A stretch of DNA of 64,000 nucleotides from an uncultured Spirochaetaceae bacterium (GTDB taxonomy: Bacteria > Spirochaetota > Spirochaetia > Sphaerochaetales > Sphaerochaetaceae), in contig CALXKU010000007.1 in the NCBI GenBank assembly GCA_944389025.1, forward strand, positions 1 through 64,000, read 5' to 3'. Under the pieces are notes generated by a model that was not told the DNA's origin, searched no databases, and saw only the letters and a list, made by a program, of their open reading frames with translations. How positions within the stretch are numbered: position 1 is the first letter of the stretch; each line of letters starts with the position of its first letter. Below, one piece after another: positions 1 through 64,000 of this stretch. The position numbers were made by a program, and so were the translations under genes.

Positions 1-466
1 TGCATCCATTCTCCAGCCACATCCGTATAATCCTTGTGATTCCTGCCCTGAAGAATTCCATATGATATTCGATAAATCTATTATCGAAGTATTTCTCTGC
101 CGCTTTGGTATCGTAGCCGAATCCTTTCAGCTGATCATCATAACCGAGCTTGAAATATGTACGGTAGAAAATCTGATTGTCCTTTATATGGCGGAAAAGC
201 CGGAGATAATCGCTCCTGCTCTGTCTGCTTTCAATTTCTTCCTGATACATTGCGATCATGTTATCTTCAAGCTCTCTGCGTATCGAATCCGCAATGTCAT
301 GGAGGTTATCATAGCAGGCATAGAAAGTTGTCCTGTTGATACCTGCTTTCTTGCACAGTTGGGATATTGAAATCTGATCAAGATCCTGGTTTTGTATCAA
401 CTCCACAAATGCCTTCTTTATTACCTCGAGTGTCTCTCTTCTTCTCTTATTGTTCGCTGTATTCAT
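1..466 (-). CDS. TetR/AcrR-family transcriptional regulator (3' end outside window)
   Basis: The minus-strand frame opens at the ATG at 466 and runs off the left edge after 155 codons. The N-terminus (MNTANNKRRRETLEVIKKAF) is followed by a TetR helix-turn-helix: residues about 15-55 contain SISQLCKKAGINRTTFY, the usual recognition-helix pattern. The rest is a helical C-terminal domain of the kind that binds a ligand or a partner. It diverges from the small-gene operon starting at 582, so it probably represses that operon and itself from the 115-bp gap between them. The ligand is unknown. Family assignment is secure; the target is inferred from position only. Confidence 0.85.
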   Translation of the reverse strand, partial: MNTANNKRRRETLEVIKKAFVELIQNQDLDQISISQLCKKAGINRTTFYACYDNLHDIADSIRRELEDNMIAMYQEEIESRQSRSDYLRLFRHIKDNQIFYRTYFKLGYDDQLKGFGYDTKAAEKYFDNRFIEYHMEFFRAGITRIIRMWLENGC

Positions 467-581
467 TTTTCTTTATCTCAACAAATGTACTGTTAATTGT
501 CGTTGTACCTTTCCAGCAATTAAAAGTATAGTGCAGCCAGATTAAAACAACAATTGTTGAGTTATAGGAGTTCATCAAATT

Positions 582-953
582 ATGAAGAAAACTACTTTTA
601 TCACTATGGTGCTGACTACGATAAGCATCATATTCTTTGCACTTGGAATGTGTATGGCACTGATTCCGGAATGGAATGCATTCAGACAAGGGATCGTATT
701 CGGTGTCATAGGTCTAGTTCTGGGATTGGTGACAATCATTGTCTACAGGAAAATGACGAATAAGACACCAATCGAGATTTCCGGACGTATGATTCTTACA
801 GTCATCGCCGGCATTCTAGGAACCCTGATATTCGGCTGCGGCATGTGCTTCACGATGGTATGGAACAATATGGTTCCGGGCATCATCCTCGGCCTTGTCG
901 GAATAATCATCCTGCTTATGCTCATTCCGCTTGTGAAAGGAATTGAAGACTGA
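582..953 (+). CDS. small four-helix membrane protein, first gene of the TetR-linked operon
   Basis: This 123-residue protein has about four hydrophobic segments (residues 7-28, 38-55, 70-92, 97-117) and short polar loops, so it is an integral inner-membrane protein. An AGGAG ribosome site lies upstream of the ATG. It leads a three-gene unit (582, 963, 1588) divergent from a TetR regulator. From memory, similar small proteins (with an ALGMCM..IPEWNAF-like stretch) sit beside TetR genes in gut Firmicutes. No enzymatic or transport motif is visible and I assign no function. Confidence 0.7.
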   Translation: MKKTTFITMVLTTISIIFFALGMCMALIPEWNAFRQGIVFGVIGLVLGLVTIIVYRKMTNKTPIEISGRMILTVIAGILGTLIFGCGMCFTMVWNNMVPGIILGLVGIIILLMLIPLVKGIED

Positions 954-962
954 GGCAAAGAC

Positions 963-1616
963 ATGTCGCTGGGAGAATCCTGGGGATGGCTAAAGATAGA
1001 CAGGTTCAACAGGGATATCCTGAAAACCAGCCTTTCGTTGGTATTCAATGCCAGTTATGCAGTGTTCAACCTGGCTCTGGCATGGATTTATCAGTCTGAA
1101 TGGTATCTGATGATGGCTGCATTCCTTGCACCGCTATGCATCATCCGGTTCCGGATTCTCATATTCTGGAAGAAAGATGGAGCTGCCCAAGATGGGCATG
1201 GAATACTGTTTTTCTCCGGCATTATCCTGCTTCTTCTGGATATGCAGATTGCTACAATCGTCTATGTCTCTTCAATACGACAGGTTACGAAGGGACACGG
1301 TGAGATCATCATGATAACCGTCGCTGCATATACCTTCACGAAGCTCGGATTCGCAATTGTCAGAGCAGTTAATGCCAGAAAGGACAGCAGGCCGATACCC
1401 AGAACAATCAGGTGTATCACCTATGCAGAGGTTGCTGCCTCGTTGCTCAACCTCCAGCGTTCGATGATAGTCTCATTCGGAAATGAAAATCATGAATGGG
1501 CATTACTGATGAATATTATCTGCGGAAGCACAGTATGCCTTTTCATAGCAGCTACAGGAATCTCAATGATTCTATATGGGAGGACTAATGAAATCAAAAA
1601 TCGTAGAAGCAAATGA
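963..1616 (+). CDS. multi-pass membrane protein of unknown function
   Basis: This 217-residue protein has about six hydrophobic segments, and positively charged loops (RFRILIFWKK, RAVNARKDSR) suggest cytoplasmic faces. It starts 9 bases after the preceding stop, with GAGG about 7 bases upstream. Its last 29 bases overlap the next gene in another frame, indicating translational coupling. No recognisable catalytic motif is present. Its position in a TetR-controlled set suggests a membrane or efflux-type stress response, but that is inference. Confidence 0.65.
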   Translation: MSLGESWGWLKIDRFNRDILKTSLSLVFNASYAVFNLALAWIYQSEWYLMMAAFLAPLCIIRFRILIFWKKDGAAQDGHGILFFSGIILLLLDMQIATIVYVSSIRQVTKGHGEIIMITVAAYTFTKLGFAIVRAVNARKDSRPIPRTIRCITYAEVAASLLNLQRSMIVSFGNENHEWALLMNIICGSTVCLFIAATGISMILYGRTNEIKNRRSK

Positions 1617-1779
1617 GAAGATTGCAGAGGATGTCCAGAAGATTCAGGATGGGGTCGTGAATGAATTCTCGAAAATAGAGGATTCATTCATCAGCCGCTA
1701 CCTTTTGAGAGAAGGAGAGAGCCTTGATGAGGCTAAAGAGCGGCTCAAGAAAGAAGAACAGGAAATAAGAATCAAATAA
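1588..1779 (+). CDS. small helical protein of the TetR-linked operon
   Basis: A 63-residue, highly charged, probably helical or coiled-coil protein (MKSKIVEANEKIAEDVQKIQ) ending in EESLDEAKERLKKEEQEIR-like sequence. The ATG at 1588 is chosen over an in-frame ATG at 1576 because GGGAGG lies directly upstream at 1578-1583. It overlaps the end of the membrane-protein gene by 29 bases. Related short proteins with repeated KIE..V motifs occur in Firmicutes beside similar small membrane-protein genes; this is recollection, not a search. Function unknown. Confidence 0.7.
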   Translation: MKSKIVEANEKIAEDVQKIQDGVVNEFSKIEDSFISRYLLREGESLDEAKERLKKEEQEIRIK

Positions 1780-1800
1780 ATATACAGGAGTAAATAGAAA

Positions 1801-2316
1801 ATGAAAAAGAGAATCTTGATTATCGCACTTCTCACAGTCGTGGCGGCCAGCTCAGCCTTCGCTTCCTTTGACGGGCTTACAAGCGTGGGTGTGAACTATG
1901 AGTTCAGAGATGGTGAGCACATGGGAGGTCTTTCATCTCTGACTTTCGGCTATGTCAATGACTGTCCAGTCGGCTATCTTATATCGGTGAATGCCGATTT
2001 CAATCTGGCAGACAAGGCGATGGCAATCGGAATGCTTGTCGGGCCGAGCTATCGTTACCTGCTCTCAAACGTGCCGATGTCAATTGATGTCGCCATCGGA
2101 GCATCTCTTGCTGGGCAGTATATCGGTACAGAAATATTCAATCTTGGAATCGGAGGATACATTGGTGCAACATATTATCTGAACAATGCCATTGCGCTAC
2201 TCATCGGCTGTAATCTCGGATATGACATGCTTGGTGTTGATCTCGATACAGGAGACGTTGGATTTTCTGGTGATTTTTATGTTTCACCATCGCTTTCAAT
2301 TGGAATCAGGTATTAA
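1801..2316 (+). CDS. exported small beta-barrel-like outer-membrane protein
   Basis: This 171-residue protein begins with a clear signal peptide (KKR, a hydrophobic stretch, then ASSAFA before SFDG). The mature part alternates short polar and hydrophobic stretches rich in G, Y and N and ends in the aromatic-terminated SIGIRY, which fits a small outer-membrane beta-barrel. An AGGAG site lies about 12 bases before the ATG. It follows the TetR-linked trio by 21 bases and may be co-transcribed. No specific family is recognised. Confidence 0.7.
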   Translation: MKKRILIIALLTVVAASSAFASFDGLTSVGVNYEFRDGEHMGGLSSLTFGYVNDCPVGYLISVNADFNLADKAMAIGMLVGPSYRYLLSNVPMSIDVAIGASLAGQYIGTEIFNLGIGGYIGATYYLNNAIALLIGCNLGYDMLGVDLDTGDVGFSGDFYVSPSLSIGIRY

Positions 2317-2422
2317 CATAATTAAGAATACTCACATGGAGGCGGAGCACCTATCCCGTCTCTTTCCATCAAACATCTGTGAAGCTATATCAAAAGCTAC
2401 TTATAATCAGTTGCAGAAAACA

Positions 2423-3100
2423 TCATATCTCCTCCACAGAAAGATCGGAGGAGATTGTCTGAATTGTTTTTATCACATCAGCATGAGTAAGTTTTTTGAC
2501 ACTGCGAAGAGTACAGATAAACCCTTGTCTGTTCTCTGAAAGAGCCTCCTCCGGCTCAAACTGGACATTAGCAATAATTATCCCTCTAATCTTTGCTTCC
2601 GAAATAAAATAAGAAAAAGAAATAGAAGATGGAAGTTCTATGTAAGCTTCAAAATTCTTTGCTCTGTTGTGGATAAGATTATCCCAATGATTAAGGGAAG
2701 TAAGGACGATGAAAATAGCAAAACCACCTATTATTGCAACTTCATACAGCCCTATTCCTATTGCAAGTCCTATACAGGCAGAAGCCCAAAGTCCTGCAGC
2801 CGTTGTAAGTCCTTTTATTTGATTACGTTGGGTGACGATTATAGTACCAGCACCAAGAAACCCTATTCCACTAATAACCTGAGCCGCCATTCTAACGGGG
2901 TCTCCTGAACCATATGCTTGAAATACATACTGATTAGTCATCATGACAATGCATGATCCCATACAGACAAGTATATATGTTCTAAGGCCTGCAGGACGAT
3001 TCTTAAGCCCTCTTTCAAAGCCGAGAATGCCTCCAAGAAAGAGGGAAAGAATAATCCTTATTACGATAGCAGAATCTGAAAGATACCTTATATCATCCAT
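2423..3100 (-). CDS. MgtC/SapB-family membrane protein
   Basis: This 225-residue protein has the MgtC/SapB transmembrane core: four or five helices over residues 10-135 with signatures GGILGFERGLKNRPAGLRTY and ISGIGFLGAGTII. A soluble C-terminal domain (about 145-225) follows. MgtC proteins modulate Mg2+ or ATP-synthase related homeostasis, but many bacterial members are uncharacterised. It starts 6 bases after the DUF1868 gene stop and is the last gene of the sugar-transporter run, so it may be co-transcribed. Any functional tie to sugar uptake is speculative. Confidence 0.85.
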   Translation of the reverse strand: MDDIRYLSDSAIVIRIILSLFLGGILGFERGLKNRPAGLRTYILVCMGSCIVMMTNQYVFQAYGSGDPVRMAAQVISGIGFLGAGTIIVTQRNQIKGLTTAAGLWASACIGLAIGIGLYEVAIIGGFAIFIVLTSLNHWDNLIHNRAKNFEAYIELPSSISFSYFISEAKIRGIIIANVQFEPEEALSENRQGFICTLRSVKKLTHADVIKTIQTISSDLSVEEI

Positions 3101-3106
3101 AATAAG

Positions 3107-3790
3107 TCATCTTGGAATTCTTTTTGTGCTGAAATAAAGCATGCTGTCAAAATATGTCATACTTGCTGGAGGGACTTTAAAGGAAAACCCTTCTTTTTTG
3201 CATTCATTATCGAACCTATTCTTTTCCATCTCAAGAAAGATCATATCATTTCCTTGAGGCATACTTATACCGTACCCAAGACTTATATGGAAATGATACC
3301 TGTCATGCCCAGGAAAACGAAGTCCCATTATGCGAGAGACCTCATCACGCCAATCCCGAATAAGAACATCGTCCTCATACGTATCTGGATAGAGTCCAAT
3401 CAGTATGCCTGTATCAACCCAGAGTGTATCGAAACGCATATAGACGGAAGGAAATTCAGGAACGCTCTTCCATAGTTTCTCAAAGAGATCGTCAACTTCT
3501 ACCAAAGGAGCATCGGTTGAGATTAACGATGTCCAATAATCTTTTTCTCTCACTAAATCGCACACTCCTTCGATTGCTGTCATATGAAGACTCTCATCAG
3601 GAAGAGGAGAGAAAACACTCTTTTCAAATTTTGAAGAGAGAATATCCCTCTCTTTTCTTACACGTTCAAAAACTTCACTGGCATGATCTAAAAGACAGAT
3701 TATAGTATTCCCTTTGAAAATACGCGCACTGCCATCACTATTGAATTTCTTTCCAACACTCTGTCCAAAACTTATACTATCTTTCCACAT
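3107..3790 (-). CDS. DUF1868 / 2H phosphoesterase-like protein
   Basis: This 227-residue soluble protein has the two HxT/S motifs of the 2H phosphoesterase superfamily: HMTAIEG near residue 70 and HISLGY near residue 165. Such enzymes act on 2',3'-cyclic or other cyclic phosphodiesters; the substrate of DUF1868 proteins is not known to me. The ATG at 3790 is preferred over one at 3802 because GGAGGT lies at 3795-3800 with good spacing. The gene follows the MalG-type permease by a few bases and reads with it, so it probably belongs to the sugar-transport operon. Confidence 0.75.
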   Translation of the reverse strand: MWKDSISFGQSVGKKFNSDGSARIFKGNTIICLLDHASEVFERVRKERDILSSKFEKSVFSPLPDESLHMTAIEGVCDLVREKDYWTSLISTDAPLVEVDDLFEKLWKSVPEFPSVYMRFDTLWVDTGILIGLYPDTYEDDVLIRDWRDEVSRIMGLRFPGHDRYHFHISLGYGISMPQGNDMIFLEMEKNRFDNECKKEGFSFKVPPASMTYFDSMLYFSTKRIPR

Positions 3791-3801
3791 ATGCACCTCC
3801 A

Positions 3802-4644
3802 TTATTTAACTGCACTGTCCATCGAACCTTTTACGAAATACTTCTGGAGACAAAGATAGATGATTGCAAGAGGTAACACAGATATGACTGTCGCAGCAGC
3901 TGCGGCCGGCATATTCGTATTTCCCTCAGAGAAGAATGATGATATTGCAAGTGTAATCGTTCTGAGCTTAGGTCGCTGAAGAACATAAAGCTGGAAGCTG
4001 TAATCATTCCATATAGAGACACCTGTAAGAATCAGGACAGAGGAAATTACAGGAGCCATGTTCGGTAGGATTATACGGGGGAATATCATGAACTGTGAAC
4101 AACCATCTATCAGAGCGGCCTCATCAAGTTCTTTCGGAATTCCACCGATAAAGTTTGTGAACATGAATACGGAGGTAGGTAAACTGTAAGTCACCGTTAC
4201 TAGAATGATACCCCAGAATGTATTTATACCACCCATCATTACAAGTTCTCTATAAATTGGAACAAGAACAGAGAGCGGAGGAACCATCATTACGCCGACA
4301 AATGCGGAGAGAATCAGCTTATTCATCCTTGTCTTATGTCTTGCAAGAGGATATGCCGCGATTGATCCAAGAACGAGAACAAGAACAACGGAGAACACAG
4401 TTACGATGAGGGTGTTGCAGATCGCAAGCCAGATATCCCCCTTATCCAAAGCATAAGCATAGGCATCGAATGTCGGATTCTCAGGAAACAGCCAATAACT
4501 GGTTCGATCCGCACGGGACTTAAAGGAAAGGGAAAGTATGATATAGAACGGTGCAAAGAAAAATAGAGATATCACTATCGCTATTATCGACTTAAGCCAG
4601 TTCCATCTCGTTTTAAGCTTACTTTTTTTCTTTTTGTCAACCAT
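3802..4644 (-). CDS. sugar ABC transporter permease, MalG type (CUT1)
   Basis: This 280-residue protein has six transmembrane segments and the binding-protein-dependent permease EAA loop (ELDEAALIDGCSQFMIFPRIILP) that docks on the ATPase. Length and layout match the second permease of CUT1 carbohydrate importers. Its start overlaps the MalF-type permease gene by 8 bases. No ATPase gene lies in this operon, so the transporter probably borrows a shared MsmK/UgpC-like ATPase encoded elsewhere, as is common for CUT1 systems. The sugar is not determined. Confidence 0.93.
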   Translation of the reverse strand: MVDKKKKSKLKTRWNWLKSIIAIVISLFFFAPFYIILSLSFKSRADRTSYWLFPENPTFDAYAYALDKGDIWLAICNTLIVTVFSVVLVLVLGSIAAYPLARHKTRMNKLILSAFVGVMMVPPLSVLVPIYRELVMMGGINTFWGIILVTVTYSLPTSVFMFTNFIGGIPKELDEAALIDGCSQFMIFPRIILPNMAPVISSVLILTGVSIWNDYSFQLYVLQRPKLRTITLAISSFFSEGNTNMPAAAAATVISVLPLAIIYLCLQKYFVKGSMDSAVK

Positions 4645-5545
4645 TGTATTGCGCCTCCTTCATTTCCAGATACCTTCTCAGAAGTATGCTGACAAGCACT
4701 ATGAATATGAAGCTGAACATACCCACGGCAGCAGAGTATCCTGCCTGCTGGCCTCCAAAATATAGGGAGTTTATGAGGGAGGAAAGTGAATGGGAGGCAT
4801 AACCCGGACCTCCATTCGTCATTGCTACTACAAGGCCGAACATCTTAAGTCCTCCGATTATGTTCAACACTAGAGAAGTAGTAAGGGCTGGAAGAAGCAT
4901 TGGCATAGTTATATGCCTGAAAACCTGCCAAGCGTTAGCTCCATCAATGCTTGCAGCTTCATTATACATATTAGGAATTGATTCAAGACCTGCTATGAAT
5001 ATGATCATCGTTTTACCGCAATATGCGATCGCATTGATCATCATGATTATCATGACAGCCCTGAACCCCCGGCTCATCCAATCGACCTTATCAACGCCAA
5101 ACAGAGCTACTATATCGTTAAGAGCGCCTCGCTCATATGTAACAATGAAATACCAGATGTATCCTATGATAAGCTGTGCAACCATTGCAGGAAGATAAAT
5201 GATTGTTCTTGCAACGCCCCTGAAAAGGAACCTGTTAACAAGAAGCATTGCAAATGCTAATCCCAATATGGTTTGCACAAGAGTTGAGCCAAAACCATAA
5301 ATCAGAGTGTTCCTGAATGCTGTCCAGACCTGGGGGTCAGTAAACATCTTCCTGTAATTATCAAACCCGACATATGAATATTCCTGAGAATAACCATTCC
5401 AGTTCGTAAACGATATATTGATTCCTGAAACTATTGGGAAAGCAACAAAAGTAATAAAAAGTAGGACAGCGGGTAGCGTAAGAAGTGATAATGCCCTTGG
5501 ATCTGACTGTAAGAATTTCATAACAGAACGATTTCCGTTTTTCAT
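4637..5545 (-). CDS. sugar ABC transporter permease, MalF/UgpA type (CUT1)
   Basis: This 302-residue protein has six transmembrane segments. Residues about 35-60 match the start of MalF-like permeases (VAFPIVSGINISFTNWNGYS), and an EAA loop (YNEAASIDGANAWQVFRHITMP) lies near residues 195-215. It forms the heterodimeric channel with the next gene, which it overlaps by 8 bases. It lies 53 bases after the binding-protein gene. Confidence 0.93.
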   Translation of the reverse strand: MKNGNRSVMKFLQSDPRALSLLTLPAVLLFITFVAFPIVSGINISFTNWNGYSQEYSYVGFDNYRKMFTDPQVWTAFRNTLIYGFGSTLVQTILGLAFAMLLVNRFLFRGVARTIIYLPAMVAQLIIGYIWYFIVTYERGALNDIVALFGVDKVDWMSRGFRAVMIIMMINAIAYCGKTMIIFIAGLESIPNMYNEAASIDGANAWQVFRHITMPMLLPALTTSLVLNIIGGLKMFGLVVAMTNGGPGYASHSLSSLINSLYFGGQQAGYSAAVGMFSFIFIVLVSILLRRYLEMKEAQYNG

Positions 5546-5598
5546 TTAACCTCCGAATAAATGAAATGACTGCCTTGCGGCAGCCATTCTATCTTCAA

Positions 5599-6861
5599 TT
5601 ACTGCTGCGCCATAAGTGAGAGATAGCTATCCTGCATAGTCTTACAAGACTCCTCAATACTCATTTCCCCTGCAGTAAGGGCTCCTCCAATCGTCCTCAT
5701 TGTTGCCCACATTCCGGAAGGAAGCCATTCTCTATCGAAATATGGATATGTCTTAAGATCTGAGAATGCTTCAAAATCAGGAGTGAGTCTAAGCTCAGGG
5801 CTTACATCAGCAAAACCGGAAGGCATCCCAGCGACCTCACATACATACTTCACGTTCTCTGGCCTTGCCATGAACTCAAGCAGTGCGATTGCAAGCTCCA
5901 TATTCGGGGAATCCTTCCAGATCCCATAGCACTCCCTCTCACCACCAATCCAGATCTGCTCATCATCCTCATGAAGTCCGGGAACAGGCATCATTGAGAG
6001 CTCGGCATCCGGATTAAGTGTCCACGCATCCGCAATTGCCGCCTGATTGTTGTAATTGAACATAGCTTCGCCGAATGCGAGTTTTTCCGCAGTATAGATA
6101 GGATCGGCTGTTGTTGCATCGACGTTCGTATATCCACGCTTCACAAGCTCTGAAAGGAATGTGGAAACAGGTGCCCACTTGCTCCAGTCGAAGGTTCCAT
6201 CATACAACCTATCAGCATTATCGCCGGAATCATTACAAGTAATGAGGAACGAAACAGCCATTATATCCATTAGATTTGCCTGATTTCTTGTATCTTTTCC
6301 AGTGATATAAACAGGTATCACGCCCAAAGCCTTAACATCCTCGCAGCACTGATAGAACTCATCGAGAGTTGCTGGCACATGATCCCATCCCGCCTTTGCT
6401 AGGATTTCCTTGTTATATATCATTCCACTCTGCTCTGAGGTGATAGGCATTGCTACAATATCACCGGAGTCAGTAGTAACGGTATCAACAATAGATGGTG
6501 ATATCCTCTTTGAGAGTTCAAGATCATTCAACGGCCTAAGATATTCAGCATACCTGTTAACGGCCCAGCCATGAGTAGCAAATACATCAGGTAGATCATT
6601 TGCCGCCATTCTGGCCTTCATAAGATTCTCATAGTCGCTACCATACGTTGTATATTCGACCTCTACTCCAGGATTTTCTTCCATGAAAAGTTCCACAATA
6701 TGTTCTACGGCATCATATGTTGGAGAAGCTGCGTTTGTCGCTACCGTAAGAGTCCCGGAAAGTCCCCCTTCCGCAGAGGTCTGATCCTCCTTAGCACCAC
6801 CAGCGAAAACTGATGAAAGCATGAAAATACATGTAAAAAACAAAACTAATATGCGTCTCAT
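5599..6861 (-). CDS. extracellular sugar-binding protein of a CUT1 ABC transporter
   Basis: This 420-residue family 1 solute-binding protein has a signal peptide of about 20 residues ending ...SSVFA before GGAKED. There is no lipobox cysteine, so it is probably released to the periplasm or held by another means. The fold signature includes VEYTTYGSDYENLMKARMAANDLPDV-like and GIWKDSPNMELAIALLEFMA-like stretches. A strong AGGAGG lies upstream of the ATG. It faces the two-component system at 7046, which probably senses its ligand and controls this operon. Confidence 0.92.
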   Translation of the reverse strand: MRRILVLFFTCIFMLSSVFAGGAKEDQTSAEGGLSGTLTVATNAASPTYDAVEHIVELFMEENPGVEVEYTTYGSDYENLMKARMAANDLPDVFATHGWAVNRYAEYLRPLNDLELSKRISPSIVDTVTTDSGDIVAMPITSEQSGMIYNKEILAKAGWDHVPATLDEFYQCCEDVKALGVIPVYITGKDTRNQANLMDIMAVSFLITCNDSGDNADRLYDGTFDWSKWAPVSTFLSELVKRGYTNVDATTADPIYTAEKLAFGEAMFNYNNQAAIADAWTLNPDAELSMMPVPGLHEDDEQIWIGGERECYGIWKDSPNMELAIALLEFMARPENVKYVCEVAGMPSGFADVSPELRLTPDFEAFSDLKTYPYFDREWLPSGMWATMRTIGGALTAGEMSIEESCKTMQDSYLSLMAQQ

Positions 6862-7045
6862 TAAATCCTCCTTTTAATGTCTATGATTTAATTTTTCCAG
6901 CCCACGTTTTCGTTGTAAATGATACTTTTTTCACATACGATAACACTTTGTTATCATTGCCTTGAATTTAACAAATTCTTTACTGTAATTTAAATTATAA
7001 ATATTAGATGGGAAGAAAAGTCAGTTATCATAATGATATAGTATC
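6862..7045. promoter_or_regulatory. divergent control region with inverted repeat GATAAC-N5-GTTATC
   Basis: The 184-bp AT-rich gap separates the binding-protein gene (minus) from the kinase gene (plus). A perfect 6-bp inverted repeat with a 5-base spacer lies at 6939-6955. A second short near-palindrome (TTATCATAATGATA) lies at about 7025-7038, just before the kinase ATG. Both are candidate sites for the AraC-type response regulator at 8776. The kinase has a CATAAT -10-like hexamer close to its ATG and no Shine-Dalgarno. Confidence 0.5.
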
Positions 7046-8176
7046 ATGGCAAAGAGAGTAAAACTCATAAATAGGCTAACAAAATATTTCATCAGAAGCA
7101 CTGCCCTCCCGTTTCTTTTGATTGTACTGCTGAGCGGGAGTATTTTTCAGAGTTATTACAACTGGCACATCCTGACTCTTACAGATGGGTATACGAAAAG
7201 TATGGCTCAGAATATATCAAGATATATAAAAGATCTTGAACAGGTGATTATCCTTCCGTTCTTTGATGACGAGGTAATGGCCCTTCTAAATAAATTCTCA
7301 AAACAGGATAATATTAACTTCTCAGACCAGATAATGTTCAACAATGAATTTGGGAATCTGATTTCATCGATAAGATATGTTAGAAATGATTTCTACAGTG
7401 CAATAATTGTAAGTGGAAACAAAACCATCTATGCCAGTTCAAACTTCACAACAGCAGAACCAGCTTTAAATCATAATTGGGAAAAAGAGGTCTGGTACAA
7501 GAAGGCATTGGAAGCAAATGGGAAGATCATATACATTCCTCCTCATATAACCGATTACTATAACCCTAAAGATGACAAGCTGAAAATATCCGTAGTTTGT
7601 TCCATAAATAATCTGATTACAAGAAAGCCGTATGCAGTAATAAAAATAGACATACTGCCAGAATCTTTTATCAACCTCTTTGATACCCTCGATTTCATTG
7701 TTCCCTTCAATCTTTACATGAGTGACGAAAATAACAATATCATATTCTGCTATCCATCAAATGCTACTATGCTTGAAAGGCTTGATATAAGAGAAGAGGG
7801 AGGACAAAAACATTCTGGTACTATAAACGAAACTCTATCAAATCATATTAAGCAGAAAATTCCAGGAACTCCGTACACTTTGAACATACTTTTGGATAAG
7901 ACCGTTGTTTTCGCTTATACGCTTCTAATCTACGTGGCAGGGGTGCTCCTTTACCTCTTAGCATTCATAATAGCACTGCTTTTAAACAGAAGACTTACAA
8001 AACGGATATCAGAACCAATCAATGCCATAAACATTACCCTTAGGGCGGTGGAGAAAGGGAATTTCACCACAAGATATGAAAGCCAGCCAGGATGGGAACT
8101 TGAGGAAATCGGTGTAAGCCTCAATCACATGATTGAAGATCTCAAAGAAACCATAGAAAAAAAAATACATCGCTGA
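7046..8176 (+). CDS. YesM-family sensor histidine kinase, N-terminal part (frame broken at A9)
   Basis: The 376-residue N-terminal part of a LytS/YesM-type sensor kinase. It contains a first transmembrane segment (about 16-35), an extracytoplasmic sensor region (about 36-285), a second transmembrane segment (about 288-312) and a HAMP domain (about 313-365). The frame ends IEKKIHR and a stop at 8174. Skipping one base in the A9 run at 8157-8165 restores the sequence EKKYIAELAKEKAENKALLS, the normal continuation into the kinase core. The intact protein would run to 8795 (about 582 residues). Without frame restoration the sensor has no kinase domain. This could be a real mutation, a sequencing error in the homopolymer, or a slippage site. 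Confidence 0.88.
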   Translation: MAKRVKLINRLTKYFIRSTALPFLLIVLLSGSIFQSYYNWHILTLTDGYTKSMAQNISRYIKDLEQVIILPFFDDEVMALLNKFSKQDNINFSDQIMFNNEFGNLISSIRYVRNDFYSAIIVSGNKTIYASSNFTTAEPALNHNWEKEVWYKKALEANGKIIYIPPHITDYYNPKDDKLKISVVCSINNLITRKPYAVIKIDILPESFINLFDTLDFIVPFNLYMSDENNNIIFCYPSNATMLERLDIREEGGQKHSGTINETLSNHIKQKIPGTPYTLNILLDKTVVFAYTLLIYVAGVLLYLLAFIIALLLNRRLTKRISEPINAINITLRAVEKGNFTTRYESQPGWELEEIGVSLNHMIEDLKETIEKKIHR

Positions 8177-8255
8177 ATTAGCAAAAGAGAAAGCAGAAAA
8201 TAAGGCCCTACTTTCGCAGATCTCACCTCATTTCCTGTTCAATACCCTTAACAGT

Positions 8256-8795
8256 ATGATAGCAATGCTCTATGACGGTAAATTTGAACAGATGGAAAAA
8301 GCCCTGTATAATCTTTCCGATTTATTGCACTACGTCCTACGAAAAGATGATTTTTCCAGAATTGAGGAAGAGCTTTCTTTTCTAAATGCTTATCTTATGC
8401 TACAGAAAGAAAGATTCACAGACCGACTCTCTTTCTCAATAGAAGCTGAAAAGGAAACTCTCTCAGCCTTAATTCCTCGCCTTCTGCTTCAGCCGTTTGT
8501 TGAGAATTCAGTAATCCATGGAATGGAGCCAATCAGCAATTACAAATGTTTCATCGCAATTAATACATCTATAAAGGATGGGAAGATTCTAATCCGCATA
8601 AAGGACGATGGTGCCGGATTTGATCTAAATAAAACCGATATTTCTTCCTCTATCGGGATTTCAAACAGCATAAACAGGGTAAGAATAATGGATCCTGAAT
8701 CGTCAATTTCAATAACAAGTGCAGAAGGTCAAGGCTGTACTATAGACATTTCAATGAAAATACAGAAGGAGAAAAATGAAAATACTCATTGCTGA
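8256..8795 (+). CDS. YesM-family sensor histidine kinase, C-terminal kinase part (second half of the frameshifted gene)
   Basis: This frame continues the kinase begun at 7046. The His_kinase motif SPHFLFNTLNS, with the phosphorylated His, is encoded at about 8222-8254, just before the first ATG at 8256. A product started at 8256 would therefore lack the His. The HATPase domain follows, with the N box (PFVENSVIHG) and G box (DDGAGFDL). There is no ribosome site before 8256, so independent translation is unlikely. The natural reading is one protein spanning 7046-8795 joined in this frame at 8166. It overlaps the response regulator by 20 bases. Confidence 0.85.
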   Translation: MIAMLYDGKFEQMEKALYNLSDLLHYVLRKDDFSRIEEELSFLNAYLMLQKERFTDRLSFSIEAEKETLSALIPRLLLQPFVENSVIHGMEPISNYKCFIAINTSIKDGKILIRIKDDGAGFDLNKTDISSSIGISNSINRVRIMDPESSISITSAEGQGCTIDISMKIQKEKNENTHC

Positions 8796-9744
8796 TGATG
8801 AACAGGGAGTTAGAGCGCTTTTTACACATTTTTTAAAGAGGTATCCATCCCCTTACATTTCTTTCGAGATTCTGGATAACGGAGAACAGCTCAGAAACCG
8901 GTGCCTTATATCAAAACCTGACATTGTTTTCACAGATATAAGGATGCCAGGACTCTCAGGGCTTGAAGCAATATATGAGATACAGCAGGCTACTCAGTAC
9001 GATGTGACCAACTACTACATCATATCTGGCTATGATGATTTCGAATATGCCAGGATGGCTCTTCGTCTCGGGATAAAGGACTATATATTAAAGCCTCTGA
9101 AATATACAGAGATATTAGCGATCCTTGAAAAGGAAGAAAGAAAACGTTTCACAGGAATCTCTATAGAAAAGGCATGGAAAATGGGAAATGAGGAGAAGGC
9201 CTTGAAGCTCTCCGCGCTCATACAGGATCTCGCATTGGCTTTTGAGAAAAAGGGTAAAACATATAATGATATGCTTTCAGACTGGAGCAGGACAGCAGAA
9301 GGAAATCCGATTGAGGAAAACTATTTTCTTGAGAAATTCGGGTTTAACTTATCATCTTTTCAGGAACAGAAGCAATTCCTTGAAAAGAATTCGAAAGAGA
9401 ATTCTGAAGCGTATTCAAAAAATCTAGTAAAAATTATCAGCACGATGATTGAAAAAAACTACAGCAACCCTGCCTTGGGGCTTGATTCAATAGCAGAAGA
9501 TCTCGGTTACAGTAAACAGTACCTCAGTGCTATATTTAAAAAGGAAAAGAAAATGCTTTTCTCCTCATACCTGACTAAAACACGTATGGAAAGTGCAACA
9601 AAATTGCTACATAACTCAAATATAAGAATCAAAGACATAGCAAGAATCTGCGGATACTCATACGTAAGCTATTTCATCAAGGTTTTCAGAAGGCATACAG
9701 GAAAATCTCCTGAGGAATGGAGAGAAGAAAACAACATCTCATAA
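8776..9744 (+). CDS. response regulator, REC plus AraC DNA-binding domain (YesN type)
   Basis: This 322-residue protein has a receiver domain at residues 1-120, with acidic pair DD7-8, phosphoacceptor Asp54 in FTDIRMPG and Lys in the YILKPLKY motif. A linker follows, then a C-terminal AraC/XylS double helix-turn-helix (about 220-320, with GYSKQYLSAIFKKE and ICGYSYVSYFIKVFRRHTGKSP). It overlaps the kinase gene by 20 bases and forms a two-component system with it. By analogy to YesMN systems it should activate the divergent sugar-transporter operon at 5599-6861. Confidence 0.93.
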   Translation: MKILIADDEQGVRALFTHFLKRYPSPYISFEILDNGEQLRNRCLISKPDIVFTDIRMPGLSGLEAIYEIQQATQYDVTNYYIISGYDDFEYARMALRLGIKDYILKPLKYTEILAILEKEERKRFTGISIEKAWKMGNEEKALKLSALIQDLALAFEKKGKTYNDMLSDWSRTAEGNPIEENYFLEKFGFNLSSFQEQKQFLEKNSKENSEAYSKNLVKIISTMIEKNYSNPALGLDSIAEDLGYSKQYLSAIFKKEKKMLFSSYLTKTRMESATKLLHNSNIRIKDIARICGYSYVSYFIKVFRRHTGKSPEEWREENNIS

Positions 9745-10413
9745 TTCTCCTATGCTTTCAATTGAAACTATAGTCAATATCTTGTCTTTGACACGGAATT
9801 TTATGTTGTATCCCGAATAAGAAATTCCGTATACCCTCTCATCATCATGATGGTACTGAGGACGGGGATCTTCCGAAAGAATCGCTTCAATATCCCCTCT
9901 TATCTCGCTTGGTATGATAACCCCATCTTCCGCTTCTATTCTTAGCTTTTCAAATTTCACATCATCGGTAAAGCCGCCCGTGGCATCTGGATGAGAGTCA
10001 GAGTATGAGATATACGGCTTTATGTCATATATCGGAGTTCCGCTCATCATATCCGCACCGCTTACAATAAGGACAGGGCCATCCTTCTTATCAAGGATAA
10101 CGGACTCAAGGCGTACGCTTGAAAGCCCTATTGGATTGGGCCTGAAAGGGGACCTGGTCGCAAAGACTCCCACCCTCTTATTCCCACCAAGGCGTGGAGG
10201 GCGTACCGTGAGAGCCTCCTTATGGTCCATAAACTCTGAGAACTGCCATATGAGCCAGAGGTGGGAAAAACCTTCAAGTCCCCTTATGGCATCTGTATTC
10301 CTATACTCCTTTTCAAAAACTATACGGGATTTGATCTCGGGACAAATGAGACTCTGACGTGGAACTCCGAACTTGCTCTCAAACCCGTTGTAGATACGTG
10401 CTATTATCTTCAT
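9739..10413 (-). CDS. trmO: tRNA (adenine37-N6)-methyltransferase TrmO (TsaA family)
   Basis: This 224-residue protein has the TsaA/UPF0066 domain over residues 1-150 (GFSHLWLIWQFSE, RPPRLGGNKRVGVFATRSPFRPNPIGLSSVRL) and the usual C-terminal extension. TrmO uses SAM to N6-methylate threonylcarbamoyl-adenosine 37 in tRNAs reading ACY codons. It is convergent with the response regulator and the two frames overlap by 6 bases. No Shine-Dalgarno is visible upstream. Confidence 0.93.
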   Translation of the reverse strand: MKIIARIYNGFESKFGVPRQSLICPEIKSRIVFEKEYRNTDAIRGLEGFSHLWLIWQFSEFMDHKEALTVRPPRLGGNKRVGVFATRSPFRPNPIGLSSVRLESVILDKKDGPVLIVSGADMMSGTPIYDIKPYISYSDSHPDATGGFTDDVKFEKLRIEAEDGVIIPSEIRGDIEAILSEDPRPQYHHDDERVYGISYSGYNIKFRVKDKILTIVSIESIGEL

Positions 10414-10440
10414 TGTTTGAATCTTAACTATATTCTTTTC

Positions 10441-10465
10441 AAAATGGAATAAAAAATTCCATTTT
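10441..10465. repeat. perfect 10-bp inverted repeat between trmO and the AAA ATPase gene
   Basis: AAAATGGAAT is followed by AAAAA and then ATTCCATTTT. It sits in the divergent gap, 11 bases upstream of the -35 element of the ATPase operon promoter. It could be an operator. A role as a hairpin terminator is unlikely because genes diverge from here. Confidence 0.5.
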
Positions 10466-10476
10466 ATCGCTAAAAT

Positions 10477-10505
10477 TTGACATATTTCAAACTCGATAAT
10501 ATAGT
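10477..10505 (+). promoter_or_regulatory. promoter of the AAA ATPase/TOPRIM pair (TTGACA-N17-TATAGT)
   Basis: TTGACA at 10477-10482 and TATAGT at 10500-10505 have the ideal 17-base spacing. Transcription would start at about 10512, so the coding start cannot lie at the upstream in-frame codons. GAGGG at 10512-10516 then serves the ATG at 10525. Confidence 0.75.
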
Positions 10506-10524
10506 TTATTTGAGGGATATGAAT

Positions 10525-11892
10525 ATGGATATCATGAGAATTGAGAAGATAACGCTAAGAAACTTCAAGAACGTCCGCTACGGTTCATTCACGATGCCTT
10601 CGTTTCTTAAAAAAGATGTGAAATGTGCGGACATTCTCGGAATATATGGACAGAACGGCTCTGGAAAGACTGCGATAATAGATGCTTTCGAAATACTGGA
10701 GAACATCATGAGCGGCTCAAGTCTCTCAGAAAAGAGCTGGAATCTGATAAACGTCGACAGCCCGGAGGCTTCCATAGAGCTCGGATTCACAATTCAGGAG
10801 GATGATGGATATCCCGACAAATACAGGTATACCCTTTCCTTTGCGAAAGGTGAGAAGAAAGGAGTATTGAAATCTGAGCTGCTTGAAGTGAGAAAGGCAA
10901 AGGAGGATGGAAGCTACGAGAGGGAGAAGGCGATTCTTGGCTATGATTATGAAAACCATGAAATAAGACCTGAAAGCACGTTTAAAAAGATTGTCAAAGC
11001 GAAACGGAATCTTGAGCTGGATCTCCTCGTTGCGGCACGCATGGCCGAAAAAAGCGAAAGCTCATTCCTCTTCTCCGAAGATGGTGCGTATGAGCTGCTA
11101 TCCACGCTTGAAGCCCCGGACATATCGAAAACGGTCAAAAGGATAAGAGATTATGCAATGACAAGCCTGATCGTGTTCTCCACGCGTGAGATGGGTATGG
11201 ACTCAAATCTTATGATGAACCTCACATACAGAAAAGAGGAGAAAGGGCATCTTGTAAAAGGGCAGATTCCTCTCAGCCTCGAAAGACCATCCGTAATAGG
11301 ACCAGAGGACAAGAAGGTGCTTGAGAATATGATAAGGGAGATGAACACGGTCCTTGGAGCGATAGTCCCTCACCTTAAACTCGGAGTGTATACTACGGGA
11401 GAAGAGCTGACAAGTGAGGGAAAGAAAGGATTTCTTGTAGAGATAGTATCCCTGAAAAATGGAAAGGCAATACCTTTAAGGTATGAAAGCGAGGGAATAA
11501 TAAAGATAATATCGATAACCAACGTGCTACTATGCGTGTACAACAACCCATCCGTCTGTCTCATAATTGATGAGTTCGACGCATCTGTTTTCGAATACCT
11601 TCTTGGAGAACTCATAAGCATCTTCAGCAAGGGTGCCCAAGGCCAGATGATATTCACAAGCCATAATCTCAGAATCCTGGAGATGATTGACAAGAACAGT
11701 GTCATATTCAGCACCTCCAACCCTGATAACCGATACATAAGGATGACTAATATCAAGAATACGAATAACCTGAGAGATGTCTACATACGCTCGATCCTGC
11801 TTGGAGGAACGAAAGAGAACATCTACGAAGAGACGGACAGCCAGGAAATCGGAATGGCGCTCAGGAGGGCGTGGAGAAATGCCGAAGAGTAA
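10525..11892 (+). CDS. AAA family ATPase (AAA15/RloA/OLD-like), candidate defence gene
   Basis: This protein has about 455 residues. An SMC/RecF-like N-terminus (IMRIEKITLRNFKNVRYGSF) is followed by Walker A GQNGSGKTA (about residue 45), a long helical middle, a Walker B CLIIDEFDA near residue 350, and a switch motif FTSHNLRILEMI. This is the AAA15 layout of RloA, AbiLi, AriA and OLD ATPases. The next gene, overlapping by 14 bases, encodes a TOPRIM-like protein. Such two-gene ATPase/TOPRIM operons are often abortive-infection systems. The start at 10525 is set by GAGGG 8 bases upstream and by the promoter. Function is inferred from architecture. Confidence 0.85.
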   Translation: MDIMRIEKITLRNFKNVRYGSFTMPSFLKKDVKCADILGIYGQNGSGKTAIIDAFEILENIMSGSSLSEKSWNLINVDSPEASIELGFTIQEDDGYPDKYRYTLSFAKGEKKGVLKSELLEVRKAKEDGSYEREKAILGYDYENHEIRPESTFKKIVKAKRNLELDLLVAARMAEKSESSFLFSEDGAYELLSTLEAPDISKTVKRIRDYAMTSLIVFSTREMGMDSNLMMNLTYRKEEKGHLVKGQIPLSLERPSVIGPEDKKVLENMIREMNTVLGAIVPHLKLGVYTTGEELTSEGKKGFLVEIVSLKNGKAIPLRYESEGIIKIISITNVLLCVYNNPSVCLIIDEFDASVFEYLLGELISIFSKGAQGQMIFTSHNLRILEMIDKNSVIFSTSNPDNRYIRMTNIKNTNNLRDVYIRSILLGGTKENIYEETDSQEIGMALRRAWRNAEE

Positions 11893-12586
11893 GAAGTTCG
11901 TTCTGATAATATGTGAAGGGCCAACGGATGAGAATGCCCTGTACAGGATCATGAAAGGCTTCTTCAATCCATGTGAGATAAGATTCCACATCTCACATGG
12001 CGATCCTTTGACATCCTGTCCAGAGAATAAGAGTCCGATGAGCGTAATCAGAGCGATAGTCGCACAGGAGAAAAAGAAATACGCACTGAGAGACAGCGAC
12101 ATACTCGCAGTAATACAAATCACGGACACGGACGGAGCATACATTCCACCAGAATGCGTAATTGAAGACCCAGAGGCAGGGAAAATCATATATAATGAGA
12201 CGGAAATACGCACGAAGTTCCCTCATTCCATACTTTCAAGAAATGTGAAAAAACGGATAAACATCTCAAAGCTACTCGAATACAAGGGAATAAACGAAGA
12301 AATACCATACAGAATATACTATGTTTCCAGAAACCTTGAACATGCGCTATACGGAATAAGGGAAAATCTGACAGATAACAGGAAAAGCAACCTCTCTGAT
12401 GATTTCTCAGAAAGGTTTGCAAAAGACTGGAGACGTTTTCTCTCATACATCATGAAGGAGTGCAATCCCATTGGTGGAAGCTACGAAGAGTCCTGGGCTC
12501 TTATAAAAAATGGTACGTCCTCACTGGAGCGACATACCAATCTGAATTTTCTTTTTGAAGAGTTCAGCTATATCCTTTACAGCTAA
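11879..12586 (+). CDS. TOPRIM/RloB-like effector protein paired with the AAA ATPase
   Basis: This 235-residue soluble protein starts at ATG 11879 (MPKSKKFVLIICEGPTDENA), overlapping the ATPase gene by 14 bases; AGGAGG lies 10 bases upstream. The early LIICEGPTDE motif (glutamate of a TOPRIM-type fold) and the later VIQITDTDGAY (DxD) near residue 82 together suggest a metal-dependent nuclease or RloB/DUF4435-type domain. The remainder, including YYVSRNLEHALYG, is not recognised. It would be the toxic or nicking partner of the ATPase in a defence module. The domain call is from motif reading only. Confidence 0.7.
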   Translation: MPKSKKFVLIICEGPTDENALYRIMKGFFNPCEIRFHISHGDPLTSCPENKSPMSVIRAIVAQEKKKYALRDSDILAVIQITDTDGAYIPPECVIEDPEAGKIIYNETEIRTKFPHSILSRNVKKRINISKLLEYKGINEEIPYRIYYVSRNLEHALYGIRENLTDNRKSNLSDDFSERFAKDWRRFLSYIMKECNPIGGSYEESWALIKNGTSSLERHTNLNFLFEEFSYILYS

Positions 12587-13785
12587 ACCTCATACACCCG
12601 TGCCAGACCACCCATGCTCGTCTCCCTATAGAGGGATGGAAGTGCATGTCCGGTTTCCATCATGACCTCGACAACATCATCAAAACTGATCTTATGCCTC
12701 CCGTCTCCAACAAGGGCATAACTCGCATGGTCAACAGCTCTCATGCATGCAAATCCGTTACGCTCTATGCATGGAATCTGTACAAGCCCCTTAAGTGGAT
12801 CGCATGTAAGACCAAGATGATGCTCAAGCCCCATTTCTGCAGCATATTCACACTGATAAATACTTCCCCCAAGAAGATAGCACACAGCTGCCCCTGCCAT
12901 AGCACATGCAACCCCGACCTCTCCCTGGCAGCCGACTTCAGCCCCGCTTATTGAGCCGTTTGTCTTCACGATGTTTCCCACCATGCCTGCGGTAAGAAGG
13001 GCCCTGAGTATCCTGACCTCTGGTATCTTGTACTCCTCCTGTATGTAATAAAGGGCACCGGGAAGGACTCCGCAACTGCCACAGGTAGGAGCTGTCACAA
13101 TCTTTCCCCCTCCTGCGTTCTCTTCGCTTACTGCGAGCGCATAGGAATGAGCGATCAGGGTATTTCCGAGGGCACCAGCCATTCCGAGAGCCTGCTCATG
13201 CACAAGGCATGCCTTACGGGCAAGCTTGAGGCCTCCGGGGAGAACCCCCTCGTTCTCAAGACCCCTCTTTATGGCATCTTTCATTACAGCCCATACATCC
13301 CTCATATAATCGAGAATACCATCGCCTTCCCTTTCTGTAGCAACCTCCCAGAAATGAAGCCCTTCCCTATCACAATAGGCTAAAAGCTTCTCCATGTTTC
13401 CAATATCATCATCAGAGTAGACCTCACTTTCTCCCTCACTCTCATCCCCTTCTCTTACGATCTTCCCCCCTCCTACGGAGTAATATGTCTCAGAAACGCT
13501 ATCATCAGAAGAGGAGAGGGAAAGGCAGTTTGGATGAAACTTCTTAAATACATCCGGAAACCAGAAAATCTCAGCTTCTTTTCCTCGCTCCTTGAAAGCC
13601 TCCCTTATGGCCTTATCTGTAAGATGCCCCTTACCTGTTGCGGCAAGGGATCCGAAAAGTTCCGCTTTAACACTCTTGACATCCGGATGTCTATCTATAA
13701 AATCCTCACAGGCCTTACGGGGTCCCATCGTATGACTGCTAGATGGCCCGTACCCTATCCTGTACAGCTCTCTTAATGATTCCAT
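12583..13785 (-). CDS. sdaA: L-serine ammonia-lyase, iron-sulfur dependent, single chain
   Basis: This 400-residue enzyme deaminates L-serine to pyruvate and ammonia in the cytoplasm. The N-terminal beta domain holds YGPSSSHTMGP. The C-terminal alpha domain holds the cysteines for the [4Fe-4S] cluster (CGSCGVLPGA, GLTCDPLKGL, IPCIERN). The start at 13785 (MESLRELYRIGYGPSSSH) matches the family start; an in-frame ATG at 13827 would lie upstream of the promoter at 13793-13821. The ATG sits 7 bases after the -10 hexamer, so the message appears leaderless. The 3' end overlaps the TOPRIM gene by 4 bases, convergently. Confidence 0.93.
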   Translation of the reverse strand: MESLRELYRIGYGPSSSHTMGPRKACEDFIDRHPDVKSVKAELFGSLAATGKGHLTDKAIREAFKERGKEAEIFWFPDVFKKFHPNCLSLSSSDDSVSETYYSVGGGKIVREGDESEGESEVYSDDDIGNMEKLLAYCDREGLHFWEVATEREGDGILDYMRDVWAVMKDAIKRGLENEGVLPGGLKLARKACLVHEQALGMAGALGNTLIAHSYALAVSEENAGGGKIVTAPTCGSCGVLPGALYYIQEEYKIPEVRILRALLTAGMVGNIVKTNGSISGAEVGCQGEVGVACAMAGAAVCYLLGGSIYQCEYAAEMGLEHHLGLTCDPLKGLVQIPCIERNGFACMRAVDHASYALVGDGRHKISFDDVVEVMMETGHALPSLYRETSMGGLARVYEV

Positions 13786-13792
13786 GCCTCTG

Positions 13793-13821
13793 ATTATAAT
13801 TGAGGCAAAGGGCTCTCTCAA
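13793..13821 (-). promoter_or_regulatory. sdaA promoter (TTGAGA-N17-TATAAT), leaderless start
   Basis: Read on the minus strand, TTGAGA (13816-13821) and TATAAT (13793-13798) are 17 bases apart. The ATG at 13785 begins 7 bases after the -10, at the expected transcription start. The promoter overlaps the stop of the upstream lipoprotein gene. Confidence 0.7.
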
Positions 13822-14537
13822 TACCATGATGGAAATTGCGCTACCTTGCTTATTGAGCTTCCGTCTTCCAGTACAAGAATGTTCACTATCATGGACATAT
13901 CCTCATGTATGAACACGTATGAGCCCTCATAAAGAGAGAGTGTAACCTCCCCTGAAGAGACGACCACATCGCTTATGTCATCACGATCAGAGGTCCACCT
14001 GCCATAAATAAGATTCTCAAGCCTTACTTCGAATAATTCTCCCTTAAGGTCGGAAGAGAGGGAAAGTTTACCGCTCTCAAGCAGGGAAAGAAACCTGTTT
14101 TTTGATATCTCATCACCGCTATAACAGCTCAAAAGTGTACTAAGGGAGAGGTTTCCAACAACCTCTGAGGAATAGAGAGCGATATCCATAAGGAATTCAA
14201 TAAGAGATGAGGATGAAAAGCAAAAAGAAGAGACAGATCTGTCCATTCCAGGTTCATGATAGGACGAGAGCGGAGTAAAGCCCTCAGCAGGATATATTAG
14301 AAAAAGTGATAGCCGTCCTTTCTTAACGCTTATCTTTACCTTTCTCACATGAGAGGGAACATGCAGACTCCTTATACCCCCACCATCAAAATAGAACAGG
14401 GTATAATAAATACTCTCCCCACTCATCGCCTCAACAGGAATGGAGGAAGGAAGATACAGCGTTACCTCCTCCTCGGTAAGAAAAGAACAGGAGGTAAGAA
14501 AGAATACAGCACAAAGCAAAAAGATTAATTTCTTCAT
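13818..14537 (-). CDS. lipoprotein of unknown function
   Basis: This 239-residue protein has a lipoprotein signal peptide (MKKLIFLLCAVFFLTSC; lipobox LTSC, Cys17). The mature part is rich in serine and in beta-type segments and ends QFPSWY. No domain is recognised. It lies directly upstream of sdaA on the same strand, and its last bases hold the sdaA -35 element. Lgt, which would modify it, is encoded at 28661-29665. Confidence 0.7.
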   Translation of the reverse strand: MKKLIFLLCAVFFLTSCSFLTEEEVTLYLPSSIPVEAMSGESIYYTLFYFDGGGIRSLHVPSHVRKVKISVKKGRLSLFLIYPAEGFTPLSSYHEPGMDRSVSSFCFSSSSLIEFLMDIALYSSEVVGNLSLSTLLSCYSGDEISKNRFLSLLESGKLSLSSDLKGELFEVRLENLIYGRWTSDRDDISDVVVSSGEVTLSLYEGSYVFIHEDMSMIVNILVLEDGSSISKVAQFPSWY

Positions 14538-14581
14538 ATTTAATAAAGAAAAGAAATTTCGATTATGTTAAATTCTCACCT

Positions 14582-15301
14582 ATGGGAAGAAATCTTATTG
14601 TTGGGGACATACATGGCAGATATGAAAAGCTTACAAAAGTGCTTTCTCTCTCTTCTTTCGACATGGAAGATGACACTCTTTATGCTGTTGGAGATTTCAC
14701 AGACAGGGGAAAAGATGCGTATCTAACATTAAGATTTCTGATGGATGTGAAAAACCTGAAAGCAGTTGTTGGCAATCATGATCTCTATCTTCAGAACTGG
14801 CTATACACAGGTGCCCCGGATGATAACTGGAAGCATTATCTTGGGGGAAATGCGACAATCAAGGATATAAAATACCATAATAGGATATCAAAAGCTGAAT
14901 GTATCCTAATAGCAGATTGGTTAAGAAGTCTTCCTCTTATCCGCATTGAAGATGATTATATTGTCACACATGGTGGACCTGGACACTTTGAAGTAGAAGA
15001 GTTAGCAATGCTGGAGAGGAAGAAACGTAATGAGCTAAGCCTCTTTAAAGGGGAAGATATGATCACATGGGATCGCGATTACTTCTTATCCGCGTTCAAA
15101 GGAATATACAGGGATGAGCTTTTTTCTTTTGTGGAACCTTTAAAAACAGAAAAGACGATTTTCATAGGGCACACCCCGGTTCCATCCGGAAGACCTCTTT
15201 TTTCAGAGGAGTATCATCTTGTCGCCCTTGATACGGGAGCTGGACGCAACGGGCCTCTTACGCTGATGGACATGGACAGCAAAGAATACTGGCAGGCATG
15301 A
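14582..15301 (+). CDS. calcineurin-like serine/threonine protein phosphatase (PrpA/ApaH-like)
   Basis: This 239-residue metallophosphatase has the full motif set: GDIHGRY (residues 8-14), VGDFTDRG (about 37-44), VGNHDLY (about 62-68), VTHGGPGH (about 128) and GHTPVPSG (about 198). Two metal ions are expected in the site. It is divergent from the lipoprotein gene across a 44-base AT-rich gap with no Shine-Dalgarno; TAAATT ends 7 bases before the ATG, possibly a weak leaderless -10. The target is unknown. Confidence 0.88.
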   Translation: MGRNLIVGDIHGRYEKLTKVLSLSSFDMEDDTLYAVGDFTDRGKDAYLTLRFLMDVKNLKAVVGNHDLYLQNWLYTGAPDDNWKHYLGGNATIKDIKYHNRISKAECILIADWLRSLPLIRIEDDYIVTHGGPGHFEVEELAMLERKKRNELSLFKGEDMITWDRDYFLSAFKGIYRDELFSFVEPLKTEKTIFIGHTPVPSGRPLFSEEYHLVALDTGAGRNGPLTLMDMDSKEYWQA

Positions 15302-15318
15302 AATGCGACTCTCGCGTA

Positions 15319-15846
15319 TTAGCCTTCATACTCTTTAAACTTAGAAAGATACATCCTTCTCATCTCAAGAAGGATATCCTGCACTCCCCTGCTCTTATAG
15401 TCCGCATATGTCCAGGAAAAAGACTCATACCCTTTGTGGTGGTACATCAAAGTAACCTCGGCATAAAGATTGTTTCCTATTGCAATCCTGTGAGCCCTGT
15501 TCTTTGTTGTGGCAAGTACGATGTTTCCAATGCTCATCGTTCCTGGATCAAGGTTTATCATCCTCTTCCCATCACAACTCATACGGTTTTCCAGATTATT
15601 GGTAAAGACTTTCGCAGCAGAAAGCATGTCCGGTGTTATAAGTCGTTCAAATGAGATGAAAAACCTTTCTATCGGAGTTCCCATCTCCTCGTTGTAATAG
15701 TCTGTGAATGTAAAAGGGATTGAAGGAGATACGTAGTCAATCCTTCCAAACTCAGCTTCGAGAGAAGCCCTTACCTCCTCAGGAAATCCTATTGAAGAAA
15801 GTACTCCCGAAAACAGGAGTACCTTCTCGTACATCTTCTCTTTCAC
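15319..15846 (-). CDS. DUF4416 family protein
   Basis: A 175-residue soluble protein matching DUF4416: the stretches FTFTDYYNEEMG, FFISFERLITPD, RMINLDPGTMSIGNIVLATTKNRAHRI and SWTYADYKS are characteristic of the family as I remember it. It is found mainly in spirochaetes and deltaproteobacteria; function unknown. Its ATG overlaps the stop of the aromatic-synthesis fusion gene by one base, so the two are co-transcribed. Confidence 0.85.
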   Translation of the reverse strand: MKEKMYEKVLLFSGVLSSIGFPEEVRASLEAEFGRIDYVSPSIPFTFTDYYNEEMGTPIERFFISFERLITPDMLSAAKVFTNNLENRMSCDGKRMINLDPGTMSIGNIVLATTKNRAHRIAIGNNLYAEVTLMYHHKGYESFSWTYADYKSRGVQDILLEMRRMYLSKFKEYEG

Positions 15847-17756
15847 TAGTGTGCCGCCGTATAGGTTCCAAGAACGCGGAACGAGACCGTGTTCTCCTTC
15901 AAAGTCGGAACGAGGGAGCTTAAGTCATGCTCATCGTTCAATTCCGTCTCAACGAAGAACGAATACTCCCAAGGCTTACCGAGAATAGGACGGCTCTCCA
16001 GCTTTTTCAGGTTCATTCCATGCTTCTGGAGGATATCGAGGACGGCAAAGAGTGCACCGGGCTTATCTGGAACGCTGAATGTCATACTTGCCCTGTTTAT
16101 CTTGGATGCACTTCTGAACAGTTCGGCGTTCTCCTCCCTGCTTATGATATAGAAACGCGTATAATTCTTCGGATTCGTCTCAATCGACTGTCTCAAAATC
16201 TCGCAGCCATAATGTTTAGCCGCTGGGCTTCCTGCGATTGCAGCCGCATCCATCAGGCCATTCTCCTTGATGTATTTGACGGATCCGGAAGTATCATAGA
16301 AAGGAATCTGCGCCGCAGAAGGCAGGTGCTCAGCAAGGAATTCCTTGCACTGGGCAAGACCCTGAGGATGGGAGTAAACCCTCTTTATATCCTCCATTTT
16401 GACTCCGGGGTTTACTATCAGATTGTGAATGACCCTGAGCTGCGCCTCTCCAACCACTGTTATGTTCTCTTCCACATTGAGAAGATCGAGGTTCTCAAAG
16501 ATTGTTCCACCCAGCGTATTCTCAACAGGAATAACCCCGTACCTGGCTTTTCCCGACGCGACAGCATCAAATACTCCCTTGAATTCTTTGCACGGAAGTA
16601 CCTTCTGATCCTCATTGAACGTCCTGCGGATTACCAGTTCACTGAAAGCTCCCCTCTCCCCCTGGAATGCGATGACATCATCGGCTGACGTATCCTCATC
16701 AGCACTCTTAGCCTTGATTGATTCAGGAACAACCCTTGGTATTTTCTCAACGGCCTTACCAACAACTGGAGCAAGGGCCTCTATATCCCTCATAAGGCGC
16801 TCAAACTGTTCTGGATACAAGGACTGCGGCCCATCTGAAAGAGCCTTCTCCGGATGGTCGTGAACCTCCACCATTATTCCGCTTGCCCCTCCTGCTATGA
16901 GAGCAAGAGCCATTGGAGATACCATGTCCCTGATTCCCGTTGCATGCGAAGGATCTCCGATTATAGGAAGGTGGGTAAGCTTCTGAACCACAGGAATTGC
17001 CGAGCAGTCCAGAGTGTTACGCGTCGCCTTCTCGTATGTCCTGATTCCCCTCTCACAGAGTACTATCTGGTCCGTTCCTGATGCCATGAGGTATTCGGCA
17101 GCCATGAGCCACTCCTCTATCGTTGCGGCAAGTCCTCTTTTTAGAAGAACCGGCATACCCGTCTTTCCAACCTCTTTCAGAAGCTCGAAGTTCTGCATGT
17201 TCCTAGCTCCGATCTGGAACATGTCGATATAAGCTGCCATCATCTGGACATCACGAGGAGAGACGACCTCTGTCGTCACAGGCATGTCAAAAGCATCTCC
17301 TGCTTTTCTGAGGTATTTAAGACCTTCCTCTCCAAGACCTTGGAAAGAATACGGGCTTGTACGGGGCTTGAAAGCACCTCCGCGCAGAATCACAGCACCG
17401 GCTTCCCTCACCTTCTCTGCGATTCTCATTATCTGATCCTCGCTCTCAACGGCACACGGACCTGCCATGACGGCAATTCTGCTCCCTCCGATTTTAACCT
17501 TACCTACGGAGACTATCGTATCTTCCTTTTTAAGCTCACGGGATGCAAGCTTATAAGGCTTTGAAATGGGGACGACGGATGAAACCCCGTCAAGAATCTC
17601 TATGCTTCTTGGATCTATGGAATTGGTACCGACCGCACCAAGGACGGTCTCCTCCTTTCCCACAATCTCTTTTACTATGAAACCCTTCTCTTTGAGGGTG
17701 TTTTTTATATTGTCTTTCTCGTCTGTACTGACACCTTGTTTTAAGATAATTATCAT
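15846..17756 (-). CDS. bifunctional DAHP synthase / prephenate dehydratase
   Basis: A 636-residue fusion. Residues 1-70 form the ferredoxin-like regulatory domain of AroF-type DAHP synthases. Residues about 80-335 are the catalytic barrel (GPCAVESEDQI, RGGAFKPRTSPYSFQGLG, DPSHATG). After a linker of about 25 residues (S/D/E-rich, about 340-362), prephenate dehydratase begins (IAFQGERGAFSE, NYTRF). An ACT domain closes the protein (about 553-632) with ESRP, the phenylalanine-binding motif. The first and the phenylalanine-branch enzymes of aromatic synthesis are thus one chain, probably under Phe feedback through ACT. No Shine-Dalgarno precedes the ATG at 17756. Confidence 0.93.
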   Translation of the reverse strand: MIIILKQGVSTDEKDNIKNTLKEKGFIVKEIVGKEETVLGAVGTNSIDPRSIEILDGVSSVVPISKPYKLASRELKKEDTIVSVGKVKIGGSRIAVMAGPCAVESEDQIMRIAEKVREAGAVILRGGAFKPRTSPYSFQGLGEEGLKYLRKAGDAFDMPVTTEVVSPRDVQMMAAYIDMFQIGARNMQNFELLKEVGKTGMPVLLKRGLAATIEEWLMAAEYLMASGTDQIVLCERGIRTYEKATRNTLDCSAIPVVQKLTHLPIIGDPSHATGIRDMVSPMALALIAGGASGIMVEVHDHPEKALSDGPQSLYPEQFERLMRDIEALAPVVGKAVEKIPRVVPESIKAKSADEDTSADDVIAFQGERGAFSELVIRRTFNEDQKVLPCKEFKGVFDAVASGKARYGVIPVENTLGGTIFENLDLLNVEENITVVGEAQLRVIHNLIVNPGVKMEDIKRVYSHPQGLAQCKEFLAEHLPSAAQIPFYDTSGSVKYIKENGLMDAAAIAGSPAAKHYGCEILRQSIETNPKNYTRFYIISREENAELFRSASKINRASMTFSVPDKPGALFAVLDILQKHGMNLKKLESRPILGKPWEYSFFVETELNDEHDLSSLVPTLKENTVSFRVLGTYTAAH

Positions 17757-17807
17757 GATAAATACTTATCCGATATTTAAGATATTTGGTCAACAAAGGG
17801 AGATATC

Positions 17808-18470
17808 GTGTACGATAATATTTTCGATGAAATCTTCGTCACATTCAGTAGAGAGCTTGAAAGGCGTGGCATCGCACTACCTTCCGTCTCAGAGATAGCT
17901 GGAGAGGATAACGATCCATACAGGATACTGGTTTCCACGATACTTTCTCTCAGGACAAAGGACAAAGTGACAATTGAACGTTCAAAAGCCCTCTTTGAGA
18001 AAGCCAAGAATGTATATGAGCTCTATGCGATGGATAGTACAGAGCTTGCGGAGACGATAAAGCCGAGCGCATTCTATAAGAGGAAGGCCGAAAACCTTAA
18101 AGAGATAGCAAAGATAATAATAGAAAAATATGATGGAAAGATTCCTTCTACGATGGAAGATCTCCTGTCCCTTCCCGGAGTCGGAATGAAGACTGCATCC
18201 CTTACTTTAAATCTGGGATTCAATGAACTTGCAATCTGTGTTGACTGTCATGTGCATCAGATACTCAACAGAATAGGAATAATCAGCACTAAAAACCCTG
18301 ACGAGTCGGAAAAAGAGCTTAGAAAGATTCTTCCAAAGAAATACTGGATACCGCTGAACGAGGTGCTTGTAAGCTATGGACAGGGCATATGCAAGAGTGT
18401 ATCCCCGTTATGCTCCGAATGCCCATACGAGAAAAAATGTAAGAAAATCGGAGTTGATAAGCATAGATGA
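17808..18470 (+). CDS. nth: endonuclease III (DNA glycosylase/AP lyase)
   Basis: This 220-residue base-excision repair enzyme has the helix-hairpin-helix LLSLPGVGMKTA, catalytic Lys128 and Asp146 (ICVDCHVHQILNR), and a C-terminal [4Fe-4S] loop with C-x6-C-x2-C-x5-C spacing. It starts with GTG at 17808 with AGGGAG 5 bases upstream. It is divergent from the aromatic fusion gene across 51 bases. Its 3' end meets the terminator of a minus-strand RNA candidate. Confidence 0.94.
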   Translation: MYDNIFDEIFVTFSRELERRGIALPSVSEIAGEDNDPYRILVSTILSLRTKDKVTIERSKALFEKAKNVYELYAMDSTELAETIKPSAFYKRKAENLKEIAKIIIEKYDGKIPSTMEDLLSLPGVGMKTASLTLNLGFNELAICVDCHVHQILNRIGIISTKNPDESEKELRKILPKKYWIPLNEVLVSYGQGICKSVSPLCSECPYEKKCKKIGVDKHR

Positions 18471-18472
18471 TG

Positions 18473-18505
18473 AAAAAAAGAGCCCCTGGTGGGACAACCA
18501 GAGGC
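18473..18505 (-). terminator. intrinsic terminator of the minus-strand RNA
   Basis: Read on the minus strand, GCCTCTGGT and ACCAGGGGC form a 9-bp stem (one G-U) with loop TGTCCC, then C and a run of seven T (18473-18479). The T run is on the minus strand only, which fixes the direction. Confidence 0.85.
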
Positions 18506-18631
18506 CAGTGCGCTTTCGTATAACGGATAGAGGATCTAAAGGCCACCGCAACTCCCTGCAACATAAAAAGAAATCAAAACGAAAGCCTTCCCCGGTGGCA
18601 AGATTATATTCTCCCTAATCACCAGTGCCTA
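18474..18631 (-). ncRNA. candidate structured small RNA, about 158 nt, with pseudoknot and intrinsic terminator
   Basis: On the minus strand a promoter (18638-18667) is followed by about 158 bases without an open frame, ending in a strong terminator (18473-18505). Two helices interlock: GCCACCG/CGGTGGC (18593-18599 with 18542-18548) and ACGAAAGC/GCTTTCGT (18579-18586 with 18512-18519). The 5' arm of the second lies inside the loop of the first, so together they form a pseudoknot. CTGGTG near the 5' end can also pair with CACCAG of the terminator. The size fits a 6S-like RNA but I cannot match it to any family. It is convergent with nth and ends at its stop codon. Confidence 0.55.
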
Positions 18632-18637
18632 AGATAT

Positions 18638-18667
18638 ATGTTAGTTGCAATTATCAAAGCTAGTCAA
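18638..18667 (-). promoter_or_regulatory. promoter of the minus-strand RNA (TTGACT-N18-TAACAT)
   Basis: TTGACT (minus strand, 18662-18667) and TAACAT (18638-18643) are 18 bases apart, giving a start near 18631. The -10 matches consensus at four of six bases. Confidence 0.5.
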
Positions 18668-18715
18668 GAAAGAATAAATTTTTTTGTAACTTTTACTTCC
18701 GTTACGCATTATAAT

Positions 18716-18737
18716 GGCCTCCCAATCTCAGGAGGCC
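18716..18737. terminator. hairpin GGCCTCC/GGAGGCC between convergent units
   Basis: A perfect 7-bp stem with an 8-base loop lies just beyond the stop of the gene at 18747-19163. A T-rich tail follows on the plus strand (GTTTCTGTCTTATTTT), so it may stop transcription in either direction. Confidence 0.55.
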
Positions 18738-18746
18738 GTTTCTGTC

Positions 18747-19163
18747 TTATTTTACAATTCCTTTCAGGGCACCTTTACTTGCCTTGAGAATAGAGAAGAG
18801 AATCAGCAGATGATAGATTAGATCCTCCAGCCATTCGAAGATCTCTGTTCCGCTGAAATTACCGAATCCGTATACGAAATCGGAGAACACAATCACGAGA
18901 ATCCAGACGATTGATACGACAATCATCGAGTACTTCGTGAATACGGGTTTGATTCCCGTAATGAAGAGTGGAACTATTATGAGAAGACCGCAGACGATCA
19001 GAACTATTCCAAGGATGATATTGACAGTATCATTTCCTATAGCCCTATAAAGGTCATTGCCGCTCCCATTAGCAACCCCTTCGATTCCAATGCAGATGAA
19101 AAGAAGTCCAATAAGAAGTTTCAGACCTACATCACCTACAGTCTTGATTGTAGCTTTAGCCAT
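18747..19163 (-). CDS. small four-helix membrane protein of unknown function
   Basis: This 138-residue protein has four hydrophobic segments (about 14-32, 47-68, 78-100, 115-132) and short loops; the N-terminus MAKATIKTVGDVGLK is probably cytoplasmic. GGAGG lies upstream of the ATG. It is divergent from pth. No family is recognised beyond a general small membrane-protein type. Confidence 0.65.
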   Translation of the reverse strand: MAKATIKTVGDVGLKLLIGLLFICIGIEGVANGSGNDLYRAIGNDTVNIILGIVLIVCGLLIIVPLFITGIKPVFTKYSMIVVSIVWILVIVFSDFVYGFGNFSGTEIFEWLEDLIYHLLILFSILKASKGALKGIVK

Positions 19164-19178
19164 GGTATTTCCTCCAGC

Positions 19179-19208
19179 TTGAATTAATTATTCACCAATG
19201 AGTATACT
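19179..19208 (+). promoter_or_regulatory. pth promoter (TTGAAT-N18-TATACT), leaderless start
   Basis: TTGAAT 19179-19184 and TATACT 19203-19208; the pth ATG at 19215 starts 6 bases after the -10 and no Shine-Dalgarno is present. Confidence 0.65.
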
Positions 19209-19214
19209 AACAAA

Positions 19215-19715
19215 ATGATAAAACTTATAGCCTTTTTGGGAAATCCAGGGCAAGAATACAGAAATACAAGGCATAATATCGCATTCTCTCTTTTTGATGA
19301 AATCACCATAAATGATAGCCTTTCAAACAAATTTCACTCAATATTCGCACAGAATAACGGAATGAAGATGATCAAACCCATGACATATATGAATCTCTCA
19401 GGGACTGCCGTAAGTGAGGCGATGAGCTTTTATAAGCTGAAAAGGGATGAACTTCTTGTGGTTCATGATGACTCAGAGCTCAAAGTTGGAGAGGTAAAAC
19501 TTCAGCAAGGTGGCGGTCTCAAAGGCCATAAAGGGCTTAAGAGCATAGCAGAGAGAATCGGCGGGGATGATTTCTTCCGTCTCAGAATCGGAATAGGAAG
19601 ACCCAAATATGGAGATATGAGGATATACGTCCTCTCTCCTTTCTCAAAAAGTGAAGAACCTCTTATGAAAAATGCTCTGAAAGAAGCGGAAAATATAATC
19701 AAAAGCATAAATTGA
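19215..19715 (+). CDS. pth: peptidyl-tRNA hydrolase
   Basis: A 166-residue Pth that frees tRNA from prematurely released peptidyl-tRNA. Conserved sites: Asn10 (GNPG), His20 (TRHN), the MTYMNLSG motif (about 56-63) and Asp85 (VHDDSEL). It is shorter than the usual 185-195 residues. The GGHNGLK motif reads GHKGLK, so the usual Asn after His105 is Lys106, an unusual change in a substrate-contact position. No Shine-Dalgarno; the message appears leaderless. Confidence 0.92.
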   Translation: MIKLIAFLGNPGQEYRNTRHNIAFSLFDEITINDSLSNKFHSIFAQNNGMKMIKPMTYMNLSGTAVSEAMSFYKLKRDELLVVHDDSELKVGEVKLQQGGGLKGHKGLKSIAERIGGDDFFRLRIGIGRPKYGDMRIYVLSPFSKSEEPLMKNALKEAENIIKSIN

Positions 19716-19782
19716 ACCTATTTCTACTACTTCCATTAATATTTTTCGTGATACACTATACAGAGCAAAGGAGGATATATTA

Positions 19783-22700
19783 ATGGAAAAACGGGATTTC
19801 CGTATATCTGACATAGTAAGGGACGACTTACAGCTTTCCCAGCCGGTATTCAAAACAGATGAGAACATTTCAGAACTCTACAGAGAGGCTCTCAGCATAT
19901 CATATAAATATAACCAGACGGAAAGGGAAAAAGGCAAATCAGATTACATATCAGCAGCGAAACTGCATGCCACAGCAGTTCTTCATCTTCTATACCAGAT
20001 AGTGCTAAGCGCATGCATGAATGCGGGGCACGCGGACTTCTTCATGCGCAGACAGGCTGCAATAAGTGAGAACGATGAGCTGAGAAACGCTCTGAAGTTC
20101 TACTCTACACACTTTCCATCCCCTCTTCTTGATGAGGATAAGAGAAAGAATGAAGGAATAAGAAGAGAAGAGGATTCAAGGGCATTCTTCATTCACCAGG
20201 TTATGATAAACAACCCGGCTCTGGTGGAGGCATCAAGACCGTTCGTATACCCTGAGAATCTTCAGTATCCTAGTGGATTCTCTTCCCTTGCATCTCTTCT
20301 TTCCGCATACATAAAGGATGAGAGCAGGAACGGTAAGAGCCTTGAAGATGAGGATATATTCACACTCCTTACAAAACCTAGTAGGATCTACCCTAATTCA
20401 CTGACAGATCAGATCAAATACATAATCAGGGAATGGGCATACCTTCTGCCAAAAGATCTCATAGAGCTTCTTCAGCTATCGATATCATACATCAAGGAAG
20501 AGGAGAAGGATCGCGGCATTCCTGGTCCTCCAGGGCCTATGCCCGTTACTGATTATTCTGATGAGTTATATGAATACGAAGCCTTCAGCGACGATTCCAA
20601 TTGGATGCCACGTGTTGTGATGATTGCAAAATGCACCCTTGTATGGCTTGATCAGCTCTCAAAGGAATATAAGTGCGAGATAACAAGACTAGATCAGATT
20701 CCAGACAGGGAACTCGATCTTCTAAGGGAGAGGGGATTCACAGCCCTCTGGCTTATCGGACTATGGGAGAGAAGCAGTGCAAGTAAGAGGATAAAAAATC
20801 TCTGCGGAAACCCTGATGCCGAAGCCTCTGCATATTCATTGAAGGACTATGACATCTCTGATGCGATCGGAGGATGGCCTGCACTTGAGAATCTGCGAGA
20901 GCGTTGCAGCAAGAGGGGAATCCGTCTTGCATCCGATATGGTTCCAAACCATACCGGTCTTGATGGAAACTGGGTCTATGAACATCCTGACTACTATATC
21001 AGTCAGGACTGGCCACCTTTCCCGTCATATACCTATAACGGTCCGGATCTCTCATCCAATCCTGATTTCGAAGTGAAGATCGAGGACCATTATTATGACA
21101 GGACCGATGCAGCCGTCACATTCCGTCTCATAGATAAGAGAAACGGTAAGGTTCGCTATGTTTTCCATGGTAATGATGGAACAACGATGCCTTGGAATGA
21201 TACTGCACAGCTTGATTACCTTAATCCTGTTACAAGAGAGGCTGTCATTCAGAAAATCATTCATGTTGCTAAGAATTTCCCTATCATACGATTCGATGCG
21301 GCAATGACGCTTGCAAAGAGACATATACAGAGACTCTGGTATCCAAAGCCGGGAGAAGCGGGAGATATCGCAGGACGAGCGGTACACAGCCTGAGCAATG
21401 ATGAGTTCAACAGAAGAATACCGAATGAGTTCTGGAGAGAGGTTGTAGACAGAATTGCCGTCGAGGTTCCCGATACTCTGCTTCTGGCAGAGGCATTCTG
21501 GATGATGGAAGGCTACTTTGTAAGAACGCTCGGAATGCACAGGGTATACAACTCTGCATTCATGAACATGCTCAAGAACCAGGAGAATGAGAAATACAGG
21601 CTCGGAATAAAGAACACTCTCGTATTCGAACCTGAGATTCTTAAGCGTTACGTTAACTTCATGAACAACCCCGATGAAGAGACTGCGATAGCTCAGTTCG
21701 GAGACGGGGACAGGTATTTCGGCGTATGCACACTCATGGCAACACTTCCAGGTCTTCCGATGATCGGACATGGGCAGATTGAAGGCTATCATGAGAAATA
21801 CGGAATGGAGTACAAGAGGGCATACTGGAACGAGAGGCCGAATGATTGGCTTATCGGGGAGCATTACAGAAGGATATTCCCGCTTTTCAGAAGAAGATAT
21901 CTTTTCAGCAATGTCGATATCTTCAACCTCTACGACTGCTATGACAATGGACGAGTACAGGAAAGCGTTTACGCGTATGTTAACGGACATGGCAATGAAA
22001 GAACCCTGGTACTGTATAACAACCAGTATGAGAGAATATGGGGCAATATAAAGCAGAGTGTTCCCAAACTTGATAAAACCCATGGAGAGAAACACACTGT
22101 CACAGTCCAGCTTGCAGAGAACCTTGGTCTCTCTTTCAGAGGAAGACGTTATGCGATATTCGAATGCTTCTCCGACGGTCTGATGTACCTCTTGCCATCA
22201 ATAAAGCTATTCGAGGAAGGATTTAACTTCTCTCTCAACGGATATGAGGCGAGGGTTTACTGGAACATAAGAGAAGTAGAAGACACCGATGGATCTTATG
22301 AAATTCTCTGGAACACATATGGGGAGAGGGGAATAAAGAACATCAAGACGGCTATCGGATTAATTCGTCTTAAGAGTCTTTTCAAGCTATATGAGCCGAT
22401 AAGAACAAAGGAATTCTTAAAGACCCTCTCAGACATGGCAGAGGGTGAGAGCTCTGGAATAAAAGAGCGCCAGGCCCTCTTAACGATTGCCGAAGTCTAT
22501 ACTAAGCTTCCAGAACTCTATAAGAACTTCGATGATGTCGTCAAAGAGATGCTCGGTTCATTTGAAGAGATAGATCCTAAGAAGATGGTAGCTGAATTCA
22601 GGCTCCTTTCAACCCTCTTCAAGAGAAAGAAAAGCGTGGGCCTCTCAAGCTGGGGTGATATGGAGAAGGCTCTCGGACTGCTATTTGCAGAGGCGATTGC

Positions 22701-23139
22701 GCTGAAACCATTCAGCACAGAAAAGAGCATAAGAGAGTGCATGGAAACTGCGGATGAGATGCTTTTCGAGTTCATGTTCGAAGATGAGGTGAAACGCCTT
22801 GAACTCAGTGAGGAGGAGACAAGGCTCATCGGTCACGGAGCAGCCCTGTTCCTGAGAGCGGCATACATGCTTGATAAGGATGATATCAAAGAACCGGCAA
22901 AAGCTCTGGAGATTATTCTCAAGGATGAGGGAGCGGCAAACTTCGTTTCTCTTAATGAGTACCAGGGAATAACGTGGTATAACAAGGAGAAGATGCAGCT
23001 TCTCATTCTGATTATCACCCTTTCAATCGCTGTTCACTATGACAGGAAGGGGTTCAATGAGGATGAGTTCCTCAAAGAACTTCTTGAAAGGGAGATAAAA
23101 GCGGAATACAAGCTTGAGAACCTCCTGAAAAAGGATTAA
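19783..23139 (+). CDS. large GH13 (alpha-amylase family) protein, 1118 residues
   Basis: The GH13 barrel lies in the middle (about 290-740). It has region I DMVPNHTG (Asp385-His390), region II RFDAAMTL with nucleophile Asp505, region III LLAEAFW with acid/base Glu570, and region IV FMNNPDEE with Asp631. In region IV the usual His before Asp is Pro. About 290 residues of helical sequence precede the barrel and a 340-residue mostly helical tail follows, so it is far longer than typical amylases. No signal peptide, so it is cytoplasmic, perhaps acting on glycogen or maltodextrin. AGGAGG precedes the ATG. Confidence 0.88.
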   Translation: MEKRDFRISDIVRDDLQLSQPVFKTDENISELYREALSISYKYNQTEREKGKSDYISAAKLHATAVLHLLYQIVLSACMNAGHADFFMRRQAAISENDELRNALKFYSTHFPSPLLDEDKRKNEGIRREEDSRAFFIHQVMINNPALVEASRPFVYPENLQYPSGFSSLASLLSAYIKDESRNGKSLEDEDIFTLLTKPSRIYPNSLTDQIKYIIREWAYLLPKDLIELLQLSISYIKEEEKDRGIPGPPGPMPVTDYSDELYEYEAFSDDSNWMPRVVMIAKCTLVWLDQLSKEYKCEITRLDQIPDRELDLLRERGFTALWLIGLWERSSASKRIKNLCGNPDAEASAYSLKDYDISDAIGGWPALENLRERCSKRGIRLASDMVPNHTGLDGNWVYEHPDYYISQDWPPFPSYTYNGPDLSSNPDFEVKIEDHYYDRTDAAVTFRLIDKRNGKVRYVFHGNDGTTMPWNDTAQLDYLNPVTREAVIQKIIHVAKNFPIIRFDAAMTLAKRHIQRLWYPKPGEAGDIAGRAVHSLSNDEFNRRIPNEFWREVVDRIAVEVPDTLLLAEAFWMMEGYFVRTLGMHRVYNSAFMNMLKNQENEKYRLGIKNTLVFEPEILKRYVNFMNNPDEETAIAQFGDGDRYFGVCTLMATLPGLPMIGHGQIEGYHEKYGMEYKRAYWNERPNDWLIGEHYRRIFPLFRRRYLFSNVDIFNLYDCYDNGRVQESVYAYVNGHGNERTLVLYNNQYERIWGNIKQSVPKLDKTHGEKHTVTVQLAENLGLSFRGRRYAIFECFSDGLMYLLPSIKLFEEGFNFSLNGYEARVYWNIREVEDTDGSYEILWNTYGERGIKNIKTAIGLIRLKSLFKLYEPIRTKEFLKTLSDMAEGESSGIKERQALLTIAEVYTKLPELYKNFDDVVKEMLGSFEEIDPKKMVAEFRLLSTLFKRKKSVGLSSWGDMEKALGLLFAEAIALKPFSTEKSIRECMETADEMLFEFMFEDEVKRLELSEEETRLIGHGAALFLRAAYMLDKDDIKEPAKALEIILKDEGAANFVSLNEYQGITWYNKEKMQLLILIITLSIAVHYDRKGFNEDEFLKELLEREIKAEYKLENLLKKD

Positions 23140-23146
23140 CTGGGAC

Positions 23147-23175
23147 ATGGCCATGGGAAATGAAACCATGGCCAT
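23147..23175 (+). terminator. hairpin after the GH13 gene
   Basis: ATGGCCATGG and CCATGGCCAT form a perfect 10-bp stem with a 9-base loop, followed by AATATTTTAG. The T run is short, so termination is probable rather than certain. Confidence 0.65.
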
Positions 23176-23199
23176 AATATTTTAGAATCCTGTCATTTG

Positions 23200-23229
23200 T
23201 TGACTTGAAATCATGGCAGGCATTACAAT
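23200..23229 (+). promoter_or_regulatory. promoter of the dicarboxylate-type symporter (TTGACT-N18-TACAAT), leaderless start
   Basis: TTGACT 23200-23205 and TACAAT 23224-23229; the ATG at 23236 lies 6 bases after the -10 with no ribosome site. Confidence 0.7.
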
Positions 23230-23235
23230 TGTCAT

Positions 23236-24480
23236 ATGAAAACCTGGTTTACATATATCGCTTCAATCCTTTTTGCAGCGGCAACGGCATTTCTTTTCGC
23301 AGATTACGAGATGGCAGCAAATGCCTTCTCCATTGCCACAACATATCTCTTAAGGATTGGAACCCTTATAACCATTCCCCTGATAGTATTCTCCTTTCCA
23401 AGTGCGATAGCATCCATAAGGAAGGACAGGATGGGAGCGAAAGTATTCTCATCTTTGCTTTCATGGACACTTGCGACTTCGATATTATTACCAGTTGTCC
23501 CATCTGTCATATTCTACCTCTACCCCTCCGTTTTTCCAGTAACCAGCAGTGCAGGCTCTCAGGGTGATGTCGTAGGATATTTTGTAAACTATGCTGTAAG
23601 TTCAAATCTTAATGCGCTTAACATAACAAATCCGTTCAATGCGATTGCAACGGCATCCGGCATATTCATACCTCTTCTGATCCTCTCTTGGATATTCGGC
23701 CTGTTCTTAAAACCTTCATCAGATACGATAAGGCCGGCATATGCCGTAATGAATTCCTTTTCCGAGGTGATTCATAAAGCGGCAAGATTCTATACGGTTT
23801 ATGGTTATGTAATAGCTTATTTCGCACTTACTGACCTCTTTCTCTCATCCTATGTAGAGAAAACGGTTATTGCAGTGCCCGAATTCCTATTAATGCTGCT
23901 AATAATCACGTCAGTCATAATTTTTGCCCTTCTTCCACTTCTTTTCGCAATTTTCACTAAATTCAAAAAGAATCCATACAAGGTGCTGTTCCTCAGCATA
24001 TCTTCCATCATAATGGCACTGGGTGCGGGAAATACGATAAGCTCGATTGCTACGAACATCTCAACAGCAAGAGCTAGCCTCGGAGTACAGAAAAGAAATG
24101 CGGTGACGTCCACATTCTTCCTCACCGTCTTCGCAAAAGGGGGGAGCGCTTCAATCAGCACATTCATAGTCCTTACACTCATAACGGCTATGGGAGGAAT
24201 TCTGGATCAGAATACGATAATATTCATAACCCTTGCCTCTATTGCCTCATCTTTCGTCTCTTTCATATCTTTCGGTATGGAAAGCGTGATCATAACATAT
24301 ATTGCACTGAAGATGCTGAATATAGATCTTTATGGAGCGGAATCCGCGATAATCTCCATACTGATGGTGACAAACGGCTTATCATCAATGATTGATGCCG
24401 CTATAATGGCAATGGGCTCAAAAGTGGTATCCGTACACACGAAAACGGATATCGAAATACCCTATAAGGACTATCTTTGA
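23236..24480 (+). CDS. dicarboxylate/amino acid:cation symporter (SDF/DAACS family)
   Basis: This 414-residue membrane transporter shows the SDF arrangement: N-terminal helices, LITIPLIVFSFPSAIAS, and C-terminal hairpin motifs (GSASISTFIVLTLITAMGG, VTNGLSSMIDAAIMAM). It would import glutamate, aspartate or a C4-dicarboxylate with Na+ or H+. The substrate cannot be set from sequence. Its stop overlaps the start of the next gene by one base. Confidence 0.85.
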   Translation: MKTWFTYIASILFAAATAFLFADYEMAANAFSIATTYLLRIGTLITIPLIVFSFPSAIASIRKDRMGAKVFSSLLSWTLATSILLPVVPSVIFYLYPSVFPVTSSAGSQGDVVGYFVNYAVSSNLNALNITNPFNAIATASGIFIPLLILSWIFGLFLKPSSDTIRPAYAVMNSFSEVIHKAARFYTVYGYVIAYFALTDLFLSSYVEKTVIAVPEFLLMLLIITSVIIFALLPLLFAIFTKFKKNPYKVLFLSISSIIMALGAGNTISSIATNISTARASLGVQKRNAVTSTFFLTVFAKGGSASISTFIVLTLITAMGGILDQNTIIFITLASIASSFVSFISFGMESVIITYIALKMLNIDLYGAESAIISILMVTNGLSSMIDAAIMAMGSKVVSVHTKTDIEIPYKDYL

Positions 24481-25241
24481 TGAATAAGATAATATCGAGA
24501 GCAGTACTGATAATAGAAATACTTCTTGCGTTTTTCTTTTCTGCAATAATAATTGATACGGCAATCACATATTCAAACAGCACGGAGGCAATCAGCACAG
24601 AGAAGATCATCAACCTGATAGCCCTCCTTTCTGCTATCGTGTTCCCTCTTGCCGCCCATATAATGATAAGAATCAAGCACAGAAGCAATACGCCTGAGGG
24701 TGAGATTCTTCCGTTCCTTTTTCTATCAACCACATTAGAGTGCATTTCTTTCCTTCCAACATACTATATCGATACTGGAGTACTGCTACTCGATCCGATC
24801 CTGATAAATGTGCTAATAAGGTTCTCATTTCTATCAAATGCCCTTATATTCCTCTATGTGGCACTGCTTTTAATGGGTGTAAACAACAATAACTATTTAA
24901 GTTACTTCGTAATATCCATGCTTCTGGCCCTTATACTCTCGATAATCGCACCCAACTCCTCAGCCATACAGGCGGCAGGAAGCAATTTCGGCTCCGATTA
25001 TGATGTCTATTTCAATTATGCGATCGCTCTTATTACGCTTGCATCCATAGTAACGTTCATAGGAGCTGCGACAAAAGACAAGATGAGACACAGCATAGAA
25101 CGCTGTATAACATATGTTCTCATGGTAGTTGGAAATTATGGCATATTTACCAGAAGTCATATGGGTGCAACGGCTGCAGCGACAGTAATACTCATCATTG
25201 GATGCATCATGCTTATGATGACAAGTAAGGAATCGTTCTAA
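24480..25241 (+). CDS. multi-pass membrane protein of unknown function, coupled to the symporter
   Basis: This 253-residue protein has about seven hydrophobic segments. The ATG at 24480 overlaps the symporter TGA (TGATG), so translation is coupled and a TTG one codon earlier is less likely. No family is recognised. Tight coupling suggests an accessory role with the symporter, which is inference. Confidence 0.65.
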   Translation: MNKIISRAVLIIEILLAFFFSAIIIDTAITYSNSTEAISTEKIINLIALLSAIVFPLAAHIMIRIKHRSNTPEGEILPFLFLSTTLECISFLPTYYIDTGVLLLDPILINVLIRFSFLSNALIFLYVALLLMGVNNNNYLSYFVISMLLALILSIIAPNSSAIQAAGSNFGSDYDVYFNYAIALITLASIVTFIGAATKDKMRHSIERCITYVLMVVGNYGIFTRSHMGATAAATVILIIGCIMLMMTSKESF

Positions 25242-25269
25242 AAAAGGGCTCAGCCTAAGCCAAGCCCTT
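25240..25269 (-). terminator. bidirectional terminator between the membrane protein and gpmI
   Basis: AAGGGCT (25244-25250) and AGCCCTT (25263-25269) pair. On the minus strand the stem is followed by six T, so it ends gpmI transcription. It directly follows the stop of the plus-strand gene. Confidence 0.75.
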
Positions 25270-25287
25270 ACATTCAGATTACATCAA

Positions 25288-26937
25288 TCAGTTGAGATTG
25301 ATTACGCTCTTATCATAATCAGATGGAGCATCATAGCCCAGGAGATTCATAAGCGTTGCAGGAATAGATGAGATACCAAGACCCGTATTAAGCTCCTTTG
25401 AATACTCTCCACCATAGCATGGATCGTAAATGATGCACGGAACAGGATTGAGAGAATGGCTTGTCTTTGCCTTCGGCTCACCATCTGCCTTTGTCTTGAT
25501 ATTCCCGCTCTTATCATGCTCATACATATCATCGGCATTTCCATGGTCAGCTGTTACGACCATAACACCACCGGCCTTCTCAATGGCATCCCTGAGTCTT
25601 CCAATCTGGAGGTCCATAGCTTCCATGGAGCATACAACAGCCTCAAACACACCTGTGTGTCCAACCATGTCCCCGTTAGGATAGTTGAGCTTGATAAGAT
25701 CCCACTTACCGCTCTCAATCTCCTTTATGACGCGGTCCGTGATCTCAGCGCACTTCATCCATGGTCTCTGTTCGAATGGCACTATGTCGGAAGGAATCTC
25801 AACATAGTCCTCAAGCTTCTCATCGAACTTTCCACTTTTATTACCGTTGAAGAAGTAAGTAACATGTCCGAACTTCTGCGTTTCGGAGATGCTGAACTGC
25901 TTTAAGCCTGTTGCACAGAGGTACTCAGCCATGGTCCTGTCGATTGAAGGTGGTGATACCAGGTACTGATGAGGAACATGTAAATCTCCGTCATACTCCA
26001 TCATTCCAGCATACTCGACCTTCGGATGCCTCTTTCTGTCAAACTCTGTGAGATTCTCCGCCTCGAATGCCTTGGTAATCTCAAGCGCCCTGTCTCCACG
26101 GAAATTGAAGAGAATAACACTGTCATTATCCTCTATTGTTCCAACAGGCTTTCCGTTCTCCGCAATTACGAAAGGAGGAAGGTCCTGATCTATGGCACCA
26201 GTTTCTTTTCTAAGTGTGACGATGGCATCATGAGCGCTATCGAAAGTCCTGCCCTCTCCAAGAACATGAGTCTCCCAACCCTTTCTCACCATGTCCCAGT
26301 TTGCATTGTAGCGGTCCATCGTGATAACCATTCTTCCACCGCCGGAAGCGATTCTGGCATCGAAAGTACCATCCTTTGAAAGGTCCTTGAGGAACTCTTC
26401 AAAAGGATCGAAATAATCGAGAGCACTCATCTCCCCGACATCCCTACCATCCAGAAGAGCGTGCACCCTTACTTTCTTTACACCTTCCTTCTTAGCTTCC
26501 TCAATCATGTGCTTAAGATTATCTATGTGCGAGTGAACGTTTCCATCGGAAAGAAGTCCGATGAAATGAAGCGTGCTTCCATGCTCCTTAACATTCGCAA
26601 TGAGCTTCTTCCAAGTATCTCCCTTATACATCTCTCCGGAATTTATAGAGTTCGCAACAAGCTTCGCACCCTGTGCGAAAACCCTTCCGCAACCCATGGC
26701 ATTATGTCCTACCTCACTGTTTCCCATATCGGCATCGCTTGGAAGACCTACAGCAAGGCCATGTGCCTTAAGCTTTGTATACGGACATGTCGCATAAAGG
26801 GAATCGAGATTCTTTGTCATAGCCTGGGCTACAGCATCTCCGTCCTTGTATTTTCCAAAACCTACACCATCCATGATGACCAGCATTACAGGTCCCTTTC
26901 TGGATATCTTACCGTTTTTCTTCAATGGATCTACCAT
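25288..26937 (-). CDS. gpmI: 2,3-bisphosphoglycerate-independent phosphoglycerate mutase
   Basis: This 549-residue metalloenzyme interconverts 3- and 2-phosphoglycerate in glycolysis. The alkaline-phosphatase-type core has Asp23 (IMDGVG), nucleophile Ser74 (ADMGNSEVGHNAMG), LLSDGNVHSH, DGRDV, and the C-terminal metal site TADHGNAD with later TSHSLNPVP. AGGAGA precedes the ATG. It is followed downstream by a good terminator. Confidence 0.96.
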   Translation of the reverse strand: MVDPLKKNGKISRKGPVMLVIMDGVGFGKYKDGDAVAQAMTKNLDSLYATCPYTKLKAHGLAVGLPSDADMGNSEVGHNAMGCGRVFAQGAKLVANSINSGEMYKGDTWKKLIANVKEHGSTLHFIGLLSDGNVHSHIDNLKHMIEEAKKEGVKKVRVHALLDGRDVGEMSALDYFDPFEEFLKDLSKDGTFDARIASGGGRMVITMDRYNANWDMVRKGWETHVLGEGRTFDSAHDAIVTLRKETGAIDQDLPPFVIAENGKPVGTIEDNDSVILFNFRGDRALEITKAFEAENLTEFDRKRHPKVEYAGMMEYDGDLHVPHQYLVSPPSIDRTMAEYLCATGLKQFSISETQKFGHVTYFFNGNKSGKFDEKLEDYVEIPSDIVPFEQRPWMKCAEITDRVIKEIESGKWDLIKLNYPNGDMVGHTGVFEAVVCSMEAMDLQIGRLRDAIEKAGGVMVVTADHGNADDMYEHDKSGNIKTKADGEPKAKTSHSLNPVPCIIYDPCYGGEYSKELNTGLGISSIPATLMNLLGYDAPSDYDKSVINLN

Positions 26938-26964
26938 CTTGTTCTCCTATATCGTTAAATATAC

Positions 26965-28713
26965 CTATTTCTTTGCAATAGGTGAAGTAGCATTAATAAG
27001 GTATTGGACACTCTGGCTGTCAACCTTATCTTTGAGGGTGTCATAAATCCTCTTATGATAGCTGTTAATCTGATCTATCTCCTCATCACTGAGTAAAGAG
27101 GAATCTATGAGTGCTTTCTCATACGGCACCAGAGTTAGGACCTCGAAGGAATAGAACTTGCCGAACTCCGTGGTCTCATCATCCCTGACCATCAGAAGAT
27201 TCTCAATTCTTATACCATGTCGACCTTCCTTATAAACTCCTGGTTCATCGGAGAGCACCATGCCTGGTAAAAGTGGAACATCTATAAGATGGGAGGATAT
27301 CTTCATCGGTCCTTCATGAACATTGAGATGACAGCCGACTCCATGGCCTGTGCCATGAAAGAAACTCTCCCCACTCTGCCATAAGAACTGCTTTGCAAGC
27401 ACATCAAGGTGAACCCCGCAAGTACCCTTTATGAAACGCTGTCTGGAGAGTGCCAGATGTCCTTTCAGAACAAGTGTGTAATCTTTTCTCTCCTCATCGC
27501 TTGCTTCTCCGAAAAGAAGGGTGCGCGTTATATCCGTCATACCGTATTCGAACTGGCTGCCAGTATCCAGAACGAGAAGTCCGTTCCCACTTACCTCAAG
27601 ATTGCTCTCTTTAGTAGCACTGTAATGACACATCGCACCATGCTCTGAAAAGCCTGAGATAGGGACGAAAGAGGGACCAAGATAATCCTCTCTTCTCTCC
27701 CTTTCCTTCTCAAGGGCTGAAGATATTGCTATCTCATCGCTCTTTTTAGTTCTATCAAGTTTTGCAAGGAAGTTAACATATGCGATCGCATCCTCGACAT
27801 GGCTTCTTCGCATACCTTCCCTTTCCGTTTCATTCTTAACAGCCTTAAGATCCGTTGTTATGTCCCGACCAGAAATGTCATCATCATCAAAACAGCTTAT
27901 GAATGAAGCGCTTGTCTTATCGGGATTGTAGTACCCTATTCCATCTGTAAGATCTTTAAGCTCGTAAGCCTTATCATACTCCCGGATCTCAAACGGATAA
28001 CCAGAAGCACTTTCGAAACGAGATTTCTGTGTGAAAAGGATAGCTTTATCAAGAGAGATGAACATGAAAGCGTAGAATACAGGATTGTAGGGGATATCAT
28101 CAGCTCTCAAGTTAGTAAGCCATGCGATGTCATCCAATCCTGAAATGAAAGTCCAAAATGCACCTTTATCTCTAAGATTCTTCCTGACACGCTCAATTTT
28201 CTCCTCTGAGCTGAGGCCCGCATATTCTGCCCTCATCTTGCAAACCATAGACTCAGGGATTGCCGGCCTTTCCTTCCAGAGGGAAGAAAGAATTCCAGAT
28301 GTTGGAACAAGCTCAATACCTTTCCTTTCAAGCTTCTTCTTCAGATTTTTAAATCGGGTTATTGAAATCTCGCTTTCCTCAACCCCAAGTCTCGCACCTT
28401 TTGCTAAATTGCCTGAAAGCCATGTATCCAGATCAGGATCCTCGGTATCAAGCCTCATCATTTCAAATTCGGTTCCGCTTATTTCCTTCTCTGCCTGGAT
28501 GAAATATCTGCTATCAACCCAGAGGATGGCCTTATCCATTGTGACAACTATCTCACCGGCACTACCTGTGAAACCGGAAAGAAAAGCCCTTGTCCTCCAA
28601 TGAGGTGCGACATATTCACTCTGATGGGCATCGGAACCTGTTACATAATATGCATCAAGATTATTTTCCCTTAGCTTTTCCCTTAATTTTCCTATCTTCT
28701 CTCCTACAGTCAT
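26965..28713 (-). CDS. Xaa-Pro aminopeptidase (aminopeptidase P, M24 family)
   Basis: This 582-residue cytosolic peptidase has three domains: creatinase-like N-terminal (about 5-140), second domain (about 150-300) and M24 catalytic domain (about 310-530). Metal ligands are visible in VLDTGSQFEYG, GMTDITRT, HGTGHGVG, LSDEPGVY and GIRIENLL. It removes N-terminal residues before proline. The ATG at 28713 has GGGAGAGAG upstream and lies inside the 3' end of lgt, overlapping it by 53 bases. Confidence 0.92.
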   Translation of the reverse strand: MTVGEKIGKLREKLRENNLDAYYVTGSDAHQSEYVAPHWRTRAFLSGFTGSAGEIVVTMDKAILWVDSRYFIQAEKEISGTEFEMMRLDTEDPDLDTWLSGNLAKGARLGVEESEISITRFKNLKKKLERKGIELVPTSGILSSLWKERPAIPESMVCKMRAEYAGLSSEEKIERVRKNLRDKGAFWTFISGLDDIAWLTNLRADDIPYNPVFYAFMFISLDKAILFTQKSRFESASGYPFEIREYDKAYELKDLTDGIGYYNPDKTSASFISCFDDDDISGRDITTDLKAVKNETEREGMRRSHVEDAIAYVNFLAKLDRTKKSDEIAISSALEKERERREDYLGPSFVPISGFSEHGAMCHYSATKESNLEVSGNGLLVLDTGSQFEYGMTDITRTLLFGEASDEERKDYTLVLKGHLALSRQRFIKGTCGVHLDVLAKQFLWQSGESFFHGTGHGVGCHLNVHEGPMKISSHLIDVPLLPGMVLSDEPGVYKEGRHGIRIENLLMVRDDETTEFGKFYSFEVLTLVPYEKALIDSSLLSDEEIDQINSYHKRIYDTLKDKVDSQSVQYLINATSPIAKK

Positions 28714-29665
28714 ATCTCTCTCCCTTTATATTTACAAATACCAGCAATAAAATGGCTGAAAGTATCATAAGAGCACAAAAAATCTGCCCCTTGCTTATAT
28801 TCAGAACTGATGTGAAAAGAGCTATGTTATCGCTTCCCTTTCCAAGTGATATTACATAACCTATATTTGAATCCGGCTCTCTGAAGTACTCTATTACGAA
28901 TCTGAAGAGCCCATAAAATAAGAGATATAGGGAAAAAAGTGTTCCGTGCTTTAAATGTTTTTTTATTTTCAATGGCCTGAAAATGAAGAAAAGTATCAAA
29001 AATAACACTATTCCTTCAAAAAAAGCCTCAAAAAGCTGTGTCGGATACCGCGGAAGGTTCACATAATCCCCAATAGAATAGCTAATACCAACCTTGTCTG
29101 CCGTATCCCTTACCCAGCCGATTGCCGTGGAGAATTTCTCAGCGTTTGGAAATATCATTCCGACAGGTGATGTTGTCACCCTTCCGTAAAGCTCACCGTT
29201 TATGAAGTTTCCAAGACGGCCGAACGTATAACCAAGCGGAAGACCTGCAATTATTATGTCGGTAACCTCGAGAATGCTTCGCTTATGCCTTCTAGTATAA
29301 ATAAGACCGCCAATAAAACAGCCTACGACTCCCCCATGATAACTCATACCCGGTAGTCCGACGAAATGTCCGTTCTGGAATGGCCAGAACATCGCCCATG
29401 GATGCGTAAGATAATAAGTAGTATCGCTATAGAACAGGCAGCTGAAAACCCTGGCTCCTATTATGAGCCCGAGTATTGCGGAAAAGAAGAGAGACTGGCT
29501 TTCATCCGCACTCATTTCAATTATCCCATCATGTCTTACCTGGTATCTGAAAAGAACATATGTGATTACGAATGCGACTATGTACATCAGAGCATACCAG
29601 CGAATTGGAAGAAAGGAGAACACATATGGGTCAATCCATGACGGAAAATTCAGAAAAAGTGCCAT
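28661..29665 (-). CDS. lgt: prolipoprotein diacylglyceryl transferase
   Basis: This 334-residue inner-membrane enzyme with about seven helices transfers diacylglycerol to the lipobox cysteine. The signature GRLGNFINGELYGR (about 150-163) and the conserved SYHGGVVGC are present. A charged C-terminal tail (ERYDCRREDRKIKGKAKGK) extends 53 bases into the next gene. The ATG is 6 bases after a near-consensus promoter, so the message is leaderless. Confidence 0.95.
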   Translation of the reverse strand: MALFLNFPSWIDPYVFSFLPIRWYALMYIVAFVITYVLFRYQVRHDGIIEMSADESQSLFFSAILGLIIGARVFSCLFYSDTTYYLTHPWAMFWPFQNGHFVGLPGMSYHGGVVGCFIGGLIYTRRHKRSILEVTDIIIAGLPLGYTFGRLGNFINGELYGRVTTSPVGMIFPNAEKFSTAIGWVRDTADKVGISYSIGDYVNLPRYPTQLFEAFFEGIVLFLILFFIFRPLKIKKHLKHGTLFSLYLLFYGLFRFVIEYFREPDSNIGYVISLGKGSDNIALFTSVLNISKGQIFCALMILSAILLLVFVNIKGERYDCRREDRKIKGKAKGK

Positions 29666-29671
29666 AAACTG

Positions 29672-29700
29672 AGTATAGGTTCATCATAATCAATCGTCAA
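29672..29700 (-). promoter_or_regulatory. lgt promoter (TTGACG-N17-TATACT), leaderless start
   Basis: Minus-strand TTGACG (29695-29700) and TATACT (29672-29677) are exactly 17 bases apart and the lgt ATG at 29665 starts 6 bases after the -10. This is the clearest leaderless example in the window. Confidence 0.8.
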
Positions 29701-29742
29701 TTCTACAAAATTAATCGATTTTGATTTATCATACAGGTGGAT

Positions 29743-31164
29743 ATGAAAAGAATTGTTATCACTCTCCTGATGATAGTTGCTGTAATACAGACCATTTTCT
29801 CAGGAGGTACGAGAGAGACGCAGAAAGTTGAAGCGGCCCTTAATCAGCCTGATGTGATGGATGAACGCAGTATAAGTGAGATTCTTTACTCTCTTTCCAA
29901 CATCTATGCGCTTCTAGACAGGTATTACCTTTACGAAATTGACAATGAGGAGATGGCTGAAAACCTTATTTCAGCAATGATAGCATCCCTTGGAGATAAA
30001 TACTCATATTACGTCAAGGCGGAAGATATGAGTGAATACGAGGAGCAGTATACCGGAGAGTATGTGGGTATCGGGACATATGTGGCAAAAATGAATCCCA
30101 TATATGCTGAGTATGATGATCCTCTTTCATGGATGCTCCAGATTGTAAGCCCATTCCCTGGAGGTCCTGCTGACAGGGCAGGACTCAGGGCAAATGACCT
30201 TATAAGCAGGATAAATGATGAAAGCATGTTCTCATTAAATGCGACAGAGGCATCGAGAATGCTTAGAGGAAAAGAAGGGGAGCCTCTTACACTAACCGTA
30301 TTCAGGGATGGAAATGAGTTTGAAGTAACTCTTATTCCGGAACATGTAATAACCCCTAACCTCTCATACAGCATATTGTATGATGATGTCGGTTACCTTC
30401 ACATTTATACATTCAATGAAAGCAGTGCAAAAAGTGTTGAAGATGCCCTTAACAGCATGATAAAAGACGGCATAGCAAGCCTCATAATAGATCTCAGAAA
30501 TAACGGTGGCGGTACCGTGGATACAAGTGAGATAATCTCCGACATGTTCTTAAGCGACGGGGTCATAATCAATGTCCATTTCAAGGATGGAAGTGGAATT
30601 GAGGATACCACATACTATGCTGACAGGAATACCATGATAGACGATGAGGTTCCTATTGTCATACTTGTAAACGGTGGAACAGCAAGTGCAAGTGAGATAA
30701 TGACAGCAGCCCTCAAGGATAACGGACGAGCCACTGTGATAGGTAGTCAGACATTCGGAAAGGGCATAATACAGAGTGTGATTCCATATAACGGAGGTTT
30801 CATATGCTTTACGGATGCCAATTATTTCACCCCTGGCGGAGATAACATACATGAGATTGGCATAACACCTGATATCATAATAAATGAAAAGGAATACAGC
30901 GAGGAAGAGCTTAAGAGTTACGAGAATTTCCTCTCCGGGGACAGCATAGAGACATTCATTGAGAGTAATCCTGATTACAGCATAGAGAACATAGAAAGAT
31001 TCGCAGATGAGAACTCAAATAGCGGTGTTCCACGAGATCTCCTCATCCTACTGATAAGAAATGAATACTATTACCGCATGGATTATGATGAGCGCCCAGC
31101 GGTTCTGGTTGACTACGATGATGTGCTCATTGAAGCACTCAGGTTCCTTGGAAAAGAGATATGA
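29743..31164 (+). CDS. carboxy-terminal processing protease (S41 family, PDZ domain)
   Basis: This 473-residue exported protease has a signal peptide (residues 1-20, ending FSGGTRE), a PDZ domain (about 100-195) and an S41 domain with catalytic Ser315 (GGTASASEI) and Lys340 (TFGKG), 25 residues apart as in Tsp/CtpA. It trims C-termini of envelope proteins in the periplasm. ATG 29743 follows AGGTGG closely; a GTG at 29737 is a less likely start. The last bases overlap rsmE (ATGA). Confidence 0.92.
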   Translation: MKRIVITLLMIVAVIQTIFSGGTRETQKVEAALNQPDVMDERSISEILYSLSNIYALLDRYYLYEIDNEEMAENLISAMIASLGDKYSYYVKAEDMSEYEEQYTGEYVGIGTYVAKMNPIYAEYDDPLSWMLQIVSPFPGGPADRAGLRANDLISRINDESMFSLNATEASRMLRGKEGEPLTLTVFRDGNEFEVTLIPEHVITPNLSYSILYDDVGYLHIYTFNESSAKSVEDALNSMIKDGIASLIIDLRNNGGGTVDTSEIISDMFLSDGVIINVHFKDGSGIEDTTYYADRNTMIDDEVPIVILVNGGTASASEIMTAALKDNGRATVIGSQTFGKGIIQSVIPYNGGFICFTDANYFTPGGDNIHEIGITPDIIINEKEYSEEELKSYENFLSGDSIETFIESNPDYSIENIERFADENSNSGVPRDLLILLIRNEYYYRMDYDERPAVLVDYDDVLIEALRFLGKEI

Positions 31165-31895
31165 GAATTCTTCTTATCAGGAAAGAAAAGATAGAAGGCG
31201 GAGAATATGAGCTTTCTAAGAAAGAGAAAAACTATCTTAAGAATGTGCTCAGGCTCAAAGAAGACGATGCTTTCAAAGCAAAAGATGAGAGCGAAAAATT
31301 ATACGATGCGGTTTTAAAAGATGATCACCTTATACTTAGCGAGAGCGAGGAAAGCGCACCATATCTGGATGTGATGCCATCATTTAACGGACACTTTCAG
31401 AGAATACATCTTTACCAGGCAATACTGAAAGGAAAGAAGAACGAACGCGTGGTGAGAGACAGCCAGGAAGCGGGAATAGAACGCCTTACATTCATTTCCA
31501 CAGAGTTCACATCAACTGATTTCATAAAAGATCATGATAGAGAGCGTCTTGATGCCATAAGAAGGGAAGCGGTTCAACAGTCTGGTGCGAAAGTAATGGA
31601 GATATCCGATACTCTGGATTTTTCATATGCAATAAAAAGCGCTGAAGGAATAATACTGATTCTTCATCAGAGTCCCAGGGGCAATACAAAGAATATAAAA
31701 GAAGCTCTGGCAAATGCTGATAAAGACGATGTGATTTCTGTTTTCATAGGATCTGAAGGGGGGTTTTCAGACCGCGAATGCGATGAAGCTGAGAATAACG
31801 GTGCCATTCCAGTTCTGCTGAAGACGAACATACTTAGAGCGGAAAACGCATCAATTTATACCATATCCGCTATTCAGACGCTCTTAAATGAATGA
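31161..31895 (+). CDS. rsmE: 16S rRNA (uracil1498-N3)-methyltransferase RsmE
   Basis: This 244-residue SPOUT methyltransferase has an N-terminal PUA-like part and a C-terminal trefoil-knot domain with VFIGSEGGFSDRECDEAENNG and LLKTNILRAENA. It methylates U1498 of 16S rRNA. It is translationally coupled to the Ctp protease (4-base overlap). Confidence 0.94.
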   Translation: MRILLIRKEKIEGGEYELSKKEKNYLKNVLRLKEDDAFKAKDESEKLYDAVLKDDHLILSESEESAPYLDVMPSFNGHFQRIHLYQAILKGKKNERVVRDSQEAGIERLTFISTEFTSTDFIKDHDRERLDAIRREAVQQSGAKVMEISDTLDFSYAIKSAEGIILILHQSPRGNTKNIKEALANADKDDVISVFIGSEGGFSDRECDEAENNGAIPVLLKTNILRAENASIYTISAIQTLLNE

Positions 31896-32352
31896 AGAAA
31901 AGGAATTAAATGAAAAAAACATGTATATATAACGTACTAATACTGTTAGTATTTTAACAAACACTATATATAGCGTATTACTTTTTATTGTAGATATTCA
32001 TTAAGTATAAGAAATATTAGGAATTAGCAAAAAATCATACAATTGTCTATTATTGTGGAAAACATGTGAAAAACTTGCTTTTAGAGGAGGTTTTTCACTT
32101 ATAAATAACGATGCGATTATTATATGAATCTTATTAAAAAATAGTTATGTATTTACAATATATTTTATTATGTTATAAACAATTAACAATTATAACTTTT
32201 ACGTACTTTCAGAACACTTAATTCTATCTTTTCCTCTGTTTTCACATATTTTCCACACCCCTGTGGAAAACCTGTGGAAAACTTGAAAAAAAACCATATA
32301 TGGTGGTTCTATTTTTCTTCATGAAAACTGATAAAGCTGGTATAATTTTCTT
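31896..32352. other. AT-rich intergenic region with four exact DnaA-box-like sites
   Basis: This 457-bp gene-free stretch holds TGTGGAAAA or its complement at 32054-32062, 32249-32257, 32262-32270 and 32273-32281. The last three are within 33 bases. To the left lies very AT-rich sequence (about 31900-32245) suited to unwinding. The same 9-mer recurs beside dnaA at 43.4-43.5 kb. This may be a second origin element, an origin half, or a DnaA-titrating site. A small palindrome ACCATATATGGT lies at about 32293-32304. Confidence 0.6.
32341..32346 (+). promoter_or_regulatory. -10 element of the PfkB-family kinase gene, leaderless start
   Basis: TATAAT preceded by TGG (extended -10) ends 6 bases before the ATG at 32353; no ribosome site is present. 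Confidence 0.6.
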
Positions 32353-33351
32353 ATGGCCGTATATGGAATAGGAAACCCTTTAATAGACCTTTTATGCTTC
32401 GTAAAAGATGAGGACATAAGCGCACTCTCTCTTCATAAGGGATCGATGAATCTCATAGATGAGGACAAGAGGAAGGAAATTGTCGAATACATAAGAAAAA
32501 AAGAAATAATATACTCTTGCGGTGGATCCTGCCCTAATACGATGGTCACTCTTAAAAGTCTTGGAATAGATACGACTCTTGCAGGAGGAATAGGTTTTGA
32601 CGAGCTTGGAGATATGTACAAGACTAGGCTTAACGAGCTTGGTGTTAAGGACGAGCTTATAAAGAATGCCTCCCCTACAGGAACATCTATCATACTTGTA
32701 TCTGAAGACAGGGAAAGAACGATGTGTACTTATCTTGGAGCTAACAGGAACTTCTCGGACGATGATGTGAACCTGAATAGCGCGAAAGAAGCGGACATAT
32801 TCTATTTCACAGGTTACATGTGGGATACTGAAAGTCAGCAGAAAGCTATAAGAAAAGTGCTCGAAAAAAAGAAAGAGTACGGATTCAAGGTTGCGTTCGA
32901 CATAGCCGATCCATTCGCAGTCGGACGTTACAGACAGACGTTTTTGAACATATTAAAAGATTATGCGGACATAGTATTTGCAAACAGCGAGGAAGCACGC
33001 TCGCTTATAGATAACTACGATGCGTATGAATGTGCAAGAAGCATTGGAAAGATATGTCCCGTGGCAGTTGTTAAAAACGGTAAGAAAGGGTCATACATAT
33101 CCGAAAAAGGTAAAATGTATGAGATACCGATTTATGGCTCTTCAAAACCAGTAGATACGACCGGTGCCGGTGATACATATGCCGCAGGATTCCTTTATGG
33201 ACAGGAAAAAGGATATTCAATTGAGGATTCGGGAAAAATAGCTTCAATTCTTGCCGGAGAGATAATAAGCCAGACAGGGGCACAGTTCAGTAGGGATAAG
33301 AGCACGGAACTGAAGGAATATCTTGAGAATAATTTTCCATCAAATTATTGA
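32353..33351 (+). CDS. PfkB-family carbohydrate/nucleoside kinase (adenosine kinase-like)
   Basis: This 332-residue ribokinase-fold enzyme has the N-terminal GNPLIDLL, CGGSCPNTMVTLKSLG, and the C-terminal anion hole PVDTTGAGDTYAAGFLYG with catalytic Asp. Residue patterns near the start resemble adenosine kinase-like members rather than ribokinase or fructokinase, but the substrate cannot be fixed. The stop codon at 33349 overlaps a Fur-type operator for the next gene. Confidence 0.85.
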   Translation: MAVYGIGNPLIDLLCFVKDEDISALSLHKGSMNLIDEDKRKEIVEYIRKKEIIYSCGGSCPNTMVTLKSLGIDTTLAGGIGFDELGDMYKTRLNELGVKDELIKNASPTGTSIILVSEDRERTMCTYLGANRNFSDDDVNLNSAKEADIFYFTGYMWDTESQQKAIRKVLEKKKEYGFKVAFDIADPFAVGRYRQTFLNILKDYADIVFANSEEARSLIDNYDAYECARSIGKICPVAVVKNGKKGSYISEKGKMYEIPIYGSSKPVDTTGAGDTYAAGFLYGQEKGYSIEDSGKIASILAGEIISQTGAQFSRDKSTELKEYLENNFPSNY

Positions 33352-33395
33352 CAATTATTATCAATAAGATTATATTATTGATAATTAATATTAAT
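33349..33395 (+). promoter_or_regulatory. Fur/PerR-type operators upstream of perR-rbr
   Basis: TGACAATTATTATCA at 33349-33363 matches the 7-1-7 Fur/PerR box at 14 of 15 positions. TGATAATTAATATTA at 33379-33393 matches at 13 of 15. A perfect 10-bp inverted repeat TTATCAATAA-N7-TTATTGATAA (33358-33384) bridges them. The layout predicts autoregulation of the perR-rubrerythrin operon. Confidence 0.75.
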
Positions 33396-33399
33396 AAAT

Positions 33400-33795
33400 A
33401 TGAAACAGATTAGACAGACTCTACAGAAAGAAGTTACATACAATGCAATAATGAACATGATGGGACATCCTACTGCAGAAGAAGTCTATAAGGCTGTACA
33501 TGAGATATCACCACATATTTCAAAGGCGACAGTATACAGGAATCTCTCGGCTTTAGAGGATAAGGGAGTAATAAGGAGAATTCCAAAACTTGGTACCGGT
33601 TCTGATAGATACGACAAGAACATGGTTCCTCATTTTCACGCAAAATGCAAATTATGTGGTAAGATATTTGATGTGATGCTCCCACTTGATGGAGTATTGG
33701 AAAAAGCGAAAGTGATGGATGATGAGAACTTCAATCTCATCTCCTATCAGCTAATATTGGAAGGTACCTGCTCTGAATGCAGGTTAAAGGAGTAA
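33400..33795 (+). CDS. perR: Fur-family peroxide regulator, PerR-like
   Basis: This 131-residue protein has a winged helix ([30 protein letters not shown]), a metal-sensing dimerisation domain ([15 protein letters not shown]) and a second CxxC (CSECRLKE) that together bind structural zinc. Its pairing with rubrerythrin 2 bases downstream favours PerR over Fur. It should repress this operon by the boxes at 33349-33393 and release it on peroxide. Confidence 0.85.
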
Positions 33796-33797
33796 AA

Positions 33798-34340
33798 ATG
33801 GAACTAAAGGGATCAAAGACTGAAAAGAATCTTCAGACCGCGTTTGCTGGTGAGAGCCAGGCTAGAAACAAGTACACCTACTTCGCCTCAAAGGCAAAGA
33901 AGGAAGGTTATGAGCAGATTGCTGCTATCTTCTTAGAGACAGCAGACAACGAAAAGGAGCATGCTAAGCTCTGGTTCAAGCTTCTTCAGGAAGGTGGAGA
34001 TATCGCAACAACAGCAGAGAACCTCAAGGAAGCTGCAGCTGGCGAGAACTATGAATGGACAGATATGTATGCAACTTTCGCAAAGGAAGCTGAGGAAGAA
34101 GGATTCACAAAGATCGCAGCACTCTTCAAGGGAGTTGCAAAGATTGAGAAAGAGCATGAGGAAAGATATCTCGCACTCCTTAAGAATGTCGAGGGCGGAC
34201 TCGTATTCAGCAGGGACGGAGAGATGATCTGGAAGTGCAGAAACTGCGGACACATCCATGTAGGAAAGGCAGCTCCTGGAGTATGCCCAGTATGTGCTCA
34301 TCCTCAGGCATATTTTGAGCTCGTAGGCAAGAACTACTAA
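33798..34340 (+). CDS. rbr: rubrerythrin
   Basis: This 180-residue peroxide-reducing protein has a di-iron ferritin-like domain (residues 1-140, with ExxH ligand sets in [26 protein letters not shown] and [11 protein letters not shown]). A C-terminal rubredoxin domain follows ([10 protein letters not shown] and [13 protein letters not shown]). AAAGGAGT precedes ATG 33798. It protects anaerobes from H2O2 and is co-transcribed with perR. Confidence 0.95.
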
Positions 34341-34364
34341 TAGATCTCAAAGAAAAATTTAAAG

Positions 34365-34392
34365 TCTTCCCAATCCAATGGGAAGATTTTTT
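34365..34392 (+). terminator. terminator of the perR-rbr operon
   Basis: TCTTCCCA/TGGGAAGA stem of 8 bp, 6-base loop, then six T. Confidence 0.85.
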
Positions 34393-34703
34393 ATTTCATT
34401 AGCTTTTAAAGGGTACCTTCAGAAAACATGCTAGGCTTAGACTGCATTCGCAATTCTTCCTAATTCTCCCTACAGGGCAAGATGATCTTCGTACAGAAAA
34501 ACATGCTTCCAGACGATATGACTGTTCTGCTGACCATCTCTTTGCAGATATCAGACAAGAAAGAAAAAGAATCTTACTATTAGAGGAAATTATAATTTTC
34601 TAATAATTTAATTGTCATAAAAAAATCTTTAATGTAGAATAACAATAATTAATTTTGGTTAAATTGATTTTTGTAAAATTAATTATTGTAAATTGAGGGT
34701 CAT
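34393..34703. other. 311-bp AT-rich gap without a gene
   Basis: No open frame, RNA or repeat is supported. One plus-strand frame at about 34460-34600 stays open for about 45 codons and could be a gene remnant, but it has no recognisable content. The last 140 bases are very AT-rich. Confidence 0.4.
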
Positions 34704-36059
34704 ATGTTTTTAGGACGCGATAAGGAACTTGGAAAACTCAAAAAAGAACTAGAGAAGGAAGGTAAGAGCGCTGTATTGATTTACGGGAGGCGCAGGATCG
34801 GTAAGACAACTCTTATATCTGAATCTTTGAAATCTGTTTCTGGAAAAATCATCAGATTTACAGCCGTACCTGATGAACTTTCCGAGAATGCAAGAAGATT
34901 GTCCAGAGCCTTAGGTGAAGCATATGGTATGCCTGGGTTCCAGATTCCTGACTTTGAATCTCTACTGAGATATATAGGGACATTGAAAGAGAAAATTATA
35001 TTGGAAATTGATGAATATCAGGATTTGAGAAAGAAAACTAATGGGGAACTTGTTGATGCTTATTTCAGAGATTTCATAGATTATGCTCCTGATAATATCA
35101 AAATAATCCTCTCTGGATCTGCTATACGGGTGATGAAAAACCTTTTACAGAAAGATAACCCATTATACAAAAGGTTTTCTCTTGAGATATCTTTAGGGGA
35201 ATTGAATTATCTTGAGGCATCTCTTTTCTACCCTCAGCGCAGTATAAGGGAGAAGATTGCCTTGTATTCTGTTTTTGGAGGAATTCCAATGATTCTCTCC
35301 ATGATAGATCCACAGTTATCTGTAGAAGAAAACATCAGATCCCTTTTATTGGAAAGGACGGGATTTGCCCGTTCTTATACGGAAGATGTTCTGTATGCAG
35401 AACTGAAAAACTCTGGTGGTGCTTATTCCGTGATTACACGTATTGGGAATGGAAGAAAGAGTTTTTCTCAGTTAAAGGCTTGTTTAGAGGATGAAGAAAG
35501 CAGGAACTCTCTTGATTACACGCTTGAACAGTTACAAAAATCCGATTTTATAGAAAAGAAACAGCCTATAAATATAAAAGATAGCAGGAGAAAGAGGTTC
35601 TACGAACTGAAATCGAACATGCTGCGCTTCCACTTGTCATACATTGAGAAGAATCCAGATGCAATCGCAACTCCGGCATTTTTAGAAAAATATATCATGC
35701 CATCTATTAATACTTTTGTTTCTTATAGATTTGAAGATATTGTACGTCAATGGTTTTTAATTCAAGTTGAAAGAGGAATTCGCAACGACATAATAAACAT
35801 AGGCACGTATTGGTATGATGATGCCAAGACAAAAACCAATGGAGAGTTTGATGTTGCACTGGAAACGCTTGAAGGATATGAAATCTATGAAGTGAAATAT
35901 CTGACATCGACAATGAAAGAAGAGCTTGTGAAAGAAGAAATGGATAAGATTATGAGGATAGAAGGTATCAAGATTTCTTCAATAGGTTTTGTATCTTCTT
36001 CCGGTTTTGAAATACCAGGAGAAAAACGGATTTCAGGAGAAGAACTCTATAATCTTTAA
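34704..36059 (+). CDS. AAA+ ATPase with C-terminal DUF234 nuclease-like domain
   Basis: This 451-residue protein starts MFLGRDKELGKLKKEL, then Walker A YGRRRIGKTTL (about 26-36) and Walker B ILEIDEYQDL (about 96-105), typical of the archaeal-type ATPase family found in bacteria and archaea. The C-terminal third (about 310-451) resembles DUF234, with GEFDVALETLEGYEIYEVKY, a PD-(D/E)xK-like pattern. Such genes are scattered, often transferred, and of unknown role. It sits in an AT-rich accessory patch beside a TnpB. Confidence 0.85.
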   Translation: MFLGRDKELGKLKKELEKEGKSAVLIYGRRRIGKTTLISESLKSVSGKIIRFTAVPDELSENARRLSRALGEAYGMPGFQIPDFESLLRYIGTLKEKIILEIDEYQDLRKKTNGELVDAYFRDFIDYAPDNIKIILSGSAIRVMKNLLQKDNPLYKRFSLEISLGELNYLEASLFYPQRSIREKIALYSVFGGIPMILSMIDPQLSVEENIRSLLLERTGFARSYTEDVLYAELKNSGGAYSVITRIGNGRKSFSQLKACLEDEESRNSLDYTLEQLQKSDFIEKKQPINIKDSRRKRFYELKSNMLRFHLSYIEKNPDAIATPAFLEKYIMPSINTFVSYRFEDIVRQWFLIQVERGIRNDIINIGTYWYDDAKTKTNGEFDVALETLEGYEIYEVKYLTSTMKEELVKEEMDKIMRIEGIKISSIGFVSSSGFEIPGEKRISGEELYNL

Positions 36060-36076
36060 CCTTAATTCATGAGAAG

Positions 36077-36105
36077 TCACCATCTTCAATTTCATAAGAT
36101 GGTGA
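36077..36105. repeat. perfect 10-bp hairpin after the AAA/DUF234 gene
   Basis: TCACCATCTT and AAGATGGTGA enclose a 9-base loop, flanked by ATTCAT and ATGAAT. No T run follows. It could be a terminator, a repeated element, or part of the left end of the TnpB element. Confidence 0.5.
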
Positions 36106-36263
36106 TGAATCATGTAGGATCGCAGATTCTATATATATCAATAAGTATAGAGTTTTTATATATTTTCTTGCATTATAAGTATATATATTATACTCATGTC
36201 ATGGCCGAATCAGTTGACGAGACGGGAGGGAGAAGAGATGGGAAAGTGACCGTCTCCAAGTGA

Positions 36264-37472
36264 ATGGAGTTCAGGATAAACCCTACTATGGAGCAGAAGA
36301 TCCTCATATGGAAGACCTTCGGCTGCTGCCGCTTCGTCTGGAAAAATCTGCTTGACGAGCGCATCAGCTATGAGAAGATGAATAAGGGAAAACTTCTCAA
36401 TACAACACCAGCCCATCTGAAGAAGGACAATTCATTCCTTACCGAGGTTGATTCCCTCTCTCTTTCAAACACGCAGCTGAACCTGAACCAGGCATGTAAG
36501 AAGCTCTTCCCAAAAGGGAAAACTCCTAAGTTCAGGGCGAAGGAGAAGGACAAACGCTCATATACAACGAACTGGATAAACAACAACATTGAGATAATCC
36601 TCAAGAGTGATAGAGAGAACTATATCAAGCTGCCGAAACTCGGAAGAGTGCGCATCATACTCCACCGTAGCATACCGGATGGGTGGAGGATGAAGCATGC
36701 GACTATAAAGGAGACGGCAAGCGGGAAGTTCTATATATCTCTCACATTCGATGTGGATACAGAGCCAATAGAGACAAGGAAGAAGTTCGAGAAGGTCGAG
36801 ACTTTCGACTACTCGATGCCATCCCTTGTCGTCTCCTCTTCCGGAGAGAACGACATCACGAAAGATGACATCCGCTGGTACCGCAATCTTGAGAAGAGGA
36901 TTGCAAAGGAACAGAGGAGGCTCTCGAGGATGCGGTACGGCTCTGCTAATTACTGGGAGCAGAAACACAAAATCGGGAAGCTTCATGAGAAAGCAAGTGC
37001 AAGGAGGAATGACTTCCTGCATAAGCTCTCCAGGAAAGTCTCCGACACATTTGATGCCGTCGTAGTGGAGGACATGAACCTCCAGCACATGTCCAAAGCT
37101 CTGAATTTCGGCAAGAGCGCATACGACAACGGATATGGCATGCTGAGGAACATGCTTTCCTACAAGCTGAATAATCAGGGAAAGGTGCTTGTAAAGGTTG
37201 ATAGGTTCTTCCCCTCGAGTAAACGATGCTCTGCTTGCCATGAGATAAACCACGAACTGAAGCTCTCGGATAGACAGTGGACGTGCAAGAGCTACGGTAC
37301 ACATCATGACAGAGACAAGAACAGTTGTAAGAACCTGCTGGATGAGGGAAAAGACATCCTTAACCGCTGGGCTAGCGGGGATAGCTCATTGATACTGGCA
37401 CCATCAGGTGTCTTAAGTGAGAAGAAGCTCCATCCTCAGGCTCACAGTAATGTGAGACAGGATGGAGAGTAA
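36264..37472 (+). CDS. tnpB: IS200/IS605-type TnpB (OrfB) with a degenerate zinc finger
   Basis: This 402-residue RNA-guided nuclease-type protein has a helix-turn-helix and REC-like N-terminal half. The RuvC residues are present: Asp182 (FDYSMPS), Glu269 (VVVEDMN) and Asp351 (HHDRDKN). The zinc finger reads C322, C325, C341 and then Tyr344 where the fourth Cys should be. The N-terminus is short: FRINP begins at residue 3, and an in-frame TGA at 36261-36263 directly precedes the ATG, with an open frame before it. No TnpA gene is present. Probably a decaying or non-autonomous element. Confidence 0.88.
   Translation: MEFRINPTMEQKILIWKTFGCCRFVWKNLLDERISYEKMNKGKLLNTTPAHLKKDNSFLTEVDSLSLSNTQLNLNQACKKLFPKGKTPKFRAKEKDKRSYTTNWINNNIEIILKSDRENYIKLPKLGRVRIILHRSIPDGWRMKHATIKETASGKFYISLTFDVDTEPIETRKKFEKVETFDYSMPSLVVSSSGENDITKDDIRWYRNLEKRIAKEQRRLSRMRYGSANYWEQKHKIGKLHEKASARRNDFLHKLSRKVSDTFDAVVVEDMNLQHMSKALNFGKSAYDNGYGMLRNMLSYKLNNQGKVLVKVDRFFPSSKRCSACHEINHELKLSDRQWTCKSYGTHHDRDKNSCKNLLDEGKDILNRWASGDSSLILAPSGVLSEKKLHPQAHSNVRQDGE
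36264..37472 (+). mobile_element. IS605-family remnant/TnpB-only element (ends not resolved)
   Basis: It is recognised by the TnpB gene and the large hairpin at its 3' end. No companion TnpA and no clear left-end boundary are visible, so true ends are not given; the interval is that of the gene. It lies with the AAA/DUF234 gene in an accessory patch inside an otherwise housekeeping region. Confidence 0.6.
37428..37467 (+). ncRNA. omegaRNA-like hairpin at the 3' end of tnpB
   Basis: The last codons of tnpB encode a two-tier hairpin: outer CTCCATCCT/AGGATGGAG (37428-37436 with 37459-37467) and inner CTCACA/TGTGAG (37441-37446 with 37451-37456). TnpB guide RNAs are usually made from the gene's 3' end and right end, so this fits their scaffold. 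The full RNA limits are unknown. Confidence 0.5.
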
Positions 37473-37529
37473 GTCACCGCCTGAAATTTCATCTGATCTT
37501 ATCACGTATAATGTACTTCTTAATTGTAG

Positions 37530-37555
37530 AAAAAAGGGCCACTCAGTAGCCCTTT
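37530..37555 (-). terminator. terminator of the rpmH-rnpA-yidC-jag unit
   Basis: AAAGGGC (37533-37539) and GCCCTTT (37549-37555) pair. On the minus strand six T follow, just after the jag stop. Confidence 0.8.
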
Positions 37556-37561
37556 CTTAAA

Positions 37562-38260
37562 CTATCTATTTTTCTTAGCTGTAGGTATTATCCTTACCTG
37601 CTTGTAAACCCCTTCACCTTCGCTCTTGGTTTCAACTCCTTTGAAATCATTTAAAGCGGTATGAACAAGTCTTCTTTCAAAAGGATTCATTGGCTCAAGC
37701 AGCTTGCTTCTTCCACTGCGTCTTACGTATTCAGCACTTCTTACAGCATTCCTTACAATCTGATCCTCATGTCTCATCCTGTAATTTTCGCTGTCTATTA
37801 CGATTTTGACATCCTCATCAATATTGGCAGCATAAACATTCGCAAGAAGCTGTATAGCATCAAGATTCTTTCCCTTCCTTCCAATCAGTATGCTGGAATT
37901 ATCACTTTCGATATTCAGCGATATCTTGCTATCCCTTCTGGAAGATATGGTAACTGTTGCCTCATAACCCATCTTCTCTATCAAGGTGGTTATGAATTCG
38001 ACAGTCTTTCTTTCGACATCGCTCTCGGCAGATAGACTTTCACCCTCCTTAGGAAGGACTTCGGACTCGGCTGCCTTTGCCATATCCTCTTTCTCTTCTT
38101 CACCATAATAGACGCGGATTTTAATATAACTCTTCTTGAAGAGTCCTTTCTTGGTTTCTTCAAGAACCTCTACATAAACATCATCATTTTTGAGATTGAG
38201 CTCTTCTCTTGCTTTCTGAAGAGCCTCAGCCTCGTTTTTTCCTTCAAAATCCTTATACAT
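37562..38260 (-). CDS. jag: RNA-binding protein Jag/KhpB (SpoIIIJ-associated)
   Basis: This 232-residue protein has an N-terminal Jag domain (1-52, KGLFKKSYIKIRVY), an acidic linker, a KH domain (about 85-160, SSILIGRKGKNLDAIQLLANVY) and an R3H domain (about 165-225, ERRLVHTALNDFKGVETKSEG). It lies 5 bases after yidC, the conserved order. It binds RNA; the exact targets are unknown. Confidence 0.93.
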   Translation of the reverse strand: MYKDFEGKNEAEALQKAREELNLKNDDVYVEVLEETKKGLFKKSYIKIRVYYGEEEKEDMAKAAESEVLPKEGESLSAESDVERKTVEFITTLIEKMGYEATVTISSRRDSKISLNIESDNSSILIGRKGKNLDAIQLLANVYAANIDEDVKIVIDSENYRMRHEDQIVRNAVRSAEYVRRSGRSKLLEPMNPFERRLVHTALNDFKGVETKSEGEGVYKQVRIIPTAKKNR

Positions 38261-38265
38261 ATATG

Positions 38266-40080
38266 TTATTTCCTTCTCTTTTTCTTTTTAGCCAGGGCCT
38301 TTTCCTCGTCCTCTTTCTGTATCTCAAGCTTGAACTGCGTCCCCTTCTTCTTGTTTACATAAACCTGACTTCCAATTGATATTATGTTGGTTGCGGACCA
38401 GTATACGAGAAGACCTGATGGTGCATTGTAGAGAATAAAGAAGAAGATCAGCGGCATTCCATATGTCATGAACTTCATCATTCCAGCCTGTCCGGAAGCA
38501 GCAGATGATGCACTCTGCGTAATCTTCATACTGAAAATCATGGTGAGAGTATAAAGAATAGGAAGCAGATGTATCTGATCTCCTAAGAAAGGAATCCTGA
38601 AAGGAAGTGTGAATATTGTCTCAGGAATGGAAAGGTCGGTGATCCATCCCGGAATGAACATTGCACCCCTAAGATCGATATTCTTATTAAGAAGTCCGTA
38701 GAACGCAATAAGAATAGGGAACTGTATGAGCATAGGCCAGCAGGAACTCATAGGATTTATACCCTCTTCCTTATAAAGCTTTGCCATAGCCGCGTTCTGG
38801 GCATTCGGATCATCAGGATATTTCTCTTTTATAGCATTGAGTTTCGGTGTTAAAGCGCTCATTTTAGCAGTAGATTCCGTTCCCTTCTTTGAAAGCGGAT
38901 GCAAGAGCAGCTTGATAATTATCGTAAGAATTATGATTGCAACACCGTAGTTAGGTATTACACGGTAAATAAGGGAAAGACACCAGTTAAGAACTGTCTC
39001 AAGCCACCATAGCCAGGATGAATCCATGGCTTCTCTCAGCCTATGCTCCTCAAGCCCGAATACGTTATCACCGGCTCTTTCATAACGATCAAGCTCGGTC
39101 GCACTTTGTGGTCCGAGATAATATGAGTAGACATCTGTGATAGAAGAATCAACGGTTGCCTTTCTTGTAAAATAGAAATAATTCTCCTGAGATACACCGC
39201 TATCATAAACCATGTTTGTCGCAGTGTATTCACTTATGATATCCCTTGTCTCAGGAATACCGATTGCAACGAAATACTTACCGGTAAGACTCATCCAGTC
39301 GATAAACTCATCTGAATCAAAATCATCATAAGTAAATACATTATGAGAATAGTTCACATTGCTCTTTCCACCCCTGTCATCTCTGAGGTAGTTGATTCTT
39401 CTGTAATCATAACTCGAACTCATCGATTCGAACTCTGGTCCAACCTGAGGACCGAAACCGAGGGTGTAAGCCTCTCCATCGTAATTAAGAGGTATGCTGC
39501 TTCCATCTGAAGTTGTCATATTAACAACAAGCTGGATCATGTATTCATCATTCATAGGAACAGCATAAATCTTGTTGATTGTGAACACTTCTCCATCACT
39601 GGTCTCAAAATCACGGAAGAATCTTATCTGCGTTATGTTTCTGTCTGTAAGCTCATTTATGCTGTAGTTAAATACAGCATCTATAGGATTACTTCTATCA
39701 TTTCCAGCATAAAGCATGAAAGGATTGATATCATCACTATCCTTGAATATGAGCTCACTTGGCTCCCCTTCGGTATGATGCTCTTTAAGTTTAACACTGC
39801 TTACAGTAGCACCTACTGGATCGAATGTGAAAGATGAAACCTCATTTTCTATTACGAATGGCAATGAATCGGGATTATCCCCTATTGCATAAAAATCATT
39901 ACCATATGCGTCAGAGGCACCATATCTGATTGAGGAAGTACCATTCTCATCTACGCTTTCAACCGTTGTCTCCGTAACTACGGTACTAGGATCTGGAGCG
40001 AAAAACAACGACTGAACAGTAGTAGATACAATGATTACTATCGTACATAAAACTATTGCTAAAATAGTATTCCTATCCAT
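38266..40080 (-). CDS. yidC: membrane protein insertase YidC
   Basis: This 604-residue insertase is of the Gram-negative long type: TM1 (7-25), a large periplasmic beta domain (about 60-340), and the conserved core of five helices (about 350-560, with IIIKLLLHPLSKKGTES and MSSCWPMLIQFPILIAFYGLL). A basic tail KKKKRRK ends it. AAAGGAG precedes the ATG. It lies between rnpA and jag as in most bacteria; no yidD is seen in the 78-base gap. Confidence 0.96.
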   Translation of the reverse strand: MDRNTILAIVLCTIVIIVSTTVQSLFFAPDPSTVVTETTVESVDENGTSSIRYGASDAYGNDFYAIGDNPDSLPFVIENEVSSFTFDPVGATVSSVKLKEHHTEGEPSELIFKDSDDINPFMLYAGNDRSNPIDAVFNYSINELTDRNITQIRFFRDFETSDGEVFTINKIYAVPMNDEYMIQLVVNMTTSDGSSIPLNYDGEAYTLGFGPQVGPEFESMSSSYDYRRINYLRDDRGGKSNVNYSHNVFTYDDFDSDEFIDWMSLTGKYFVAIGIPETRDIISEYTATNMVYDSGVSQENYFYFTRKATVDSSITDVYSYYLGPQSATELDRYERAGDNVFGLEEHRLREAMDSSWLWWLETVLNWCLSLIYRVIPNYGVAIIILTIIIKLLLHPLSKKGTESTAKMSALTPKLNAIKEKYPDDPNAQNAAMAKLYKEEGINPMSSCWPMLIQFPILIAFYGLLNKNIDLRGAMFIPGWITDLSIPETIFTLPFRIPFLGDQIHLLPILYTLTMIFSMKITQSASSAASGQAGMMKFMTYGMPLIFFFILYNAPSGLLVYWSATNIISIGSQVYVNKKKGTQFKLEIQKEDEEKALAKKKKRRK

Positions 40081-40158
40081 TTAATCTCCTTTGAATGTTT
40101 TTCATTTATCCAGGGAAAGTAGGAATAGGAACTCTGCATGAAGAGAAAATAATAGGAG

Positions 40159-40515
40159 CTATTTCCGATTTAACCTGACCAACATGGATTTCATATCGGC
40201 CTCAAGCAAGGAGAAATCAGAAACCTTTCCAGGATAAACTACCAAGACAATATCAAGTCCAGAATTAGAATCACTTTCTATCAGACGTCCTTCCCAATTG
40301 CGGAAAATCTCTTTAATTCTGCGCCTGAGCTTATTTCTTTCAACGCTGTTTCCGAAATGTCTGGCTGGAATTACGATGATTCTATCGTAAGAAAGGTCAT
40401 TAGACAGATATATTAATCGCATCTTCTCACACGAAACTTTCTTTCCATGTTTGAAAATGCGATCTATTTCATCTTTTTTTCTGATGAACTGTGTCTTAGT
40501 AAGGCTTCTTCTCAT
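40159..40515 (-). CDS. rnpA: ribonuclease P protein component
   Basis: This 118-residue basic protein carries the RNR-type motif ([16 protein letters not shown]) with which it binds RNase P RNA, helping 5' maturation of tRNAs. Its ATG lies within rpmH, overlapping it by 20 bases. Confidence 0.95.
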
Positions 40516-40663
40516 CGCTTACAGTGAGGCTGTGTCTGCCCTTAGCTCTTCTGCGTGCTAATACGAGACGTCCACCCTTTGTAGCCATTCTTGCACGGAA
40601 ACCGAATTTCCTAGTTCTCTTTCTCTTACTTGGCTGATAAGTCCTTTTGCCTTTGTTACTCAT
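40496..40663 (-). CDS. rpmH: 50S ribosomal protein L34
   Basis: A 55-residue protein beginning [20 protein letters not shown] and continuing [20 protein letters not shown], unmistakable L34, with a longer C-terminal end ([15 protein letters not shown]). L34 is usually 44-46 residues; the extra end is the segment that overlaps rnpA by 20 bases. Confidence 0.96.
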
Positions 40664-40736
40664 GAGTAATCTCCAATATTCTTCGCTAAACTAGCTGTAT
40701 TATTTTTAAATAAAGACACACGTGTCCGAATTTAGA

Positions 40737-40765
40737 ATTTTATAGATACTTCAAATTATCGTCAA
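40737..40765 (-). promoter_or_regulatory. promoter upstream of rpmH (TTGACG-N17-TAAAAT)
   Basis: Minus-strand TTGACG (40760-40765) and TAAAAT (40737-40742), 17 bases apart, placed about 70 bases before rpmH in the 121-base gap after dciA. Confidence 0.6.
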
Positions 40766-40784
40766 GTACCATTACCAGCTGTAA

Positions 40785-41084
40785 TTAATAAGATTCTACT
40801 ATTACCTTGATATACTTTATATCGTCTGATGGAAAAAAGCTGTTGTATTTATCTATGATTCTTTTTTTCTGAGCAAGAATGAGCGGAATATACCTGGTAT
40901 CATCAGCAGCTATGAAAAGAGTTTTTTTCTCTATTCGTAAAAAAGAAGAATACTGACTTATTCTAGGACCTGATATCTCAGGCCATCTTTTTTTAATCTC
41001 CTCTGATTTAGAATCCCTAGTCTGAATGATTTTCTCAATTATGGGAGCAAGAACTTCCTTTGCATCCTTGTAATACTGACTCAT
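40785..41084 (-). CDS. DUF721 protein, DciA-like replicative helicase loader
   Basis: A 99-residue DUF721 protein (IKKRWPEISGPRISQYSSFLRIEKKTLFIAADDTRY). DciA proteins load or operate the replicative helicase in bacteria without DnaC; the recF-adjacent location is the usual one. Its ATG overlaps the recF stop by 4 bases. Confidence 0.85.
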   Translation of the reverse strand: MSQYYKDAKEVLAPIIEKIIQTRDSKSEEIKKRWPEISGPRISQYSSFLRIEKKTLFIAADDTRYIPLILAQKKRIIDKYNSFFPSDDIKYIKVIVESY

Positions 41085-42160
41085 AAACTGTATTTTCCGT
41101 CCATAACATTATAACACAGTGGTTTTCTATGATTATCATCGAAATAATTCTCACGAGGAAGAAATGTAAAGAATGCCTGACTGTATGAATCAATCTGATT
41201 AAGAAAGAGACTCCTTTTCCTATCATCAAGTTCAAGAAGAACATCATCAAATAAAAGTATAGGTTTTTTACCGGTACTTATCTCAAACATCCTAGCCTCA
41301 ACTATGCGGAATATTAGAGAGCAGAGTCTGAGCTGACCTGTAGATCCGGTCTGATTGAATATTCCATTACCATCTTTCACTGAAAATCTGTCACGATGTA
41401 TTCCACTTGTGGTTGTCTGCATCTTGATATCACGATCAAGACTATCGCTAAGAATCGATATTATGTACTCTTCGCTATCAGCATCAGCCCATGATTTCTG
41501 GTAATGAATGTAAAGATCATCCTTTCCTCCTGATACTACTGAAAAAAGGGATGGGAAAACGGAATTGAATTCATCAACCGCTTTCTCCCTTTCTCTCATT
41601 ATTTCAAGTCCATACTTGGCAAGACGACCATCATAAAGGGTTATCATGCTTCTATCCCCTATTTTTATGGCAGCATTTCTTTTTGCAAGTATGTTCCTGT
41701 ACAATCTCATATCATCGAGAAATGACGGATTGGAAAGACTCATCATCTGATCAAAGAATTTTCTCCTAGTCTCCGGTTCCCCTTTTAAAAACTCTATATC
41801 CTCATGAGAGAAAACTATGCAAGGAAACTGATAGATAAGTTCTTTTCTATCCTGAATTCTCTTACCATCTATCTCAATGTTTCTTTTACCGTTCTCAAAA
41901 GAGAACATGACATACTGCCTCTCTTCATAATCATTAATAAATGTGGCTTCGAGCAGAAAGGACTGTTCCCCATGTCTTATGGCTTCTCTTAGATTAGGTG
42001 TTTTGAATGATGATCCATAACAAAGGGTATATAGTGCCTCAAGAAAGTTTGTCTTTCCCTGAGCATTATCACCGATAAGAACAATATCCTCCGCATCTAT
42101 ATCAACGACTTGGGAGGATATGTTCCTGAAATTGCTGATTCTTATTTTTTCGAATCTCAT
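41081..42160 (-). CDS. recF: DNA replication and repair protein RecF
   Basis: This 359-residue SMC-like ATPase has Walker A GDNAQGKTNFLEAL (about 31-44), the signature TGSTGQLRLCSLIFR, and Walker B LLFDDVLLELDD. It loads RecA at gaps with RecO and RecR. It starts one base after dnaN. Confidence 0.95.
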   Translation of the reverse strand: MRFEKIRISNFRNISSQVVDIDAEDIVLIGDNAQGKTNFLEALYTLCYGSSFKTPNLREAIRHGEQSFLLEATFINDYEERQYVMFSFENGKRNIEIDGKRIQDRKELIYQFPCIVFSHEDIEFLKGEPETRRKFFDQMMSLSNPSFLDDMRLYRNILAKRNAAIKIGDRSMITLYDGRLAKYGLEIMREREKAVDEFNSVFPSLFSVVSGGKDDLYIHYQKSWADADSEEYIISILSDSLDRDIKMQTTTSGIHRDRFSVKDGNGIFNQTGSTGQLRLCSLIFRIVEARMFEISTGKKPILLFDDVLLELDDRKRSLFLNQIDSYSQAFFTFLPRENYFDDNHRKPLCYNVMDGKYSL

Positions 42161-42161
42161 C

Positions 42162-43265
42162 TTAAGCCTGCATAGGCATTATTATGAAGATGTAATCTGA
42201 TTCCGGTTCACTTACAAGTCCTATTGCTGTGCTTGAGCTGTTGAAACAGATAGAGAAATTATCACTCTCTATTTTCTTTATAGCATCAAGAAGGAAATTG
42301 TAATTGAAGGAAAGTCTCATCTCTGGACCGTCATAATCGCATTTGATTACATTCTTACTGTTTCCATCGGAATCCTCTCCGCTTATCATTATGCCATCAC
42401 CGTTGATTTCAAATATGATCTTCTTACTCTTCATCTCAATTGTGACAGAAATAAGATTAATAGCATTTAGCATCTCAGCGGTATTTACAACAGCCTTGTA
42501 TTCGAATGACTTTGGAATGACACGCTCATAATTAGGGTAGTTTCCAGTAATGAGAAGTGAATACATGTATCTTCCTTCAATATTTGCAAATGCATAGCCG
42601 TCCTTGAAAGAAAGACTGAGAACACCGTCCCCTGATCCAACCATTTTAAGGTTACTAAGGAAGTTTACAGGAACTATGGAAGGGATGAAAGTGTCAATCT
42701 CATGTTCAAAACTTCTCTTAACACAATTCAGTCTCTTTCCATCGGTTGCTACCATTACAAGCTTATCATTCTTGTATTCGACATATACTCCCGTAAGGAA
42801 GAATCTTGATTCCTCATGACCTACCGCATAACTGGTCTTATCAACCATATCGAAGAAAAGATTCTGCCCAACAGTGAAATAATCTTCCTCAGGATATTCA
42901 ATCATCTCAGGGAACTTATCGGAATCAACAGTTCTGATATTTACGATGAATTTTGATTCTTTAGAATTCTTTATTGATAGATTGTCATTTTCCTGGCTTA
43001 TTTCGAGCTCTGTATCCGAGTTTATGTTCTTAAGCACATCAAGGAATTTCTCACAGAGAACAGTTGTACTTCCCGGTACTATCGTATTTACCTCAATTGA
43101 AGATATGAATCCATTCTTTGAGTCTGTTGCCTTTATTGTCAGTGTATTGTTCTTGTTTTCAAGTAAAACGTTGCTTGTTATTGATAGTGCGTTCCTCTTG
43201 GTTGTGAAATTAGATGCGTAAGATATTTCTTTTCTTAGAGTTTCGCATGAACAGATGAATTTCAT
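42162..43265 (-). CDS. dnaN: DNA polymerase III beta subunit (sliding clamp)
   Basis: This 367-residue protein has three clamp folds and starts MKFICSCETLRKEISYASNF. The end, YIFIIMPMQA, resembles the MPMR-type C-terminus of clamps with Gln in place of Arg. AGGAGG precedes the ATG. Confidence 0.96.
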   Translation of the reverse strand: MKFICSCETLRKEISYASNFTTKRNALSITSNVLLENKNNTLTIKATDSKNGFISSIEVNTIVPGSTTVLCEKFLDVLKNINSDTELEISQENDNLSIKNSKESKFIVNIRTVDSDKFPEMIEYPEEDYFTVGQNLFFDMVDKTSYAVGHEESRFFLTGVYVEYKNDKLVMVATDGKRLNCVKRSFEHEIDTFIPSIVPVNFLSNLKMVGSGDGVLSLSFKDGYAFANIEGRYMYSLLITGNYPNYERVIPKSFEYKAVVNTAEMLNAINLISVTIEMKSKKIIFEINGDGIMISGEDSDGNSKNVIKCDYDGPEMRLSFNYNFLLDAIKKIESDNFSICFNSSSTAIGLVSEPESDYIFIIMPMQA

Positions 43266-43589
43266 TTTTCCTCCTGATGAATTACTGCTTTATTATAACA
43301 TATTTAAAGGTAGTAGCAGTATTAGTATATGTGAAAAACGTGGAAAACTCATTTATTTTATTATATATGATTAAATTATTATGTGGAAAACTATGTTGAA
43401 AAAGTATCCTCTTTTCCACAGCTTTTCACAGTTGGATTAGCCAAATGAATTTTTTTTATCAAAAATGGCGTAAGAAAATTCAAGATTATTAACAGGTTTT
43501 TACCTTGTTTTTACCTACTTTTCCACAGGTTTTCCACAGAAATTGTGGAAAACTCTGCTTAAGAAATGAAGAATTTAAGCTGAGAATAT
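43266..43589. other. dnaA-dnaN intergenic region with DnaA-box cluster, likely oriC
   Basis: Exact TGTGGAAAA or TTTTCCACA sites lie at 43382-43390 (+), 43412-43420 (-), 43519-43527 (-), 43530-43538 (-) and 43544-43552 (+). A one-mismatch copy (CGTGGAAAA) is at 43339-43347. Short AT-rich stretches lie between and to the left. With dnaA and dnaN on either side this is the best oriC candidate. Gene polarity diverges at 44.9-45.2 kb, so replication may start slightly to the right. Confidence 0.8.
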
Positions 43590-44924
43590 TCACTTTTTAA
43601 GGTTGTTTGTTATGCTCTCAATAGCTCTTTTTATGCTCTCATCACTTTCTTCTATACTTTTTATCTTGTTGATTGCATAACTTACAGTAGTATGGTCCTT
43701 ACTATCGAAATACTTTCCTATTTCAGTAAGAGAGAGATTTGTCATTGTACTTGAAAGATACATTGATATGTGTCTTGCAAGGGATACGTTCTTATTCCTG
43801 CTCTTTCCCCTGATATCGAATGATGATACGTTGAAATAAGATGCGGTCTGCCCTATTATCTGGTCAATCGTTATCTCTGTGTTTTTTATCATCTGAGTAG
43901 GAATGAAGTTCTTTATATGCTCCATGGCTATCTCTTTTGTTATCTCACGTCCTACCAGTTCGGAGAATGAATAGAGGGTCGTAAGAGCACCTTCGAGATC
44001 CCTGACATTAGTTTTAATGTTCATGCAGATATATTCCAGAACATCCTGCGAAATCTTGAAATTGAGGTCCTTGCATTTTTTCAGTGCTATGGCCATCCTT
44101 GTCTCGTACTGTGGTGGCTGAAGGTCAACATTAGCACCCTTTCTGAATCTCGTTATAAGTCTTTCGTTTATTCCTGTAAGCTCTGTTAGAGGTCGGTCGC
44201 ATGTGAATACGATCTGCTTATTTTTCTCCGTCAGTTCATTGAACGTATGGAATATTTCTTCCTGTGTGCTTACCTTGTCTGCGATGAAATGGATATCATC
44301 GATAAGCAGAACATCCGCTGTTCTATACTTATTTTTGAACTTTGCATTCGCGGTCCTGTTTGAAATCGCATTTATAAGTTCATTAGTGAATGTTTCTGCT
44401 GTCACATATATGACCTTCATTTTCGGATTATGATCATAAATGTAGTTTCCAATTGCCTGAATGAGGTGAGTCTTTCCTAGTCCAACGCCACCGTAAATTA
44501 GGCATGGGTTGAAACTGGTTCCTGGGTTATTAGAAATTACCTTGGCCACGTTGCAGGCAAATAGGTTGTTCTCTCCTATTATGAAATTATCGAACGTATA
44601 TTCGCTGTTAAGGGTCTCATTAACAGCTTTCTTTTTCTCAGAAAGTTTTGTTATCTTTTTCTCTTGTGGTTTTTCTTCTTTTATCTGATCATCCACTACG
44701 AGATTTATGCTTATATCGGTACCTGCGAAATCGGAAAGAACGTTTAAGGCCTGATCAAGACATTTTTTCTTGAATGAGTCGAGATAGAAAAGAGAGGAGA
44801 AAGATAATGTTATTCCGGTGGCGCTTTCATCCTTGAAATGAGCGTTTCTAAGCCACATCTGACCCGATGAGGGCATCGTTTGATTTAATCTTTCTACCGC
44901 TTGTTCCCAAAGTTCTTTCAACAT
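43590..44924 (-). CDS. dnaA: chromosomal replication initiator DnaA
   Basis: This 444-residue initiator has domain I (1-80), a charged linker (about 85-110), an AAA+ domain III (Walker A GGVGLGKTHL, Walker B VLLIDDIHF) and a C-terminal domain IV with SLTEIGKYFDSKDHTTVSYAINKI that binds DnaA boxes. It would act on the TTTTCCACA sites in both clusters. No strong Shine-Dalgarno is seen before the ATG. Confidence 0.97.
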   Translation of the reverse strand: MLKELWEQAVERLNQTMPSSGQMWLRNAHFKDESATGITLSFSSLFYLDSFKKKCLDQALNVLSDFAGTDISINLVVDDQIKEEKPQEKKITKLSEKKKAVNETLNSEYTFDNFIIGENNLFACNVAKVISNNPGTSFNPCLIYGGVGLGKTHLIQAIGNYIYDHNPKMKVIYVTAETFTNELINAISNRTANAKFKNKYRTADVLLIDDIHFIADKVSTQEEIFHTFNELTEKNKQIVFTCDRPLTELTGINERLITRFRKGANVDLQPPQYETRMAIALKKCKDLNFKISQDVLEYICMNIKTNVRDLEGALTTLYSFSELVGREITKEIAMEHIKNFIPTQMIKNTEITIDQIIGQTASYFNVSSFDIRGKSRNKNVSLARHISMYLSSTMTNLSLTEIGKYFDSKDHTTVSYAINKIKSIEESDESIKRAIESITNNLKK

Positions 44925-45059
44925 TTATTATATCCCGTGTCAATTATGTTAACTGCCTGAGCCTCTTTCTTCAAGTCCAATTTTCCAGCCTCTTTATTTT
45001 TACAATTTAATTCTTTTTCTCGCATATAGTTATATTGAGTTCTTGTATGGTATCAGTTA

Positions 45060-45088
45060 TTGCAATAATTAAGATAAATATATATACT
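45060..45088 (+). promoter_or_regulatory. gyrB promoter (TTGCAA-N17-TATACT)
   Basis: TTGCAA 45060-45065 and TATACT 45083-45088 with 17-base spacing give a start near 45095, about 60 bases before the gyrB ATG. The 232-bp dnaA-gyrB gap holds no DnaA box but is very AT-rich on its right side. Confidence 0.65.
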
Positions 45089-45156
45089 ATATTTTAAGCG
45101 GAATTTTTTTGTTTAAATATTTTTAAGGTGTTTCATTGTTATAAAAAAGGAAAGAT

Positions 45157-47172
45157 ATGAGCGAAGAAATCGAAAAAAAAGAAGAGGCTAGCAAGCATTA
45201 TACCAGCGATGAGATCAAAGTTCTCAAAGGCCTTGAACCCGTCAGAGAGCGTCCGGGAATGTACATAGGCAGCACCGGTATCGACGGACTTCATCATCTT
45301 GTGTATGAGGTTGTTGATAACTCGATAGACGAGGCTATGGCTGGCTATTGCGATACTATCGTGGTTAAGCTTGAGAAGGATGAGGATGGAAATGAATACT
45401 GTTCCGTTCTCGACAATGGAAGGGGAATTCCTGTTGACTTCCACCCTACGGAGAAGAAGAGCACTCTCGAAGTTGTTCTCACGCAGCTTCATGCCGGTGG
45501 TAAGTTCGATGACAATGCTTATAAGGTATCCGGTGGGCTTCATGGCGTAGGTGTTTCCTGTGTGAACGCCCTTTCAGATACTCTTGAGGTAGTTGTATAT
45601 AGAGCTCCAAAGGCATACAGGCAAGTTTATCATAAGGGTATACCTGAAAAGGATGTCGAGGTTATCGGGGAAACCGATAAGACGGGAACCCTTGTCAGAT
45701 TCACCCCTGATTTCTCCATTATGGAGAGAAATAGCTTTAATTATGATACCTTATTAAATCGTTTCAGGGAACTTTCATACCTTAACAAGGGTATAAAGAT
45801 TGAATTTGAGGATGACAGAGGTGAACTCGTAAGAAAGGATACTCTGCATGCCGAGGGTGGTCTTTCATCGTTTGTTAAATACCTTAACGAATATAAGACA
45901 ACTCTTTTCGAACCTATCTCTTTTGAAGGTATCAGGAAAATAGAGCAGAATAAGGATGTCTCTGTTGAGGTCGCCCTTCAGTACAATGACAAATATGATG
46001 AGAAGATTTACACATTCGTAAACAACATCAATACAAGGGAAGGTGGAACTCATCTTGTAGGATTCAGAACTGCTCTTTCAAGATGTCTGAACAATCAGCT
46101 TAAAAAGAGTCCGAAGTATCTCAAAAAGTATTCTGAAAGCCTTGAGGCTTCAGATATTTCAGAAGGTCTTACTGCTATTGTCTCCGTCAAAATTCCAGAG
46201 CCTCAGTTTGAAGGCCAGACAAAGATGAAACTTGGAAACTCCTCTGTAAGGGGTGTTGTCGATTCACTTGTTTATGAAAACCTTACGAATTATTTCGATG
46301 AGTTTCCAGATGCTATAGATAAGCTTCTGGATAAGGTGACAAATGCAGCACTTGGACGTGTTGCTGCCAGAAAAGCACGTGAGAACATCCGCAAGAAGAA
46401 TGAGGGTGGCGGACTTCCTGGAAAACTTGCAGACTGCTCGGAAAAGGATCCAGCTAAGTGTGAGGTGTTCATCGTTGAGGGTGATTCTGCTGGTGGAACA
46501 GCAAAACAGGGAAGGGACAGCCGATTCCAAGCCATTCTTCCTCTATGGGGAAAAATGCTCAATGTTGAGAAGGCTCAGGAGGCGAAAGTCCTCAATAACG
46601 ATAAGCTGCATCCTGTTATCCAGACTATCGGAGCCGGTATAACACGATATAACGAAAGTCAGGCTGACCATGATGCAAAAGAAGCCTCTGGAGAGGAGAT
46701 TACGTTCGATTTGAGCAAAGTACGCTATCATAAGGTCATCATTATGGCTGATGCTGATGTTGATGGATCTCATATCAGAACGCTTCTCCTGACATTCTTC
46801 TTCAGATATATGAAACCTCTTATCGAGGCTGGATACGTATATTTCGCAATGCCTCCCCTATATAAGATCACAATAGGAAAGAAGGTTTTCTATGCCTATA
46901 TGGAAGAGGAGAAGAAGAAAATCATAGATGAGTATGCTCAGGGTGATGAGGGAAAGGTAATCGCTCAGAGGTACAAAGGTCTTGGTGAGATGGAGAAAGA
47001 GGAGCTCTGGGAGACTACCATGAATCCGGAAACCAGGATGATAGGCCAGGTTACACTCTCTGATGCTGAGGAGGCTGACAGGGTATTTTCGATGCTCATG
47101 GGAGAGGATGTTGAGCCTAGGCGTGAATTTATTGAACAGAATGCTACATATGTAAGCATGCTTGACATATAA
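45157..47172 (+). CDS. gyrB: DNA gyrase subunit B
   Basis: This 671-residue subunit has the GHKL ATPase ([38 protein letters not shown]), transducer, TOPRIM domain ([28 protein letters not shown]) and the C-terminal QRYKGLGEM motif. It supplies ATP-driven negative supercoiling with GyrA. AAAGGA precedes the ATG. It is first in the gyrB-gyrA operon. Confidence 0.96.
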
Positions 47173-47182
47173 GGAAGGAAAA

Positions 47183-49687
47183 ATGGACGAGAATATTCAG
47201 GAAGAACACTTAGGTAAGGTCATAAAATCAGATCTCAGCACGGAGATGAAGACCAGTTACCTTAACTATGCTATGTCGGTTATCGTCTCAAGGGCCCTTC
47301 CGGATGTCAGAGACGGTCTTAAGCCCGTACATAGAAGAATTCTTTACGATATGTGGGATATCGGGCTTAAATCCACGAGTCAGACCAAGAAATGTGCACG
47401 TGTGGTTGGTGATGTGCTCGGTAAGTATCATCCACATGGAGATGCCTCGGTATATGATGCACTTGTGCGTCTTGGACAGGATTTCTCACTTCGCTATCCT
47501 GTTGTAAAACCGCAGGGTAACTTCGGTTCGATAGATGGTGATCCACCTGCTGCAATGAGGTATACGGAGGCTAAGCTCAGTAAGCTTGGAGAAGAGATGC
47601 TCACGGATATCAACAAAGATACCGTGGATTTCACTCCAAACTATGATGAGTCTCTCAAGGAGCCATCAGTACTGCCATCGGCCTTCCCTTTCCTTCTTGT
47701 AAACGGTTCATCCGGTATTGCAGTAGGTATGGCTACAAATCTAGCGCCACATAACCTTGCAGAGGTTGTAAATGGTATTTCAGCTCTAATTGATAATCCT
47801 GATATTACTATTCCTGAGTTAATGGAATACATAAAGGGACCCGACTTCCCTTCTTATGGTATCATATGTGGTAAAAAGGGTATAATGGATGCATATACGA
47901 CCGGAAAAGGTAAGGTTGTTATTCGTAGCCGCTATGAAATTGAAGAAAGTGAAAGAGGTCACGATAAGATTGTCTTTACTGAAATTCCTTACCAGGTTAA
48001 CAAGAGTGAACTTGTTAAGAAAATTGATGAACTCAGGAAAGATGAGATCATCAAGGGAATTGCAGCGGTTCGTGATGAATCTGGACGTGATGGCATAAGA
48101 ATCGTAATTGAGCTCAAGCAGGATGCTGTTGCCAACATTGTACTCAACATGCTTTTCGGCAGGACTGCCCTACAATCCAATTTCAATATCTATAATCTAG
48201 CCCTTCAGAACGGTGCTCCGAAGCTGTTCGATCTCAAGGAAATGCTCGTTGCGTATGTGGATCACAGGAAAGAGGTTGTTGAGAGAAGGACGAGATATGA
48301 TCTTAAGAAGGCTGAGGAAAGGGCCCATATCCTTGAAGGTTTGAAGATAGGCCTAGATAACATAGATGAGGTTATCAGGATCATCAAGGAAAGCGAGGAT
48401 AATGATGTTGCCTCCCTTGAACTCCAGAAGAGATTCGGTCTTACGCAGGTTCAGGCAGATGCTATCATCGATATGAGGCTCGGCCGTCTTTCTCATCTTG
48501 AGACTGAGAAGATTCTCCAGGAGTTGGCGGATCTTGAAGTGAAAATCGAATACTATAAGGAACTCCTTGCAGATGAGCATAAGATTCTTGGTGTCGTAAA
48601 AGATGAGCTTATAAAGATCGGTGAGACCTATGGAGACAGAAGAAGAACTGAGATTAATGAGAGAGAGCTCGAAGACACTTCCCCTGAGGATTTCATCAAG
48701 AAGGAGGAAGTCGTAGTATCCATTACGAACAAGGGATTTGCAAAGAGGATTCCTATCGATGAGTACAGGGCTCAGAAGAGAGGTGGTAAGGGTACAATCG
48801 GTGCTAAGCTTGTTGATAACGATTTCGTGCAGCATCTCTTCATCTGCAACAGCCATGATTATATCCTCTTCGTATCAAACCTCGGTAAAGCTTATTATGT
48901 CAGAGCTTTCGATATTCCAGAGAATGCTAAGACAGCAAAGGGAACAAGCCTTAAGAGCATAATACAGCTTGATAACAACGAGAAAGTTACGTCCATAATC
49001 AGCTTCTCCGAATTTAGTGAAGACCGCTACATTCTCATGGGAACACGTTTTGGAGTTACGAAGAAAGTTCGTCTTAATGACTTTATTAATGCTAAGGTCA
49101 GAGGCGTTAAGGCCATTATTCTTGACGAAGGAGATGATCTTGCGCAGTCCATCTTCGTTAATGAAGAAGATGATGTGATGCTTGTTACAAGAGAAGGAAA
49201 AGGTCTGAGGACGGATGCTGCAAGCATAAGAACAATGGGTAGGAGTACTCATGGTGTAAGAGGCATCAAACTTATTGGAAGCGATGAACTCGTAGGTCTT
49301 GTGAAGGTTGAGAATGACAAGGAAATACTCATGATCACCGAACAGGGAAAAGGCAAGAAGGTAAGATTTGATGAGTTCATGAACCATGGAAGAGGAACCA
49401 TGGGGCAGAAGATCTACACTATCGAGAAAGGTGAGAACGGTATTGTGGACGCATTTGCTGTTGATGATGATACAGATGTAATCTTCATGACAAAGAAAGG
49501 ACAGGCAATCCGCGTTCATACCAAGGATATCTCAACGCAGGGAAGAAGTGCCCGTGGTGTAAAAGTTGCTGCTTTCAAGAAGAGTGGCGATTCTATAAAT
49601 GCCATGGCGATTACTTCCTATCAGGAGGAGGATCCTGAGGATTCTGAGTCTGAGAGTGTTGATGAAACTCCGACTAATGAGGAGTAA
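47183..49687 (+). CDS. gyrA: DNA gyrase subunit A
   Basis: This 834-residue subunit has catalytic Tyr in [11 protein letters not shown], and [19 protein letters not shown] with the quinolone-region [13 protein letters not shown]. The C-terminal beta-pinwheel carries a GyrA box-like element ([12 protein letters not shown]). The start at 47183 follows AAGGAAGGAAAA; an in-frame ATG at 47162 lies inside gyrB and lacks a site. An acidic tail ends the protein. Confidence 0.96.
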
Positions 49688-49708
49688 TCTGTCTAAAATC
49701 AATCAAAG

Positions 49709-49739
49709 GCCGGTGTATTCAGATGCATCGGCTTTTTTT
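49709..49739 (+). terminator. terminator of gyrB-gyrA
   Basis: GCCGGTGT and GCATCGGC pair over 8 bp (two G-U), then seven T (49733-49739). Confidence 0.8.
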
Positions 49740-50023
49740 ATGCTAAAAATCATTAAAATTACTTCCCTATTTAATAGGGAAAAATGAGGAAAATAAGTAC
49801 ACATATTCTGTACTTATACATAGAAACATATATAAAAAACCTATCAATTATGGCCGTTTTTAAGGGTTTTTAGGTCTCTTAGCTGTCTTAGTGTAAGAAA
49901 ACCAGCCTGGTGCATTTTCAGTAGGATAAAAGCCAATAATGTTGTTTTATAAACTGTCCCTTATTAGAGCTTTCTCTCTCCGTTTATTATCTCGGAAATG
50001 TTTCACGTGAAACATTGAAAAAA
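49740..50023. other. gene-free region with inverted repeats and a parS site
   Basis: Besides parS (49999-50014) it holds two perfect inverted repeats: TTCCCTAT-N3-ATAGGGAA (49763-49781) and TAAGTACA-N7-TGTACTTA (49794-49816). No open frame or RNA is supported. The repeats' role is unknown. Confidence 0.6.
49999..50014. promoter_or_regulatory. parS centromere-like site
   Basis: TGTTTCACGTGAAACA, an exact 16-bp match to the widely conserved palindromic parS consensus bound by ParB. It lies 368 bases before parA and about 6 kb from the dnaA-dnaN oriC candidate, where parS sites are expected. No second exact copy was noticed in the window. Confidence 0.95.
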
Positions 50024-50050
50024 ATATCCAGCTTTGTTAGAGCTGGATAT
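50018..50050 (-). terminator. terminator of the nifU-like gene
   Basis: ATATCCAGCT and AGCTGGATAT form a 10-bp stem with a 7-base loop; on the minus strand a T run follows (50018-50024). Confidence 0.85.
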
Positions 50051-50055
50051 GTAAA

Positions 50056-50280
50056 TTAGAATGTTGCATTAATGATGTTAAGGTTCTGATCTACTGTTTC
50101 TCTTACGTATCTCTGTACGCCGTTTGAAAGTGTTAGCTGACTCATAGGGCAGCCTGCGCATGCTCCGACAAGTTTGACGTAGACATCATTTCCTTCCATC
50201 TTTACGAATTCTATATCTCCTCCATCGTTCTGGAGTGCTGGTCGGATAGCATCGATAGCTTCCTTTACTTTTTCTTCCAT
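50056..50280 (-). CDS. NifU C-terminal-domain iron-sulfur scaffold protein
   Basis: This 74-residue protein is the NifU C-terminal domain alone (IRPALQNDGGDIEFVKMEGNDVYVKLVGACAGCPMSQ), with the CxxC that holds a transferable [4Fe-4S] cluster. It serves iron-sulfur proteins in general, of which the window has several (Nth, serine dehydratase). It is divergent from parA across 101 bases. Confidence 0.92.
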   Translation of the reverse strand: MEEKVKEAIDAIRPALQNDGGDIEFVKMEGNDVYVKLVGACAGCPMSQLTLSNGVQRYVRETVDQNLNIINATF

Positions 50281-50346
50281 ATGTGTTTCCTCCGTAGCTT
50301 CAATATACTTTTTCGTATTATTGCGGTCAAGTTCAAAATAATTTTA

Positions 50347-50375
50347 TCGACAATTATATTTTAATTTCATATAGT
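50347..50375 (+). promoter_or_regulatory. parA promoter (TCGACA-N17-TATAGT), leaderless start
   Basis: TCGACA 50347-50352 and TATAGT 50370-50375; the ATG at 50382 starts 6 bases after the -10, and no ribosome site lies between. Confidence 0.65.
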
Positions 50376-50381
50376 AAATAT

Positions 50382-51143
50382 ATGAGAGCACATAGAATCA
50401 TCTTCTTTAATCAGAAAGGAGGTGTCGGTAAGACAACTACCTGTGTTAATTTAGGGGCAGCACTTGGAACCATGGGGTACAAGGTGTTATTAGTGGACTT
50501 TGATTCGCAGGCAAATCTCACTGGCGCCGTTTCCGGTGATGGCAGGAAAAGTACCATCTATCAGGTTGTTTCTGGGCAGAAATCTGCTATTGATGCTGTT
50601 CAGAAAACTATATTTGAAAACCTAAGTCTTATCGCAGGGTCTGTCGATACCGCAGGTTTAACTGTTGAACTTGTGGATGAGAATGAACGTGAGTTCTATC
50701 TCAGGCATGCATTGCGGGATCTTGATGATATGTTTGATTACATTCTTCTTGATTGTCCTCCTTCCATAGGACTTGAAACTATGAATGCTCTTGCCTGGGC
50801 AGATTATGTAATAATTCCTCTCCAGTGTGAGTATTTGGCAATGGAGGGACTCAATCTCATCATGCGCACAATTACAAATGTGAAGAAATCACTAAATCCT
50901 GAGCTTAAAATCATGGGTATTCTCTTTACAATGTACAGTAAGAGGGTTCTTCTTAATCAGGATGTTGTGGATGATGTAAGTGAGTATTTCAAAGATTTGG
51001 TTTTCAAAACGATTATTCCTCGATCTGTCCGTCTTTCCGAGGCTCCAAGTCACGGAATGCCAATAAATGTTTATGATAAGAACAATGTTGGTACAAAGGC
51101 GTATAACGCATTGGCTAAGGAGGTAGTTGAACGTGCCTGGTGA
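50382..51143 (+). CDS. parA: chromosome partitioning ATPase ParA (Soj)
   Basis: This 253-residue deviant-Walker ATPase has FFNQKGGVGKTTTCVNLGAAL (KGGxGKTT) near the N-terminus, the VDFDSQANLTG motif and DCPPSIGLETMNAL. It moves ParB-parS complexes along the nucleoid. It is translationally linked to parB, which overlaps it by 11 bases. Confidence 0.95.
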   Translation: MRAHRIIFFNQKGGVGKTTTCVNLGAALGTMGYKVLLVDFDSQANLTGAVSGDGRKSTIYQVVSGQKSAIDAVQKTIFENLSLIAGSVDTAGLTVELVDENEREFYLRHALRDLDDMFDYILLDCPPSIGLETMNALAWADYVIIPLQCEYLAMEGLNLIMRTITNVKKSLNPELKIMGILFTMYSKRVLLNQDVVDDVSEYFKDLVFKTIIPRSVRLSEAPSHGMPINVYDKNNVGTKAYNALAKEVVERAW

Positions 51144-52098
51144 TAAGAAACATGGACTGGGAAAAGGTATGGGCTCTCTTCTTTCCGGTTTTGATTACGA
51201 TGCCCAGATAGAGAATGTTGTCTTAAAGGAAGATGAGAGGGAAGAAGCTCCTGTAATCCCACCTTCTTTTGATCCGGAGAAGAAAGATGATGGTGAGAAA
51301 GTTCTTTATATTCCTCTTTCTTCTATAACGCCCAATCCGAATCAGCCGAGAAAATCCTTTGATGAGGATGCTTTGAATGAACTTGCTGAGTCGATCAGGA
51401 GTCAGGGGGTGATTCAGCCAATAATAATAGAAGAATACGCTCCTAGTAAATATTCGATCATCGCGGGTGAAAGGAGATTCAGAGCCGCTCAGATTGCCGG
51501 ACTGAAAAGCATTCCATCGATTATAAAGAGTTTTGGTGAGATACAGAGGATGGAAGTCTCTCTTATCGAGAATGTGCAGAGAGAGAATCTCAATCCGATT
51601 GAAGAGGCTTTTGCCTATCAGTACCTTATTCAGAAATCGGGATACACCCAGGAAGAGGTTGCAAACAAGGTTGGTAAATCGCGATCCGCTGTAACGAATT
51701 CGATAAGACTTCTGAATCTTCCTGACATTGTTAAGGACGATCTCATTTCCGGAATGATGACAAGCGGACATGCCCGTGCCATCCTTTCCCTAGTTAATCC
51801 TGCAGATCAGATTCTTCTTAGAAACAAGATAATAGAGGGAGATCTTTCCGTCCGTGAGGCTGAAGCGCTTGCGGATGAGTACAATAAGGGACGTAAGATC
51901 GTGCAGAAGAAGAAGGAAAAGGGTAAAGATCCTGACATCCTTTTTGCTGAGGAGAAATTCATAAACGCGATCGGAGCGAAAGTTGAGATAAAGGGAACTC
52001 TTAACAGGGGAAGACTTATGGTCCGCTTCAGGACTCAGAAGGAATTGGAGAGAATCTATTCCTATTTGAGTAATGGAGAAGATCTTTTTGATGAATAA
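51133..52098 (+). CDS. parB: chromosome partitioning protein ParB (Spo0J)
   Basis: This 321-residue protein starts at GTG 51133 (MPGDKKHGLGKGMGSLL); AAGGAGG at 51117-51123 gives a spacing of 9, while an in-frame TTG at 51127 is too close to it. The N-terminal CTPase domain holds NPNQPRKSFDEDALNELAESI, GERRFRAAQ and ENVQRENLNPIEEA. A helix-turn-helix follows (TQEEVANKVGKSRSAVTNSIRLL). It binds the parS at 49999. Confidence 0.95.
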   Translation: MPGDKKHGLGKGMGSLLSGFDYDAQIENVVLKEDEREEAPVIPPSFDPEKKDDGEKVLYIPLSSITPNPNQPRKSFDEDALNELAESIRSQGVIQPIIIEEYAPSKYSIIAGERRFRAAQIAGLKSIPSIIKSFGEIQRMEVSLIENVQRENLNPIEEAFAYQYLIQKSGYTQEEVANKVGKSRSAVTNSIRLLNLPDIVKDDLISGMMTSGHARAILSLVNPADQILLRNKIIEGDLSVREAEALADEYNKGRKIVQKKKEKGKDPDILFAEEKFINAIGAKVEIKGTLNRGRLMVRFRTQKELERIYSYLSNGEDLFDE

Positions 52099-52122
52099 TT
52101 AATTATATTATAAGGAATTATT

Positions 52123-53073
52123 ATGGATTTAACAAAACTTGAAGATGGGCTTTATGCTCTTATGACAACGTCAAAGGGAGAGATTCTTCTCTCTTTGGAA
52201 TATAAGAAGTGTCCAATGACCGTTTGCAATTTCGTCGGTCTTGCTGAGGGTAATCTGAACCTTGATAACATGGGCACCCCGTTTTATGATGGTCTGACAT
52301 TCCACCGTGTTATAAAGGATTTCATGATTCAGGGTGGTTGTCCAAAGGGTAATGGCACGGGTGGTCCGGGCTATAGATTCCCAGATGAGTTCGATCCTTC
52401 TCTCAAGCATACAGGTCCTGGTGTTCTTTCTATGGCCAATGCCGGTCCTAATACGAATGGAAGTCAGTTCTTCATCACGCATGTTCCAACTCCATGGCTC
52501 GATGGTAAGCACTCCATTTTCGGCCATGTTGTTGTTGGGCAGGATGTTGTTAACAGCATAGAGCAGGGAGATAAGATAAAGAGTGTTAAAATAATCCGTG
52601 TCGGTGAGGATGCGAAAGCTTTCGATACCTCCGGAGTTGCTTTCGACCAGTATGTTCAGGATGCGGAGACGAAGATTGCAGAGAAAACGGCTAAGGAGAG
52701 GGAAGCCGTACTTAATGAGATAAAGAACCGTTATCCAGACGCGAAGACTACGAAGTCTGGCCTCATGTATGTGATAGACAAGGAAGGTATTGGAACGGAG
52801 AGTCCGCAATACGGAGAGAATGTTACTGTGCACTATGAGGGATCTCTTCTTAACGGAAAGGTATTTGATTCCTCCATCGCTCGCAGAGAGCCTGCCACAT
52901 TCAGAATCGGGCAGGTAATAGAGGGCTGGAATGAGGCGTTGCAGATGATGAAGAAAGGAGAGAAGCGCACTCTCATCATTCCTCCAGAGCTCGGATATGG
53001 TGAGTATGGATATCCAGGGGTGATCCCTCCGAATGCCTATTTAATCTTCAGTGTTGAACTGTTGAGTTTCTAG
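52123..53073 (+). CDS. dual-family immunophilin: cyclophilin-FKBP fusion peptidyl-prolyl isomerase
   Basis: This 316-residue protein has an N-terminal cyclophilin (about 10-165: [34 protein letters not shown]), a helical linker (about 175-205) and a C-terminal FKBP (about 215-316: [32 protein letters not shown]). Both proline-isomerase families in one chain is rare; the cyclophilin-first order (CFBP) has been described in Treponema and some Bacteroidota. No signal peptide. AAGGA precedes the ATG. Confidence 0.93.
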
Positions 53074-53081
53074 AGGTTGTT

Positions 53082-54446
53082 TTGAAAGAGGTTCAGAAGA
53101 GGTATGTCTGCTCTGAGTGCGGGCATACCGAATCAAAATGGATGGGACGTTGTCCCGAGTGTAACAGCTGGAATTCGTTTGAAGAAGAGATAGTTAGTGC
53201 TACTAATAAATCTAAGGCATCTCCGCCTTCACTCTCTCTTGATAACCGTGTCGTAAAGCTATCAGAGATAAGATCGGATGAGGCGGTACGTCTTTCAACA
53301 GGTTTTGATGAGCTTGACAGGGTTCTTGGTGGTGGTGTGATGCTTCCATCCTCCGTGCTTATCGGAGGTGAGCCCGGGATAGGGAAGTCGACGCTGATGC
53401 TTGAGATGCTGTCTTTTCTTTCTACAGCCAATGATGTGCTGTACGTATCAGGGGAGGAATCGCCATCCCAGGTCAAACTAAGAGGGGAAAGGCTTTCGTT
53501 AAACCTTTCAAACATCTCAATATTCTGTGATACGAGGCTTGAGGTTCTTGAACAGACGATTGAAAAGCTTGAGCCGAAGATTATCATAGTGGACAGCCTT
53601 CAGACTCTTTATTCGTCCTCTGTGACGTCCATACAGGGCTCTCCAAATCAGATAAGAACCTGCTGTCTCGTGCTTTCAAATGTGGCAAAGCGTCTGGGAT
53701 GCTCCATTTTCTTCGTCGGACATGTCACGAAGGATGGGAGCATAGCAGGACCGAAGATTGTTGAGCACATGGTGGATACGGTGCTTTATTTTGAAAGTGC
53801 TGAAAACGGGATAAGACTATTAAGAGCGGCGAAAAACAGATTCGGTTCCGTAGACGAGATTGGGCTGTTCGAGATGGATGACAAGGGGCTTCACGGATTA
53901 AAAGATCCTACGGAAGTCTTTCTTTCAAGCAGGGCGGATGAGAGCCTTCCTCCGGGAATCGCGTTCACCTCCATCGTCGAGGGATCCAGGGCTTTCGTTG
54001 TCGAGCTTCAAGCTCTTGTAGTCCCTGCAAAAAGCGGTCTGCAGCGAATATATTCTGACAAAGTTGATATCGCAAGGGTGTCCAGGGTTGCGGCCATACT
54101 TGAACGTCATACGGATTTAAAGCTATCAGATCAGGACATCTATGTGAATGTGGCAGGGGGAATGAAACTTAGCGATGTTTCAATAGAACTGCCACTTGCC
54201 TTGGCTCTTTACAGTTCGAAGATAAACCGCAGTCTGCCAGCAAAGCTGGTATCATTCGGAGAACTTTCTCTTGCTGGAGAGGTGAGGAATGTAGTGTACC
54301 TCGAGCGAAAGCTGAAGGCCTCCTCAGAGCTTGGATTCGATTTAGTTATCTCTCCTTACATTAAAGGTCGGAGTAGCTCCGAGGCCATGATTCATGTCAA
54401 GAGTGTGAAGAGTGCGATAATAAGCGCCTTCGGACTAAAGGGTTAA
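53082..54446 (+). CDS. radA: DNA repair protein RadA
   Basis: This 454-residue RecA-like branch-migration helicase has an N-terminal zinc finger (CSECGHTESKWMGRCPEC), Walker A GGEPGIGKSTL (about 95-105), the RadA motif KNRFGSVDE (about 255-263) and a Lon-like C-terminal domain. It starts with TTG 53082, with GAGGT 4 bases upstream. It is convergent with the next gene and overlaps it by 12 bases. Confidence 0.95.
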   Translation: MKEVQKRYVCSECGHTESKWMGRCPECNSWNSFEEEIVSATNKSKASPPSLSLDNRVVKLSEIRSDEAVRLSTGFDELDRVLGGGVMLPSSVLIGGEPGIGKSTLMLEMLSFLSTANDVLYVSGEESPSQVKLRGERLSLNLSNISIFCDTRLEVLEQTIEKLEPKIIIVDSLQTLYSSSVTSIQGSPNQIRTCCLVLSNVAKRLGCSIFFVGHVTKDGSIAGPKIVEHMVDTVLYFESAENGIRLLRAAKNRFGSVDEIGLFEMDDKGLHGLKDPTEVFLSSRADESLPPGIAFTSIVEGSRAFVVELQALVVPAKSGLQRIYSDKVDIARVSRVAAILERHTDLKLSDQDIYVNVAGGMKLSDVSIELPLALALYSSKINRSLPAKLVSFGELSLAGEVRNVVYLERKLKASSELGFDLVISPYIKGRSSSEAMIHVKSVKSAIISAFGLKG

Positions 54447-55181
54447 CTCGTCAATCGCATCCAGTGCGTTCAGTACCTTGGGATATCCAACATACGGGAC
54501 GCATTCGGAAGCGGCGGCGATAAGATCCTTTCTTGTCCTTCCCAGATTCAAATTCCCCTGTATATGGCTCTTAAGCTGCTTTGGAGTACAGCCAAGGGAT
54601 AGGAGCAGGATGAATGTTATCATCTCCCTGTCTTTTAGGCTGAGTCCGCTTCTTGTGTAATAGTCCCCGAAACAGTTCTCGCTCAGCCATCTGTTTATGT
54701 GCCTTCTATCCTCTCTTCCCTGTTTTGAGAAATCTTTCATTCCCTCTCCAAAGATTTCAATCTGAATTTCTTCTCCCTTTTCCCCTCTCTCCTCTTCTTT
54801 CACTGTGGTTCTCTTTGTGTGTGCAAAATCATGTCCGCACCTGTCAAGTTCTTTGTTAGTCTCACTAAGAAAATAGAGGATCTGGGAAAGACCGACATAC
54901 GCCGTAGCCTGGTATATGAGCTCTTTTATCTCCTCTTCCTTCATGCCGGCCTTGAGGGCTCCGCGCAGGACCATTCTGAATGCTTCCCGTCCATTTGTCG
55001 CGATTACGGCTGATAACGCGATTATGACCCTTTCCCTTGTCTCAAGTTCTCCGAACTGTGTTACCTCACCAAAGGCGAAACGTGCGATTATCGTGGCGAA
55101 TTCCGGGTCTGTCACATCAAGGGATAGCAGTGCAGGGCTGAAAAGTCTTGCTTTTTCCCTTCTCATATCTGAAATGTTCAT
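54435..55181 (-). CDS. carboxymuconolactone decarboxylase-family protein, two CMD domains
   Basis: This 248-residue protein has two copies of the AhpD/CMD helical unit: about 20-105 (FGELETRERVIIALSAVIATNG) and about 160-245 (LSLKDREMITFILLLSLGCTPKQLKSHIQGNL), joined by a charged linker. The redox CxxC of AhpD is absent; a lone Cys sits in the second copy. It is therefore closer to CMD decarboxylases than to peroxide reductants; the substrate is unknown. It overlaps the upstream unknown gene by 4 bases. Confidence 0.82.
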   Translation of the reverse strand: MNISDMRREKARLFSPALLSLDVTDPEFATIIARFAFGEVTQFGELETRERVIIALSAVIATNGREAFRMVLRGALKAGMKEEEIKELIYQATAYVGLSQILYFLSETNKELDRCGHDFAHTKRTTVKEEERGEKGEEIQIEIFGEGMKDFSKQGREDRRHINRWLSENCFGDYYTRSGLSLKDREMITFILLLSLGCTPKQLKSHIQGNLNLGRTRKDLIAAASECVPYVGYPKVLNALDAIDELTL

Positions 55182-55996
55182 ACTCTTACATCCTCCTCTC
55201 TGACAAGTTCTTCCTCGCTTATGCAGTGGATACTGATTTCATCTTCGCTGTAGTATTCCTCACTGCTGCTGAAATATTTCTCCGCTTTTTTCCTCGCTTC
55301 GCTTATGTTTGAGGCCTGAAAATATGCTGTCTCATGTTCCCGTCTGATATGCTCCGCCCTGAATGTTGTTTCCGGATTCGCGTATCTGGTTTTAAGATTC
55401 AGCTTGTCGTTTACAAGGCTTTCAATAGTGTCATCAAGAATGATAGGATCGTCCATACGGGTAAGGGCTGCTGTATGCCTTGCTATGAAGCTTATATCCG
55501 ATTTTGACGCTTCTATGCCGTTATCTTTGCAGAAAGCATTTACCCTTTCCCTTATCTTTCTTAGCTTTTCATCCTCGTCTTCACTTCTCTTTTCCTCATT
55601 TCCGATGCTCTCTGTCTTTCTTTCATCGTAATGGTGTTGCAGAATGGCGGGAGTTCCATCAACTATTATCACATCCGATACTGGGAACCAGTCTATAGTA
55701 TGCTCTTTCAGACTTTTAAAGTAGAGGGCCTCCATACCATTTTTTCTGATGGCATAGTCGATGAACGGCTCTGAGTACCTTTTGCCGTGGAAGGCGATGT
55801 ATTCGTAGCCGGGAGTCCCGTAATCCATGAAGGCGATGGTATCCTCTTCCAAGTATGTGTCGATTTTAGAGAGGATCTCGCCATCCTCGAAGTCGTGAAG
55901 AATCTTCCATCCTGCCTTCTCCATTTCACGGCAAAGCATATACCCTTCATCTCTGGAGAACTCTATTACTTCTTTGTTAACGCTAATTCCGAACAT
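55178..55996 (-). CDS. soluble protein of unknown function, coupled to the CMD-domain gene
   Basis: A 272-residue protein with no signal peptide or transmembrane segment. It has an acidic, coiled-coil-prone middle (EEKRSEDEDEKLRKIRERV, about 140-160) and helical C-terminal parts. ATG 55996 lies 6 bases after TATAAT (56003-56008, with an upstream TGC extended -10), so the message looks leaderless; a start at 56014 would lie upstream of the promoter's start site. I do not recognise a family. Its stop overlaps the CMD gene start by 4 bases. Confidence 0.7.
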   Translation of the reverse strand: MFGISVNKEVIEFSRDEGYMLCREMEKAGWKILHDFEDGEILSKIDTYLEEDTIAFMDYGTPGYEYIAFHGKRYSEPFIDYAIRKNGMEALYFKSLKEHTIDWFPVSDVIIVDGTPAILQHHYDERKTESIGNEEKRSEDEDEKLRKIRERVNAFCKDNGIEASKSDISFIARHTAALTRMDDPIILDDTIESLVNDKLNLKTRYANPETTFRAEHIRREHETAYFQASNISEARKKAEKYFSSSEEYYSEDEISIHCISEEELVREEDVRV

Positions 55997-56002
55997 ATTA
56001 CG

Positions 56003-56008
56003 ATTATA
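56003..56008 (-). promoter_or_regulatory. extended -10 element of the gene at 55178-55996
   Basis: TGCTATAAT on the minus strand; the ATG begins 6 bases later. The -35 region is weak. Confidence 0.55.
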
Positions 56009-56084
56009 GCACAATACTAGTCTTTTTACCTTTTCCTGCAGAGGGTTGCATTTACCTTTTCAATCGACCTATTATTCTGTTGCT

Positions 56085-56735
56085 ATGAAAGATGGAACAT
56101 TGCCAAGTCAGCGCTATCATACATTCGTACTGCTTATGCTCTCGGGTGGTTTTATGGGGGCATACTCGTATTTCTTGAAGGGTGGGGTTTTCGCCAATGC
56201 GGAGACGGCGAATCTTCTTATTTTAGCCTTTAACATAGCAGAGCTGAATACGGAGGGTATCATATCCGTGCTATATCCGATCTCTGCGTTCTTCATCGGG
56301 ACTTTCTTTTCTCAGATGTTCATTGAAAAGCTAGGAAGAAGATGGATACCTACACTTCTTATTGTCGAGATAATGGCACTCATTTCGCTTTCTCTTCTTC
56401 CCTCTGAGACACCAGACAGGGTATTCCATGTTGTGATAGCTGTTTTAAGCAGCATGCAGTTCAATACGTTCAGAAAAGCGCGTGGAGTTGCCATGTCAAC
56501 GCTGTTCTGCACCGCCCACCTCAGAGGATTTGGCGCATCGCTTTACTCCGCCATTGCAGACAGAAAAGGGGAGGAACTTAAGAAGTCCCTTTACCATGGC
56601 GGTCTTATAATGACATTCCTTGCCGGTGGGATATCATGTTCCCTTATTTCAAAGAGCCTTGGAGGCTACACGATAGCATTGTCCTCTCTTCCCCTTCTGT
56701 TCGTACTTCAGGAAGTGCTCAGAAAAGAGAGATGA
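56085..56735 (+). CDS. DUF1275 (YoaK-type) membrane protein
   Basis: This 216-residue protein has about six transmembrane segments and the DUF1275 features LMLSGGFMGAYSYFLKGGVFANAETANLL and MQFNTFRKARGVAMSTLFCTAHLRGFG. The family is widespread, of unknown transport function. The start is uncertain: ATG 56085 is taken by family length, with TATTCT 6 bases upstream as a possible -10; a TTG at 56046 has GAGGG too close. Confidence 0.85.
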   Translation: MKDGTLPSQRYHTFVLLMLSGGFMGAYSYFLKGGVFANAETANLLILAFNIAELNTEGIISVLYPISAFFIGTFFSQMFIEKLGRRWIPTLLIVEIMALISLSLLPSETPDRVFHVVIAVLSSMQFNTFRKARGVAMSTLFCTAHLRGFGASLYSAIADRKGEELKKSLYHGGLIMTFLAGGISCSLISKSLGGYTIALSSLPLLFVLQEVLRKER

Positions 56736-56737
56736 TC

Positions 56738-57928
56738 TCATAGGTTCGCAATAAGCATCGGGAATGCTACGAATGTGCCTATCATGCTACCGACTGAGGA
56801 GAGGAAAAACGCGAGAAGTGCGTGCAGTATCCTGTTCTTGTACCATCCTTTGAGCTTTCCGGCATCATCGGTCATCCTTTCGAAATCCATGACCTTCGGT
56901 TTTCTGAATGTTGCTTCGAGAACGCCTGATAGCATTCCGACGCCGAGAACCGGGTTGAGTGCGAAAAACGGAGCCGTTATGGCAGAAAGCAGTGCGTTGA
57001 GCGGATGGGCAAAGGCTATGATGGATGCGATAAGTGTGCATCCAGCACAGGCAATCATCCAGTAAAGGAACATCCTGAGCCCCTGGTCCCAGCCGTTAAG
57101 GAATATTCCCAGAATGACGAGAAGGACAATAAGAGTAGGGACTATGTAAGGCAGCGCCTTGCTTCCCTTTTTCTTTGGTGGAACCTCTGCTATTGAGCTT
57201 ATATCGGATGAAATCTCATTCTTCTCAAGCTTTTCAAGGGTTTTAAGCACCCCTCCCATGTGTCCTGCCCCTATGATTGCGACCTTCTTTTTTCCTTCAC
57301 TCTTATATATGCTTGTGGCAAGGTATCTGTCCCTTTCGTCTATGAGAACCTCTTTTACCGTTGGAAGCTCTTTCGCAATCTCGTTAAGCATTGACTCAAG
57401 GGTATCCTGCTTTTTGAGCTCCTCTATATCCTCTTCCGTTATCTTCTCATCAGAGAATGCTGCGGATATTAGGGAGGAAAGCAGCTTGCACTTGTTCCAG
57501 AGAGAGGATTTTGCCCAGGCTCTCTTGAATGTTACCTGTATCTCCCTGTCGCAGAGTGATAGGGGAATACCCTTTTCATTTGCTATCTTCGCAGCAGTCA
57601 GTATCTCCTCTCCGGGCTTTATTCCGGTCTGCTCTCCCATTCTCTTCTGAAAGGAGGCTAGGGCTGTGTTGGCAAGCAGGAAGAAGCCTTTTCCTTCCCT
57701 GAACACCTTTCTTATGTCCATGTTCTCCCAGCTCTGCTTCTCGCTCTTGCTCTTCATCCTGCTTTCGTCAAGCTCGATGCATACCCTGTCTGGAGACTCT
57801 TCCTCTATGATTCTCTCTACCTGCTCCACGCTTCCGCTGGATATATGTGCTGTTCCTATGAGGATTATCTCGTTTCCGTTATCAAATGTCACCCTGTTGA
57901 GGCTTGGCCCCATATTTTCAATGCGCAT
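56738..57928 (-). CDS. TraB/PrgY-family membrane protein
   Basis: This 396-residue protein has the TraB N-terminal domain (GTAHISSGSVEQVERIIEEESPDRVCIELDESR, about 22-55; IIGAGHMGG, about 220-228), then three or four helices in the C-terminal half (about 262-395). PrgY-type members block peptide pheromone action and TraB/GumN relatives may be Tiki-like metalloproteases; the role here is unknown. ATG 57928 follows a TTGTAG-N17-TATATT promoter by 6 bases, leaderless. It is convergent with the DUF1275 gene. Confidence 0.85.
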   Translation of the reverse strand: MRIENMGPSLNRVTFDNGNEIILIGTAHISSGSVEQVERIIEEESPDRVCIELDESRMKSKSEKQSWENMDIRKVFREGKGFFLLANTALASFQKRMGEQTGIKPGEEILTAAKIANEKGIPLSLCDREIQVTFKRAWAKSSLWNKCKLLSSLISAAFSDEKITEEDIEELKKQDTLESMLNEIAKELPTVKEVLIDERDRYLATSIYKSEGKKKVAIIGAGHMGGVLKTLEKLEKNEISSDISSIAEVPPKKKGSKALPYIVPTLIVLLVILGIFLNGWDQGLRMFLYWMIACAGCTLIASIIAFAHPLNALLSAITAPFFALNPVLGVGMLSGVLEATFRKPKVMDFERMTDDAGKLKGWYKNRILHALLAFFLSSVGSMIGTFVAFPMLIANL

Positions 57929-57934
57929 AAAATG

Positions 57935-57963
57935 AATATACCTAAAACGCTCAGTGGCTACAA
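57935..57963 (-). promoter_or_regulatory. TraB-family gene promoter (TTGTAG-N17-TATATT), leaderless start
   Basis: Minus-strand TTGTAG (57958-57963) and TATATT (57935-57940); the ATG at 57928 starts 6 bases after the -10. The -35 lies inside the end of the upstream gene. Confidence 0.55.
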
Positions 57964-58382
57964 GGGCGGAATGCCTGCATCACGCATTCGAGCTCGTTTT
58001 CCTTATAAAGGCGCACATAGAGAAGGTTGCTATCTCCTTTTGCCGCAGTTATGGCGGCAAATGTTGTTGCAAGGAGCTCCTCTTCGCTTAAATCCGGGTA
58101 CTGCTCGAAAAGATATGAGCCTGCAGGAATAGAAGTGTTATCATCATCTCTGACTATTGGCGAAAGTCCTCTCTCTATTCTTTCTTTCTCTTCTTTCGTA
58201 AGAGGTGATTTCATCCCCGAATCAACTCTTGTGAATTTGCATCCAGAATCATCGAATGCGTAACTGTAAAGGATGAAGCTGTCACTTCCCTTTGGGGAGA
58301 GAAGCATTTTCAGCATCAGTTCATTAAAAGATATTTCAACCCTTTTGAAAGTAAGGGGATTGATCAGATTAAGTTTCTGCAT
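57951..58382 (-). CDS. small soluble protein of unknown function
   Basis: A 143-residue protein with no signal peptide or transmembrane segment and no recognised motif; cysteines occur near residue 49 and at the end (ELECVMQAFRPCSH). It begins one base after the class I amidotransferase gene stop, so it is the last gene of the nagA-pepD-amidotransferase operon. Confidence 0.65.
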   Translation of the reverse strand: MQKLNLINPLTFKRVEISFNELMLKMLLSPKGSDSFILYSYAFDDSGCKFTRVDSGMKSPLTKEEKERIERGLSPIVRDDDNTSIPAGSYLFEQYPDLSEEELLATTFAAITAAKGDSNLLYVRLYKENELECVMQAFRPCSH

Positions 58383-58383
58383 T

Positions 58384-59106
58384 CTATTGTTTCTCCAGAA
58401 AAGATGTGAAGAGGGAAAAGAGTCTCATTGAGTTCTCTTCCCCTCTCATAAGAAGGGCCTCCGGGTGCCACTGAACAGCAATTATGTTATGCTCTCTGCT
58501 TTCAAGAGCTTCTATAATGCCATCAGGGCTATGTGCTGCTGGAAACAGGCCGTCCCCTGGTTTTCTTACTCCTTGATGATGGATGGAGTTCACCATGATT
58601 TCCTTCTTTTCAAATATGTCATAAAGAAGACTGGTTTTTTCTATGCATACAGGGTGTATGAAGTCTTCCGGGCTGCCCGGGGCGCTGTGCTGAAGACTCT
58701 GAGGTCTTTCCTTTTCAATATCCTGATAGAGCGTGCCACCGAAGAAGACATTGATAATCTGCATTCCACGGCATATCCCCATCACAGGCTTTCCCTCTTT
58801 TATGGCCTCCTCTAGCATGCATAGCTGGAAATAATCGTTCTCCCTGTCATACTTATCGGCAAATGTCACGCTCTCCCCGTACAGGAAAGGATCGATGTCG
58901 TTTCCTCCGGGAATCAGGATACCATCCACCTTCTGCACTGTGTTTCTGATAATGTCAGGGTCCTTGGTTGAAGGAACGAGGAAAGGCAGTGCACCGGCTT
59001 TTATTATTGATGACGCATACCCTGCGTTTATTGTATCAACAGGGTATGTGAAAGTGCTTTCCTGCCTCTTTTTCCCGTAGCCGAGGACCGCGACAATCTT
59101 TCGCAT
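58384..59106 (-). CDS. class I glutamine amidotransferase-like hydrolase (peptidase C26, PuuD-type)
   Basis: This 240-residue protein has the nucleophile elbow GICRGMQIINV (Cys near 112), GGNDIDPFLYGE and the catalytic WHPE near the C-terminus, typical of gamma-glutamyl-GABA hydrolases and related C26 enzymes. ATG 59106 overlaps the pepD stop; a GTG one codon upstream is possible but AAGGATGAGG spacing fits the ATG. The exact gamma-glutamyl substrate is unknown. Confidence 0.88.
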   Translation of the reverse strand: MRKIVAVLGYGKKRQESTFTYPVDTINAGYASSIIKAGALPFLVPSTKDPDIIRNTVQKVDGILIPGGNDIDPFLYGESVTFADKYDRENDYFQLCMLEEAIKEGKPVMGICRGMQIINVFFGGTLYQDIEKERPQSLQHSAPGSPEDFIHPVCIEKTSLLYDIFEKKEIMVNSIHHQGVRKPGDGLFPAAHSPDGIIEALESREHNIIAVQWHPEALLMRGEENSMRLFSLFTSFLEKQ

Positions 59107-60530
59107 CACCTCATCCTTGATACCATCTCCTTCAAAAGAGAGGAGATGCGTTCCGCGGACTGGGCGACGATGTGTTCATTTACCGAATGAACGTCAAAGA
59201 GGTCTGGCCCGAGGGAGAGCGAATCCATGCCTTTAATGCGTTTGTTTATGATTCCGCACTCAAGGCCTGCATGTATTGCAGTGACTTTTGGCTTTTTGCC
59301 TGTTATCTCCTTGTAGAGCTTCTCAACCTCTTTTAAAAGAGGGGATGAAAGATTCGGTTCCCATTCCGGGTAGCCGTCGCTTGCCTTGTTTTTGAAGCCG
59401 AAAGCGGAATATAGCGTTTTCAGCGTCTCAAGGTGGTTTTCCTTGCTTGAGCCTATGTTGCTTCTTATCGAGTTAGTCACTGTAATGGACTCTTCCGAGG
59501 TTCTTACTATCGCAAGGTTGTTCGAGGTCTCCACGATGCCCTTGATGCTCGTGCTCATCGTTCTTACGCCATGAGGAGCAGAGAAGAGTGCGTCGATAAT
59601 CCTCTTTTTCGCCCTGTTCGGGATTATGAGAGCGGGTTTTTCTGTCGGTGTGACCGTAATTCTTACATTTGGATCGGCGTTCTTGAGCTCGTTTCTGACC
59701 TCTTTCTCCACTTTCTCGATCTTTTTCATGATAGCGGAATCGGTAGCTACGATGGCATAGGCATATGAAGGGATTACATTCTTTTTCGTTCCTCCCTCTA
59801 TCTCTGAAAAAGAGAATTTACCAAGGCTCTTGAGAGCTCTGGCGAGAATCTTTATGGCATTGCCCCTTTCCTTGTCTATCTCTCCACCACTGTGCCCTCC
59901 AAGAAGGCCTGAGACTTCTATTCTGTATGCTTTCGTGTACTGATTCTCCTCCTTTTTGAAAGAGAGTGTGGAATCGAGATCGACTCCTCCAGCACATCCT
60001 ATGTAGAGTATTCCATCCTCCTCGCTGTCGAGGTTTATCATCCTCTTTGCTCTAACCTTCTCGGGATCGATGTTGAAAGCCCCGGTAAGGCCGGTTTCTT
60101 CACTTATCGTAAGGATTATCTCAATCGGGCCATGATGACACTCCGGGTCGCTTATCAGGGCAAGAGACATCGCAATCGCTATGCCGTTGTCCGCACCGAG
60201 AGTCGTATCCTTTGCTTTTATGAACTTCCCGTCGTATTCGATTTCTATGGGATCCTTTGTGAAGTCATGGCTGCTTCCATCTTTTTTAACGCATACCATG
60301 TCCATGTGTCCCTGAAGTGCGATAGGCGGAACGTTCTCGTATCCCTCGCTCGCATTCGCATAGATGAACACGTTTCCAATCTCATCCCGCTCTGCTCTGA
60401 AACCGTTCTCTTTTGCCCATGAGAGAAGGAAATTCCTGATTCCTTCTTCGTTTCCGCTTTCTCTGGGAACCCTCGATATCTCCTCGAAGATGCTCCACAT
60501 CCTCTTATCATTCAATCCGTCGCACCACAT
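59106..60530 (-). CDS. pepD: cytosolic non-specific dipeptidase / aminoacyl-histidine dipeptidase (M20)
   Basis: This 474-residue zinc peptidase has GHMDMVCVKK (metal-binding His), LGADNGIAIAMSLAL, SEETGLTGA, MINLDSEEDG, GLLGGHSGGEID and IHAGLECGII. It cleaves dipeptides such as Xaa-His. AGAGGA precedes the ATG. It starts one base after nagA. Confidence 0.93.
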   Translation of the reverse strand: MWCDGLNDKRMWSIFEEISRVPRESGNEEGIRNFLLSWAKENGFRAERDEIGNVFIYANASEGYENVPPIALQGHMDMVCVKKDGSSHDFTKDPIEIEYDGKFIKAKDTTLGADNGIAIAMSLALISDPECHHGPIEIILTISEETGLTGAFNIDPEKVRAKRMINLDSEEDGILYIGCAGGVDLDSTLSFKKEENQYTKAYRIEVSGLLGGHSGGEIDKERGNAIKILARALKSLGKFSFSEIEGGTKKNVIPSYAYAIVATDSAIMKKIEKVEKEVRNELKNADPNVRITVTPTEKPALIIPNRAKKRIIDALFSAPHGVRTMSTSIKGIVETSNNLAIVRTSEESITVTNSIRSNIGSSKENHLETLKTLYSAFGFKNKASDGYPEWEPNLSSPLLKEVEKLYKEITGKKPKVTAIHAGLECGIINKRIKGMDSLSLGPDLFDVHSVNEHIVAQSAERISSLLKEMVSRMR

Positions 60531-60531
60531 A

Positions 60532-61635
60532 TTATCCTCTTATTACCTCATTTATTGTATTGTCCGCATTCAGCAATACGATATCCGCCTTCTTTCCTAC
60601 CTCTATTCTTCCCACATCGTCAAGTGCGTAAAGTCTCGCGGCATTCTCCGAAGTGAGCGCGACAGCATCTTCGATTTCCACTCCCCAATCAAGCAGGTTG
60701 TGGAAGGCTTTCAGCATCGTAAGGGACGAACCCTGGATCAGATCCTCGTGCCCTTTTGTCACCCACAGCCCGTTTCTAAGTACTACGGGAACCCCGTTGG
60801 CAAGCCTCTCCCCATCCTCCTGCTCTGTCGGTCTTAAGGAATCGGTGATGGCTACGACCTTGTCGTATCCTTTTATTTTCAGTGTGAGCTTTACCACCTC
60901 TGGATGAACGTGCAGACCGTCGGTTATTATCTCCGTATTCATGTCTGAGAAGGAGAAGATGGCACCAACTGCTCCTGGTTCTCTGTGATGAAGCCCTTTC
61001 ATCGCATTGAAAAGGTGAGTAGCATGTGAGAGTCCTCCTTCATGGGCTCTTTTCATATCCTCAAAACATGCATCGGTGTGCCCGGCAAGGATGACAACCC
61101 CGTTTTCCTTGGCCGTTTCAAGCAACTCGTCAAAGCCTTCAAGCTCCGGGGCTGCAGTCATAGCCTTCAGCAGACCGCCAGAGATTTCTATGAAATGTTT
61201 GAACAGCTTCACATCAGGGTTTCTCTGTCCATCGGGATTCTGCGCTCCGATCCTTTTAGGACTGATGAACGGGCCTTCAAGGTGGATGCCCATGATCCTA
61301 GCCCCTTCTTCCTTACCTTTCGCTTTTCTTATTGCGGCGATATCGTTTTCGATTCTCTCAAGGGTGTCGGTGTAGATAGTTGGAAAGAATGACGTGATTC
61401 CATGCTTTAATAGCTCTTTACTCATTTTAAGGATGGATTGCTCACTCGTATCCTCCGTACCACAGCCAGCAAAGCCATGGATGTGGGTGTCTATGAAGCC
61501 TGGAACGGCGGTCAGAGAGGCTCTCTCTTCACTCTTTTCCATACCTGTTATGATTCCATCCTCGATAAGGATGTCCACTACGCTGCTCTTTCCTGGTATT
61601 ATGGCTTTCACGCCATGCAAGACTCTTTTACTCAT
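60532..61635 (-). CDS. nagA: N-acetylglucosamine-6-phosphate deacetylase
   Basis: This 367-residue amidohydrolase has the metal site FIDTHIHGFAGCGTED (about 47-62), HLEGPFISPKRIGAQ, AGHTDA, HATHLFNAM and VAITDS with catalytic Asp. It deacetylates GlcNAc-6-P for amino-sugar catabolism or wall recycling. No nagB is next to it. A TGTTATAAT extended -10 ends 8 bases before the ATG. Confidence 0.95.
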   Translation of the reverse strand: MSKRVLHGVKAIIPGKSSVVDILIEDGIITGMEKSEERASLTAVPGFIDTHIHGFAGCGTEDTSEQSILKMSKELLKHGITSFFPTIYTDTLERIENDIAAIRKAKGKEEGARIMGIHLEGPFISPKRIGAQNPDGQRNPDVKLFKHFIEISGGLLKAMTAAPELEGFDELLETAKENGVVILAGHTDACFEDMKRAHEGGLSHATHLFNAMKGLHHREPGAVGAIFSFSDMNTEIITDGLHVHPEVVKLTLKIKGYDKVVAITDSLRPTEQEDGERLANGVPVVLRNGLWVTKGHEDLIQGSSLTMLKAFHNLLDWGVEIEDAVALTSENAARLYALDDVGRIEVGKKADIVLLNADNTINEVIRG

Positions 61636-61643
61636 GAGATGAA

Positions 61644-61649
61644 ATTATA
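61644..61649 (-). promoter_or_regulatory. extended -10 of the nagA operon
   Basis: TGTTATAAT on the minus strand, 8 bases before the nagA ATG; leader at most one or two bases. Confidence 0.55.
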
Positions 61650-61689
61650 ACATAAAGGGCTGTGCTTTGCTTTCTGTTTTTCTTTTCAT

Positions 61690-61719
61690 TTGCCCACATT
61701 ATCGCTCTTGTAATACAAT
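61690..61719 (+). promoter_or_regulatory. lipid kinase promoter (TTGCCC-N18-TACAAT), leaderless start
   Basis: TTGCCC 61690-61695, TACAAT 61714-61719, ATG at 61726 six bases after the -10. Confidence 0.5.
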
Positions 61720-61725
61720 AAACGC

Positions 61726-62640
61726 ATGTCGGAGTATCTGTTAATCATCAATCCAAACTCTTCAAAAGGAAAGGGTAGGGCAAAGGCTGAGAGAATCAGA
61801 AAGCTTTTCCAGGAGATGGGTAAGGATGTCGATATCGCATACACAGAAAGGGAGGGGCATGCCCAATCCCTTGCCCTTAAAGGTGCCAGGAAAGGATATT
61901 CGGCAATAATCGCATGTGGCGGAGATGGTGCTGTAAACGAGGTCGCGAACGGGATCATGCTCAGTCAAAAGGATGTCAGGATGGGGATAATCCCTATCGG
62001 GCGTGGAAACGATATCGCGTGGAACTATGGCATAAGGGGAGGGCTTAGCGACTCTGTTTCCAGAATAGTCAGCGGGAGAGGGAAGAGAGTGGATGTCGGA
62101 CTCGTAAAGGGTGGAAGATATCCCTGTGGGCGTTTCTTCCTCAATGGCAACGGATATGGCTTCGAGCCTCTTGTCACGTTCCTTGCCGCTGAGCTTAAAC
62201 ATGTGAACGGCATAATAAGTTACATTCTCGCCTTCATCAGGATAATGCTATCTCCACCCAAACCCTATGATGTCACAATCATAACCGAAAAAGAGACGAG
62301 AAGGATTCTAACGCAGCAGATTTCCGTAAGCATCGGAGTGAGAATGGGCTCAACTTTCATACTTGCTCCAAATGCACTGGTCGATGATGGATACTTTGAT
62401 CTTATGTACACCACCCATCCTTTCTCACGCTTTTCACTTTTTGCCGCAGTACTGCGTTTTCTCAGGGGAACCCATCTTAGTGATAAGAAGGATTTTGCGG
62501 GCTACAGGGTTAAAGAGGTTAAAATAGAGGGCAGGGAAGCTGTGCTTTCCAGCCATGTGGATGGGGAGCTCGTCAGCTATGGGGACGGGAAGGATTTCTC
62601 CGTAAGCATTTTGGAGAGAGGTCTCTTCATATTCTGTTAG
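61726..62640 (+). CDS. diacylglycerol kinase-family lipid kinase (DagK/YegS type)
   Basis: This 304-residue protein has the DAGK catalytic motifs IINPNSSKGKGRAK, ACGGDGAVNEVANG (GGDG), IPIGRGNDIAWNYG and the C-terminal HVDGELVSYGDGK. It phosphorylates diacylglycerol or a related lipid at the membrane face. It is divergent from nagA. Confidence 0.9.
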   Translation: MSEYLLIINPNSSKGKGRAKAERIRKLFQEMGKDVDIAYTEREGHAQSLALKGARKGYSAIIACGGDGAVNEVANGIMLSQKDVRMGIIPIGRGNDIAWNYGIRGGLSDSVSRIVSGRGKRVDVGLVKGGRYPCGRFFLNGNGYGFEPLVTFLAAELKHVNGIISYILAFIRIMLSPPKPYDVTIITEKETRRILTQQISVSIGVRMGSTFILAPNALVDDGYFDLMYTTHPFSRFSLFAAVLRFLRGTHLSDKKDFAGYRVKEVKIEGREAVLSSHVDGELVSYGDGKDFSVSILERGLFIFC

Positions 62641-62663
62641 CTGTGTCAATAGCTATTTTTTTT
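62638..62663 (+). terminator. terminator of the lipid kinase gene
   Basis: A short 5-bp stem TAGCT/AGCTA with 8-base loop is followed by eight T. The weak stem lowers confidence. Confidence 0.6.
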
Positions 62664-62717
62664 AGATAATTCGTATAATTCTTTTTATTAGAAGAAAAAG
62701 ACGGCAAAAAAAATTAT

Positions 62718-62753
62718 TTGACTTTCCCTAATTAATGAATTATTCTATATAAT
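62718..62753 (+). promoter_or_regulatory. promoter elements before the glycosidase gene
   Basis: TTGACT at 62718-62723, with TATTCT 17 bases on (62741-62746) and a stronger TATAAT at 62748-62753 (24 bases from the -35). Which -10 is used is unclear. Confidence 0.5.
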
Positions 62754-62804
62754 GAGTTATAAGGTCAAAAATTGCTAGTTTTAGCGGTTGAAAGGAAGAA
62801 ATAA

Positions 62805-64000
62805 GTGGTTAAAGATTTTGTGCCGAGAATACATTTCTACGATCAGGATTTTGTTGATATGTACGACAGGACCTGGGTGTGGATAGATGAGCTTTGGAAG
62901 ACGAAGGAAGATAACGCTGCCTTTGAAGAAGGATTCTATACGCATGAATCTGGATCCACGATCAATCTGTTCGATGTGATGCTTTCTTCCCTCTTTCTTG
63001 TGTATAGCAACCAGACATACAGTCCATATTCGATGGTTGATTTCTTCTACTCAAGACAGGCTGAAGATGGGGCTATCGCATCCAGCTATGATATAAACAC
63101 CCTCGAGCCCGTATATAGCGAGGGCAATCCTCTTGGACTTACACTGCCTCTCTTTCCGTATGTGGAGTATGTTTTCTACCACAAGATCGGAAACAAGAAA
63201 AGGCTTAAAGATGTGGTTCCCTTTATAGAGAAATATTTTGAGTGGCTGAAGAACAATTTCCAGGCACCCAACGGGCTATTCTCCGTTCCATACGAGGCGA
63301 CAGAGATGCATGATCTCGAGAGAGAGGGTGCAAAGTACACCGTTGACTTCAACTCAATGGTTGCCCTTGCCGCACTTTATATGGCGAATATCGGGGATAT
63401 CCTGAATGATAAGGAACTTGCGTTCAAATACAAGAGGATTTATTTTTCTCTCAAGACGAGAATCAACGGGATGATGTGGGACAGTGAGAGCAAGTTCTAC
63501 TATGACCTTGATGAGAATGAGCAGATAATAAGAAATCCCCATATCGGTGGTTTCTATACCATGCTTGCCGAGATTCCTAACGATGAGTACGCCTCCTTCC
63601 TCATTGAGGATCTGAAGGATGATTCCCTATTTGGTACCGATAACCCGTTCCCGACAGTTCCGAAGAGCAGCAAATACTTCGATGCCAAAGGTAACGGTTA
63701 CAGGTGTGGTGTCGTGCCGTTCTGTACATATATCGTGATCAGAGGGCTCATGAACTACAATTCGTTCATATTCGCCCGTGAGTGTGCAATAAGGCATATG
63801 TACTATATCCTTGACACCCTTCATCCGGATCAGGAGGTTATGGGGGATACGTATGAGATTTATAGGCCAACGGGAGAAGGTGCCGCAGCCACTTCGGTTG
63901 CGAACAGGAAGCGCTATCTTCCGATGCTCGGTCTTGTCACTATAACTTTGGTTATTGAGAATATAGTTGGTCTTGATATCTCTCTGCCGAGAAAGACCGT
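62805..64000 (+). CDS. alpha/alpha-toroid glycosidase (trehalase/GH63/MGH1-like), 3' end outside window
   Basis: The frame opens at GTG 62805 (translating VKDFVPRIHFYDQDFVDMYD) with AAAGGAAG 7 bases upstream, and continues past the right edge after 398 codons. The helical barrel pattern and motifs (YDRTWVWIDELWK, FYDLDEN-like YYDLDENEQ, RPTGEGAAATSVANRKRYLPMLGL) match the toroid glycosidases of the GH37/GH63/MGH1 clan. Most family members hydrolyse alpha-glucosides or mannosyl substrates. No signal peptide. The catalytic acid and base cannot be assigned with confidence. Confidence 0.75.
   Translation, partial: MVKDFVPRIHFYDQDFVDMYDRTWVWIDELWKTKEDNAAFEEGFYTHESGSTINLFDVMLSSLFLVYSNQTYSPYSMVDFFYSRQAEDGAIASSYDINTLEPVYSEGNPLGLTLPLFPYVEYVFYHKIGNKKRLKDVVPFIEKYFEWLKNNFQAPNGLFSVPYEATEMHDLEREGAKYTVDFNSMVALAALYMANIGDILNDKELAFKYKRIYFSLKTRINGMMWDSESKFYYDLDENEQIIRNPHIGGFYTMLAEIPNDEYASFLIEDLKDDSLFGTDNPFPTVPKSSKYFDAKGNGYRCGVVPFCTYIVIRGLMNYNSFIFARECAIRHMYYILDTLHPDQEVMGDTYEIYRPTGEGAAATSVANRKRYLPMLGLVTITLVIENIVGLDISLPRKT

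Follow-up and report, generated by a model that had tools for sequence, protein, structure and literature searches.

DNA sites that control DnaA from outside the replication origin are little known beyond Escherichia coli and Bacillus subtilis. The best-matching example is E. coli datA, which is always close to oriC, contains five DnaA boxes with an IHF site between them, and in which spacing matters (PMC4585315). In the bipartite oriC of B. subtilis (incC plus a distal DnaA box), boxes and DnaA-trios at dnaA-dnaN are combined with a further box group at some distance (PMC6669920), and oriC1/oriC2 of Helicobacter pylori likewise comprises two DnaA-box groups, one of which has the unwinding signature (PMC8235120).

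Here, we describe a second DnaA-box cluster next to rsmE in a gut spirochaete, found in a stretch of 64,000 nucleotides that we refer to as the window. Like datA, it is a non-coding group of five DnaA boxes with conserved box spacing, near but outside the putative oriC. It differs from datA in its own sequence, its location beside rsmE, its 11-bp tandem pairs, the helical spacing of 208 or 230 bp between them and the presence of flanking NrdR boxes; where datA has the IHF site, the cluster has a conserved AT-rich core. Moreover, datA stimulates ATP hydrolysis by DnaA, which for the rsmE cluster is a predicted activity. Unlike in B. subtilis, the second box group is linked to rsmE and not located in the dnaA promoter region, with a distance of about 11 kb in the window and of 6-95 kb in relatives. 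The two halves of the H. pylori origin flank dnaA closely, while the two box groups of the window are separated by 11 kb and roughly a dozen genes. The palindrome at the cluster is the one found upstream of nrdD in the same genome, as in NrdR-regulated RNR promoters (PMC9110341, PMC12051234), but there is no RNR gene here and the palindromes are 327-344 bp apart around the DnaA boxes in most species. In the open-access literature, the coverage of which is incomplete, we found neither a distal DnaA-box locus in spirochaetes nor NrdR boxes at one described elsewhere. We propose that the cluster is probably a real replication-control site, as opposed to a chance grouping of boxes or an additional origin.

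A DnaA-box cluster in the gap between rsmE and a kinase gene

Judged from the named relatives of its DnaA, the source species belongs to Candidatus Ornithospirochaeta (Spirochaetia). The window contains, in this order, rsmE (16S rRNA methyltransferase family, PF04452; 31161-31895, plus strand), the gap harboring the cluster, a PfkB-family kinase gene (pfkB, PF00294; 32353-33351, plus strand), fur and a rubrerythrin gene (both plus strand), an ATPase and a TnpB gene, and then jag, yidC, rnpA, recF, dnaN (42162-43265, minus strand; TIGR00663, 265.5 bits) and dnaA (43590-44924, minus strand; TIGR00362, 473.5 bits), followed by gyrB and gyrA on the plus strand. The DUF234 ATPase and the TnpB gene (IS200/IS605 type) occupy positions 34704-37472 between the rubrerythrin gene and jag; no TnpA adjoining the TnpB gene was seen, and both genes are absent at the same place in L085, the closest relative fetched. 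In addition, a small conserved open frame without NCBIfam match is located between recF and rnpA (40785-41084).

The initial annotation had reported four exact copies of the 9-mer TGTGGAAAA in a very AT-rich gap, three of them within 33 bases, and had considered such clustering unlikely by chance. All of this was confirmed. The copies start at 32054 (plus), 32249 (minus), 32262 (plus) and 32273 (plus), the last three spanning 33 bases, and the gap from the end of rsmE at 31895 to the kinase start at 32353 measures 457 bp with about 75% A+T. Nine copies of TGTGGAAAA are present in the 64 kb, whereas dinucleotide-shuffled versions yield 0.81 and nine was not reached in any of 100 shuffles. All nine copies fall into two clusters, one in the dnaA-dnaN gap and one in the rsmE-pfkB gap. 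The genome of 2,314,158 bases (2.31 Mb) contains 48 copies, and these two places are the only ones with at least three copies within 500 bp.

A fifth, variant box, TGTGAAAAA, can be added to the four (32065-32073, plus strand). It starts 11 bp past the first exact box (32054-32062, plus strand) and forms with it a degenerate left tandem pair, at a position where many relatives carry a full pair. The right group consists of an exact box in reverse orientation (32249-32257, minus strand), also supported by the alignment, and the tandem pair TGTGGAAAACCTGTGGAAAA with an 11-bp period (32262-32281, plus strand), 208 bp from the left pair. Between the two groups, an alignment of 22 genus members revealed two conserved AT-rich blocks, TTATATGAATCTTATT at 32120-32135 (consensus TTATATA) and TTATGTTATAAACAATTA at 32168-32185.

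Conservation of the cluster in the genus and beyond

The initial annotation had suggested comparing gene order and box clusters in relatives, and conservation was clearly found from the genus to the class level. Where the contig covers it, genus members keep the order rsmE ... jag-yidC-rnpA-recF-dnaN-dnaA / gyrB and carry two clusters separated by 7-15 kb, of which one occupies the dnaA-dnaN gap and the other is located downstream of rsmE. The rsmE cluster was present in 21 of 21 relatives with a readable gap and carries the tandem pair TGTGGAAAAcnTGTGGAAAA, which was found downstream of rsmE in 20 of them and in degenerate form in the 21st; elsewhere in the fetched stretches, this pair occurred only in two dnaA-dnaN gaps. 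The divergent clade of L108 and L113 shows the same geometry built from TGTGAAAAA boxes. The distance from pair to pair is 208 bp in the clade of the window or 229-231 bp in many species with two pairs.

The surroundings of the cluster vary. The kinase gene, which is repeatedly lost, is missing beside it in L093, L094, L095, L102 and L103, and the fur-like and rubrerythrin genes next to jag flip orientation (L095-L103), while the DnaA cluster is stable. In one clade of the genus, an unannotated frame of about 350-370 codons is located between rsmE and the cluster, namely in L095 (2386-3480), with equivalents in L096, L098, L101-L103 and L108. In G077, rsmE-type tandem pairs with NrdR boxes are found on two contigs (C138:2980-3229 and C142:30909), reflecting either a duplicate or a mixed bin.

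At the order level, we scanned 139 genomes together with their dnaA positions. Many g32 genomes, a number of which are complete, have the tandem pair at about 14.6 kb from dnaA; the corresponding distances are 30 kb for G092 (also complete), 11 kb for G050, 8.8 kb for G067 and 9.7 kb for G096. In the other genera of the family, the cluster lies 9-30 kb from dnaA, most fetched loci have the rsmE-pfkB arrangement, and a further box is usually present 222-240 bp away. In all family genomes with both loci on one contig, the cluster is on the dnaN side, 7-30 kb from dnaA. Across the class, a box pair 205-235 bp apart was detected in 193 of 395 genomes, a count that takes in some dnaA-upstream clusters, versus 7 for the reversed pattern. 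Among the fetched loci, those of families f3, f4, f6 and f26 have the box pair at a distance of 4-6 kb from rsmE; in L263-L265, the pair directly follows jag. In family f6, the site is only 4-5 kb from rsmE although 75-95 kb separate it from dnaA, and family f26 has a dnaA-upstream cluster in addition to the rsmE cluster; overall, the distance to dnaA in relatives ranges from 6 to 95 kb. In L253, L254 and L255 of family f26, the outer boxes of the dnaA-upstream cluster are 207-208 bp apart, which is the spacing of the distal cluster in the window.

Outside the genus, box spacings are periodic at about 10-10.5 bp (P about 5e-5, a value that serves as a guide only, because related genomes were counted as independent and dnaA-upstream and chance hits were included, in a statistic to which each tandem pair contributes two distances).

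The presumed origin in the dnaA-dnaN gap

The cluster on the dnaA side proved to lie downstream of dnaA, between dnaA and dnaN, and not upstream. It comprises five exact boxes within 43382-43552 (43382 plus, 43412 minus, 43519 minus, 43530 minus and 43544 plus) and two variant boxes on the plus strand, TGTGAAAAA at 43330 and CGTGGAAAA at 43339 (together 43330-43347). The latter directly precede a degenerate DnaA-trio tract at the dnaN end of the gap (TACTAATACTGCTACTAC on the dnaA strand; 43310-43327, minus strand), the presumed unwinding site of the origin, which was read by eye, as it is too degenerate to be picked up by a strict scan for trios. Most relatives have runs of 3-6 DnaA-trios at the same end of the gap, after the boxes, and no boxes were seen upstream of dnaA in the genus, that is, in the loci of the relatives and in the window. 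The origin of Borrelia lies between dnaA and dnaN, and we infer the same position for the species of the window.

Two marks of an origin, DnaA-trios after the boxes and a skew change point, were both absent from the rsmE cluster. Trio runs there had a length of 1-3, none above shuffles in the 23 clusters tested. For the skew, the 4-fold sites in the complete genome of the relative G092 were fitted with a logistic model that included gene strand as a covariate. The change point was at +5 kb, that is, at dnaA, and the position of the cluster at 30.4 kb was rejected, both by a scaled log-likelihood difference of -10 and by bootstrapping (0% of replicates at the cluster); in G106, the change point was uninformative. 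The inflection at the cluster that the initial annotation had proposed to look for is thus absent in G092, which agrees with the site being distinct from the origin. Skew within the window was discarded as an origin signal, as its two minima, located at about 30 kb and about 44 kb, just follow gene orientation; the gene-strand effect dominates GC skew in relatives too.

Putative NrdR boxes flank the cluster in Ornithospirochaeta

NrdR is encoded in the genome. Scanning the 64-kb window with a matrix built only from nrdD promoter sites returned the two flanks of the cluster as the best hits: the near-palindrome ACACTATATATAGCGT on the left (31961-31976, plus strand; 23.9 bits) and, 330 bp from it, AAACCATATATGGTGG on the right (32291-32306, plus strand; 14.7 bits). 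The palindrome core CYATATMTRGYG occurs at three places in the genome, namely at both cluster flanks and just upstream of nrdD, and the same box precedes nrdD in four further genus genomes. The flanks hence carry the palindrome with conserved C and G seen at the species' own nrd promoters. A box pair with a 14-17 or 24-27 bp spacer was not found at the cluster. The nrdD-upstream box of this genome has a partner at 31 bp centre-to-centre; beside the left cluster box, there is only a degenerate partner 41 bp to the left (4.1 bits), and the right box, which has an imperfect left half, is without a 31-bp partner.

The right box scores at least 8 bits in 19 of the 22 genus members. In 19 of 22 species it is at most about 13 bp from the last DnaA box or overlaps it, the overlap amounting to about 2 bp in one clade. 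The near clade has a complete left box, of which the other clade retains just ACACTAG. Distances between the left and right boxes are 327-332, 341-344 and 352 bp (one 315 bp), corresponding to steps of about one helical turn. The matrix scan gave no convincing NrdR boxes in the clusters of other genera or in dnaA-dnaN gaps, the exceptions being one site of 12.5 bits in the gap of L094 and sites of 9-10 bits in L262 and L121. Given their absence from the clusters of other genera, the NrdR boxes cannot belong to the ancestral function.

A working model for DnaA control at the rsmE locus

Region 31961-32306 is an rsmE-linked element of grouped boxes with helical spacing around an AT-rich core and without an unwinding signature. 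We consider it likely that this element is dedicated to the control of DnaA and distinct from the origin. The initial annotation had offered three readings of the cluster, and among these a datA-like site, predicted to inactivate DnaA, fits best. Its several DnaA boxes lie outside the presumed oriC and in its vicinity, at about 11 kb in the window and 7-30 kb across the family, with a larger distance of 75-95 kb in family f6.

In our working model, to which we give about even chances, the site acts as an origin-proximal, datA-like DnaA-looping brake that is here coupled to dNTP sensing. DnaA molecules bound to the two box groups would meet across the looped core, about 20-22 helical turns long, and the resulting complex would titrate DnaA or promote its inactivation. 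Because the site is only about 11 kb from the origin, it would be doubled right after each initiation and might therefore provide a fast post-initiation brake, as does E. coli datA. Two HU/IHF-family proteins are encoded and a search for an Hda orthologue returned none above the cut-off, which makes a DNA-based brake on DnaA plausible. In Ornithospirochaeta, NrdR, which binds DNA with both dATP and ATP present, would occupy the two flanking boxes and either make the loop more stable or compete with DnaA for the right-hand pair, so that dNTP supply would modulate DnaA control. The sign of control (brake or helper) and the role of NrdR are the least certain steps of this model. Its broadest form, a Spirochaetia-wide, hitherto unrecognized DnaA-looping locus beside rsmE that acquired NrdR boxes in Ornithospirochaeta, so that the dATP/ATP-sensing repressor directly modulates DnaA availability, is a tentative proposal. 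If true, it would hard-wire replication initiation to the dNTP pools. Feedback of dNTP supply on initiation is an old question that the NrdR boxes would make directly testable, and a site kept with helical spacing across much of the class, also in complete genomes of culturable relatives, is a ready experimental system.

Alternative explanations

The main rival to the datA-like brake is a helper function, in which the cluster is the distal subregion of a bipartite origin and long-range looping brings rsmE-bound DnaA to the dnaA-dnaN gap with its boxes and trios, where it aids unwinding. The constant location of the site on the dnaN side, 7-30 kb from dnaA in the family, and the lack of boxes upstream of dnaA in the genus speak for such an arrangement, as does the distal box of B. 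subtilis, which acts in either orientation via a loop (PMC6669920). However, loops in B. subtilis were described as spanning hundreds of bases, the f6 site stays near rsmE but not near dnaA, and f26 has a dnaA-upstream cluster as well. The last two findings weaken the bipartite reading, already raised in the initial annotation, and we regard it as rather unlikely. Distance also bears on the datA-like brake, since one that is strictly timed may not tolerate a variation of 6-95 kb.

A site that recharges ADP-DnaA to ATP-DnaA, like DARS1 and DARS2, would share the compact high-affinity boxes, the conserved spacing and the location outside the origin (PMC4585315), but the cluster lies beside the origin and not far out on the arm, making this function improbable.

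We also consider it doubtful that the cluster serves as a promoter under DnaA and NrdR control for the PfkB-family kinase or another gene nearby. DnaA and NrdR sites co-occur at RNR promoters of other bacteria, a TATAAT-like box is found just before the kinase start codon, and the right NrdR box is upstream of the kinase. Nevertheless, no conserved gene starts at the site, the cluster is kept in the five loci without the kinase, and in three of these (L095, L102, L103) the flanking genes converge on it, leaving no downstream gene to drive. A promoter scan of the site gave no more hits than shuffles, and an RNA family search of the rsmE-pfkB gap yielded nothing near threshold.

Finally, a second or relocated origin, the remaining suggestion of the initial annotation, is AT-rich and rich in DnaA boxes as expected but highly improbable, given that the trios are in the dnaA-dnaN gap and not at rsmE and that the G092 skew switches at dnaA and not 30 kb away.

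Regarding the history of the locus, we rejected a split of an ancestral oriC by an inversion of about 32-45 kb that left the upstream half at rsmE, as the whole family shares one arrangement and f26 has both dnaA-upstream and rsmE clusters. As a separate observation, the dnaA-dnaN gap of the related genome G094 (L177, 3361-3675) is unusually dense in boxes, with some 16 TGTGGATAA copies, many of them in 11-bp tandem.
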